Origin: Methanothrix sp.
GTDB taxonomy: Archaea; Halobacteriota; Methanosarcinia; Methanotrichales; Methanotrichaceae
Assembly (NCBI GenBank): GCA_020844795.1
Contig: CP086218.1
Location: 1,028,982-1,069,530 of the forward strand
DNA length: 40,549 nucleotides
Reading direction: 5' to 3'
The position numbers were made by a program, and so were the translations under genes. Positions 1 to 40,549 of this stretch are shown here, piece by piece; within the stretch, counting starts at the first letter, position 1; each line of letters begins with the position of its first letter. Under the pieces are notes generated by a model, which was given only the letters and a program-made list of their open reading frames with translations, was not told the DNA's origin and did not search any database.

Positions 1-290
1 CCCTCCTGATCGAGGCTTCGTAGGTAGACGCCGAGGAGGCAGACGGCGTCATCGGGGCCTATCTGGTCGAAGAGGTCGCAGGGAGTTCCCCGGTAGCAGG
101 GGAGGTGGTGGATGGTGCAGACCGCCTCGTCTCCCAAGAATGAGAGGTGGGGACACCTCTCTTTCGCCGGCTTTCTTAGTGCCGGCGCAGGGTCGTCGGG
201 ATCGACGGTCCCATCGGGACGTATCGATCCCGGGTCAATTATCATCACGTCGAGGTTCAGGCAGCACAGGCCGCACCGGATGCATATCAT
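1..290 (-). CDS. YkgJ-family cysteine-cluster protein, 5' part (runs off left edge)
   Basis: Reading leftward from an ATG at 290 there is an open frame without a stop to the window edge (about 96 residues seen). The N-terminus carries the CxxCxxCC cluster (CIRCGLCC, residues 3-10), followed by further cysteines in CPHLSF and CTIHHLPCYRGTPC, the spacing typical of the YkgJ/UPF0153 'zinc- or iron-chelating domain' proteins. Upstream in frame there is a stop (TAG near 352) and no other ATG, GTG or TTG before 290, so the start is well fixed, although the ribosome-binding site is weak. It lies 110 bp downstream of gyrA in the same direction. The biochemical role is unknown; metal or Fe-S binding is inferred from the cysteines. 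The C-terminal part is outside the window. Confidence 0.75.
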   Translation of the reverse strand, partial: MICIRCGLCCLNLDVMIIDPGSIRPDGTVDPDDPAPALRKPAKERCPHLSFLGDEAVCTIHHLPCYRGTPCDLFDQIGPDDAVCLLGVYLRSLDQE

Positions 291-400
291 AATATGGCCC
301 CCGGCCTCAGGGCCGGTCTTCGGCCGACGCCCGGCGATAGGACGATCCGGGGTCGGAATCTATCGTCGAGATGGGCGAGGAGCTAGGAGGAGATGGCAGC

Positions 401-2797
401 CTAATTTATCCGGGCCACCGCCGCCACCTCGTCGCCGGGCTTCAGCCGCATGATCCTTACGCCCTGGGTCGAACGCCCCTGGATCCTGATGTCGGAGGCA
501 GGGATCCTGATCATCTGCCCCTCCTTCGTCGTGATCATCAGCTCGTCATCCTCGGAGACGGTCCGGGAGGCTACAACCTCTCCCTTCTTCGATTCTATAT
601 TCTTCATCCCCTTGCCGCCCCTCCGGTGAGCTGAGTACTCCGAGAGCTCCGTCCTCTTGCCGTAACCCTGCCTGGTGACGGTGAGGAGGGAGGCCCCCGG
701 CCGGACGACGTCCATGCAGATCACCTCGTCTCCGGCCGAAAGAGAGATCCCCCGGACCCCCATCGACCCCCGGTTGCTCGGCCGGACGTCCCCTTCGTTG
801 AACCTGATCGCCTTACCGTGAGCCGTGGCCAGGATGAGATCTTGGTCGCCGCTGGTGAGCCGTGCGGCGATGAGGCCGTCGCCCCGGAGGTTGACGGCTT
901 TGATCCCTCCCTTCCTCGGGTTGCTGTAGGCCCGGATCGGGGTCTTGACGACCTGCCCCTTCGATGTCGCCATGACGATGTACCCCTCGGAGTCGAAGCT
1001 CTTTACCGGTATCGCCTCGGTGATCCTCTCGTCCGCCTCCAGCTGCAGCAAATTGACGATCGACTTGCCGCGAGCGGTCCTGCCGAAGGAGGGGACGTCG
1101 AAGACCCGGAGCCAGTGGGCTTTCCCCATGTCGGTAAAGAAGATGATGTACTCGTGGGTGGTGGCGACGAAGAGGTCGGTGACGAAGTCCTCGCTCTTCG
1201 TCTCCGCCCCCATCACCCCCATCCCGCCCCGCCTCTGCTGGCGGTAGGCGGAGAGGGGCTGCCTCTTGATGTAGCCGTCGCTTGTTATCGTCACCGCCAC
1301 CTCCTCCTCCTGGATCAGGTCCTCCAGGTCGATCTCTCCCTCCGCCTCGATGATCGCCGTCCTCCTCGGGTCGCCGTACTTTCCGACGAGCTCGGCCAGC
1401 TCCTGCTTAATGATCTTGCGAACCTCTCCCGGATCTGCGAGGATCTCCCTGAATCTGGCGATCGCCACCTCCAGGTCCATCTCCTCGGACCTGATCTTCC
1501 CCCGTTCTAGGGCGGTGAGCCTCTGGAGCCTCATATCCAGGATCGCCTTCGTCTGCTCTTCGGTGAGGTCGAAGGCGCCTGTGAGGGCCACCCTCGCCTC
1601 CGCCGGCGACTCCGCCGCCCGGATAAGCCTTATCACCTCGTCGATATTCTCGAGGGCGACGAGGAGCCCCGCCAGGATGTGGGCCCGCTTCTCCGCCCGG
1701 TCGAGGTCGAAACGGGTCCTCCTCTCGATAACCTCGGTCCGGTGGGATATGTACTCCTCCAGGATCTCCTTCAGGGGGAGGGTCACCGGCTGGCCGTCGA
1801 CGAGGACGACGTTGATGATGCTGTAAGATGTCTCCAGCTGGGTCTGGCGGTGGAGCTGGTTTAATACCACCTCCGGGTTGACCCCGGACCGGAGTTCGAC
1901 GACTAGCCTGATACCATCCCGGTCCGATTCGTCCCGCAGGTCCGAGATCCCGTCGACCCTATCCGCCTTAATCAGGTCGGCGATCGTCTCCACCACCTTC
2001 GCCTTGTTCACCTGGTAGGGGAGCTCCGCCACGATGATCTTCGGCCTCTCTCCCCGCTCGATCACCGACTTTGCCCGCAGCTTGATGATCCCCCTCCCGG
2101 TGGCATAGGCCGCCTCGATCCCGCAGCTTCCCAGGATGTAGCCGCCGGTGGGAAAGTCGGGGCCGGGGATCTCCTCCATCAGGTCTTCTAAGGTCGAATC
2201 GGGATCGTCGATCAGCCTCGTAATCGCCCCGGCGACCTCGCTCAAGTTGTGGGGGGGGACGTTCGTCGCCATCCCCACCGCGATCCCGGCAGATCCGTTG
2301 AGGAGGAGGTTTGGAAGCTTTGAAGGGAGGACCGTCGGCTCCTTTAGGGAGTCGTCGTAGTTGGGGACGAAGTCGACGGTATCCTTCTCGATCTCCGTCA
2401 GCATCTCCCCTGCTATCTCCGAGAGGCGCACCTCGGTGTACCTCATCGCCGCGGCGGGGTCGCCGTCGACGGACCCGAAGTTCCCCTGGCCGTCGATGAG
2501 GGGGTAGCGCATCGAGAAGTCCTGGGCCATCCTTACCATCGTCTCGTAGATGGCGGCGTCTCCGTGGGGGTGGTACTTACCCATCACGTCACCGACGACC
2601 CTAGCCGACTTCTTGTAAGGCTGGTCAAAGGTCATCCCCTGCTCGTACATGGCGTAGAGGATCCGGCGGTGGACCGGCTTCAGGCCGTCCCGGACGTCGG
2701 GGAGAGCCCTGCCTACGATGACGCTCATGGCGTAATCTATGTATGAGGACTTCATCTCCGAGGTAATGTCGACATCTATCTCCGTCAATCTTTTCAC
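401..2797 (-). CDS. gyrA: DNA gyrase subunit A
   Basis: 798 residues, close to the usual length. GyrA forms the DNA cleavage/religation core of gyrase (A2B2), which introduces negative supercoils with ATP. Seen: N-terminal winged-helix/tower region with the catalytic tyrosine in AAMRYTE (Tyr120), and a C-terminal beta-pinwheel region with a GyrA box QQRRGGMG at about residues 521-528, which distinguishes it from ParC. The residue equivalent to E. coli Ser83 (in HGDSA) is Ala81 (HGDAA) and the Asp87 equivalent is Glu85. The start codon is GTG, one base after the gyrB stop, so the two are translated from one message, probably coupled. Gyrase in euryarchaea is known to derive from a bacterial transfer; this copy matches neighbouring base composition, so the transfer is old. 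Confidence 0.97.
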
Positions 2798-2798
2798 C

Positions 2799-4715
<1,917 letters not shown>

Positions 4716-4747
4716 TTACATAAATAACCCACAATCAAATTATCGCA

Positions 4748-4757
4748 TTATATATAA
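4748..4757 (-). promoter_or_regulatory. TATA box of gyrBA
   Basis: On the minus strand this reads TTATATATAA within a strongly AT-rich stretch (about 4700-4830). An archaeal transcript would begin about 25 bp downstream, near 4723-4728, giving a leader of about 25-30 nt before the TTG start at 4697. The rest of the gap up to 5013 holds no gene that I can support; 4850-5010 is GC-rich with small inverted repeats only. Confidence 0.6.
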
Positions 4758-5013
4758 CTGTTTGCACGAAATAATCGCCAACCAGCAGCTGCGAGATTTT
4801 GATTCTACATATTTTATTCTAATATTATTTTGTCAGGCGCTCTCTGAAGCCGGAGGGGACGGACCGCCCCCTCGACCGGCAGGCAGGAAGGTATAGATTC
4901 CCCTCCGGATACTTAGCCTTAACTGGCCTTCTGGCCTTCCCTGCCGGGAATGGATCGCCCTCGTGCAAAAAGGCAGCTTGAGGTCAACCCGGAGACGGGG
5001 ACTTTAAGAGACC

Positions 5014-5406
5014 TCAGGCGGGTACGAACTTCGTCCCGTAGTAGATTATCCCCCGGTCCCCATCCCTCCCCAGGATCCTGAAGACGGGCCTGACCCTCAT
5101 CCCGATCTCAATATCTGACGGGCTGCAGATCACCTGTCCCGTCAGCCTCGGCCCCTCCGCCAGCTCTATTATGGCGAGGTTGTAGGGGGTCTGCCTCTTG
5201 AAGTCGTCGGTGGCGTTGTAGATGGTGGTGTAGGTGACGACCTTACCTTCGCCCCCGAACTTGTGATCCTCCATCCTCGCCTCCCTCCGGCATGTGGGGC
5301 AGATCGTCCGGGGGGGGAAGTAGTACTCGTCGCAGTTTTTGCAGTGGGTCCCCACCAGGTTGTACCTCTGGGGTATATGTCTCCAGAATCTCGGCACTGT
5401 GGACAA
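5014..5406 (-). CDS. DUF35 OB-fold/zinc-ribbon protein of the thiolase-HMG-CoA synthase complex
   Basis: 130 residues. N-terminal rubredoxin-like zinc ribbon with CKNC and CPTC (Cys22, 25, 36, 39) followed by an OB-fold with the characteristic GKVVTYTTIY segment. In archaea, DUF35 proteins hold acetoacetyl-CoA thiolase and HMG-CoA synthase together so that acetoacetyl-CoA passes between them through a shared CoA site; the two enzymes are encoded directly upstream here. The start codon is TTG at 5406 with GAGGTG six bases before it. That ribosome-binding site coincides with the end of the frameshift-corrected thiolase reading frame, so the genes are probably translationally coupled. Confidence 0.9.
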   Translation of the reverse strand: MSTVPRFWRHIPQRYNLVGTHCKNCDEYYFPPRTICPTCRREARMEDHKFGGEGKVVTYTTIYNATDDFKRQTPYNLAIIELAEGPRLTGQVICSPSDIEIGMRVRPVFRILGRDGDRGIIYYGTKFVPA

Positions 5407-5430
5407 CTTCTCACCTCGACATTATGTGGA

Positions 5431-6573
5431 CTATCGCCGTCCCGCCGCACCCGCCACGTTGTGGGTGAGGCCGACCTCGGCGCCCTCCACCTGCCTCTTG
5501 CCAGCCTCCCCCCGGAGCTGGAGGACCATCTCGTAGGCCTGCTTAATCCCGGTGGCGCCCACGGGATGGCCGCAGGCCTTGAGGCCACCCGACGTGTTGA
5601 CGGGGATATCTCCGCCGATGGCGGTGACCCCTTCGATGACGGCCCTCCCCCCCTCTCCCTTCTCGACGAAACCGAGATCCTCGATCGCCACGATCTCTCC
5701 TATGGTGAAGGCGTCGTGGACCTCGGCGAGGTCGACGTCCTTCACCTCTATCCCTGACATATCGAAGGCCTTCCGGGAGGCGGATACCGTGGCGTCCAGG
5801 GTCGTAATATCCCTACGGTCGTGGAGGGCGAGGGTGTCGCTCGCCTGGGCAGCCGCCAGGATCCTTATGGGTCCGTCGGAGAACTTCCTGGCCATCTCCG
5901 TCGGAGCCAGGACGACGGCAGCAGCCCCGTCGGTGATAGGCGAGCAGTCCAGGACCCGGAGGGGATCTGCGACGAGAGGAGATCGGAGGACGTCGTCGAT
6001 GGTGATCTCCATCTGGTACTGGGATATGGGGTTGTTGCAGCCGTTCTGGTGGTTCTTTACGGCGACGGCGGCGAGCTGCTCTCGGGTCGTCCCGTACCGG
6101 TGGATGTGGAGCCTCGCTATCATGGCGTAGAGGGCGGGGAAGGTCGCCCCAAAGAAGCACTCCCACTCCCGGTCGGCGGCGGCAGCGAGGGCGTCGGCGG
6201 CGACCCCTCCGGTGACGTCGGTCATCTTCTCGACCCCGGCGGCGATGACTACGTCGGAGTAGCCGCTGGCCACCGCCAGGACCCCCTGCCTCAGGGCGAG
6301 ACCCCCCGAGGCGCAGGCGGCCTCGACCCTGGTGCTGGGGACGTGGAGGCGGGAGAGGCCGGCGCAGTCGGATATCAGGGCACCTATATGCTCTTGCGAG
6401 ACGAACTGGCCGCCGCTCATATTCCCGACGTAGAGGCCGTCGATCTCCTCGCCGCTGACGTTCGCGTCCTCCAGGGCCATGATCCCGGTCTCCACCACCA
6501 GGTCCCGGAGGGAGTCGTCCCAACGCTCCCCAAACTTGGTGCAGCCAGCTCCGATAATCGATACAGATCTCAT
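5431..6573 (-). CDS. Acetyl-CoA acetyltransferase (thiolase), frameshifted near 3' end
   Basis: As read, 380 residues. It condenses two acetyl-CoA to acetoacetyl-CoA, the first step of the mevalonate pathway to archaeal isoprenoid lipids. Motifs of the archaeal/SCP2-type thiolase: nucleophilic Cys87 in [26 protein letters not shown] with catalytic His, and LTHNV near the C-terminus. The expected ending ([10 protein letters not shown]) is missing in frame, which ends [12 protein letters not shown], but appears in the next frame as [14 protein letters not shown] ending at 5411. Adding one G within 5451-5456 would restore a 387-residue protein. The gene lies four bases after HMG-CoA synthase, so they form an operon. 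It may be a real mutation or a sequencing/assembly error; the rest of the frame is intact. Confidence 0.92.
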
Positions 6574-6577
6574 GGTA

Positions 6578-7615
6578 TCACAGCCGCAGCTTTCCCTTGT
6601 GCTTTGTATAAACGGCGTAGTCGAGGTGGACTACGTCCTCGAAGTAATCCCTCACCCTGGGCGCCCGGTCCCGGATATCATCTATGCCGTCTTTTACCCT
6701 TATGCTGAAGGCGTCGCTTCCAGCGCCAGATCCGAAGCTGGCGAGGAATATCCTCTCCCCCGGGCTTGCGACGTCCAGGGTGGCGGCGAGGCCTATGAGG
6801 CTCGATCCTGAGTAGGTGTTCCCTATCCAGGGGACGACGAGCCCCGGCTCGGTCTGATCTCTTGAAAAGCCGAGCCTTTTGGCGACCCTTTCGGGGAACT
6901 TGCCGTTGGGCTGGTGGAATACGGCGTAGTCGTACTCTTCGGGGCCGGTCTCCATCTTGTCAAGCAGCCCCCGGGCGGCGGAGGTGACGTGCTTGAAGTA
7001 GCCCGGCTCCCCGGTGAACCTCCCCCCGTGCTCTGGGTAGGCCATCCCCTCCCGCCTCCAGAAGTCGGGGGTGTCGGTGGTGAAGGAGTAGAACCCCTCG
7101 ATCTCCGCCGCGAGGTCTTCGCGGCCGATGATGAAGGCAGCTCCGCCGGCGGCGGCGGTGTACTCCAGGGCGTCCCCCGGAGCACCCTGGCTGGTGTCGC
7201 TGCCTATCGCGAGGCCCAGGTCGATCAGCTCCGAGGAGACGAGGCCGATACAGGCCTGGACCGCCGCGGTCCCCGCCTTGCAGGCGAACTCGAAGTCGGC
7301 GGCCGTAAGCTCGTGGTTCACGCCTATCGCCTCCCCGACGATCGTCCCCGTCGGCTTTACCGCGTATGGGTGGCTCTCCGACCCGGCGTAGATCGCCCCG
7401 ATCCTGGCCGGATCGATGGATGCCCGCCTGACGGCGTTCCTCGACGCCTCCACGGCGATGGTCACAGCGTCCTCGTCGATGTCGGGGACCGACTTCTGGA
7501 TCACGTTGAGGCTCTTGGCCATATCCTCTCTCTCGCCCCAGACCCTGGCGATCTCCTCGGCCCGTATCCTGTACCTGGGTATGTACACTCCATAGCTTAC
7601 TATTCCCGCCGGCAT
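6578..7615 (-). CDS. Hydroxymethylglutaryl-CoA synthase
   Basis: 345 residues, the length of archaeal HMG-CoA synthases. It condenses acetyl-CoA with acetoacetyl-CoA to HMG-CoA in the mevalonate pathway. Catalytic triad visible: Glu80 ([12 protein letters not shown]), acyl-carrying Cys112 (EFACKAGT) and His234 ([11 protein letters not shown]). C-terminal [14 protein letters not shown] is the conserved glycine-rich loop. ATG at 7615 with GAGGTGAT just upstream, overlapping the stop of the regulator gene. Order regulator-HMGS-thiolase-DUF35 is the conserved archaeal arrangement. Confidence 0.95.
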
Positions 7616-7619
7616 TGCA

Positions 7620-8393
7620 TCACCTCTGATGGAGATTGGCCGCCAGATCCTCGGCCGAGATCTTGGTGGCGAGGAGGGGTATCCTCTCCAGCTCTGCGAT
7701 CCTCCTGGCGACGCCGTCCACCTCGGCAGGGTCGATCCCCTGAAGGATCACGGCACCGGGTTTGAGATGGCTGACCCTCACCGCCACCATCGGGGACCTC
7801 CCCGTGGTGACGCCGGTGAATATGAGGGCCCGGGCGGTGCTCCTGCCGTATATCCTGTGAAATTGGTCGGGAAGAAGCTCTAAAATCGCCTTCATGCTGT
7901 CGATGATAGTATAACCGTATATGGAGACGTCGGCGTCGCCGCAGACTACGCAGGCGCCGATCATATCTCCGAACTTTGAGAGCGAAAACGGCTCGATGTA
8001 TTCGCAGACGGAGCAGATCCGTCCGAAGGACCCTCCGTCGCTGAGCATGGCGCAGTAATTCCGGGCGGTCCCGCTCCCCCGAAATTCGTCGATGGCCAAG
8101 AGGGCATCGATGATCTTGCTGACGATGAGAATCCCCGGGGATCTACGTCTTCCGCTTTCGTAATCGCTTATCACGGATGGCGAGATCCCCAGGTGATTGG
8201 ACAGCTCAGTCTGGGTGACGCCGAAGTTCCTCCGCCACTTCTTCAGCGTCTCGCCGGGATTCTGCGATAAAGTGATTTCACCAGCCATCTTCTCTGCGAG
8301 AAGTCCTCGAATATCTGAGATATCCCCCCCGGCCGACATGGAGCTGAGAGGGGGCTGCTTAGAATATAAAGTTAACGAAGAGGAGTTCGTCAT
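7620..8393 (-). CDS. XRE-type helix-turn-helix transcriptional regulator of the mevalonate cluster
   Basis: 257 residues from the first ATG. HTH_3/XRE domain at about residues 49-99 ([26 protein letters not shown]). A middle segment carries two CxxC pairs (Cys127/130 and Cys148/151), a possible metal-binding ribbon; the C-terminal half is of a type found in archaeal regulators next to HMG-CoA synthase. Its stop overlaps the ribosome-binding site of HMG-CoA synthase, so it is the first gene of the operon and may regulate it (inference). The start is uncertain: a TATA-like CTTTATATTC lies inside the first 18 codons, and an in-frame ATG at 8339 (Met19) lies about 25-30 bp beyond it, which suggests a leaderless start there. 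Confidence 0.85.
8363..8372 (-). promoter_or_regulatory. TATA-like element for the regulator-HMGS-thiolase-DUF35 operon
   Basis: The minus strand reads CTTTATATTC here. Transcription about 25 bp downstream would start near 8340, coinciding with the in-frame ATG at 8339. This supports leaderless translation from Met19 rather than from the ATG at 8393. Confidence 0.4.
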
Positions 8394-8428
8394 ATGACGA
8401 GATAGATCGATCTCCGATAAAACAAGGA

Positions 8429-8521
8429 TGCGCCGACCGGGATTCGAACCCGGGTTTTGGGCTTGCTCCGCGATCTATGCCGCTTGGAAGGCCCAAGTCA
8501 TAACCACTAGACCATCGGCGC
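8429..8521 (-). tRNA. tRNA-Gly (anticodon UCC) with 21-nt intron
   Basis: The minus strand folds as a cloverleaf: 7-bp acceptor stem GCGCCGA/TCGGCGC, D-arm with AGTGGTTA, 5-bp anticodon stem TGGGC/GCCCA, loop C-U-UCC-A-A, 4-nt variable loop and T-arm CCGGG-TTCGAAT-CCCGG; discriminator A73, CCA not encoded. The loop is interrupted between positions 37 and 38 by an intron at 8464-8484. Exon/intron borders form a canonical bulge-helix-bulge: CUUC pairs with GGAG (4 bp), each flanked by a CAA bulge, and GCG pairs with CGC inside the intron. Exons are 8485-8521 and 8429-8463. A T-rich stretch (TTGTTTTATC) follows downstream and may end the transcript. Confidence 0.93.
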
Positions 8522-8771
8522 TCAGATCCCCCACCGCCTGGTGGAACTTAACGTTTTCGATCCGCAGGTGCGCCACCAACCCGGGGGCGGGACCCCGGCC
8601 GCGAGCCCCCTGAGAGGCTTGCCCCAGCAGAAAGGGTCGGTTGATGGCGATGGCCTTCATATCGGATATATCTCGACAAAAACGCATCCGCCGCGACGCA
8701 GGGTTAGATAGTTTGATATATCTGGGATATCTGAGAACTGCGGCGTTGACGAATTTTTTCCCGGAGGGAAA
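8522..8771. other. Gene-free divergent region between tRNA-Gly and carS
   Basis: No credible gene. The tRNA promoter probably lies at 8545-8556 (minus strand GTTAAGTT). The carS side holds an AT-rich area with GATATATCT twice (8665-8673, 8715-8723) and GATATC at 8726-8731. The second copy (TTTGATATATC) is the best TATA candidate for carS. The GC-rich part 8560-8640 shows no clear structure. Confidence 0.4.
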
Positions 8772-9323
8772 GTGATCTTGAATCTGCTTATAGTGGCGAT
8801 CTGGCTGATGCTGCCCGCTTACCTGCCCAACAACTTCGCCGCCTTCTTCGGCGGAGGAAGGCCCCTCGATTTTGGGAGAACCTTCTCCGACGGCCGCCGG
8901 ATCCTCGGCGACGGGAAGACCTTCCGGGGGACTATCATCGGCGTCCTGGGGGGGGTGGGAGTAGGCGTCGCCCTAGCGTCGATCGCTTTCTTCAGGCCTG
9001 ACCTAGACCTTCCGCAGTTCGGGTCCGGATATGAGATGATCCCCGTTCTGCTGGGCCTCTCCCTAGGGGCGATGGCGGGAGACATCGTCGCCAGCTTCTT
9101 CAAGAGGAGGATGGGGATGGAGAGGGGTGCTGCCCTCTTCCTCGTCGATCAGCTCGACTTTGTAATAGGAAGCTGGGCTCTGACCTTCCTCCTGGCCCCA
9201 GCCTGGTTCTCCGAGAACTTCACCCTTGAGGTGATGTTGATCGTGCTGATCGTAACGCCGGTCCTCCACAGGGTGACCAACATAATAGGATATAAGATGA
9301 AGGCGAAGAAGGAGCCCTGGTGA
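8772..9323 (+). CDS. carS: CDP-archaeol synthase (CTP:2,3-di-O-geranylgeranyl-sn-glycerol-1-phosphate cytidyltransferase)
   Basis: 183 residues, membrane protein of the CarS/DUF46 family. It transfers CMP from CTP to the geranylgeranylated glycerol phosphate, giving the activated precursor of archaeal phospholipids. Seen: about four to five hydrophobic segments (residues 2-20, 55-75, 85-105, 130-150, 155-172), and the family signatures [21 protein letters not shown] and FLVDQLDF (Asp-rich, probably the metal/CTP site). The start given is GTG at 8772, only three bases after GGAGGG; the in-frame TTG at 8778 has better spacing and would shorten the protein by two residues. It works downstream of the isoprenoid pathway encoded by the neighbouring mevalonate operon. 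Confidence 0.92.
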
Positions 9324-9572
9324 GGGCGCCAGATCCACCCGGGGGATCGAAGGAGGACGCCGGGCGGTATCCGCCTTTATCCTGGACTTAATCATTTTTC
9401 TCGATAATATGTCGGCTGTTTATCGATAATAAACTTTCATCCTCGGCCAGATCCGTATGATAATAGCTTTTGCGTCTGTTTTTTTAATTCAAGCTATATT
9501 TCTACTTCTTCTATCCTGTCAGACCCGCAAAAACCGGAGAAAGAAACGGAAATCCGGTTCGCATTACCATTT
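9324..9572. other. AT-rich gap upstream of the mtr promoter
   Basis: No supported gene. It holds a T-run after carS (about 9392-9398, a likely terminator), a repeated TCGATAATA-like word (near 9400 and 9423), and an inverted repeat ACCGGA (9533-9538) / TCCGGT (9553-9558) about 25-45 bp upstream of the mtr TATA box, possibly a regulator site. Confidence 0.35.
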
Positions 9573-9587
9573 CGAAAGCTTTATAAG
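9573..9587 (+). promoter_or_regulatory. BRE/TATA promoter of the mtr operon
   Basis: CGAAAG (purine-rich BRE position, 9573-9578) followed by CTTTATAAG (9579-9587), a near-ideal archaeal promoter. Predicted transcription start is about 9606-9612, leaving a leader of about 60-65 nt before the mtrE ATG. This is the only strong promoter before the eight mtr genes. Confidence 0.75.
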
Positions 9588-9588
9588 T

Positions 9589-9617
9589 CCAGTAACCGAT
9601 ACTCAGTACGTTACTGG
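9589..9617 (+). promoter_or_regulatory. Perfect inverted repeat at the mtr transcription start (operator candidate)
   Basis: CCAGTAAC (9589-9596) and GTTACTGG (9610-9617) form a perfect 8-bp inverted repeat with 13 bases between the arms. It begins two bases after the TATA box and straddles the predicted transcription start, the position of a repressor operator in archaeal promoters. Function is inferred from position only. Confidence 0.5.
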
Positions 9618-9648
9618 CCAAATTTTTCATAGATTACTATGATTTGGC
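9617..9648 (+). promoter_or_regulatory. Hairpin in the mtr 5' leader
   Basis: GCCAAAT (9617-9623) pairs with ATTTGGC (9642-9648); after a TTTT bulge, CATAG (9628-9632) pairs with CTATG (9637-9641) around an ATTA loop. The structure ends 12 bases before the GGAGGAG ribosome-binding site (9661-9667). It would be present in the mtr mRNA leader and could affect stability or translation. Confidence 0.5.
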
Positions 9649-9672
9649 AAGAATGAAAAAGGAGGAGAGCAA

Positions 9673-10584
9673 ATGGACATGGTTAGCATGGGGCTCCTAG
9701 CCGCGATGGGCGCCCTTGCAACGATAGCCGGAACAAGTGAGGACTTAGAGTCCGATGTGGGTTCTCAGAGCAATCCCAACTCACAGGTCCAGTTGGCAGC
9801 TCAGGTGGGTCACACCCACAGGATTTACAACAAGGCCATATCTGGAGAGCCACCATCGAACGCTCTTTACGCCGCCCTTGCCGCAGTTACAGCCAGCGTC
9901 TTGATGTCCGATCCGTACGGGATGAACGCGTTTTTCTCAATTGCAGTCGGCGCTCTTGTCGCTGCAGTATTCAATGGGATCCTTTCCATGACTTCGTACA
10001 TGGGGAGGAATACGAGCCAGGCGCGTTTCAATCAGCACGTCTATCTGGACGTCTTGCGCAGCCACACTACCACTATAATGGCACATGCGTACATAACAGC
10101 CTTCTGCGTTGTCGCGATATCGTATATCATGACGGCCCCCTGGCTTCCGATACAGCACCCATTCCCCCTGCCCGTCATCGCATTCACCTGGGGAATTGCC
10201 CTCGGAGCTATAGGCTCGTCTACTGGCGACGTCCACTATGGAGCTGAAAGAGAGTTCCAGCAGTATCCCTTCGGAGCCGGCCTCAACGCCGCAAACTCTG
10301 GGGACATCGTCACAAAGGCCGAAGCTGGCCTGCGAAGCTCGATAGACAACGCCTGGTTCTGCGCCAAGTTCGGAGGTCCTGTCACTGGGCTGGCTTTTGG
10401 CCTTATAGTATTCCTGGACAACTGGCGGACTACCATCTTCGATCCCGCCACCCAGGGGTGGTATGCGATCTTGACCGGAATTCTGATCGTGATTCTGCTC
10501 AACGTCTACAACAGGATCCTTGAGATCAGGTCAAAGAAGAGGTACGGGCCCTATCCCGAGTACGTGGGGGACATTAAGGCATGA
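9673..10584 (+). CDS. mtrE: Tetrahydromethanopterin S-methyltransferase subunit E
   Basis: 303 residues. Integral membrane subunit of the MtrA-H complex, which transfers the methyl group from methyl-tetrahydro(methano/sarcina)pterin to coenzyme M and exports Na+. It begins with a hydrophobic segment (MGLLAAMGALATIAG), then the MtrE-typical DVGSQSNPNSQVQLAAQVGHTHR stretch (residues about 29-51), and about six transmembrane segments. MtrC, D and E form the membrane part that binds MtrA. GGAGGAG lies five bases before ATG 9673. First gene of the eight-gene operon; its end overlaps mtrD by four bases (ATGA). Confidence 0.97.
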   Translation: MDMVSMGLLAAMGALATIAGTSEDLESDVGSQSNPNSQVQLAAQVGHTHRIYNKAISGEPPSNALYAALAAVTASVLMSDPYGMNAFFSIAVGALVAAVFNGILSMTSYMGRNTSQARFNQHVYLDVLRSHTTTIMAHAYITAFCVVAISYIMTAPWLPIQHPFPLPVIAFTWGIALGAIGSSTGDVHYGAEREFQQYPFGAGLNAANSGDIVTKAEAGLRSSIDNAWFCAKFGGPVTGLAFGLIVFLDNWRTTIFDPATQGWYAILTGILIVILLNVYNRILEIRSKKRYGPYPEYVGDIKA

Positions 10585-11273
10585 GCACCTTTGATGCGAG
10601 CACGTTAGTTTACGTATTACAGATCGTTATCGGCGGGCTTCTTGTGGGCATAGGCGTCCACTTCGTTCCCGTCGGTGGCGCTCCGGCGGCCATGGCCCAG
10701 GCCACAGGCGTCGGGACCGGGACGGTCCAGCTGGCGACGGGGTCGGGACTCACCGGCCTGATATCCGCTGGCCTGATGATGAGCGTCACTGATAACATCC
10801 TCTTGATAGTGCTGAGCGGTGCCGTCGGCGCCATGATTATGATCGACGTCACCATGTTAGTCGGCAACTGGGTCTACATCTACGGCGTCGGGGTACCACC
10901 GGTCGCCGCAAAGACGGACTACGACCCGATAACCAAAGACCCACAACCCCCGTACATATCCCCGGGGACGGTCGGTCACGGGGTTCCCACCGTCAGCTAC
11001 GTCAGCGGGACGATAGGGGGGCTCATGGGCGGGGCCGGAGGTTCTCTGATCTACTACGCCCTGATGAACATCAACGGCGTCTCGGGACTGAGCGCCTTCT
11101 TCGCCATAGGGATCTTCGTGGTCAACGCCGTCATAGCCTCCTACAACATCCAGGGGACGATCGAAGGGTTCCACGACCCGAAGTTCAAGCGCGTTCCCCG
11201 GGCGGTCCAGGCATGTTTCGTAGCAACCCTCATCATAGGAATATTCGCTGTTTTGATCCACGGAGGTGCCTGA
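10581..11273 (+). CDS. mtrD: Tetrahydromethanopterin S-methyltransferase subunit D
   Basis: 230 residues, hydrophobic, about six transmembrane helices with glycine-rich membrane segments (VVGVGVHFVP-like and GGLMGGAGGSLIYYALMN). A Na+-translocating membrane subunit of Mtr. The extramembrane loop PPVAAKTDYDPITKDPQPP (residues about 108-126) is conserved in the family. Overlaps the mtrE stop by four bases, and mtrC begins one base after its own stop, so translation is coupled. Confidence 0.96.
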   Translation: MSTFDASTLVYVLQIVIGGLLVGIGVHFVPVGGAPAAMAQATGVGTGTVQLATGSGLTGLISAGLMMSVTDNILLIVLSGAVGAMIMIDVTMLVGNWVYIYGVGVPPVAAKTDYDPITKDPQPPYISPGTVGHGVPTVSYVSGTIGGLMGGAGGSLIYYALMNINGVSGLSAFFAIGIFVVNAVIASYNIQGTIEGFHDPKFKRVPRAVQACFVATLIIGIFAVLIHGGA

Positions 11274-11274
11274 A

Positions 11275-12081
11275 ATGAGCGTTGCAGCAGGCGGAGGAGA
11301 GTCTAAGATCGACAAGACCAAGTTGACGATGTACGGCCTAGGAGGCGGAGTTCTCGGCATCTATCTTGCTCACGTTCTGAATATGGTTACGGGGACCGGT
11401 TACTTCTCGTTTCTGGCGGGGCTTGGGGCGATAGCCGCCGTCTTGATGGGCGCCGACGCCGTGAGAAGGGTCTGTGCCTACGGCATAGGGACCGGAGTTC
11501 CATCGATCGGCATGATGGCGATGGGGATGGGGCTTGTAGCAGCCTGGTTCGGCCTCGCCGTCGCCGGAGTTGCTGGACCGATCATAGGCATCGCCATCGC
11601 GATGGGCTTCGGCTACTTTGTAGGGATGCTCGCCAACAAGATAATCAAGATGAACATCCCGGTGATGGAAGAGGTCTTGATGAGCCTCGGTGGAGCCGGT
11701 GCGATGGTCATTATTGGCCTCAGCGTCGTGATATCCGGGCAGATAGGCTACCAGGATATGCTCAACGACGTCGTATTCACCGGATACATAGCGATAGTCT
11801 TCATAGCCGGTGCTCTGGCGATACTGCAGCCGTTCAACGCAAACCTCGGACCTGATGAGACTCAGGACAGGACCCTGGTCCTGGCCATATCTACGGGAGC
11901 TCTCGGGATGTTCGCGGCAGGAATCGGCTCTCTTGTAACGGTGGGGGTCGGTGGAGCCGTCCTGACTATGCTGATCGCCGCCGCCATCTGGCTGAAGGCC
12001 TTCCTCTGGTTCTTCAAGCTCGTCAAGAGGGACTCGTCAGGGGTCGTCGGTACCGGTCTACTTCCTGAAGGAGGTCTGTAG
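11275..12081 (+). CDS. mtrC: Tetrahydromethanopterin S-methyltransferase subunit C
   Basis: 268 residues, with about seven hydrophobic segments; membrane subunit of Mtr. The ATG at 11275 is preferred because CGGAGG (11261-11266) sits eight bases before it; an in-frame GTG at 11266 lies inside that ribosome-binding site and is unlikely. Short soluble N-terminus (SVAAGGGESKIDKTK) precedes the first helix. The stop TAG (12079-12081) directly abuts the mtrB ATG. Confidence 0.96.
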   Translation: MSVAAGGGESKIDKTKLTMYGLGGGVLGIYLAHVLNMVTGTGYFSFLAGLGAIAAVLMGADAVRRVCAYGIGTGVPSIGMMAMGMGLVAAWFGLAVAGVAGPIIGIAIAMGFGYFVGMLANKIIKMNIPVMEEVLMSLGGAGAMVIIGLSVVISGQIGYQDMLNDVVFTGYIAIVFIAGALAILQPFNANLGPDETQDRTLVLAISTGALGMFAAGIGSLVTVGVGGAVLTMLIAAAIWLKAFLWFFKLVKRDSSGVVGTGLLPEGGL

Positions 12082-12393
12082 ATGGGAATAGTCAGAGCTG
12101 GCCCAACGGATCTGCATCTGGTCTTCGATCCGATCGAGGGGATGATCGCAGAGGAGAGAGATGACGTCGTTCAATTCGCTCTGGATCCGATTATGGAGCA
12201 GATCGAGATCATCGACAAGGTCGCCGACGATCTGGTGAACTCCCTCGCTCCGGATGCGCCCCTCCTCAACTCTTACAAGGGGAGAGCGGGTGCAAGCTTC
12301 ATGGCGGGCGTTTTCACCAACATATGGTACGGGTTCATAGTCGGCCTCGTCGTCGCCTTTGTGTACATTTTCTCCCATGGAGGTGCATTCTAA
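12082..12393 (+). CDS. mtrB: Tetrahydromethanopterin S-methyltransferase subunit B
   Basis: 103 residues: soluble N-terminal part with acidic helices (residues 1-75) and one C-terminal transmembrane helix (about 78-98, FTNIWYGFIVGLVVAFVYIF). MtrB is a small single-span subunit at the MtrA/membrane interface. Starts immediately after the mtrC stop, with GGAGG in the mtrC tail (CCTGAAGGAGGTCTG) as ribosome-binding site; mtrA follows without a gap. Confidence 0.95.
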   Translation: MGIVRAGPTDLHLVFDPIEGMIAEERDDVVQFALDPIMEQIEIIDKVADDLVNSLAPDAPLLNSYKGRAGASFMAGVFTNIWYGFIVGLVVAFVYIFSHGGAF

Positions 12394-13122
12394 ATGGCCA
12401 ACAAAGTGAAACCGACCGATCCCTGGCCCTGGATGACCGGGGAGTATGAGGTCGGAAACCCCGAAAGCCCCGTCGCCGTCTGTACCTGCGGCTCCCACAT
12501 GAACAACGCCCCCTTCCTCGATGCAGGAGCGGCCCTCGTAGGTCCCTGCAAGACCGAGAACATCGGGATCGAGAAGATGGTGGCGAATATCGTCTCCAAC
12601 CCCAACATCAGGTTTTTGGTAATCACGGGGATGGAGGTCAAGGGCCACATAACGGGACAGGCGATAGAGGCTTTCGCAGAGAACGGCATCAACCAGGAGG
12701 GAAGGATCGTAGGTGCCACAGGCGCCATACCCTTCATTCAGAACCTGACCCCGGAGTCGATCGAGAGGTTCAAGGAGCAGATCACAACGGTCAACATAGT
12801 CGATACCGAGGATGTCGGCACCATCGTCTCCAAGATAAAAGAGTGCGTCTCCAAGGATCCGGGGGCCCTCGACGTGGAGCCGATGGCAATAGAGATCTCC
12901 GAAGGAGAGGAGGCGGAGTCTGCCCACGGACTGCGCCCCATGGCGGCGGAGGTCGCCAACATCCGGGCGAGGATGAAGCAGATCGAGGCCAATGTCACCA
13001 ACATGGGCCTAGAGAACAAGTACGCTGCAGGCATCTACGCCGGGAAGATCGAGGGTATAGTGATGGGTATAACCATCGTCCTCGTCCTCTTCGGGATGAT
13101 CATGTGGATGGGAGGTATGTGA
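12394..13122 (+). CDS. mtrA: Tetrahydromethanopterin S-methyltransferase subunit A (corrinoid subunit)
   Basis: 242 residues. MtrA carries the 5-hydroxybenzimidazolyl-cobamide that accepts the methyl group from MtrH and hands it to coenzyme M. Seen: N-terminal PWPWMTGEYEVGNPESPVAVCTCGS, and GMEVKGHITGQ with His85, the lower axial cobalt ligand in this family (His84 in the Methanothermobacter protein). C-terminal linker helix and a transmembrane anchor (about 218-240, IVMGITIVLVLFGMIMWMG). Soluble domain faces the cytoplasm. Second-last residues MGGM precede a stop one base before mtrF. Confidence 0.97.
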   Translation: MANKVKPTDPWPWMTGEYEVGNPESPVAVCTCGSHMNNAPFLDAGAALVGPCKTENIGIEKMVANIVSNPNIRFLVITGMEVKGHITGQAIEAFAENGINQEGRIVGATGAIPFIQNLTPESIERFKEQITTVNIVDTEDVGTIVSKIKECVSKDPGALDVEPMAIEISEGEEAESAHGLRPMAAEVANIRARMKQIEANVTNMGLENKYAAGIYAGKIEGIVMGITIVLVLFGMIMWMGGM

Positions 13123-13123
13123 G

Positions 13124-13426
13124 ATGGCAGACGAGGAGATTAAGACCGGAGAGGTCAAAGAGGCTTCCCCAGAGGTCGAAGAGGCGGTCGCTGAGGTGAA
13201 ACCCATAACTGCCGACATACCGTACGGCAAGGGTCTTCCTACCGTGTTGATGCCCTTCATGGGACCTTTCCACGAGATCACCGAGAGCGTTGAGTATAGA
13301 GGGCAGCTGATAGCGAGGGATCAGAAGCTCAGCTCGAGCGTCAACGCCGCGATGCCCGTAGGGGCGTTCATCGGCTTCTTCTTTGCGCTTCTGATGGTCC
13401 TGTTGCCCATCTACTTCATGACCTGA
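13124..13426 (+). CDS. mtrF: Tetrahydromethanopterin S-methyltransferase subunit F
   Basis: 100 residues: acidic N-terminus (residues 1-30, many Glu), then the MtrF core (PFHEITESVEYRGQLIARDQ, residues about 47-66) and one transmembrane helix (about 77-98). It is longer than the roughly 70-residue MtrF of some methanogens owing to the acidic N-terminal extension. Begins one base after mtrA; mtrG follows after 12 bp. Confidence 0.93.
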   Translation: MADEEIKTGEVKEASPEVEEAVAEVKPITADIPYGKGLPTVLMPFMGPFHEITESVEYRGQLIARDQKLSSSVNAAMPVGAFIGFFFALLMVLLPIYFMT

Positions 13427-13438
13427 GGTGATACGATC

Positions 13439-13672
13439 ATGGCTCAAGATAATCGAGAAGTGGTGCCCAGCGTTGTAGTGGACCAGGACCAGTACACCCA
13501 GGTCCTGGAGAAGCTGGCAAAGATCGATCAGAAGATCGAGTTCGTTAGCGCGGAGATGGCCCAGAGGCAGGGCAAGAAGCTCGGCAGAGATATTGGCATC
13601 CTCTACGGAGCCTGTGGGGGATTGATCATAGTGCTGGCATACTATCTGCTGGCGTATGGATTGGGGGTATGA
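13439..13672 (+). CDS. mtrG: Tetrahydromethanopterin S-methyltransferase subunit G
   Basis: 77 residues: soluble coiled helix (VLEKLAKIDQKIEFVSAEMAQRQGKKLGRDIG, residues about 22-53) followed by a single C-terminal transmembrane helix (54-75). Single-span Mtr subunit. GAGGTG at 13425-13430 precedes the ATG at 13439. Ends two bases before the mtrH ATG. Confidence 0.94.
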   Translation: MAQDNREVVPSVVVDQDQYTQVLEKLAKIDQKIEFVSAEMAQRQGKKLGRDIGILYGACGGLIIVLAYYLLAYGLGV

Positions 13673-13673
13673 C

Positions 13674-14609
13674 ATGTTCAAATTTGACAAGAAGCAAGAG
13701 GTATTCGAGTTCGGCAAGATCAAGGTGGGAGGTCAGCCCGGAGAGTACCCCACCGTCTGTATTGGAACGATGTTCTATTCACGGCACAAGATCGTGACCG
13801 ATGAGGACAAGGGGCTCTTCGACGTCGCCGCCGCAGAGAAGCTTTGGAAAGACCAGGAGGAGATGAGCGACACCACCGGAAACCCCTGTTTCAACCAGAT
13901 CGTCGCCGAGACGGATGAGGCTATGGCCAAGTACCTGGACTGGTTCGTCGATATATCCGACGCTCCCTTCCTGGTGGACTCCAGCGCCCCGAGCGTGCGG
14001 GGTTTCGGCGTCAAGTACGCCACCGAGATCGGGGTCGCCGACAGGGCGATCCACAACTCCATCAACGCCTCCATCACCGCCGAGGAGTTCCAGGCGGTCA
14101 AGGAGAGCGACCTCGACGCCGCCATAGTCCTGGCCTTCAACGCCATCGACGCCACCACCCAGGGGAAGATGGACGTCCTGACGAAGGCCGCAGGAGGCGC
14201 CGAGAAGGGGATGCTCGACTACGCCGCCGAGGCGGGGATCACCAGGCCCCTCATCGACGTCGCCGCCATGCCCCTGGGCAACGGCTCCGGCGCCACCATT
14301 CGGGCTGGGATAGCCGTCAAGGCGATCCTGGGCCTCCCCGTCGGCGCAGGCTACCACAACGGTGCCTCCGCCTGGGACTGGATGAAGAAGTACAAGAAGG
14401 TGAACAAGGCAGCCTTCCCTCCGGTGGACATCGGATCAAACCTCGTGGCCGGTATTATGGGAGCCGACTATTACCTCTACGGCCCCATCGAGAACGCTAC
14501 GATGGTATTCCCGGCGGCGGCCATGGTCGATATCATGTGCGCTGAGAGCGCAAAAGAGCTCGGCCCGGAAGTCCTGGACCCGAACCACCCGATCAACAAG
14601 CTCCTCTAA
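13674..14609 (+). CDS. mtrH: Tetrahydromethanopterin S-methyltransferase subunit H (methyltransferase)
   Basis: 311 residues, soluble TIM-barrel methyltransferase that moves the methyl group from methyl-H4MPT/H4SPT to the Co(I) cobamide of MtrA. The ATG at 13674 (MFKFDKKQEVFEFGKIKVGG) is chosen because a GGGGG run lies six bases upstream and the sequence matches the usual N-terminus; an upstream in-frame ATG at 13656 would fall inside mtrG. Conserved segments: GTMFYSRHKIVTDE (31-45), DVSAPFLVDSSAPS-like, and IDVAAMPLGNGSGATIR. Last gene of the operon; a poly-T terminator follows. Confidence 0.97.
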   Translation: MFKFDKKQEVFEFGKIKVGGQPGEYPTVCIGTMFYSRHKIVTDEDKGLFDVAAAEKLWKDQEEMSDTTGNPCFNQIVAETDEAMAKYLDWFVDISDAPFLVDSSAPSVRGFGVKYATEIGVADRAIHNSINASITAEEFQAVKESDLDAAIVLAFNAIDATTQGKMDVLTKAAGGAEKGMLDYAAEAGITRPLIDVAAMPLGNGSGATIRAGIAVKAILGLPVGAGYHNGASAWDWMKKYKKVNKAAFPPVDIGSNLVAGIMGADYYLYGPIENATMVFPAAAMVDIMCAESAKELGPEVLDPNHPINKLL

Positions 14610-14615
14610 GACCCT

Positions 14616-14633
14616 TCCCCCTTTTTTCTTTTT
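14616..14633 (+). terminator. Poly-T terminator after mtrH
   Basis: Pyrimidine tract CCCCCTTTTTTCTTTTTAA starting about 8 bases after the mtrH stop, the usual archaeal oligo-T termination signal. No strong hairpin is seen before it. Confidence 0.6.
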
Positions 14634-14651
14634 AATCTCGGAGCGATCCGT

Positions 14652-15302
14652 TTGCCGGTTCGAGTTGAGATCAGGGCCGCCTTCGCAAGCGGCGTTTTCA
14701 GGTGCAAGAGATGCGGCTCATGCTGTCATCACCGCCGACCCGAGGAGTTCGGCGACCTCGTCCCTCCCGAGAGGATCGCGGAGTTTTTGGATAAGAGCAA
14801 CCTGATCTACCTCACCGAGAAGGATATCGATAAGATCAGCAGGAGGACGGGTTTAGAGGCCGGGGAGTTCGTCGACACCCTCTATGAGGATAAAAAGGGG
14901 TCTGTCCGGGTCGAGGAGGGCGGAAAGAGGGTGATCCTCGATCTGCCCGTAATGAAGTCGAGGGAGGGAGACGGTGCCTGCGTCTTCTTTAGAGATGGGA
15001 AGGGCTGCACCATCTATCCGGTGAGGCCGGCGGCCTGCCGCCTCTTCCCCTTCTTAGTCGTCGAGAAGTCAGGGACCTCAGGGGGGATCGTCCTCGAGAT
15101 AAGGTACAACCCCACCTGCCCGGGCATGGGGGAGGGGAAGGAGCCGGATATAAGGAAGCTGGAGAAGCTCGTAGCCGGTCAGTTCGCCGAGAGGATGGAG
15201 ACAGTGGGGGCCCAGGTCCAGTGCCTCCGGATGGAGGGGAAGATCCACCCCGCAGCCCGAATCTACAGGACGATGCCGGGGAAGAGGGAGAGCTCTCTTT
15301 GA
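14652..15302 (+). CDS. YkgJ-family cysteine-cluster protein
   Basis: 216 residues. CxxCxxCC cluster at Cys18, 21, 24, 25 (CKRCGSCC), then DGACVFFRDGKGCTIYPVRPAACRLFPF (cluster around residues 110-138) with the family's C.IY..RP..CR..PF signature, and a late Cys in NPTCPGMG. These motifs define the YkgJ/UPF0153 family, thought to bind Zn or an Fe-S cluster; the physiological role is not known. The start is TTG at 14652 with no strong ribosome-binding site. It follows the mtr terminator and is probably transcribed separately. Confidence 0.85.
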   Translation: MPVRVEIRAAFASGVFRCKRCGSCCHHRRPEEFGDLVPPERIAEFLDKSNLIYLTEKDIDKISRRTGLEAGEFVDTLYEDKKGSVRVEEGGKRVILDLPVMKSREGDGACVFFRDGKGCTIYPVRPAACRLFPFLVVEKSGTSGGIVLEIRYNPTCPGMGEGKEPDIRKLEKLVAGQFAERMETVGAQVQCLRMEGKIHPAARIYRTMPGKRESSL

Positions 15303-15352
15303 ACGACGGGGATGATCAGTATGGGGAGGAAGTAGATCGAAGGGTGTGGAAG

Positions 15353-15399
15353 ATGGTTATAAGCCGGGCTTTTTCTTAAACATAATTATTAAATAAGAC
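15353..15399 (+). promoter_or_regulatory. Promoter region of the S9 peptidase gene
   Basis: Two TATA-like elements: GGTTATAAGCC (about 15354-15364) and ATTATTAAATAAG (about 15384-15396). The second is placed about 55 bp before the likely ATG, and the first would fit a longer leader or be a terminator-associated T/A tract (TTTTTCTTAAA). The choice cannot be made from sequence. Confidence 0.35.
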
Positions 15400-15452
15400 T
15401 GGTGTAATGGTCTACCGCGGATCATCGCAATAGATCAAGCAGAGGGATGCCC

Positions 15453-17507
15453 ATGAGACGAGTCTTAATTGGAGTAGCGATCCTCGCCCTCCTATCGATG
15501 GCGGGACTGACCCTAGGGATGGGGGTGGCGGATGGAGAGATGGAAACGGAAGAAGGAGATCCTCTTATACCGAGAGAACTGCTCTTCGGCAATCCTGACA
15601 AGATAACTGTACGAACGAGCCCCGACGGTTCCAGGATCAGCTATCTCGCCCCTAAAGACGGAGTCCTGAACGTCTGGGTGGGACCTATCGAGGACCCGCA
15701 AGCTGCAGAGCCCGTCACCAACGACACATATCGGGGGATACGCTCCTACTCGTGGACTTACACCAACGAGCACATCCTCTATATTCAGGACAAGGACGGA
15801 GATGAGAACTGGCGGATCTACAGCGTCAACCTGAGTAGCGGCGAGAACAAGGACCTCACCCCTTTCGAGGATGTCCAGGCCAGGATTACAAAGGTCAGCC
15901 GCAACTTCCCTGAGGAGATCATCGTCGGCCTCAACGACCGCGATCCGGAGTACCACGACCTATATCGCCTGAACATAGAGACCGGGAAGATGACCCTGAT
16001 CCAGGAGAACAGATATTTTTCCTCCTTCGACATAGATGACGATTATGTCGTCAGGTTCGCGACGAATATGACCAGCGACGGCGGTGCCGTGATCTTCAGG
16101 CCGACCGAAGAAGGCGGATGGGAGGTCTTCTCAGAGATCCCGATGGAGGACGTGATCACGACGGGACTGGTTGGGTTCAACAAGACCGGCGAGATCTTGT
16201 ACTTCGTCGACAGCCGCGGCCAGAATACGGCGGCGCTCTTCGCCGTTAATCCAGCGACGGGCGAAAAGACCCTGATCGCAGAAGATCCGAGATCGGATTT
16301 CAGCGGTTGGATGGTCCACCCTACAGAGAGGAACGTCCAGGCGGCTGCCTTCACCTACGAGCGGAAGGACTGGCAGGTGATCGACGGATCGGTGGCCGAG
16401 GACCTGGCCTTCCTCGCGACGGTCGCCGATGGCGACGTCGAGGTGGTGAGCCGGTCTCTCGACGACAGGACCTGGATCGTCGTCTACGTCGTGGACGATG
16501 GCCCCTTCAGATATTACCGCTACGATAGCGAGAAGAAAGAGGCGGAGTTCCTCTTCACCAATCGGAAGGATCTGGAAGATCTGCCCTTCGCCAAGATGAT
16601 GATCCCGGCGGTCATCAGCTCCCGGGATGGTCTGAACCTGGTGAGCTACTACACGTTGCCCATCGGAAGCGACCGGGATGAGGACGGAAGGCCGGAAGAG
16701 CCCCTCCCCGTGGTCCTCTACGTCCACGGCGGTCCCTGGGCCCGGGACGTCTGGGACTATAACCCCGCCCATCAGTGGCTTGCCAACCGGGGGTACGCCG
16801 TCCTGAGCGTCAACTTCCGCGGATCTACGGGCTTTGGGAGGGATTTCGTCAACAGAGGAAACCTGGAGTGGGGTGCCAAGATGCACGACGACCTGATCGA
16901 CGCCGTCGATTGGGCGGTAGCTGAAGGGATCGCAGATCCCGATCGGGTGGCGATCATGGGCGGGAGCTACGGAGGGTATGCGACCCTGGCGGGTCTCACC
17001 TTCACCCCGGAGGTCTTCGCCTGCGGCGTAGACATAGTGGGCCCCTCAAACCTCACCTCCCTGATCGAGACGATACCCCCCTACTGGCAGCCTCAGATCG
17101 AGCTCTTCGCGACCCGGATGGGCGACCACAGGACCGAAGAGGGACGAAGGCTCCTCTTCGAGCGGTCTCCCATCAACCGCGTCGAAAATATAGCGCGCCC
17201 TCTTCTGATAGCTCAGGGCGCCAACGATCCCCGGGTCAGCCAGAACGAGTCGGATCAGATCGTCGCGGCGATGCAGGAGAAGGGGATTCCCGTCACCTAC
17301 GTCCTCTATCCGGATGAGGGTCACGGCTTCGCCCGGCCGGAGAACAGGATATCGTTCTTCGCCGTCGCTGAGGCCTTCCTCTCAGAGCACCTCGGCGGGA
17401 GGTTTGAGCCGGTGGGAGGCGCTTTCGAGAATTCGACGATCACCGTTCCCGTAGGGGCCGAGGAGGTCCCGGGGCTGAAGGAGGCGCTCTCGGACCGATC
17501 AGCCTGA
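15453..17507 (+). CDS. Secreted S9-family serine peptidase (prolyl oligopeptidase / acylaminoacyl-peptidase type)
   Basis: 684 residues from ATG 15453; an ATG two codons earlier (15447) touches the AGAGGG ribosome-binding site and is less likely. N-terminal signal peptide (MRRVLIGVAILALLSMAGLT, hydrophobic core residues 4-18), so the enzyme is exported. Residues about 50-390 form a TolB/DPP-IV-like beta-propeller (repeated DG-rich, YS/LYR-type blades); the C-terminal alpha/beta hydrolase carries the triad Ser505 (GGSYGGYA), Asp592 (GANDPRV) and His624 (DEGHGFARPENR), with the HGGPW oxyanion motif upstream. It degrades peptides, probably extracellularly. Stands alone between two other units. 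Confidence 0.92.
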   Translation: MRRVLIGVAILALLSMAGLTLGMGVADGEMETEEGDPLIPRELLFGNPDKITVRTSPDGSRISYLAPKDGVLNVWVGPIEDPQAAEPVTNDTYRGIRSYSWTYTNEHILYIQDKDGDENWRIYSVNLSSGENKDLTPFEDVQARITKVSRNFPEEIIVGLNDRDPEYHDLYRLNIETGKMTLIQENRYFSSFDIDDDYVVRFATNMTSDGGAVIFRPTEEGGWEVFSEIPMEDVITTGLVGFNKTGEILYFVDSRGQNTAALFAVNPATGEKTLIAEDPRSDFSGWMVHPTERNVQAAAFTYERKDWQVIDGSVAEDLAFLATVADGDVEVVSRSLDDRTWIVVYVVDDGPFRYYRYDSEKKEAEFLFTNRKDLEDLPFAKMMIPAVISSRDGLNLVSYYTLPIGSDRDEDGRPEEPLPVVLYVHGGPWARDVWDYNPAHQWLANRGYAVLSVNFRGSTGFGRDFVNRGNLEWGAKMHDDLIDAVDWAVAEGIADPDRVAIMGGSYGGYATLAGLTFTPEVFACGVDIVGPSNLTSLIETIPPYWQPQIELFATRMGDHRTEEGRRLLFERSPINRVENIARPLLIAQGANDPRVSQNESDQIVAAMQEKGIPVTYVLYPDEGHGFARPENRISFFAVAEAFLSEHLGGRFEPVGGAFENSTITVPVGAEEVPGLKEALSDRSA

Positions 17508-17577
17508 TGGACTCCTCTCCAGCAGGGGAGACGAAATTGGCGGCGAAGGGTGTGCCGGAGCTCGCCGGTTCCCCTTC

Positions 17578-17626
17578 ATCTTTTTCTGCAGCTTTTGCTC
17601 ATTCATCCGGCCTTCATCGGCCGGAT
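17578..17626. terminator. Terminator region between convergent S9 peptidase and aminotransferase genes
   Basis: ATCTTTTTCT (17578-17587) can end the plus-strand transcript. A perfect hairpin follows: ATCCGGCC (17605-17612), loop TTCATC, GGCCGGAT (17619-17626). The minus-strand transcript of the aminotransferase would pass through this hairpin about 40-60 bases after its stop. No gene lies in 17508-17662. Confidence 0.5.
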
Positions 17627-17662
17627 CCTCCGGATCGGAGGTCCCCGATCGCAGGTCCCGGA

Positions 17663-18802
17663 TCAGAGGTTCTGGAGGTATACCTCGATCCGATCGAGCC
17701 CCTCGGCGATCCTCTCGATGGAGCTGGCGTAGGAGAAGCGCAGGTACCCCTCGCCTTCGGCGCCGAAGTCGATCCCCGGGGTGACGCCGACTCGGGCTTT
17801 CTCCAGGATATCGAAGGCGAGGCGGTAGGAGTCGGGCGAAATATGCCGGGCGTCGGCGAAGACGTAGAAGGCCCCCGTCGGCTCGACTGTGATACCGAAG
17901 CCGAGATCCCGGAGCCTTTTGATCATAAACCGCCGCCTTTCGTCGTAGGTCCGCCTCATCCGTTCGACGTCGTCGCGGGCCTTCCGGAGGGCGGCGATCC
18001 CCGCCCTCTGGACGGCGGAGTTGGCACAGATGAAGAGGTTCTGCTGCATCTTCTGGATCGGCCGGATGAACCTGGGAGGGGCGATCAGGTATCCCAATCG
18101 AAGGCCGGTCATGGCGTAGAGCTTCGAGAAGCCGTTGAGGACGACGGCGTCGTCGGAGAACTCCAGGATCGAGCGCTCCTTTCCATCGTAGACGAGGCCG
18201 TGGTAGATCTCGTCGGAGATGACTTTGGGCGAAAGCCCGGCGATCTCCTCCATCCTCTCGGCGGATAGGACCGTCCCCGTGGGGTTCGACGGCGAGTTGA
18301 TGACGATCGCCTTCGTCCTGGGGGTGATCCGCGAGGCGACGGCCCCGGGGTCGAGCTCGAAGCCCTCCTCGGCCCGGACGGGGACCGGCACCGGGACGCC
18401 GCCGGAAAATCTGATGAAGTTCGGGTAGCAGGCGTAGCCGGGGTCGGAGATGATCGCCTCGTCCCCGCCCTCCAGGAGGAGGGAGAAGACGAGCATCATC
18501 GCCGGCGACGTCCCGGAGGTGACGACGATCCTATCGGGATCGACGGTGACGCTGTACTTCTCATCATAGTGCTCGGATATCGCCTCCCGGAGCTGCGGGT
18601 CGCCGCAGCTGTGGGTGTATTTGGTGTGCCCCTCGGCCAAGGCGGCCTCCAAAGCCATGCGGATCGGCGCCGGGAGGGCGAAGTCCGGCTCGCCCACCTC
18701 CAGGCGGACTACATCGATCCCCTGGCGCTCCATCGCCCGGGCGCGCTCCGATACCTCCATCACCAGAAAGGGGGTCATCTCTTCGGCTCGTCGTGAGATC
18801 AT
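17663..18802 (-). CDS. PLP-dependent class I/II aminotransferase (aspartate/aromatic aminotransferase type)
   Basis: 379 residues, fold type I aminotransferase, cytosolic. Motifs: VGEPDF near the N-terminus (residues 36-41), VTSGTSPAMML cofactor-phosphate loop (94-104), SPSNPTGTV (170-178), ISDEIYHGL with Asp/Tyr contacts (195-203), and the Schiff-base lysine Lys227 in NGFSKLYAMTGLRLGY. The typical C-terminal Arg (LRFSYA) binds the substrate carboxylate. Substrate (aspartate, aromatic or branched amino acid) cannot be fixed from sequence. ATG at 18802; a TATA box lies about 40 bp upstream. Single-gene unit. Confidence 0.93.
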   Translation of the reverse strand: MISRRAEEMTPFLVMEVSERARAMERQGIDVVRLEVGEPDFALPAPIRMALEAALAEGHTKYTHSCGDPQLREAISEHYDEKYSVTVDPDRIVVTSGTSPAMMLVFSLLLEGGDEAIISDPGYACYPNFIRFSGGVPVPVPVRAEEGFELDPGAVASRITPRTKAIVINSPSNPTGTVLSAERMEEIAGLSPKVISDEIYHGLVYDGKERSILEFSDDAVVLNGFSKLYAMTGLRLGYLIAPPRFIRPIQKMQQNLFICANSAVQRAGIAALRKARDDVERMRRTYDERRRFMIKRLRDLGFGITVEPTGAFYVFADARHISPDSYRLAFDILEKARVGVTPGIDFGAEGEGYLRFSYASSIERIAEGLDRIEVYLQNL

Positions 18803-18836
18803 GTTGGCGGGCTCCTCTTGGTCCTGATACTAGATC

Positions 18837-18846
18837 ACAATATAAA
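18837..18846 (-). promoter_or_regulatory. TATA box of the aminotransferase gene
   Basis: The minus strand reads GTTTATATTG; the predicted start is about 18815-18820, a leader of 13-18 nt before the ATG at 18802. The rest of the gap to 18966 is AT-rich and gene-free; it contains TTTTAA-type tracts that could end the large gene upstream. Confidence 0.5.
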
Positions 18847-18966
18847 CACATAGGCGTATCCGAAAATACCGACGAAATCTCATATAAGACTTGTTTTAAG
18901 CTGTTGGCAAATAGACTATCTTTTTTAGCATCCGCTTGGCCCCTATAACCAACCTAAACGCAGATT

Positions 18967-21900
18967 TTAAGGTGAAATTGGAGTCACGAAGTCATCCCTC
19001 ATTTTATAGGCGGAAGAGGAACCACTTTCCACAAGCTCATTCAAGAGATAGATAACTGAATCCCGAATAGAAGAATCGGACTTAAGAGAAGCAGGCTGGC
19101 CATAGACCCAACGCCGTAATATAGATTCTAGATAGAAAACCGAGTTTTCGTTCGAAAGAATGAGCCTTGGATCACCCTGCTGAAGCTTCTTTGAAATGAT
19201 TTCAAATGCACCAGGCAAGGATTTCTCTCCGATGCGGTAGAGAAATCGACTATAGGCAACCAGTACGGCGGAGGAAGGGGCCAATTTATCAAAGAATCTA
19301 TCGAGCCTCCAGGCGTTCCCCTCCAAGCGCTGCCAGTGTCTCAATCCTTTGTCCCAGCTCAATCCAAGAAAAAGAGCGTCCAAGAGCGCAATCCGATCAG
19401 AATTTCTCTTATCGAGATTTTCAATCCACGTAGTGGTCGCCATCTTGTCAGAAATAGCCTCCCAAAGACCCCAAAAGACCGATCCACTGCCTACGATATC
19501 TTCATAAATGGTCAAACTTCTGACAAATTCTGCTACTTCCTTCGGATGGAAGCAAACTGCATTAATTATCGGCTCGCACACATAGGCCGCATCTTTCGCC
19601 TCAAGTTTTAAGGCGAAACGGGCAAGTCTATCCATACATCCGCTTTCAAGCTCGTAGTTCCGATACTCGTGCGTATCACCTCGCGAGCCCTCATATTTGT
19701 TCCACCAGCCAACTAGCGAATCGGCCACATATCTAAAGAATTTCCTTGACATTTCTCCTTGAGGACCGTTGTATAATATTGGAATTAACCGAAGTAAAGA
19801 TTCTTGCCCCCAAGCCTCGAAAAGATCAAGATCAAATAGCTCTTGTTCATCGAGACTTTCTCTTTTATGGATGAACTCACTAATTTTTTTGGCTATATCT
19901 CTAGCCTTTTCTTCTCTGCTTAACCGTTCAGAATACGGCTTTGTTTTCTCTTGCAAGTCAAAATCGCGTTGTAGTTTGGCGGCATAAATCACCGCTGCCA
20001 TGCAAGTTAGTGTCATTTCTTTGTCTGCCTGCCAGAGGAAAGTACCAACCCCTTCAGCAGCAGATACCACGACTCTCTCTGAAGCATGATTGAGGGAAAG
20101 GGAGAGTGCTTCTTGCACCATTTTTATAGTATCTTCGGAAAGCTCTTTGCTAAGCAGTGCCGGCAAAATGAATGCGGATTCTAGCGAACCATCTATTGAA
20201 TAGGAAGCTTCAGTGCTCTGGAACACTGACTGCAAGACTACTTCTATACACCAATCACGTTCTTTTTGTGACAGTTCGTCCCAGTAGTCCCGAACACAAA
20301 TTGCTGCCGTGCAGGTTGGGCCCGCTGCACCCATTTGTCTTTCGATTGAATGGGACATGTTTTCAAGCTCTAAATGGACATGTTGGGCTTGCGCCAAACG
20401 TTGTCGCCACTCTTCTGGTTTTGAGTCCTTTTCCCGCTTGAATGTCGACATAGCCCAAACATTCAAACTTATTCTATTATTATATGCCTCAAACGAAGGA
20501 GCATCTTTAGCAAGATATTCTTGTATATCGGGCTCTGGATTTGGCAAAAGTAAAATTTTATTTTCATTATCTGCTTTTTGGAATTTCATCCGTCGCAGAT
20601 CCATTCGAAGAAGGGATAACCTCCAGTTAAAGTCATCTTCAGTTTGTTGATTTGTTGGTGGCAATTCTTGATAGTGCTGATCTAGAATCTGCCAGACCTC
20701 ATTCCTATAAGGACCGAATTGGAGCTGGAGCGCCAATTTCTCCAAATGAAGCCTTCGATGCTCTAAACTATCGGCTGTTTTTCTTTCTTCAATATAAATT
20801 CTATTTTTGTCCATGATTGGAAAATATGAGAATATACTGGTGGGTGTGCTCTGCTCATGGACAACTCTCCATATATCTAGCTTGATAAAATATGGACATG
20901 TAAGAAGGGAAAGGGCAGCTTGCTTAGCTTGTTTCGGATATGCTGTGGCAATGCTAGCAACTACTGCAGTGATAGCGACATTGTTGCAACCCTTTAACAG
21001 ATAATTCAAAACTTGTTCAACCTGCGGTGAATTCAGCTCGCAAAGTTCGAGCAACCAACTTTCGAGCGCCATGAGAGCACTCTGAATAACATGGGGTCCT
21101 GTAGAAGTGCCTCGATAGAGAAGCCATAGGCGATCGCTGCACCATTGCTCAGCATTTGTTCCATCTGCCAATTGGAATGTGACCTTAAACGGATACTCAA
21201 CGAATTCAACGAATTCGCGACTTATTTCCCGATCTGCGTAACAATTTGAGCAATGATTTAGTAAGCGCACGATGAACTTTAGCCCAATCTTTGGGTGATA
21301 TCGTAGGAGGAATATGAATGGTCCGTGGTAGGCGCTGGCTGGAAAGAAGTCAAAGTCCAAGTGCTCACGAAGACCGAAAATAGATTCTATATCTCTGCCG
21401 CCATAAAAATCGCAATCCTTCTTGTCTTTAGGTTCAGGCGCATCGATCCATTTAGACTCCGCTAATTTTATTATTAAATCAGGAAAGTCCCTGCAAGCAG
21501 CGCCTCCATCCAGATACATCAAGAGCAACTTTGCCAGTTCATTAGATGTATGATCCTTTTTCTTGTTGTGATCTATCGCTCGTTGAACGAGTTCTTCAAA
21601 ATTATTAGATGATGCTTTGGGGATCTTTGCTATGATCTTGAGTAGCTGTTTCTGTGTACCTTCCTGCCTCCAATAGTCGGTCTTTGACAGCAAACTGAAA
21701 GCTATTTCAGCGGCATCTTCCGATCCTTCTGGATAAGGCGAATCCCACCAGTTGACAGTTTGGCTCCAATCTTCTAACAACCCCACCAGCAATTGGATAT
21801 CTCCATCATGAAACTTGGTTAGGTTCTGGTGTATTAGCTTTAAAATCGCTGCCCAAGCCGAACCCTGAGGGACGAAAATAGCCGACGAAGCCTCTCTAAT

Positions 21901-24018
21901 GGGGACCCAAGATGGGGCAATTTTGCACGCGACCCGAAGTAGATGGACCATACGACGGAGCAGTTCAGCATCGTTCTGAAGAAGTATTTCATCATTGCGG
22001 GTATTGAAATCAGCTGCACCCGAAGATAGCATCACCGACACGAGCGTGTCATCCCGAGATTGTTGGGCCAAGTTCCTATCTGAAATTACTTTGAGAACAT
22101 ATTTGTCGGCAACTTTTGGCTCACATTCGAGCATTTCCCCGAGCCACTTTCGATAGGCACGTCTAAGAGCAGGGTGTGTACCCACGTTTTGTAGGAAAGA
22201 CGAATGGCCGGATAAGTGGTGATGTGCAAATCTTTCCTCCAACCAATCAACTAAAGCCCAATCTTCAAGGACATCGTGCGCAGGCGCTGCGAGACTATCG
22301 GTTCTTTCTGAAAACTCAATCAAGTTGTCCTGATGTAGGCGCTCTAGGACTTCCTGGTCCAAACCATCGCAATTCGCATATGGACTCAAGGCACGTGCCC
22401 GAAGAAGCGCGATCTTTGTAAAGACTTCCTCACGCCGTTTCGGCATACCCCCAGCGGGCTTATCATCTTCTCGCACAATATCCCGCCAGACCTTACTTCG
22501 AAAGCTTCGCTCATCTTGAGGAATATTTGCATCCTCTGCCCACTGCATTCTTGCGGCCATGTTCAGGATGTATGGGTTACGGAAAAGCTTTCGAAGCGCG
22601 GGGTTCTTACTGGGTCTTTTGAGCTTAGGGATCGCTGCGATCGCTTTATCTAACTCGGCATCGTCAAGAAGTGGGACGGTAAACACCTCGTGTTTGAGGC
22701 CAACAGCTTCCAAGAAAGCTTCACAAACCAAATCGAGCGAGTAATCCCGGCATGTCAGAATCATCTTCCAGTCGTCATCTTTTAGCATTTTTCCGAGGAA
22801 GTCACTAAATGCGTCTCGGTTGGATCTCTCTAACAGTCTTTCAATACTTTCAACCAATATTAATTTTCGCGAACGCAGTGCTAATAGGGAGAAAAGGCTT
22901 TTAGAGGTAATAGGTGCCGGTATTTGCATATTGTGAAGCGTTTCATCCAGATGCGCAGTGGCGAATGCTTCAGCTCGGAAGGATAAGGCAAGATGGTTTT
23001 GGCTCAGTTTCTCAACGACTTCTTTTGCAATTGCTGACTTTCCCGACCCAGGAGGACCTGTAATAACTACAACATGGCTTCGCTCTAAACTCTGGAGCAG
23101 TTGTGTGCAAAGCTCACCACGTGGGATGTGGTGGTCAGGCCAAATGGTATCTGAAATGTTATTCAATACGACTTGTGAGTGATCACGAAGTACCCGAATA
23201 GCATCATGCTCAGAATCTCCTATAGGTGAGTGATTTTGTTGTAATCTTTCGGGTAACTTATCGTAGGTAAAGCTCCCGGCATTCGGCGCAGTACTCCCAA
23301 CCAAAGATAGAAGTTCGTTCCAAGTTGCCTCAGCAATACCGAGTTCATTTGGCCCACGTGCAGCTTCAGCAAGTATTATTTTCATCCAATATTCGGTTTG
23401 GCGATCGAAAGGCAGAATACGAAGCGATTTAAGGAACTCCCAAAAATTATCATCGTCCACATGGCCTTCATTGGTGACTTCGACAATTTTCCTGATTTCA
23501 TCGCGATAATCCCGTGTAATCTTACTTAGAAATTTGGGCACCTCTGTTCGTTGCAGAAAATCAGCAGCATCCAAAGAAACCCGAGCACAATCTAGCAAGT
23601 TGCCAAAGTTGGCTAGAAGTCGCTCCGAACTCTGGAGCGAAATAATCACGATCAAATCGTTTGATTTATCAAAATGACCTTCTGATTGGAAATCTCGCCA
23701 GGCAGATGCGATGGTTTCTCGGCAGTCTTCGTTTTTGCTGCTGATATGGAATTTACGCTTGATTTGCGCCGCCAAATGACGTTCGCTTTCGTCTCTCCTT
23801 TTTCCAACAACTAACAAATCGTCAGTGTTCCATCCTAAGTGCGCAGTTTGGAAGTGGACTTCCTTTATCTGGCAATCTTCGAGACAAGGCGGAATTCCTC
23901 GGACAAGTAGAAGCGCAAGGAAAGCTGCGTTTACGTGTTGTTCAAAAAATGTTCCAGCGCCACCAGTAGATGCGGGGTTTGTTGCCTCCGGTTGAGTTTG
24001 GCGCGAGGAGCTATTCAT
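18967..24018 (-). CDS. Giant STAND/NACHT-type P-loop NTPase with putative N-terminal PD-(D/E)XK nuclease domain (Avs-like candidate antiphage protein)
   Basis: 1683 residues from ATG 24018 (GGAG five bases upstream; the GTG at 24024 overlaps that site). N-terminus (about 18-180): GTFFEQHVNAAFLALLL with Glu26, TDDLLV with Asp66/67 and AAQIKRKF with Gln85 and Lys87, the E...D...QxK pattern of Cap4/Mrr-like restriction-endonuclease folds. STAND core: Walker A GPPGSGKS (321-328), Walker-B-like KLILVESIE (Glu390), sensor ILTCRD (Thr422, Arg424), and LFRNPYILN (about 478-486). From about 600 to the end it is helical-repeat-like, the usual sensor region of STAND proteins. Base composition is clearly AT-richer than all neighbours, suggesting acquisition. 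Architecture matches Avs-type defence ATPases, which recognise phage proteins and then cut DNA; nuclease assignment is tentative, sensor target unknown. No accessory gene, integrase or att site seen beside it. Confidence 0.85.
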   Translation of the reverse strand: MNSSSRQTQPEATNPASTGGAGTFFEQHVNAAFLALLLVRGIPPCLEDCQIKEVHFQTAHLGWNTDDLLVVGKRRDESERHLAAQIKRKFHISSKNEDCRETIASAWRDFQSEGHFDKSNDLIVIISLQSSERLLANFGNLLDCARVSLDAADFLQRTEVPKFLSKITRDYRDEIRKIVEVTNEGHVDDDNFWEFLKSLRILPFDRQTEYWMKIILAEAARGPNELGIAEATWNELLSLVGSTAPNAGSFTYDKLPERLQQNHSPIGDSEHDAIRVLRDHSQVVLNNISDTIWPDHHIPRGELCTQLLQSLERSHVVVITGPPGSGKSAIAKEVVEKLSQNHLALSFRAEAFATAHLDETLHNMQIPAPITSKSLFSLLALRSRKLILVESIERLLERSNRDAFSDFLGKMLKDDDWKMILTCRDYSLDLVCEAFLEAVGLKHEVFTVPLLDDAELDKAIAAIPKLKRPSKNPALRKLFRNPYILNMAARMQWAEDANIPQDERSFRSKVWRDIVREDDKPAGGMPKRREEVFTKIALLRARALSPYANCDGLDQEVLERLHQDNLIEFSERTDSLAAPAHDVLEDWALVDWLEERFAHHHLSGHSSFLQNVGTHPALRRAYRKWLGEMLECEPKVADKYVLKVISDRNLAQQSRDDTLVSVMLSSGAADFNTRNDEILLQNDAELLRRMVHLLRVACKIAPSWVPIREASSAIFVPQGSAWAAILKLIHQNLTKFHDGDIQLLVGLLEDWSQTVNWWDSPYPEGSEDAAEIAFSLLSKTDYWRQEGTQKQLLKIIAKIPKASSNNFEELVQRAIDHNKKKDHTSNELAKLLLMYLDGGAACRDFPDLIIKLAESKWIDAPEPKDKKDCDFYGGRDIESIFGLREHLDFDFFPASAYHGPFIFLLRYHPKIGLKFIVRLLNHCSNCYADREISREFVEFVEYPFKVTFQLADGTNAEQWCSDRLWLLYRGTSTGPHVIQSALMALESWLLELCELNSPQVEQVLNYLLKGCNNVAITAVVASIATAYPKQAKQAALSLLTCPYFIKLDIWRVVHEQSTPTSIFSYFPIMDKNRIYIEERKTADSLEHRRLHLEKLALQLQFGPYRNEVWQILDQHYQELPPTNQQTEDDFNWRLSLLRMDLRRMKFQKADNENKILLLPNPEPDIQEYLAKDAPSFEAYNNRISLNVWAMSTFKREKDSKPEEWRQRLAQAQHVHLELENMSHSIERQMGAAGPTCTAAICVRDYWDELSQKERDWCIEVVLQSVFQSTEASYSIDGSLESAFILPALLSKELSEDTIKMVQEALSLSLNHASERVVVSAAEGVGTFLWQADKEMTLTCMAAVIYAAKLQRDFDLQEKTKPYSERLSREEKARDIAKKISEFIHKRESLDEQELFDLDLFEAWGQESLLRLIPILYNGPQGEMSRKFFRYVADSLVGWWNKYEGSRGDTHEYRNYELESGCMDRLARFALKLEAKDAAYVCEPIINAVCFHPKEVAEFVRSLTIYEDIVGSGSVFWGLWEAISDKMATTTWIENLDKRNSDRIALLDALFLGLSWDKGLRHWQRLEGNAWRLDRFFDKLAPSSAVLVAYSRFLYRIGEKSLPGAFEIISKKLQQGDPRLILSNENSVFYLESILRRWVYGQPASLKSDSSIRDSVIYLLNELVESGSSSAYKMRDDFVTPISP

Positions 24019-24059
24019 TTTCACTCCAAAGATAACCTGATAAGAAATCTATTCTTCTG

Positions 24060-24085
24060 TTGGGCGGTTTTTTTTTTATCTTTTG
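24060..24085 (-). promoter_or_regulatory. Probable promoter of the STAND NTPase gene
   Basis: The minus strand has an A-rich stretch, ACAAAAGATAAAAAAAAAAC, about 50-65 bp before the ATG at 24018. It could serve as BRE/TATA with a start near 24050. On the plus strand the same ten-T run gives no support to another gene. Low certainty. Confidence 0.3.
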
Positions 24086-24139
24086 TACGGTTCCCATCTC
24101 TCCTTGCCCTCTACCCACTCTCACCTCACCTCTCCCCCC

Positions 24140-24526
24140 TCACCCCACCTTCAACTGGGCCTCCACCAGCTCGTCGAGGAAGGACCTCCTCACCTCCGCG
24201 GCGTAGTCCCAGAGGTCGGGGCCGCAGGCGTCGCACTCCCGCCCCCGCTCCTCCATCACCCGGACCAGGTCGAGGAGGGAGGCGTAGAGGAGGGGCGCCG
24301 CCTCCCGGAGCCTCTCGTCGAAGCAGCTCGCTGCCGCCCCCTCCGTCGGGATAAGCCTGCATCCGCCTCCGCCAGCGCCAGCGCCAGCTTCTTCCCAGGC
24401 CATGCAACCGGCCTGCAGGCAGGACCGCGCCACGAAGGGGCAGGCGCGGGCCTCTGCATCCACCTCTCCAGGATCCGTCATCGTCTCCGCCACCTCGCCA
24501 CGGAACGGGCCTGAGATCTCGATCAT
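24140..24526 (-). CDS. Small Cys-rich hypothetical protein (CPx5Cx4CxxW motif)
   Basis: 128 residues. Not a family I can name. It has a cluster Cys29-Pro...Cys36...Cys41-Met-Ala-Trp44 resembling the short CP..C...C.WW motif of small archaeal/bacterial cysteine proteins, a glycine/alanine-rich linker (46-55), and Cys56, 68, 98 and 101 (CDAC). The second half (70-128) is predicted helical and charged. ATG at 24526 lacks a ribosome-binding site, but a TATA box sits at 24541-24548, so the message may be leaderless. GC-rich like the host, unlike the adjacent STAND gene. Overlapping frames on both strands are also open because of high GC, so moderate confidence. Confidence 0.6.
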   Translation of the reverse strand: MIEISGPFRGEVAETMTDPGEVDAEARACPFVARSCLQAGCMAWEEAGAGAGGGGCRLIPTEGAAASCFDERLREAAPLLYASLLDLVRVMEERGRECDACGPDLWDYAAEVRRSFLDELVEAQLKVG

Positions 24527-24540
24527 CTATTCTGGCTGAT

Positions 24541-24548
24541 CTTATATC
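24541..24548 (-). promoter_or_regulatory. TATA box of the Cys-rich protein gene
   Basis: Minus strand GATATAAG, within a small dyad CTGAT...ATCAG (24536-24554 region). Predicted transcription start about 24520-24526 coincides with the ATG, consistent with leaderless translation. Confidence 0.45.
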
Positions 24549-24841
24549 AGCGTTCTGCAGCATCGCAGGAAATCTTCGATCTTATAGCCAATTTTTTCTT
24601 CGCCGTCCCGATGCCGGCTGTAGGGATATATGGCACGAAATTGGGGTTAGAGGTGACAGAAATTGGGTGAAATCGGCAGATACTCGGAGATTTATTAATT
24701 CATATCCAAAATAATTTTTACTCCTGCTTATTCTGCTTATGGGCGGAGCCTGTCAGCATGACAAGATTTTAAATAACATGCAGACCAAGAAAGTTATTCA
24801 GTTCTGTATCGCGGACGGACGAGAGTTCCATCGACCGGCCC

Positions 24842-24869
24842 TATTTATAGACCATCTCCTGGAGATGGT
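24842..24869 (+). promoter_or_regulatory. TATA box plus inverted repeat before the secreted propeller protein
   Basis: TATTTATA (24842-24849) is followed at once by ACCATCTCC (24851-24859) and GGAGATGGT (24861-24869), a perfect 9-bp inverted repeat around one base. The predicted transcription start is near 24870. A second dyad CAGGC/GCCTG (24871-24883) and an imperfect palindrome around CCCGATCGGG (near 24900) follow in the leader. The 24527-24840 stretch holds no gene that I can support. Confidence 0.45.
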
Positions 24870-24960
24870 TCAGGCTTGGCCTGGGCTGGCGAAAGATCCC
24901 GATCGGGAATCTCCGGCTCGGCTTCGGCTCGGTCCGTCCGGATGAGGAGGTTCGGATATT

Positions 24961-25878
24961 ATGAAGAGACCCTTAACAGCGGCGATCCTCGCCCTATTTT
25001 TGCTGGCATCGCCGACCTTTGCGGCCGACGCCGCCACCGCTCAGCAGATGCCCGTTCTGGAGATGAAGCCGGGGACGATGGCGGTCATGGAGAGGTTCTT
25101 GCCGGTATACTACGCCGACGGGGGCGACCCGAAGGGATCGGTATACCACGCCGCCAGCAGCACCTCTCCAGACAACGTAATCTATACGAGGCCCTCGGGG
25201 AGGCTCTACAGCTTCGCCTTCCATCCGGGGGTCCCCGAGAAGCTCTACTACGCCAACGCCAACCAGAACGACATTTACATGGTAGCCGAGACCGGTTCCG
25301 GCTGGTCCGCTGAATCGGCCGTCTTCACCCACAGGACTTACGTCAGGGACATCGCCTTCGCCTTCGACCGGAGCGGCGAGCTCGGCCTCTACTTCAGCGA
25401 GGCGACGGGCGCCGGCGGCGACGGGACGATCTACCGGGTCGACGGCGCCTCCGCCACCCCCTTCTACACCGTCAAGCTCGCCGACGTCGATGGCTTCTGG
25501 TCCGGGCACTTCGCCTTCGACTACGAGGGAAACCTCTACCTCAGCTCGGGAAACCGGGTACCGGCCAGCATATACCAGGTCGCTGCCGGGACGGGAGCGG
25601 TGACCAGGATCTTCGAATCGAGGGATAGCTCCATAGCCGGCCTCGTCTACCGGGACGACCGCCTCTACTACGCCGACTGGCGCCAGAACATCTACCGCCT
25701 CGACCTCGGGAGCGGCACGAGCACCCTCTACTACACCAACCCCGCCAGGGTCTGGCTCTCCGACGTGGGCTTCAAGGAGAGGAGGGACGCCGCCGGGAGC
25801 AGGCCGACGGCCGCAAGCTACCTGCGGCTCGCGACCATACCGACCGCACCAGTCCAGAAGGTCCTGATGCCCATATGA
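24961..25878 (+). CDS. Secreted beta-propeller-like protein of unknown function
   Basis: 305 residues. Signal peptide MKRPLTAAILALFLLASPTFA with cleavage probably after Ala21-Ala22, so it is exported. The rest is built of repeated short strands with aromatic-rich turns (LYSFAFHPG, KLYYANANQNDIYM, LGLYFSEATG, NLYLSSGNRV, RLYYADWRQNIYRL), the look of an NHL/SMP-30-like propeller with about five to six blades; no catalytic residues recognised. GAGGAGG (24942-24948) lies 12 bases before the ATG. It stands alone and ends close to a poly-T terminator. Confidence 0.8.
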   Translation: MKRPLTAAILALFLLASPTFAADAATAQQMPVLEMKPGTMAVMERFLPVYYADGGDPKGSVYHAASSTSPDNVIYTRPSGRLYSFAFHPGVPEKLYYANANQNDIYMVAETGSGWSAESAVFTHRTYVRDIAFAFDRSGELGLYFSEATGAGGDGTIYRVDGASATPFYTVKLADVDGFWSGHFAFDYEGNLYLSSGNRVPASIYQVAAGTGAVTRIFESRDSSIAGLVYRDDRLYYADWRQNIYRLDLGSGTSTLYYTNPARVWLSDVGFKERRDAAGSRPTAASYLRLATIPTAPVQKVLMPI

Positions 25879-25908
25879 TCCGGGGCTGCCTGCCTATACC
25901 CTCCCCGC

Positions 25909-25920
25909 CACTTTTTTTTA
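25909..25920 (+). terminator. Poly-T terminator after the propeller gene
   Basis: CACTTTTTTTTAAT begins about 30 bases after the stop codon. The rest of the region to 26110 is gene-free; it has AT-rich direct repeats of GGTCTAAT (near 26082 and 26108). Confidence 0.55.
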
Positions 25921-26114
25921 ATCGAGGTTCTAATCCGGCCCCTCTTCCAGCCCGGAGGATTTCTCGCCCACCCTTCGCCCAGCGCCTCCGGGCCGGGATC
26001 GTCAAAAGGGCTGATAAAAAAAGTCATGGTTTCGACCTTATGGCAATTAAGATAATTATGACAGGATTGAATGCGGATAATTGGTCTAATGATTGATTTA
26101 ATAATCGGTCTAAT

Positions 26115-26146
26115 AAAACGTCCCGGCGCAGCGGAGAGCTGCGCCG
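26115..26146 (-). terminator. Hairpin plus U-run terminator of the TRAM gene
   Basis: CGGCGCAGC (26124-26132) and GCTGCGCCG (26138-26146) form a perfect 9-bp stem with a 5-base loop. On the minus strand it is followed by GGGACGTTTTATTAG, a bacterial-like intrinsic terminator about 30 bp after the TRAM stop. Confidence 0.6.
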
Positions 26147-26177
26147 ACCATTCTGGCGATCAGGGATAAATATTATT

Positions 26178-26423
26178 TCAGACCTTGTGGGCTATGGCGA
26201 ACTTTCGCATAACCCTGTCGATAGTTATGCTGACCTTGTCTCCGACCTTCGTTTCTGGGACGAAGATCACAAAGCCCTCAACCCTGGCTATGCCGTCTCC
26301 CTGCCTCGATATATCCTCGATCTCAACTTCATACGTCTTTCCAGCTTCAACGGGCGCAGAGCTTGAAAAGCCGCCGCTGCTATAGGAACCTCGATTATCT
26401 CCGTACACAAACTTCACATCCAT
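26178..26423 (-). CDS. TRAM-domain RNA-binding protein
   Basis: 81 residues. After a 25-residue Gly/Ser-rich N-terminus (GDNRGSYSSGGFSSSAPV) comes a single TRAM domain (about 26-81: AGKTYEVEIEDISRQGDGIARVEGF...ETKVGDKVSITIDRVMRKFAIAHKV). Small free-standing TRAM proteins are abundant in methanogens and act as RNA chaperones, in Methanococcoides/Methanolobus in cold adaptation. ATG at 26423, TATA box 55-60 bp upstream, single-gene unit. Confidence 0.93.
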   Translation of the reverse strand: MDVKFVYGDNRGSYSSGGFSSSAPVEAGKTYEVEIEDISRQGDGIARVEGFVIFVPETKVGDKVSITIDRVMRKFAIAHKV

Positions 26424-26473
26424 TTTGCGAAAAACCGTGAAAACAGCCTCGCACGGTGGCTGAGAACGACCAG

Positions 26474-26485
26474 GGGTTATTTAAA
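26474..26485 (-). promoter_or_regulatory. TATA box of the TRAM gene
   Basis: Minus strand GGTTTAAATAAC. The predicted transcription start is about 26450-26455, giving a leader of about 30 nt. The element lies directly downstream of the truncated ABC ATPase, so the 3' part of that gene has been replaced by this promoter. Confidence 0.55.
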
Positions 26486-26521
26486 CCTATCCCCGGTCCC
26501 CAGTGGGTTCAGCAGCATATC

Positions 26522-26728
26522 TCAATCCGCCCTGCAGATCTCGCTGGAGGTGGGGGTGTCAAAAAGGCCGATCATGTTCAGAAGGGTAGATTTTCCGCTT
26601 CCGCTGGGCCCCACGATCGATAGGACCTCCCCCTCCTCGATCGTCAGGTCGACGTCGTCCAAGGCCACCAGCTCGACGCCGTCTCCGTATACCTTCCGCA
26701 GCTTCTTGATCTCGATGATGTTGCTCAA
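26522..26728 (-). pseudogene. Truncated ABC transporter ATP-binding subunit (MacB/LolD type)
   Basis: 68 residues from a TTG start. It keeps the N-terminal strand, A-loop Tyr14 (RKVYGDG) and Walker [10 protein letters not shown] (residues 40-48), then [16 protein letters not shown] and stops. A functional LolD/MacB ATPase has about 220-230 residues; the Q-loop, signature LSGGQ, Walker B and H-loop are absent. None of the three frames downstream continues the fold; the TRAM promoter follows. It is therefore a remnant, 22 bp after the permease gene and in the same direction, and cannot hydrolyse ATP on its own. Confidence 0.8.
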
Positions 26729-26750
26729 AATCTGATCGTCTCCATAAATC

Positions 26751-27905
26751 TTATTCTGTTGCTATCGCCTTCACAGGATCGAGCCTGGAGGCCTTAAAGG
26801 CCGGGTATATTCCTGCGAAGAAATTTACGAGTATGGCGAATAGGGCGACGTAAAGGAACGTCTCCACCTCCAGGACGACGGTCATCCGGGAGGCTATGTA
26901 GATCTCCGCCGGAACCTCGATCGTACCTATCAGCTTTGCGGCAACGTATGCTAGCCCTCCGCCAAGGAGGGCTGAGGGGGGGGCGAGGATGACCGACTCC
27001 AGGACGAAGATCTTCATGATCGACCTTCTGGTGGCACCCATGGCCATCAGGATCCCTATCTCCTTCGTCCTTCGGCTTATTATCATTATCATGGTGTTGG
27101 CTATACCGAAGCCCGATATTATTAAAATTAATATATAGAATGCAATTGAGTAGATCTCCTGGGAGTCCAGCTGCTCCAGGATGTCCCTGCTCTTCTCCTG
27201 CCAGCTCTCGGCCTTGTAGAAGGTCCTCTCGTTGAGGTCGGCGGCGACGGCGGGGGCTGCATAGATATCCGATAGCCTGATCCCCACCTCCGATACCACA
27301 TCCCCCTCCCCCAGCAGCTCCTGGGCGGTATCGAGGGGGAGGTATATGAGGGATCTGTCGAGCCCCGTCCCGGTCCTTATGACGCCGACCGCCGTCACCT
27401 GGAGGGTCGCGTCCCTTCTCGTAATCCTGAACTTGTCTCCGACATTGAGTTCCAGGTCGTCGGCGAGGTCGATACCTACCACGGCGGCGAGCCTCCTGTA
27501 CCGCAGGTCGTAGTAGTCGCCGGAGACGACGTCGTCTTGGACCTTCAGGAGGATATCTTCCAGGAGAGGGTCGGCGCCGATGAAGGTCACCCCCTCGACG
27601 TTGTTCTTATGTTTTGCAGCCGCCATCCCCGAGACCCTCGGCGACGCCACCAGAACCCCCGGACTCCCGGACGCCATCTGCGAAAGGGTTCTGTAGAGAT
27701 GGATGTAGTCCTCCCCCTCCTTCGGACCGATCGTTATATGCGGTGCGTTCTCGACGGTATTCTCGATCAGGTTCTCTCGGTACCCCTCGGTGATCCCTAT
27801 CAGGACGACGATCACCCCCACCGCCAGGGCGACGGAGAGGATCGTGAAGAGGACCATCCTCGGATTTCCGAGGATATGTCGTTCTGCGATCGATAGCTCG
27901 AACAT
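26751..27905 (-). CDS. FtsX/MacB-type ABC transporter permease (first copy)
   Basis: 384 residues from ATG 27905 (GAGGT eight bases upstream; the TTG at 27926 would overlap the previous gene). Layout: one N-terminal transmembrane helix (about 19-42), a MacB-like periplasmic domain (about 45-255), and three C-terminal helices (about 258-285, 310-340, 350-375) ending in [17 protein letters not shown], the family C-terminal motif. [15 protein letters not shown] is the coupling helix that contacts the ATPase. Such permeases move lipoproteins, peptides or other substrates across or out of the membrane. Four bases after the second permease gene. Confidence 0.9.
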
Positions 27906-27909
27906 CTCT

Positions 27910-29109
27910 TCAACCTCGGAGGGCAACTACAGGATCCAGACGCGAGGCCTTGTGGGCTGGGTAGACCCCTGCCGCCATGCTCAATGCCAGCGCCAGTAGC
28001 GGGAATGCGATGAGGTCGACGGGATCGACGATGAACTGGATCAATATCGGCTGAGGGGCGTTCGGCGCTGTTATTACGTACTCCTGGGCGTGCAGGTAGA
28101 TCGATATCGCATAACCGACGACGGTCCCGAAGGCTCCGCCGGCGATGCCCAGGACCCCGCTCTCGATGAGAAATATCCTCCTGATGGTGGAGGAAGAGGA
28201 GCCCATCGCCATCATCATCCCTATAGCCCTCGTCTTCTCGAGGACTACCATGTTCATGACGTTGGCGATCCCGAAGGAGGCGATCAGAAGCAATAGGGCC
28301 AGGATCAGGTTGTTGGAGAACTTCTCGAAGGCGAGGGTCTCCTCGAACTCGGGAAAGAGCGACCTCCAGCTTCTGGCATCGTATCCTAGGGCCGAGATCT
28401 CGGCGGCGATCTCGTCGGCCCGATAGGGGTCGGCGGTCTTGACGTTGATGTAGGTTATGACGTCTCCCTCCCCCAGAAACCTTCGGGCCGTATCGAGGGA
28501 GACGAAGGCGTCTCGATCCCAATCGACTCCGGTTCTGAAGACCCCCACCACCACCAGGTTCATGGTGGTGGCGTCTGGAAAGCTGGCGACGACGCCGTCG
28601 CCGATCTTCGCGTCCAGCCGCCGGGCTGTCTCCTCCCCCAGGACGATCCTCCGGCCGCTGGCGATTCCCCGCAGGTCCCCCTCCATCATGTACTTGTCGC
28701 CGATCCTGGTGACGACGTTCAGCTCTTCCGGGATCACTCCCGTCATCTCGACGTTCTCGAGGTTCCCCTCAAAGGAGAGGGTCGCGGTGGTGCTGAGGGC
28801 GGGAGAGACGGCGATGACCCCGGGGATCGTCCAGATGAACTCCATCAGGGTCTTGTAAAGGTATATATGGTTCTCCCCATCCTTGGGAGTGACGAGGACG
28901 TGGGGTGCCAGCTCGAAGACTATCTGGAAGATAGTCTCGAAGCTCCCGTTCATCAGCGACCTCATGATTATTATGATGGCCACGGCTAAGCCTACGGCTC
29001 CCACGGCGAGGGCGGTCTGCCTCTTTCTGGTTCTAATGTGTTTCATCGCCACGAAGAGTTCGAGGAAGGGATCACCCCCAGATATCTGAAGGAATAATAA
29101 CGACGCCAA
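27910..29109 (-). CDS. FtsX/MacB-type ABC transporter permease (second copy)
   Basis: 399 residues from a TTG at 29109; by comparison with the third copy the conserved part begins near residue 16 (FLELFVAMKHIRTRKRQT), and no good start codon is seen there except GTG/ATG at FV-AM, so the start is uncertain. N-terminal helix (about 34-50), extracytoplasmic MacB domain, and three C-terminal helices; RAIGMMMAMGSSSSTIRR is the coupling helix and [16 protein letters not shown] the C-terminus. Close paralogue of the next gene upstream. A TATA box lies at 29127-29137, so this gene and the two after it may have their own transcript. Confidence 0.88.
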   Translation of the reverse strand: MASLLFLQISGGDPFLELFVAMKHIRTRKRQTALAVGAVGLAVAIIIIMRSLMNGSFETIFQIVFELAPHVLVTPKDGENHIYLYKTLMEFIWTIPGVIAVSPALSTTATLSFEGNLENVEMTGVIPEELNVVTRIGDKYMMEGDLRGIASGRRIVLGEETARRLDAKIGDGVVASFPDATTMNLVVVGVFRTGVDWDRDAFVSLDTARRFLGEGDVITYINVKTADPYRADEIAAEISALGYDARSWRSLFPEFEETLAFEKFSNNLILALLLLIASFGIANVMNMVVLEKTRAIGMMMAMGSSSSTIRRIFLIESGVLGIAGGAFGTVVGYAISIYLHAQEYVITAPNAPQPILIQFIVDPVDLIAFPLLALALSMAAGVYPAHKASRLDPVVALRG

Positions 29110-29126
29110 TAGCCCTTCTTCGGATC

Positions 29127-29137
29127 TTATTTAAAAA
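29127..29137 (-). promoter_or_regulatory. TATA box before the second permease gene
   Basis: Minus strand TTTTTAAATAAG. The predicted transcription start is near 29103-29110, at or just beyond the TTG assigned as the start, which suggests a leaderless message or a start farther inside. Confidence 0.45.
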
Positions 29138-29214
29138 GATCGGGCTCCGCCACCCTTCATCGAACCTGCTGGCCCGGAAGATGATCGACCTATGCCGCAG
29201 AGTGGGTTCCGGGT

Positions 29215-30366
29215 TCAGCCCCGGAGGGCTACGACGGGATCGAGCTTAGATGCCTGGTGAGCGGGGTAGACCCCGGCGGCGGTGGAGAGGAGGAGGGTTA
29301 TCAGGGGGAAGGAAAGAAGGTCCCGGGGATCGACGACGAAGGTGAGATAGACGGAGAAGCCGGGGCCGGAGGATAGTGCGATGGCGAGGCTGTTGATGTA
29401 GGCTGCGATTCCGTAGGCGATGATGCAGCCCGCCATACCGCCGGCGAGCCCCAGGATCCCGGCCTCCACGAGGAAGATCCTCCGGATGATCGATGAGGTG
29501 GCTCCCATGGCCATCATCATGCCGATCTCCCTCGTCTTCTCCAGGACGAGGAGGTTCATGACGTTGGCGATCCCGAAGGCGGAGATGACTATCACCAGGA
29601 GCATTATTATGGTGTTGGAGAGCCGGCGGCTCTGGATATTCTCGACGATCCCCGACTGGCTCTGCCAGCTCTCGGCGTTGTAGCCCCGCTCTCTTAGAGA
29701 GGCTGCCACCTCTTCTGCCATGTATATGTCGTCGAGCTTTATCTGGACCTCGGTTATGACGCTCCCCTCCCCGAGGAAGTCTCTTGCCGTCTTCATGGAG
29801 ACGTAGGCGTAGTTCGTAGAGAAGCCGCCGGTGTCGAAGATCCCCGTAACTACGAGGCTCAAGGTCCTGGCGTCGGGAAAGCTCGTCCTGACGATATCGC
29901 CGAGCTTCAAATCCAACCGCTCCGCCATCTCCCTGTCCAGGGCCACCCTCCTGCCTCCCTCGATAGAGTCGAGGCTCCCCTCCAAGATGTAGTCGAGGCC
30001 TATCCTCGATATCTTGTTCAGCTCGTCGGGGACGACCCCCCGGAGGACGACGTTCTCGACCTTCCCGCCGGAGGAGAGGGAGGCGGTCGTCGATAGAGCC
30101 GGGGAGGCGGCCGTCACCCCCGGGATCGTCCAGATCGCATCGAGGAGTGAGTTGTAGAGGTATATCCGGCTCTCGCCCTCCTTCGGAAGGACGGTGACGT
30201 GGGGGACGAACTGGAATATGATCTCGTTGACCGTACCCTCAAAGCCGTTTATCAGCGACCGGAAGAGGATGGTGATGGTGACGGCGAGGGCGACGGCTCC
30301 CACCGCTAAAAGGGTCTGCCTCCTCCTGGCGGTGAGGTGTTTTCTTGCGGCGTAAAGCTCGAACAA
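29215..30366 (-). CDS. FtsX/MacB-type ABC transporter permease (third copy)
   Basis: 383 residues from a TTG at 30366 (MFELYAARKHLTARRRQT). N-terminal helix (about 19-36), extracytoplasmic domain with VPHVTVLPKEGESRIYLYNSL, three C-terminal helices (about 250-275, 300-325, 345-370), coupling helix REIGMMMAMGATSSIIRR, end PAHQASKLDPVVALRG. It aligns along its length with the second copy (same GESRIYLYN/GENHIYLYK, IWTIPGV, ALSTTA words), so the pair arose by duplication. First in the three-permease series; no intact ATPase is encoded in this window. Confidence 0.9.
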   Translation of the reverse strand: MFELYAARKHLTARRRQTLLAVGAVALAVTITILFRSLINGFEGTVNEIIFQFVPHVTVLPKEGESRIYLYNSLLDAIWTIPGVTAASPALSTTASLSSGGKVENVVLRGVVPDELNKISRIGLDYILEGSLDSIEGGRRVALDREMAERLDLKLGDIVRTSFPDARTLSLVVTGIFDTGGFSTNYAYVSMKTARDFLGEGSVITEVQIKLDDIYMAEEVAASLRERGYNAESWQSQSGIVENIQSRRLSNTIIMLLVIVISAFGIANVMNLLVLEKTREIGMMMAMGATSSIIRRIFLVEAGILGLAGGMAGCIIAYGIAAYINSLAIALSSGPGFSVYLTFVVDPRDLLSFPLITLLLSTAAGVYPAHQASKLDPVVALRG

Positions 30367-30476
30367 AGGGTCTCATCTCGGGTTTTATTCCCGTACCTCA
30401 GGGATCCGGACCTTGCTTAAGAAGTTGCGACGCCTCCCTCGGAAGTCGCCAGAGAAGGGGATCTCAGGGAGGCCTC

Positions 30477-31274
30477 TCAGAGAGGGACCTCTTGGGCTTC
30501 TTCCACCGAATAGTTCTCGTGGACGATCTTGCATAGCCTCTTGACAAATAACGTCGGGTCTTCGGCCTGGAATATGTTCCTGCCTATGGAGAGGCCTGCG
30601 CCACCGACGCTGATGGAGTCGCGGACCATCTCCAAAACCTGGTGTTCCGTCTCCATCTTTGGGCCGCCGGCGATCACCACGGGGACGCTGCAGCCCCTGA
30701 CCACCTCCCGGAAGGTCTCGGGAGATCCGGTGTAGTTCGTCTTGACTATGTCAACCCCCAGTTCAGCCCCGATCCGGGCTGCGTGCTTGACGTACTCGAC
30801 GGCGTGCTCCGAGGAGACCTTCGCCCCCCTCGGGTACATCATGGCGAGGAGGGGCATCCCCCAGCGGTCGCAGCTCCGAGCAACCCTTCCCAGGTCCTGG
30901 AGCATCTCGGCCTCGTCGTGGGCGCCGACGTTGACGTGGATGCTGACGGCGTCCGCCCCGATCCTGATGGCATCCTCCACCTCGGTGACCAGGACCTTGT
31001 GGTTTGGGTCGGGGCCGAGGCTGGAGCTGGCGGATAGGTGGATTATCAGACCCACGTCCTTGCCGTAGCCCCGGTGGCCGTGGAGGGGGAGGCCCATGTG
31101 GCCTAGGACGGCGTTCGCCCCCCCCTCCGCCACCCTGTCGACAGCCTCCTGCAGGTCGATCAGCCCGCCGATCGGCCCCACCGTCAGGCCGTGGTCCATG
31201 GGGACGATGACCGTCCGATTCGTCCTCCTGTTGAAGATCCTCTCCATCCTGATGGACTTTCCGACGTTCCTCAT
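30477..31274 (-). CDS. aroA': 2-amino-3,7-dideoxy-D-threo-hept-6-ulosonate synthase (ADH synthase, archaeal shikimate pathway)
   Basis: 265 residues, class I aldolase fold (DhnA/FBA family). In methanogens this enzyme joins aspartate semialdehyde with a hydroxypyruvaldehyde-phosphate-derived unit, the first step of the alternative route to 3-dehydroquinate and aromatic amino acids. Catalytic residues: Asp27 (VPMDHGLT), Tyr147 (MMYPRG) and Schiff-base Lys178 (DIVKTNYTG); GGPKMET and [12 protein letters not shown] bind phosphate. A related fructose-1,6-bisphosphate aldolase is the alternative, but the MDHG...YPRG pattern and length favour ADH synthase. ATG at 31274 without a ribosome-binding site; a TATA-like CTTTTAATCT at 31301-31311 implies a very short leader. 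The usual partner, dehydroquinate synthase II, is not in this window. Confidence 0.85.
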
Positions 31275-31344
31275 GGGGGAAGGGCTTTGGAGAGTCGAGA
31301 TTAAAAGGTGATGGTCAGGACCGGAATGGATCTCGTTCAGACCG

Positions 31345-31357
31345 GATTATTTAATTA
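31345..31357 (+). promoter_or_regulatory. TATA box of the SIMPL-domain gene
   Basis: GATTATTTAATTAC, about 35-40 bp before the ATG at 31389; predicted start about 31375, and GTGAGG (31376-31381) as ribosome-binding site. It shares a 114-bp divergent gap with the ADH synthase promoter. Confidence 0.5.
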
Positions 31358-31388
31358 CTTTAGAACCTATCATAAGTGAGGATTGTTT

Positions 31389-32135
31389 ATGAGGATATTC
31401 GAAGCCCTTCTACTGGCAATGATAGCGATTTTGGCGACGGCGTCAGCCTCGTTCGCCGCCGACGACGGATCCGACGTATCGGCCCTGACGGTCTCCGGGA
31501 CCGGGGAGGCGACCGCCGACGCCGACATCGTGACGATAGTCCTGGGGGTCGAGACGAGGAGCGAGAGCGCCGCGGAGGCGGTCGCGGATAACGGACGGAT
31601 GATGGCCGACGCCATCGAGGCCCTATTGGCGGCCGGCGTACCTCCGGAGGAGATCAAAACCTCTCAATTTTCGATCCGTCCCACCAGGGACTGGATAGAC
31701 GGAAGGCTCTCCGATAAGGTCGTCTTCGAGGTCAATAACCAGGTCACCTTTACATTAGATCTCGCCGATGAGATGGATATCGGAGTCCTCATCGACGGGG
31801 CCGTGGGGGCAGGGGCTAACACCGTCGATAGCGTCACCTTCGGCCTGCGAGATCCGACTCCCGTACAGGAGGAGGCGCTGGTGGAGGCGGTCTTAGACGC
31901 CATGGGGAAGGCAGGGGTGATCTCCCAGGCCGCTGGCGTGGTTCTGGGGAGGATCCTCTCGATATCTGAGGGCGGATACTCGCCCGTTCCCATGGCCGAG
32001 AGCAGGATCTACTTCGCCGCCGACGTAGGGGCTGCGACCCCGATCGTCCCCGGGGACGTGAAGGTGACGGCGACGGTGACCATCACCTACGAGATCATGA
32101 GCGGGGTTGTCACACCCCCCGACCAGGCCGAGTGA
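31389..32135 (+). CDS. Secreted SIMPL (DUF541) domain protein
   Basis: 248 residues. Signal peptide MRIFEALLLAMIAILATASASFA, cleavage about residue 23-24, so it is exported. The remainder is a SIMPL/DUF541 domain: LTVSGTGEATADADIVTIVLGVET, NGRMMADAIEALLAAGVPPEEIKTSQFSI, VTFTLDLADEMDIGVLIDGAV, VTVTITYEI at the end. These proteins are poorly understood; some bacterial ones protect against oxidative stress or form oligomeric rings. ATG 31389 is preferred over the TTG at 31383 because of the GTGAGG spacing. The stop codon sits within a terminator hairpin. Confidence 0.9.
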   Translation: MRIFEALLLAMIAILATASASFAADDGSDVSALTVSGTGEATADADIVTIVLGVETRSESAAEAVADNGRMMADAIEALLAAGVPPEEIKTSQFSIRPTRDWIDGRLSDKVVFEVNNQVTFTLDLADEMDIGVLIDGAVGAGANTVDSVTFGLRDPTPVQEEALVEAVLDAMGKAGVISQAAGVVLGRILSISEGGYSPVPMAESRIYFAADVGAATPIVPGDVKVTATVTITYEIMSGVVTPPDQAE

Positions 32136-32166
32136 TCCGCCTAAGGGCGGATCACCATCTTTTTTT
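32132..32166 (+). terminator. Intrinsic-type hairpin terminator of the SIMPL gene
   Basis: GTGATCCGCC (32132-32141), loop TAAG, GGCGGATCAC (32146-32155), a perfect 10-bp stem, followed by CATCTTTTTTT (32156-32166). The stop codon TGA (32133-32135) is inside the 5' arm. Confidence 0.85.
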
Positions 32167-32222
32167 GGCTCAGGTGCCAGTATATTTCCAGAAGCATAAA
32201 AAACTCCTGGACGCCTCCGGGC

Positions 32223-32618
32223 TCATCCCGCGTCGTAGTAGCAGACGGCGTCGACATCAAGAACCGTCGGGGACCCGAGCTTGAACCCCCTGGCGCCCCT
32301 CACCCGGCCATGGCCTACCATGGAGAGCTGGACCCTCGCCGCCTGAGCCTCCCTCTCCTCGTAGAAGTCGGCCCCCGCCTGGACGACCTTGTGGGTCACC
32401 ATCTGGATCTCCCTGATACTCGCCAGCATCCCCCCCGTCCCGTTGACGATGTCGGGGCCGCTCGCCTCCGTCAGGAATATGACGTCTCCGGGGCCTGAGT
32501 GGAGGAGGGCGATGAAGTTGTTGGGGCTTCTGATCTCCAGGGTCCTGATCCCGTTGGCCAATAGCTCCCTGATCACCTGTCTCGATATACCCGTAAGTGC
32601 AACACATTCCATCATCAT
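32223..32618 (-). CDS. DUF473-like conserved methanogen protein
   Basis: 131 residues, starting at one of three successive ATGs (32618, 32615 or 32612); the first overlaps the stop codon of the PAC2 gene (TGATG), so the two are coupled. Sequence ECVALTGISRQVIREL ... IRSPNNFIALL ... GDVIFLTEAS ... YEEREAQAARVQLS ... VLDVDAVCYYDAG looks like the DUF473 family of methanogens (family name from memory, moderate certainty). No catalytic motif seen; compact alpha/beta, cytosolic. Function unknown; co-translation with a proteasome-assembly-type protein is the main clue. An in-frame extension upstream lies inside the PAC2 gene and is a shadow. Confidence 0.75.
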   Translation of the reverse strand: MMMECVALTGISRQVIRELLANGIRTLEIRSPNNFIALLHSGPGDVIFLTEASGPDIVNGTGGMLASIREIQMVTHKVVQAGADFYEEREAQAARVQLSMVGHGRVRGARGFKLGSPTVLDVDAVCYYDAG

Positions 32619-33355
32619 CACCCGTACATGGGGAACTGCAGCTCTTTTCTCCCAGGGACCTCCTCGGCGGAGGAACTCTGGACCTGCTCTGCGAGCTTCT
32701 GCATCTGAAACTCGATCTCGTCCGCCCTCTCCTCCAGCTCCGTCGTATCGACGTTGAGGCTGTAGAGGTTGTTGAGCATCTTGATGGTGACGACGGCAGC
32801 TCGCGGGTCGGGGGCCATGCTGTGGGTCTCCCCCAGGAGGCATACCGCCGGCATCTTCCGGAGGAGACACTCGTTCATCACCGATCCGGATATCCCAGAT
32901 ATCGTCCCGAACTCGAAGACCTCTACCTGATCTTTTATCTTATTCAGCATCTCCCCGGTGGTGGCGGCGCCGAAGACCCGCTGCTCTTCGCCCATCACCG
33001 TAATCCCCGCAAGACAGACCATCTCCGTCGCCCCGATCGACTCCGCCCAGGATACTATCCCCCGGGCGAGGTCGTAGGAGGCGGCCGGATGGACGGGGAT
33101 GTCGGAGCTTACCACCACCACCCCCAGCTCTGCTTTCTCGTATATCCTCACCGGCATATGGGCCAGGCCGCCCACCAGGACCGACATCGGCGGAAAGAAC
33201 CTCGAATCGATGGCGCCGAGGTAGTCCATCTCCAGCTTGTTGATGACGTACTGGCTCGCGATATTTCCGATCAGCCCGATACCAGGGAACCCCTCGATGA
33301 CCACCGGGTTCTCGGAGCGGGGTTTCTCTGCTCTGACCTGGACTTCGTCAGTCAT
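32618..33355 (-). CDS. PAC2-family protein (proteasome assembly chaperone family)
   Basis: 245 residues. N-terminal VVIEGFPGIGLIGNIASQYVI (residues 18-38) and FPPMSVLVGGLAHMPVRIY are hallmarks of the PAC2 family; LAGITVMGEEQRVFGAATT and GSVMNECLL GISG-like segments follow; a C-terminal helix (205-230) is likely coiled-coil. Archaeal PbaA/PbaB of this family help assemble the 20S proteasome, although the role of each homologue differs. ATG at 33355; a TATA-like ATTTTTAATG lies at about 33403-33411. First gene of a two-gene unit with the DUF473-like protein. Confidence 0.9.
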   Translation of the reverse strand: MTDEVQVRAEKPRSENPVVIEGFPGIGLIGNIASQYVINKLEMDYLGAIDSRFFPPMSVLVGGLAHMPVRIYEKAELGVVVVSSDIPVHPAASYDLARGIVSWAESIGATEMVCLAGITVMGEEQRVFGAATTGEMLNKIKDQVEVFEFGTISGISGSVMNECLLRKMPAVCLLGETHSMAPDPRAAVVTIKMLNNLYSLNVDTTELEERADEIEFQMQKLAEQVQSSSAEEVPGRKELQFPMYG

Positions 33356-33446
33356 GAAAATATCTTTGGCCTCTGATGGGTGATAAGAGCATCGGTCACC
33401 CCATTAAAAATCCTCCATCCGGGAGGATCGCCGTAACAACTTATTA

Positions 33447-33456
33447 ATCGTATAAA
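33447..33456 (+). promoter_or_regulatory. TATA box of the redox/metal gene cluster
   Basis: CGTATAAACG with an upstream TTATTAAT; the predicted start is about 33475-33480, leaving a leader of about 30 nt. It is the only evident promoter before the co-directional genes from 33509 onwards. Confidence 0.45.
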
Positions 33457-33508
33457 CGCCTTAGATGATCATAGATGATAAGCTGATAAGGCGGGATGGT
33501 GTGAGGAT

Positions 33509-33790
33509 ATGGTACTTGAACGCGTCGGTGGAGAAGACAGGGGCAAGATAACCCTCTATGCCCTCAGCACATGTGTCTGGTGCAATAAGACCAAGAAGCT
33601 CCTGGCAGACCTGGGGGTGGAGTACAGCTACGTCTACGTCGATCTCCTGAAGGGGGACGATCGGAAGAGCGCCCTGGACGAGTTGAAACGGCACAACCCC
33701 AAGGCCACCTTCCCCACCACCGTCATCGACGACGGGAAGTGCATCATAGGCTTCAAAGAGAAGGAGATAAAGGAGGCCCTGAGGTTATGA
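33509..33790 (+). CDS. Glutaredoxin-like thiol-disulfide oxidoreductase
   Basis: 93 residues, thioredoxin fold. Active-site Cys22-Val-Trp-Cys25 ([13 protein letters not shown]), cis-proline in [10 protein letters not shown] (about residue 68) and [11 protein letters not shown] at the end, as in archaeal glutaredoxin-like proteins. It reduces protein disulfides in the cytosol. Its stop overlaps the next gene (ATGA), the ferredoxin:disulfide reductase, which is the likely electron donor. ATG at 33509 with GTGAGG upstream. Confidence 0.92.
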
Positions 33791-34305
33791 CCTATCTTGA
33801 ACCTTCCTCTGAGGAGGTCGAGTCCTTCCGCCAGCAGCTGGATGACGAGGCGGAGGAGATGGGCTATCACCTCAACCCCGACATCGACTTCACAAGAAAC
33901 CTGGTGCACGGGCTTCTGCTGAACGAGGGGCGTTACGGGTACCATTCCTGTCCCTGCAGGCTCGCCTCCGGGGAGAGAGACGACGACCTGGACATAATCT
34001 GCCCCTGCGACTATCGGGACCAGGATCTGAAAGATTACGGTGCTTGCTACTGCGCTCTCTACGTCTCTGACGAGGTACTATCCGGGGAGCGGGACCTGGC
34101 TCCGGTCCCCGAGAGGCGGCCGTCCCCGGATGAGAGGGAGAAGATGGCGAAGGGCTTCACCGCCCCCTCCGGCGAATCTCTCTCTTCGCTTACGTATCCG
34201 GTCTGGAGGTGCAAGGTCTGCGGATACCTGGCCGCAAGAGATGATCCGCCGGGGGTCTGCCCCATATGCAAGGCGAAAGCTGAACGGTTCGAGCGTTTCA
34301 TCTGA
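33787..34305 (+). CDS. Ferredoxin:disulfide reductase (FTR catalytic subunit fused to rubredoxin domain)
   Basis: 172 residues from ATG 33787, which overlaps the glutaredoxin stop. FTR-catalytic-subunit domain (1-100) with three CxC pairs, Cys55/57 (HSCPCRL), Cys72/74 (ICPCDYRD) and Cys87/89 (ACYCAL), which hold the special [4Fe-4S] cluster and the redox-active disulfide. Then a rubredoxin-like domain (138-172) with CKVCG and CPIC (Cys142, 145, 158, 161). This FTR-rubredoxin fusion is the ferredoxin:disulfide reductase described in Methanosarcina. It passes electrons from ferredoxin to a thioredoxin/glutaredoxin partner, here encoded next door. Confidence 0.93.
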
Positions 34306-34344
34306 AGGTGGAACCAGGTAGATTCCGGTGGATGGAGGAGTACT

Positions 34345-36834
34345 TTGGCGGAAGGAGATCAGAAGAGGCCAGATCAGAGGATATCTGATCATAAGAGGGC
34401 CGACCTGAAGATATCGGGGATGAGCTGCGCCTCCTGCGCCTCCGCCGTCGAAGAGGCGCTCGGCGGGGTGGAGGGGGTCTCGGGGGCGAGGGTGAACCTG
34501 GGGAGAGAGACCGCCTCCGTCGACCTCGACCCCTCCAGGGCGAACCTCGCCGACCTGGTGAGGGCGGTGAAGGAGGCGGGTTACTCCGTCGTCACCGAGG
34601 CCGTCGTTCTGAAGATAGGGGGGATGATCTGCGCCTCCTGCGTCTCCTCGGTGGAGGATGCGCTACTGGGGGTGGAGGGGGTATTGGAGGTAAGCGTCAA
34701 CCTCGCCGCCGAGAGGGTCCGGGTCGCCTACAACCCTAAGGCCGCCACCGTCGCCGATATGAGGGCTGCCATCGAGGAGGCGGGCTACGAGTATCGAGGG
34801 GTGGCGGGAGAGGAGACCGCCGAGAAGGAGAGGGAGGAGGAGGAGGAGAGGGAGAGGCGCCTCCTGGCCGAGAGGCGGAAGATCCTGATCGGTTTTTTCG
34901 TCGGGTCCTTCCTGATGCTCCTGGATATGGCCCACCTCCATACCCCGGTACCGATGCCGATCCTGATGCTCATCATCTCCGCACCCGTCTTCGTCTACCT
35001 CAGCTGGCCGATCTTCTCGGCGGGGCTTTTGGCCCTCCGCCACCGGACCCTGACGATGGACGTCATGTACTCCATGGGGATGGGGGTCGCCTTCATATCG
35101 AGCCTCATGGGGACCTTCGGCGTCCTCCTCACCTCCGAGTTCATCTACTACGAGACCGCCGTCTTCCTCGCCGCCTTCCTCACCCTGGGAAGGTATCTGG
35201 AGACGAAGGCGAAGGGAAGGACCTCGGAGGCGATAAAGAAGCTGATGGGGCTGCAGCCGAAGACCGCCACCGTCCTTCGGGACGGCCGGGAGATGGAGGT
35301 GGCGGCCGCCGACCTCCTCGCCGGGGACGTGATCCTCGTCCGGCCGGGGGAGAAGATCCCCGCCGACGGGGTCGTCCTGGACGGCGAGAGCTACGTCGAC
35401 GAGTCGATGATTACAGGCGAGCCGGTCCCCGTCTTCAAGAAGGTGGGGGACGCCGTCGTCGGGGGTACCCTCAACAAGAACGGGGCCATCAGGTTTGGGG
35501 CTTCGAAGGTGGGGCGGGAGACGGCCCTAGCCCAGATCGTATCCCTGGTGGAGGAGGCGCAGGGGTCGAAGCCCTCGATCCAGAGGGTGGCGGATAGAGC
35601 CGTCACCTTCTTCATCCCCGCGGTCCTGGCGGCGGCGGCGGCCACCTTCCTCCTCTGGCGGTTCGTCCTGGCCGATCTCGTCGCCGCAGATCCCCTCCTC
35701 TTCGCCCTCACCGCCACCATATCGGTCCTGGTGATCGCCTGCCCCTGCGCCCTGGGCCTGGCGAGCCCCACCGCCATCACCGTCGGCCTCGGCCGGGCGG
35801 CGGAGCTGGGGGTTCTGGTGAAGAGCGGCGAGGCGCTGGAGGCCTGCGAGAAGATCGACTCTGTAGTCTTCGACAAGACCGGGACCCTCACCGTGGGAAG
35901 GCCCGAGGTGACCGACCTCTTGCCCTTCGGGATCGAAGAGAGGGAGCTGCTCCGGATCGCCGCCGGGATCGAGGGGATGTCGGAGCACCCCATCGCCGAG
36001 GCGGTGGTGAGGAGGGCGAACTCCGGAGGGGTCCCCATCCCTGAGGCCGCCTCCTTTGAGGCCTTTGGAGGCAAGGGGGTCGTCGGCAGGGTCGATGGGG
36101 TTGCCACCGCCGTCGGAAACAGGATCCTCATGCGGGGGATGGGGATCGACATCCCCGAGGAGATCGACGGAGCTGCCCTCAGGATCGAGGAGGAGGGGAA
36201 GACCTCCCTCCTCGTCGCCTCTTCGGGGCGGCTCGTCGGTGCGATAGGGGTCGCCGACGCCCTCAAGGAGAACTCGAGAGAGGCGGTCGCCAGACTGAAG
36301 GGGATGGGCTTTGAGGTGATGATGATCACCGGCGACAATCCCAGGAACGCGGGGATCGTGGCGGAAGAGATCGGGATAGAGAGGGTTCTCGCCGAGGTCC
36401 TGCCATCGGATAAGGCCCATGAGATAAAGAGGCTCCAGGAGGAGGGGCAGGTCGTCGCCTTCGTCGGGGACGGGATCAACGACGCCCCCGCCCTCGCCCA
36501 GGCCGACGTGGGGATCGCCATCGGGAGCGGGACGGATGTGGCGATCGAGAGCGGCGAGATAGTCCTCATAAGAGACGACCTGATGGACGCGGTGGCGGCG
36601 ATAGAGCTGAGCCGGAAGGTGATGGGGAGGGTGAAGCTGAACCTCTTCTGGGCCTTCGCCTACAACGCAGCCCTCATCCCGGTGGCTGCCGGGATCTTAT
36701 ACCCCACCTTCGGTATAGCCTTCCGGCCGGAGTTTGCAGCCCTCGCCATGGCCGCCAGCTCCGTGACGGTGGTGAGCCTCTCCCTCCTGCTGAAGGGGTA
36801 CGTCCCCCCTTCCAAGAGGGTGGCTCGAGGTTGA
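34345..36834 (+). CDS. copA: P1B-type Cu+-exporting ATPase
   Basis: 829 residues from a TTG start (GGAGGAG four bases upstream). Two N-terminal heavy-metal domains, GMSCASC (Cys28/31) and GMICASC (Cys96/99), a charged Glu/Arg linker (about 150-175), eight expected transmembrane helices, the CPC metal site Cys466-Pro-Cys468 ([11 protein letters not shown]), phosphorylated Asp510 ([10 protein letters not shown]), SEHPIAEA (His548) and [19 protein letters not shown] with SEHP and the YN/MSS-type C-terminal helices indicates Cu+ (or Ag+) export. Expelling copper fits the thiol-repair and YHS genes around it. 39 bp after the FDR gene. Confidence 0.95.
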
Positions 36835-36871
36835 ATATTTCAAAGCCCAGATAGTTCGAGGTCGCTGAAAG

Positions 36872-37027
36872 GTGAAGATTTTGGCTATAGATCTGGTATG
36901 CAATATGACCGTCGACGAGAAGACGGCTAAGTTCAAGACAGAGTACAAAGGGACCGTCTACTACTTCTGCGCCCCCGGCTGCAAGAGGGCCTTCGAGAAG
37001 GAGCCGGAGAGGTATCTGAAAGGATGA
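36872..37027 (+). CDS. Small YHS-domain metal-binding protein
   Basis: 51 residues from GTG 36872, or 48 from the TTG at 36881, which is better spaced from AGGTGA (36870-36875). Almost the whole protein is a YHS/TRASH-type domain: DLVCNMTVDEKTAKF, then YKGTVYYFCAPGCKRAFEKE, PERYLKG. Three cysteines, Cys10, Cys33 and Cys37, fit the C...C...C metal site; the usual Gly after the first Cys is Asn here. YHS domains bind copper or other soft metals and often accompany CopA, so it may deliver or sense copper. It lies 37 bp after copA and is easily missed because of its size. Confidence 0.85.
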   Translation: MKILAIDLVCNMTVDEKTAKFKTEYKGTVYYFCAPGCKRAFEKEPERYLKG

Positions 37028-37079
37028 GGTCCCGGATCGGATAGATGGATCCGAGTTCGAAAGACCAGGTGGCGGGCGT

Positions 37080-38534
37080 ATGAAAGAGTACGATCTGATA
37101 GTCGTAGGCTCCGGGGCCGGGATGATCGGCGTCTCCCGGGGGACGAGGGCGGGGATGAAGGTCGCCCTCGTCGACCACGGACCCATGGGGGGGACGTGCC
37201 TCAACAACGGCTGCATCCCCTCCAAGGTCCTCCTATATCCCGCCGACGTCGTCCGTACCCTGGAGGCGGCCCGGGCCGTCGGGGTGGAGGCCCGGGTCGA
37301 GAGGATCGACTTCGACCTCATCATGAGGCGGATGCGGGCGATCGTCGATGAGGGTAGACGCGGCATGGAGAGGTCGGCCTCCAAAAACGAGCACCTCGAC
37401 TGGTACCGGGGCTGGGGGGAGTTCGTCGGCGACCTTCTTATCAAGATCGGGGAAGAGACGATCACCGCTCCGAAGATCTTCATAGCCTCAGGGTCGAGGC
37501 CGCTCGTCCCGCCGATACCGGGGCTGGTGGAAGCGGGGTATCTCGACAACGTCTCCGTCCTCTCTATGGAGCGCCTCCCCGAGAGCCTCATCATCCTCGG
37601 GGGAGGATACCTCGCCTCCGAGTACGGCCACTTCTTCTCCGCCCTGGGGACGAAGGTGACCATCCTCGGAAGAAACCGGATGCTCCTGAAGGACGAGGAC
37701 CCTGAGATCTGCGGGATCGTGAGGAGGCGCCTCTCCAGATACATCGACGTCAGGACCGGACACGAGGCTGTGAAGGTCGTCAAGGCGGGGGAGAGGAAGG
37801 TCGTCTCCGCCATCGACCTGGAGGCGGACTCCATCGTAGAGTTCGCCGCCGAGGAGGTGATGGTCGCCCTGGGGAGGAGAGCCAACTCCGACATCCTCAA
37901 GCCTGAGAAGACGGGGGTCGAGGTCGACCGCTCCGGCTGGATCGTGGTCAACGACCGGATGGAGACGAGCCGGGAGGGGATCTGGGCCTTCGGCGACGCC
38001 ATCGGAAAGCATATGTTCCGGCACGTCGCCAACCGCGAGGCGAGGGTAGCCTGGGATAACGCCTTCGGCCACTACGCCCGGGAGATGGACTACCACGCCG
38101 TCCCTCACGCCGTCTTCACCTGCCCCCAGGTGGGGTCGGTGGGGATGACGGAGGCGGAGGCGAAGGCCGCAGGATATAAGGTGCTGGTGGGGAGGGCCGA
38201 ATACGGCGACGTCACCAAGGGGTACGCCATGGCCGAGGAGGAGAGCCTGGTGAAGGTCGTCGTCAATGCCGGAGACGGCCGCATCCTCGGCTGCTCCATC
38301 GCCGGGACCGGGGCGGCGGAGCTCGTCCAGCAGGTCGTCTACCTGATGAACGCCGGCGACCGCGACAGCGGGCCGGTCGGGCGATCCCTGGTGATCCACC
38401 CGGCCCTGAGCGAGGTCGTCAGCCGGGCCTTCGCCAACCTGATGCTGCCGAAGGAAGATATTCCCCGACGATCTGGAGGGGGTTTCGACCAAGATCCCAG
38501 GGCTCTCGATGGCTCTGGGAGGGATGAACTATGA
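37080..38534 (+). CDS. FAD-dependent pyridine nucleotide-disulfide oxidoreductase (mercuric/lipoamide reductase-like)
   Basis: 484 residues. FAD motif VVGSGAGMIGVSRG (8-21), redox-active disulfide Cys40-LNNG-Cys45 (GGTCLNNGCIPSK), NAD(P)H motif LGGGYLASEYGHFFSALG (about 171-188), second FAD contact IWAFGDAIG, and dimerisation domain ending IHPALSEVVSRAF with His440/Glu445, the catalytic pair contributed to the partner active site. Layout is that of dihydrolipoamide dehydrogenase, mycothione or mercuric reductase; no C-terminal vicinal cysteines of MerA are seen, and there are no 2-oxoacid dehydrogenase genes nearby, so a disulfide-stress or metal role is more likely. The stop overlaps the next ATG. 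Confidence 0.88.
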   Translation: MKEYDLIVVGSGAGMIGVSRGTRAGMKVALVDHGPMGGTCLNNGCIPSKVLLYPADVVRTLEAARAVGVEARVERIDFDLIMRRMRAIVDEGRRGMERSASKNEHLDWYRGWGEFVGDLLIKIGEETITAPKIFIASGSRPLVPPIPGLVEAGYLDNVSVLSMERLPESLIILGGGYLASEYGHFFSALGTKVTILGRNRMLLKDEDPEICGIVRRRLSRYIDVRTGHEAVKVVKAGERKVVSAIDLEADSIVEFAAEEVMVALGRRANSDILKPEKTGVEVDRSGWIVVNDRMETSREGIWAFGDAIGKHMFRHVANREARVAWDNAFGHYAREMDYHAVPHAVFTCPQVGSVGMTEAEAKAAGYKVLVGRAEYGDVTKGYAMAEEESLVKVVVNAGDGRILGCSIAGTGAAELVQQVVYLMNAGDRDSGPVGRSLVIHPALSEVVSRAFANLMLPKEDIPRRSGGGFDQDPRALDGSGRDEL

Positions 38535-39694
38535 TGAGAAAGACCCTGATCGGATCGGCGATCCTATTGGTGGCGGCGTTGGTGGTCCTCCTCTTCGCCG
38601 GCGGGATCCACCATCCAAAAAAGTACCTCGACCCCTGGGAGAGGTCGTATCATGAGGGGTTCGACGACCCCAGGCTCCAGACGGTCGCCTTCGGGCTCCT
38701 AGCCCCCAGCTCCCACAACATCCAGCCCTGGAGGGTCCGCCTCGAAGAGGACGGCCTCACCTTCACCCTCTTCGTCGATCCCCAGCGGCTTCTCCCGGAG
38801 GTGGACCCCTTATCGAGGCAGATCATGGTTAGCCAGGGGACGTTCCTGGAGAACGTCAGAATCGGGGCGGAAGAGCTCGGCTTCACCCCGGAGATCGAAC
38901 TCTTCCCGGAGGGGGAGATCGACCCCGACGGGTCGGCATCGAGCATTGAGAGCAGGCCCGTCGCCCGGGTCGCCCTTGTGCCGGGGGAGACGAGGAGGTC
39001 GCCTCTGTACGGGGCGATCTTCGACCGGGTGACGACCCGGACCCCTTACCTCGACCGGCCCCTCACCGATGGGGAGGTCCAAAAGCTCCTGGAGCAGAAG
39101 GGGGAGCCCGGAGTCTACGTCCTGATATTCCAGGAGAAGGCCGACCTGGAGGCGATCCGGGACCTGGCGGTCCGGGGGGTCGAGGTGGAGTCGGGGCTTG
39201 CCGGCCCCATGAAGGAGAGCGGGGAGATCTTCAGGATCAACGAGGGGGAGAAGAACCTCCACAGGGACGGCCTCACCCTCGACTCCCAGGGGATGGACCG
39301 CCTCCTCCAGGCCCTCGTCCAGGGGCTTGGCACCATAATACCCCTGGGGGACGAGAGTATGGCAGAATCCTGGAGGAAGGGAGAGGTGGAGCGGCTACAG
39401 CAAAGCCCCGCCTACGCCATCGTCGTCACCGACGCAAACAGCAGGACCGACCAGGTGAGGGCGGGGATCGTCTACCAGCGGCTCCAGCTCGCCGGGACCG
39501 TCATGGGGATCAGCATGCAGCCGGCCAGCCAGGTCCTGGAGGAGTACCCCGAGATGGAAGCGCTCTACCGGGAGGTCCACGAGAGGTTCGCCGGGGAGGG
39601 CGAGACTATACAGATGCTCGTCAGGATGGGGGAGGCGGAGAAGGCGGTCGGCCACAGCCCCCGAAGGGACGTCATGGACCTGATAGCCGGATGA
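38531..39694 (+). CDS. Membrane-anchored Acg-like FMN-binding nitroreductase
   Basis: 387 residues. N-terminal transmembrane or signal anchor (residues 5-24, LIGSAILLVAALVVLLFAGG), then a nitroreductase fold of the Acg type: LAPSSHNIQPWRV (58-70) for FMN, QIMVSQGTFLENV, TTRTPYLDRPLTD, and QLAGTVMGISMQPASQV near the end. Acg-type proteins are split-fold nitroreductases that bind flavin but lack clear reductase activity in the mycobacterial case. GGGAGGG seven bases before ATG 38531, which overlaps the stop of the flavoprotein. The last four codons lie in the first unit of the 13-bp tandem repeat. Confidence 0.82.
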   Translation: MMRKTLIGSAILLVAALVVLLFAGGIHHPKKYLDPWERSYHEGFDDPRLQTVAFGLLAPSSHNIQPWRVRLEEDGLTFTLFVDPQRLLPEVDPLSRQIMVSQGTFLENVRIGAEELGFTPEIELFPEGEIDPDGSASSIESRPVARVALVPGETRRSPLYGAIFDRVTTRTPYLDRPLTDGEVQKLLEQKGEPGVYVLIFQEKADLEAIRDLAVRGVEVESGLAGPMKESGEIFRINEGEKNLHRDGLTLDSQGMDRLLQALVQGLGTIIPLGDESMAESWRKGEVERLQQSPAYAIVVTDANSRTDQVRAGIVYQRLQLAGTVMGISMQPASQVLEEYPEMEALYREVHERFAGEGETIQMLVRMGEAEKAVGHSPRRDVMDLIAG

Positions 39695-39761
39695 TGTAGC
39701 CGGATGAAATAGCCGGATGAAATAGTCGGATGAAATAGCCGGATGAAATAGTCGGATCAAC
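39684..39761 (+). repeat. 13-bp tandem repeat, six units
   Basis: Units TAGCCGGATGATG (39684), TAGCCGGATGAAA (39697 and 39710), TAGTCGGATGAAA (39723), TAGCCGGATGAAA (39736), TAGTCGGATCAAC (39749). The array is nearly perfect, changing at one or two positions, and its first unit encodes the end of the preceding gene (…LIAG stop). Each unit holds stop codons in more than one frame. Probably arose by slippage. Confidence 0.9.
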
Positions 39762-39844
39762 CGTCCGGGCGGATGAATGAAGGGATGAATACAGTAAATG
39801 ATCAAGAAGTGATGAAGGGAGGAAGGGATGAAGAGGCGCGGTCG

Positions 39845-40309
39845 ATGGACGAGTTTCTGACCATCGCCCTGGAGGAGGCCCGGGCCGGGATCGAGAACGA
39901 CGACGGCGGCCCCTTCGGCGCCGTCATCGTCCGGGACGGCGTCGTCATCTCGAAGGCCCATAACGAGGTCCTGAAGCGTAACGACCCCACCGCCCACGCC
40001 GAGATCCTGGCGATCAGGGAGGCATCAGCGATCCTGGGAAGCTTTGACCTCTCGACTTGCGAGATCTACTCGACCTCGCAGCCCTGCCCCATGTGCTTTG
40101 CCGCCATCTTCTGGGCGAGGATCAGGCGGCTCGTCTACGGGACGACCCGGGAGGACGTAGCCGGGATCGGCTTCGACGATGGCCTCATCTACCAGGTCAT
40201 CAGAGGGGAGGTGGAATTAGAGGAGATGGAGGTGGTGAACCTCGACCGGGAGGGGTGCCTGGGGGTTCTGGAGGAGTGGGAGAGGAGGCCGGGGAGGAGG
40301 GTGTATTGA
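39845..40309 (+). CDS. Nucleoside/guanine deaminase (cytidine deaminase-like zinc enzyme)
   Basis: 154 residues from ATG 39845, the length usual for the GuaD/tRNA-adenosine-deaminase-like family. In-frame ATGs at 39773 and 39812 would add 24 or 11 residues but have poor ribosome-binding sites. Zinc and proton-shuttle motifs: His51-Ala-Glu53 (NDPTAHAEILAIR) and Cys81/Cys84 (SQPCPMCFAAIFWARI). The FGAVIVRDG and NEVLKRNDPTAH stretches are those of guanine deaminase-type nucleobase deaminases, so guanine to xanthine is the best guess, with other purines possible. Follows the tandem repeat; same direction as the redox cluster. Confidence 0.88.
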   Translation: MDEFLTIALEEARAGIENDDGGPFGAVIVRDGVVISKAHNEVLKRNDPTAHAEILAIREASAILGSFDLSTCEIYSTSQPCPMCFAAIFWARIRRLVYGTTREDVAGIGFDDGLIYQVIRGEVELEEMEVVNLDREGCLGVLEEWERRPGRRVY

Positions 40310-40392
40310 ATTGGGAATTCAGGTGGAGTTTTCAGCGAAGGAATATGTCTTGCGACCGCTCTGCAATTTTGGCCTACAATCATCGGAAACTC

Positions 40393-40400
40393 TGATATAA
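40393..40400 (+). promoter_or_regulatory. TATA box of the methyltransferase gene
   Basis: TGATATAAAC (about 40392-40401); predicted start is about 40420, coincident with the ATG at 40422. Confidence 0.5.
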
Positions 40401-40421
40401 ACCGCCGGCGAAAAGCCATCC

Positions 40422-40549
40422 ATGGCCGACCCCTACGTCCACGGCTACCACCCCCGCGAGAGCACCCGCCTCCAGGACCAGGCCGCCACCCTCGTCGACC
40501 TCCTCCACTACGACACCTCCTACCCGCCGGGGTCCCTCGTCCTGGAGGC
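40422..40549 (+). CDS. Class I SAM-dependent methyltransferase, 5' part (runs off right edge)
   Basis: Open frame from ATG 40422 to the window edge (about 42 residues). MADPYVHGYHPRESTRLQDQ followed by AATLVDLLHYDTSYPPGS and LVLE matches the N-terminus of a UbiE-like methyltransferase (YVHGYHPRE.TRLQDQA...LVLE), stopping just before motif I (GCG.G). No ribosome-binding site; a TATA box at 40393-40400 lies 22-29 bp upstream, implying a leaderless message. Substrate unknown. Confidence 0.8.
   Translation, partial: MADPYVHGYHPRESTRLQDQAATLVDLLHYDTSYPPGSLVLE

Follow-up and report, generated by a model that had tools for sequence, protein, structure and literature searches.

The locus described here raises the question of what a single, very large gene of foreign composition does for a methanogenic archaeon. 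The gene lies in a window (the whole stretch of DNA that was analysed, 40,549 nucleotides from Methanothrix sp.) on the minus strand at 18967–24018, where it encodes, as a system of one gene, a protein of 1683 aa in which an Avs4-type STAND NTPase follows an N-terminal Cap4-type nuclease domain. We consider it probable that this protein works on its own inside the cell as an Avs (AVAST) sensor directed against viruses, with the STAND core and sensor of Avs4 and a Cap4-type nuclease in the place of Mrr, in which a viral portal would bring about oligomerisation and this in turn the destruction of DNA.

The reading frame can be extended to a GTG at 24024 (18967–24024, 1685 aa), and residues are numbered here from that GTG rather than from the ATG at 24018, although the ATG is the likelier start because a GGAG stands 5 bases upstream of it. 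Neither a frameshift nor an internal stop was found in 18967–24024. All the motifs that an initial annotation had picked out in a protein of ~1683 residues are present (E28...D68D69...Q87xK89, GPPGSGKS at 323–330, ILTCRD with R426, and LFRNP at 480–484), as is the long C-terminal region, and judging by their conservation across relatives the motifs exceed chance. The MtrH and CDP-archaeol synthase genes establish the host as a methanogenic archaeon, and composition and gene content suggest Methanotrichaceae. Elsewhere in the window, an ABC-transporter ATPase beside two FtsX-like permeases (26500–26740, minus strand) has shrunk to ~70 codons; relative to four congeners it shows an internal loss of ~460–550 bp, apparently in frame, and retains the first part of the protein and its last few residues. 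An FtsX-like paralogue (29215–30375, minus strand) contains one TGA within the matched stretch, probably N-terminal.

The larger part of the protein belongs with Avs4. Residues ~305–608 (22200–23110, minus strand) comprise a STAND/NACHT ATPase core with a winged-helix part, recognised by the Pfam models nSTAND3 and nSTAND1 and by its conservation, and residues ~609–1685 (18970–22199, minus strand) the C-terminal sensor. Positions 159–1569/1570 of the PADLOC Avs4 profile align to residues 268–1678 (E=1.8e-200), while a PDB sequence search with the protein matched the Avs4 structure 8dgf in two stretches (258–1302 and 1455–1677, E=2.4e-93) and returned nothing else of note, Avs4 being the only Avs protein found. 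Homology to the Avs4 sensor is unbroken over its full length and without a swapped block. The earlier suggestion of an Avs-like family was therefore right, and on sequence homology it can be sharpened to a core and sensor of Avs4 type. The core retains a Walker A motif (323–330), a Walker B acid (E392), a T-x-R motif (R426), an RNP motif (482–484) and an HD pair (583–584). G323, G326 and K329 of Walker A are kept in 91/91 relatives and R426 in 91/92; taken together, Walker A, the acid at 392 (D or E among relatives), R426 and HD583–584 are conserved in at least 89 of 91–93 relatives. By likeness to NLRs, the HD pair may be an MHD-like nucleotide-sensing motif.

The N terminus is of another kind. 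The Mrr nuclease part of the Avs4 profile (positions 1–158) is not matched by the protein, Pfam gives no significant match to the N-terminal domain, and a profile built from six such domains found nothing among PDB sequences; there is a weak sequence match to the PADLOC model DUF626_VIII (E=7e-8), which is consistent with a defence effector. Structure prediction was more informative. A single-sequence fold of residues 2–353 reached a pLDDT of only 35, while an AF2 model of residues 2–300, made from an alignment of 54 sequences from public loci, reached 89.2. In a Foldseek search of the PDB with this model, the top 26 matches were exclusively LmuA, Cap4 or Avs3, led by LmuA of Lamassu (9hr5, E=8e-7) and including Cap4 (6wam, 6wan, 6vm5, 6vm6) and Avs3 (8dgc_A, E=4.7e-4, prob 1.00); no unrelated fold appeared with E<0.1, and 8dgf, the Mrr-bearing Avs4, was not matched. 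The matches have 10–12% identity and, for the best, a TM score (by query length) of ~0.4–0.5, so that a common fold with distant sequence is indicated. A search of a viral structure library with the effector model gave zero hits at E<=0.001. The residues E28, D68, D69, Q87 and K89 are intact and invariant in all of the 68–69 relatives that cover them. Where a putative nuclease had been proposed, to be compared with Cap4, Mrr and Avs proteins, the model thus assigns residues ~1–260 (23245–24018, minus strand) to the PD-(D/E)XK nuclease fold of the Cap4/LmuA/Avs3 type, with DNA cleavage as the predicted activity. With the Mrr part of the Avs4 profile missing and a Cap4-type fold in its stead, the protein is therefore best described as an Avs4 chassis carrying a Cap4-type head.

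How such a protein would act can be proposed from its characterised relatives. According to PMC12931631, recognition of the large terminase, portal or Ksap1 leads the nuclease effectors of Avs1–4 to cleave phage and host DNA and to kill the cell; in Avs3, STAND-driven dimerisation activates the nuclease domains (PMC12198126). By analogy, we infer what the ligand is, and that the protein oligomerises, cleaves DNA and protects, as follows: the sensor of ~1000 residues would bind a structurally conserved protein of tailed viruses, the portal being the likeliest; binding would permit the STAND core to oligomerise, driven by ATP; the oligomer would pair the Cap4 domains; and the paired nuclease would degrade viral and host DNA, ending in abortive infection.

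Portal recognition is the step that is not secured, because identity to the Avs4 sensor of E. coli is only ~25% and the phage proteins to which other Avs proteins respond are different ones. It is possible, though we incline against it, that the same sensor-nuclease machine has a trigger other than the portal, the Cap4-type clade having diverged to respond either to a different viral protein, be it the terminase, the capsid or an early protein, or to a factor carried on a plasmid. The low identity and a clade apart from all Mrr-type Avs4 would suit such a reading, as would the precedents of Ksap1 among the triggers of Avs1–4 and of JADA, an unrelated protein sensed by Avs5 (PMC12931631); against it stands the homology to the Avs4 sensor along its whole length, in which no block has been swapped. 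As to a source of the portal, no portal gene was found in the genome itself with PF04860. A search for phage records found none. A contig of another genome of the same family (G021) carries a tailed-virus head module (L124:4333–14519), in which a gene for the large terminase (4333–5961) is followed by genes for the portal (6922–8763), for head morphogenesis and for a protease, and in which a head protein has an Alt-like ADP-ribosyltransferase match. This contig could be a binning error. If it is not, the putative provirus is a candidate source of the trigger, and the module suggests that tailed viruses probably infect the host family.

Returning to the portal-triggered sensor that we favour, its gene was acquired horizontally. 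The GC content is 45.1% compared with 61.5 ± 3.3% for neighbouring genes (z −5.0) and GC3 is 42.5% compared with 81.8 ± 6.4% (z −6.1), the reference being 21 neighbouring genes, all from the window. The gene is thus AT-richer than its GC-rich neighbours, as had been noticed at the outset, and far from the host-like composition that would have spoken against the initial annotation. A scan of the 60 nearest genomes gave no match, and matches occur in 4/394 genomes of the phylum. One congener (G006) has an empty site, where the flanks corresponding to 18818 and 24133 of the window are ~107 bp apart, so that the inserted segment is 18819–24132. Composition, absence from relatives and the empty site together uphold the acquisition of one cassette between host genes. 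The bordering genes, both outside the system, are a class I/II aminotransferase (17663–18802, minus strand), which is a host gene syntenic in congeners, and a small conserved gene with unassigned function (24140–24526, minus strand). Between them, at 18803–24139 of the window (compared with congener loci L117, L118, L119 and L120), other congeners hold different genes: a PifA-like KAP NTPase (PADLOC PifA matched along its length, E=6e-121) together with a nucleotidyltransferase in G001, a nucleotidyltransferase/HepT (MNT/HepT) pair in G004, and a reading frame encoding HEAT repeats and probable membrane segments in G008. From these differing inserts we conclude that this is a small exchange site at which defence and toxin-antitoxin genes are swapped; no integrase or tRNA was found to mark it.

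An acquired gene may of course be decayed or silent and without function in its host, and the AT-rich composition, not ameliorated to that of the host, as well as an IS-broken homologue in another archaeon (G266) could be read in this way. We regard this as unlikely, since 1683 codons are free of stops, every catalytic and ATPase residue is kept, and the Shine-Dalgarno sequence is at the right spacing. That the protein is a non-defence STAND regulator of signalling or transcription, Avs-like in its ATPase core only, is highly improbable: STAND ATPases do act also in transcription, for example MalT (PMC10427625), but the homology here is to both the core and the sensor of Avs4, a conserved nuclease fold takes the place that a DNA-binding output domain would have as effector, and the gene has a patchy, acquired distribution and shares its site with defence genes.

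How widely is this architecture spread? When the protein alone served as query, scans of genomes and viruses gave no match because its peptide patterns were too specific, but a profile made from the conserved core found 228 relatives in genome contigs, the best 80 of which were retained. In most of these best 80, a single long ORF includes this N-terminal domain as well (68 such ORFs in the loci compared as a whole), a proportion that is not a census because a query of this type biases the ranking. The relatives come from Pseudomonadota, Acidobacteriota, Planctomycetota, Verrucomicrobiota, Bacteroidota, Bacillota, Cyanobacteriota and others. Found in full length across many phyla of bacteria, in two further Methanothrix and in an archaeal copy that an IS interrupts, the Cap4-headed Avs4 architecture is neither unique nor specific to archaea, and it is common in bacteria.

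In a tree of the core and proximal sensor (made by a quick method, with SH-aLRT as the only support), the protein falls into a group with strong support and 37 members, each of which has a Cap4-type head if its N terminus is present. Elsewhere in this group, among bacteria, are two Methanothrix proteins (L014, which lies at a contig end and is without its N terminus, and L051), and the broken archaeal copy of G266 falls in another Cap4-headed group. In that copy (L006:730–2762 and L005:1666–5418) the Cap4-headed Avs4-like gene is split by an IS5-like transposase gene, and a recombinase-like fragment adjoins. The Mrr-headed proteins, EcAvs4 and two from archaea of the same class (G208, G384), form a separate group, so that the phylogeny sets the window protein with Cap4-headed proteins and apart from Mrr-headed Avs4. 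The scattered positions suggest that methanogens acquired such genes independently on several occasions. Near homologues there are type I, III and IIG restriction-modification genes, Hma, SoFic and integrases; the expectation that homologues lie in defence islands is to this extent supported, but not proven, as the neighbours were counted without a matched control.

In the rumen, AVAST makes up 5.6% of archaeal compared with 0.4% of bacterial defence systems (PMC11834463). The view that the Avs architecture is known mostly in bacteria can therefore be retained only in part: the Cap4-headed form is indeed common in bacteria, but Avs is no novelty for archaea, from which further Avs4 homologues were found here. 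The variety of Avs effectors was already known in outline. The Avs paper of Gao et al. from 2022 is reported to describe varied N-terminal domains. What the present analysis adds is the exact combination of an Avs4 sensor with a Cap4 head, the finding that this combination is widespread and recurs in methanogens, and the exchange site. Databases have up to now defined the Avs4 sensor by an Mrr head; it is shown here to be a chassis with an interchangeable effector, its Cap4-headed form spanning many bacterial phyla and also present in methanogens. It is well conceivable, if still short of probable, that methanogens have repeatedly taken up bacterial Avs4-type receptors with differing nuclease heads, and that in archaeal tailed viruses these still read the fold of the portal. 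If so, Avs4 would be a fold-reading innate immune receptor common to bacteria and archaea and swapped at dedicated chromosomal sites, and a portal-sensing archaeal receptor would test, across domains of life, the recognition of viruses by structure over sequence.

Among known systems, Avs4 (AVAST type 4; EcAvs4, 8dgf; PDLC02169, NF041815) is the closest, as it likewise is a single gene with an N-terminal nuclease, and its STAND core and C-terminal sensor of ~1000 residues are homologous end to end. It differs in having an Mrr head in place of a Cap4-type one and in sequence (~25% identity), and the protein is not a canonical Avs4, with the Mrr part of the profile unmatched and an NCBIfam NF041815 score of 702.6 bits, below the equivalog cut-off of 1500. 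Avs3 (8dgc) is alike in having a Cap4-type N-terminal nuclease on a STAND protein, the domain being named cap4 in PMC11291478, but the sensor of the window protein is of Avs4 type. Membership in Avs3 was rejected, as the terminase-sensing Avs3 sensor is absent according to both the PADLOC profiles (no Avs3 profile among hits with E<=1) and the PDB sequence search. Cap4 of CBASS and LmuA of Lamassu, the best Foldseek matches, have the nuclease fold in common with the head; in CBASS, a SAVED receptor for cyclic nucleotides drives Cap4, and in Lamassu the LmuBC complex drives LmuA, whereas the nuclease described here is fused to a STAND sensor. A CBASS Cap4 effector was likewise rejected, the rest of the protein being Avs4 STAND and sensor and not SAVED, and no cyclase is present among the identified flanking genes. 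A homologue on a Haliscomenobacter plasmid (L008:4742–12209) follows three genes, one for a nucleotidyltransferase, one for a protein with a SLATT domain and one hypothetical, and is possibly a multi-gene variant. It has the same Avs4 core and sensor but a different N terminus, which matches Avs2, LmuA and UG9 reverse transcriptase profiles and is consistent with a trypsin-like protease domain, showing that the effectors carried on the Avs4 chassis vary.
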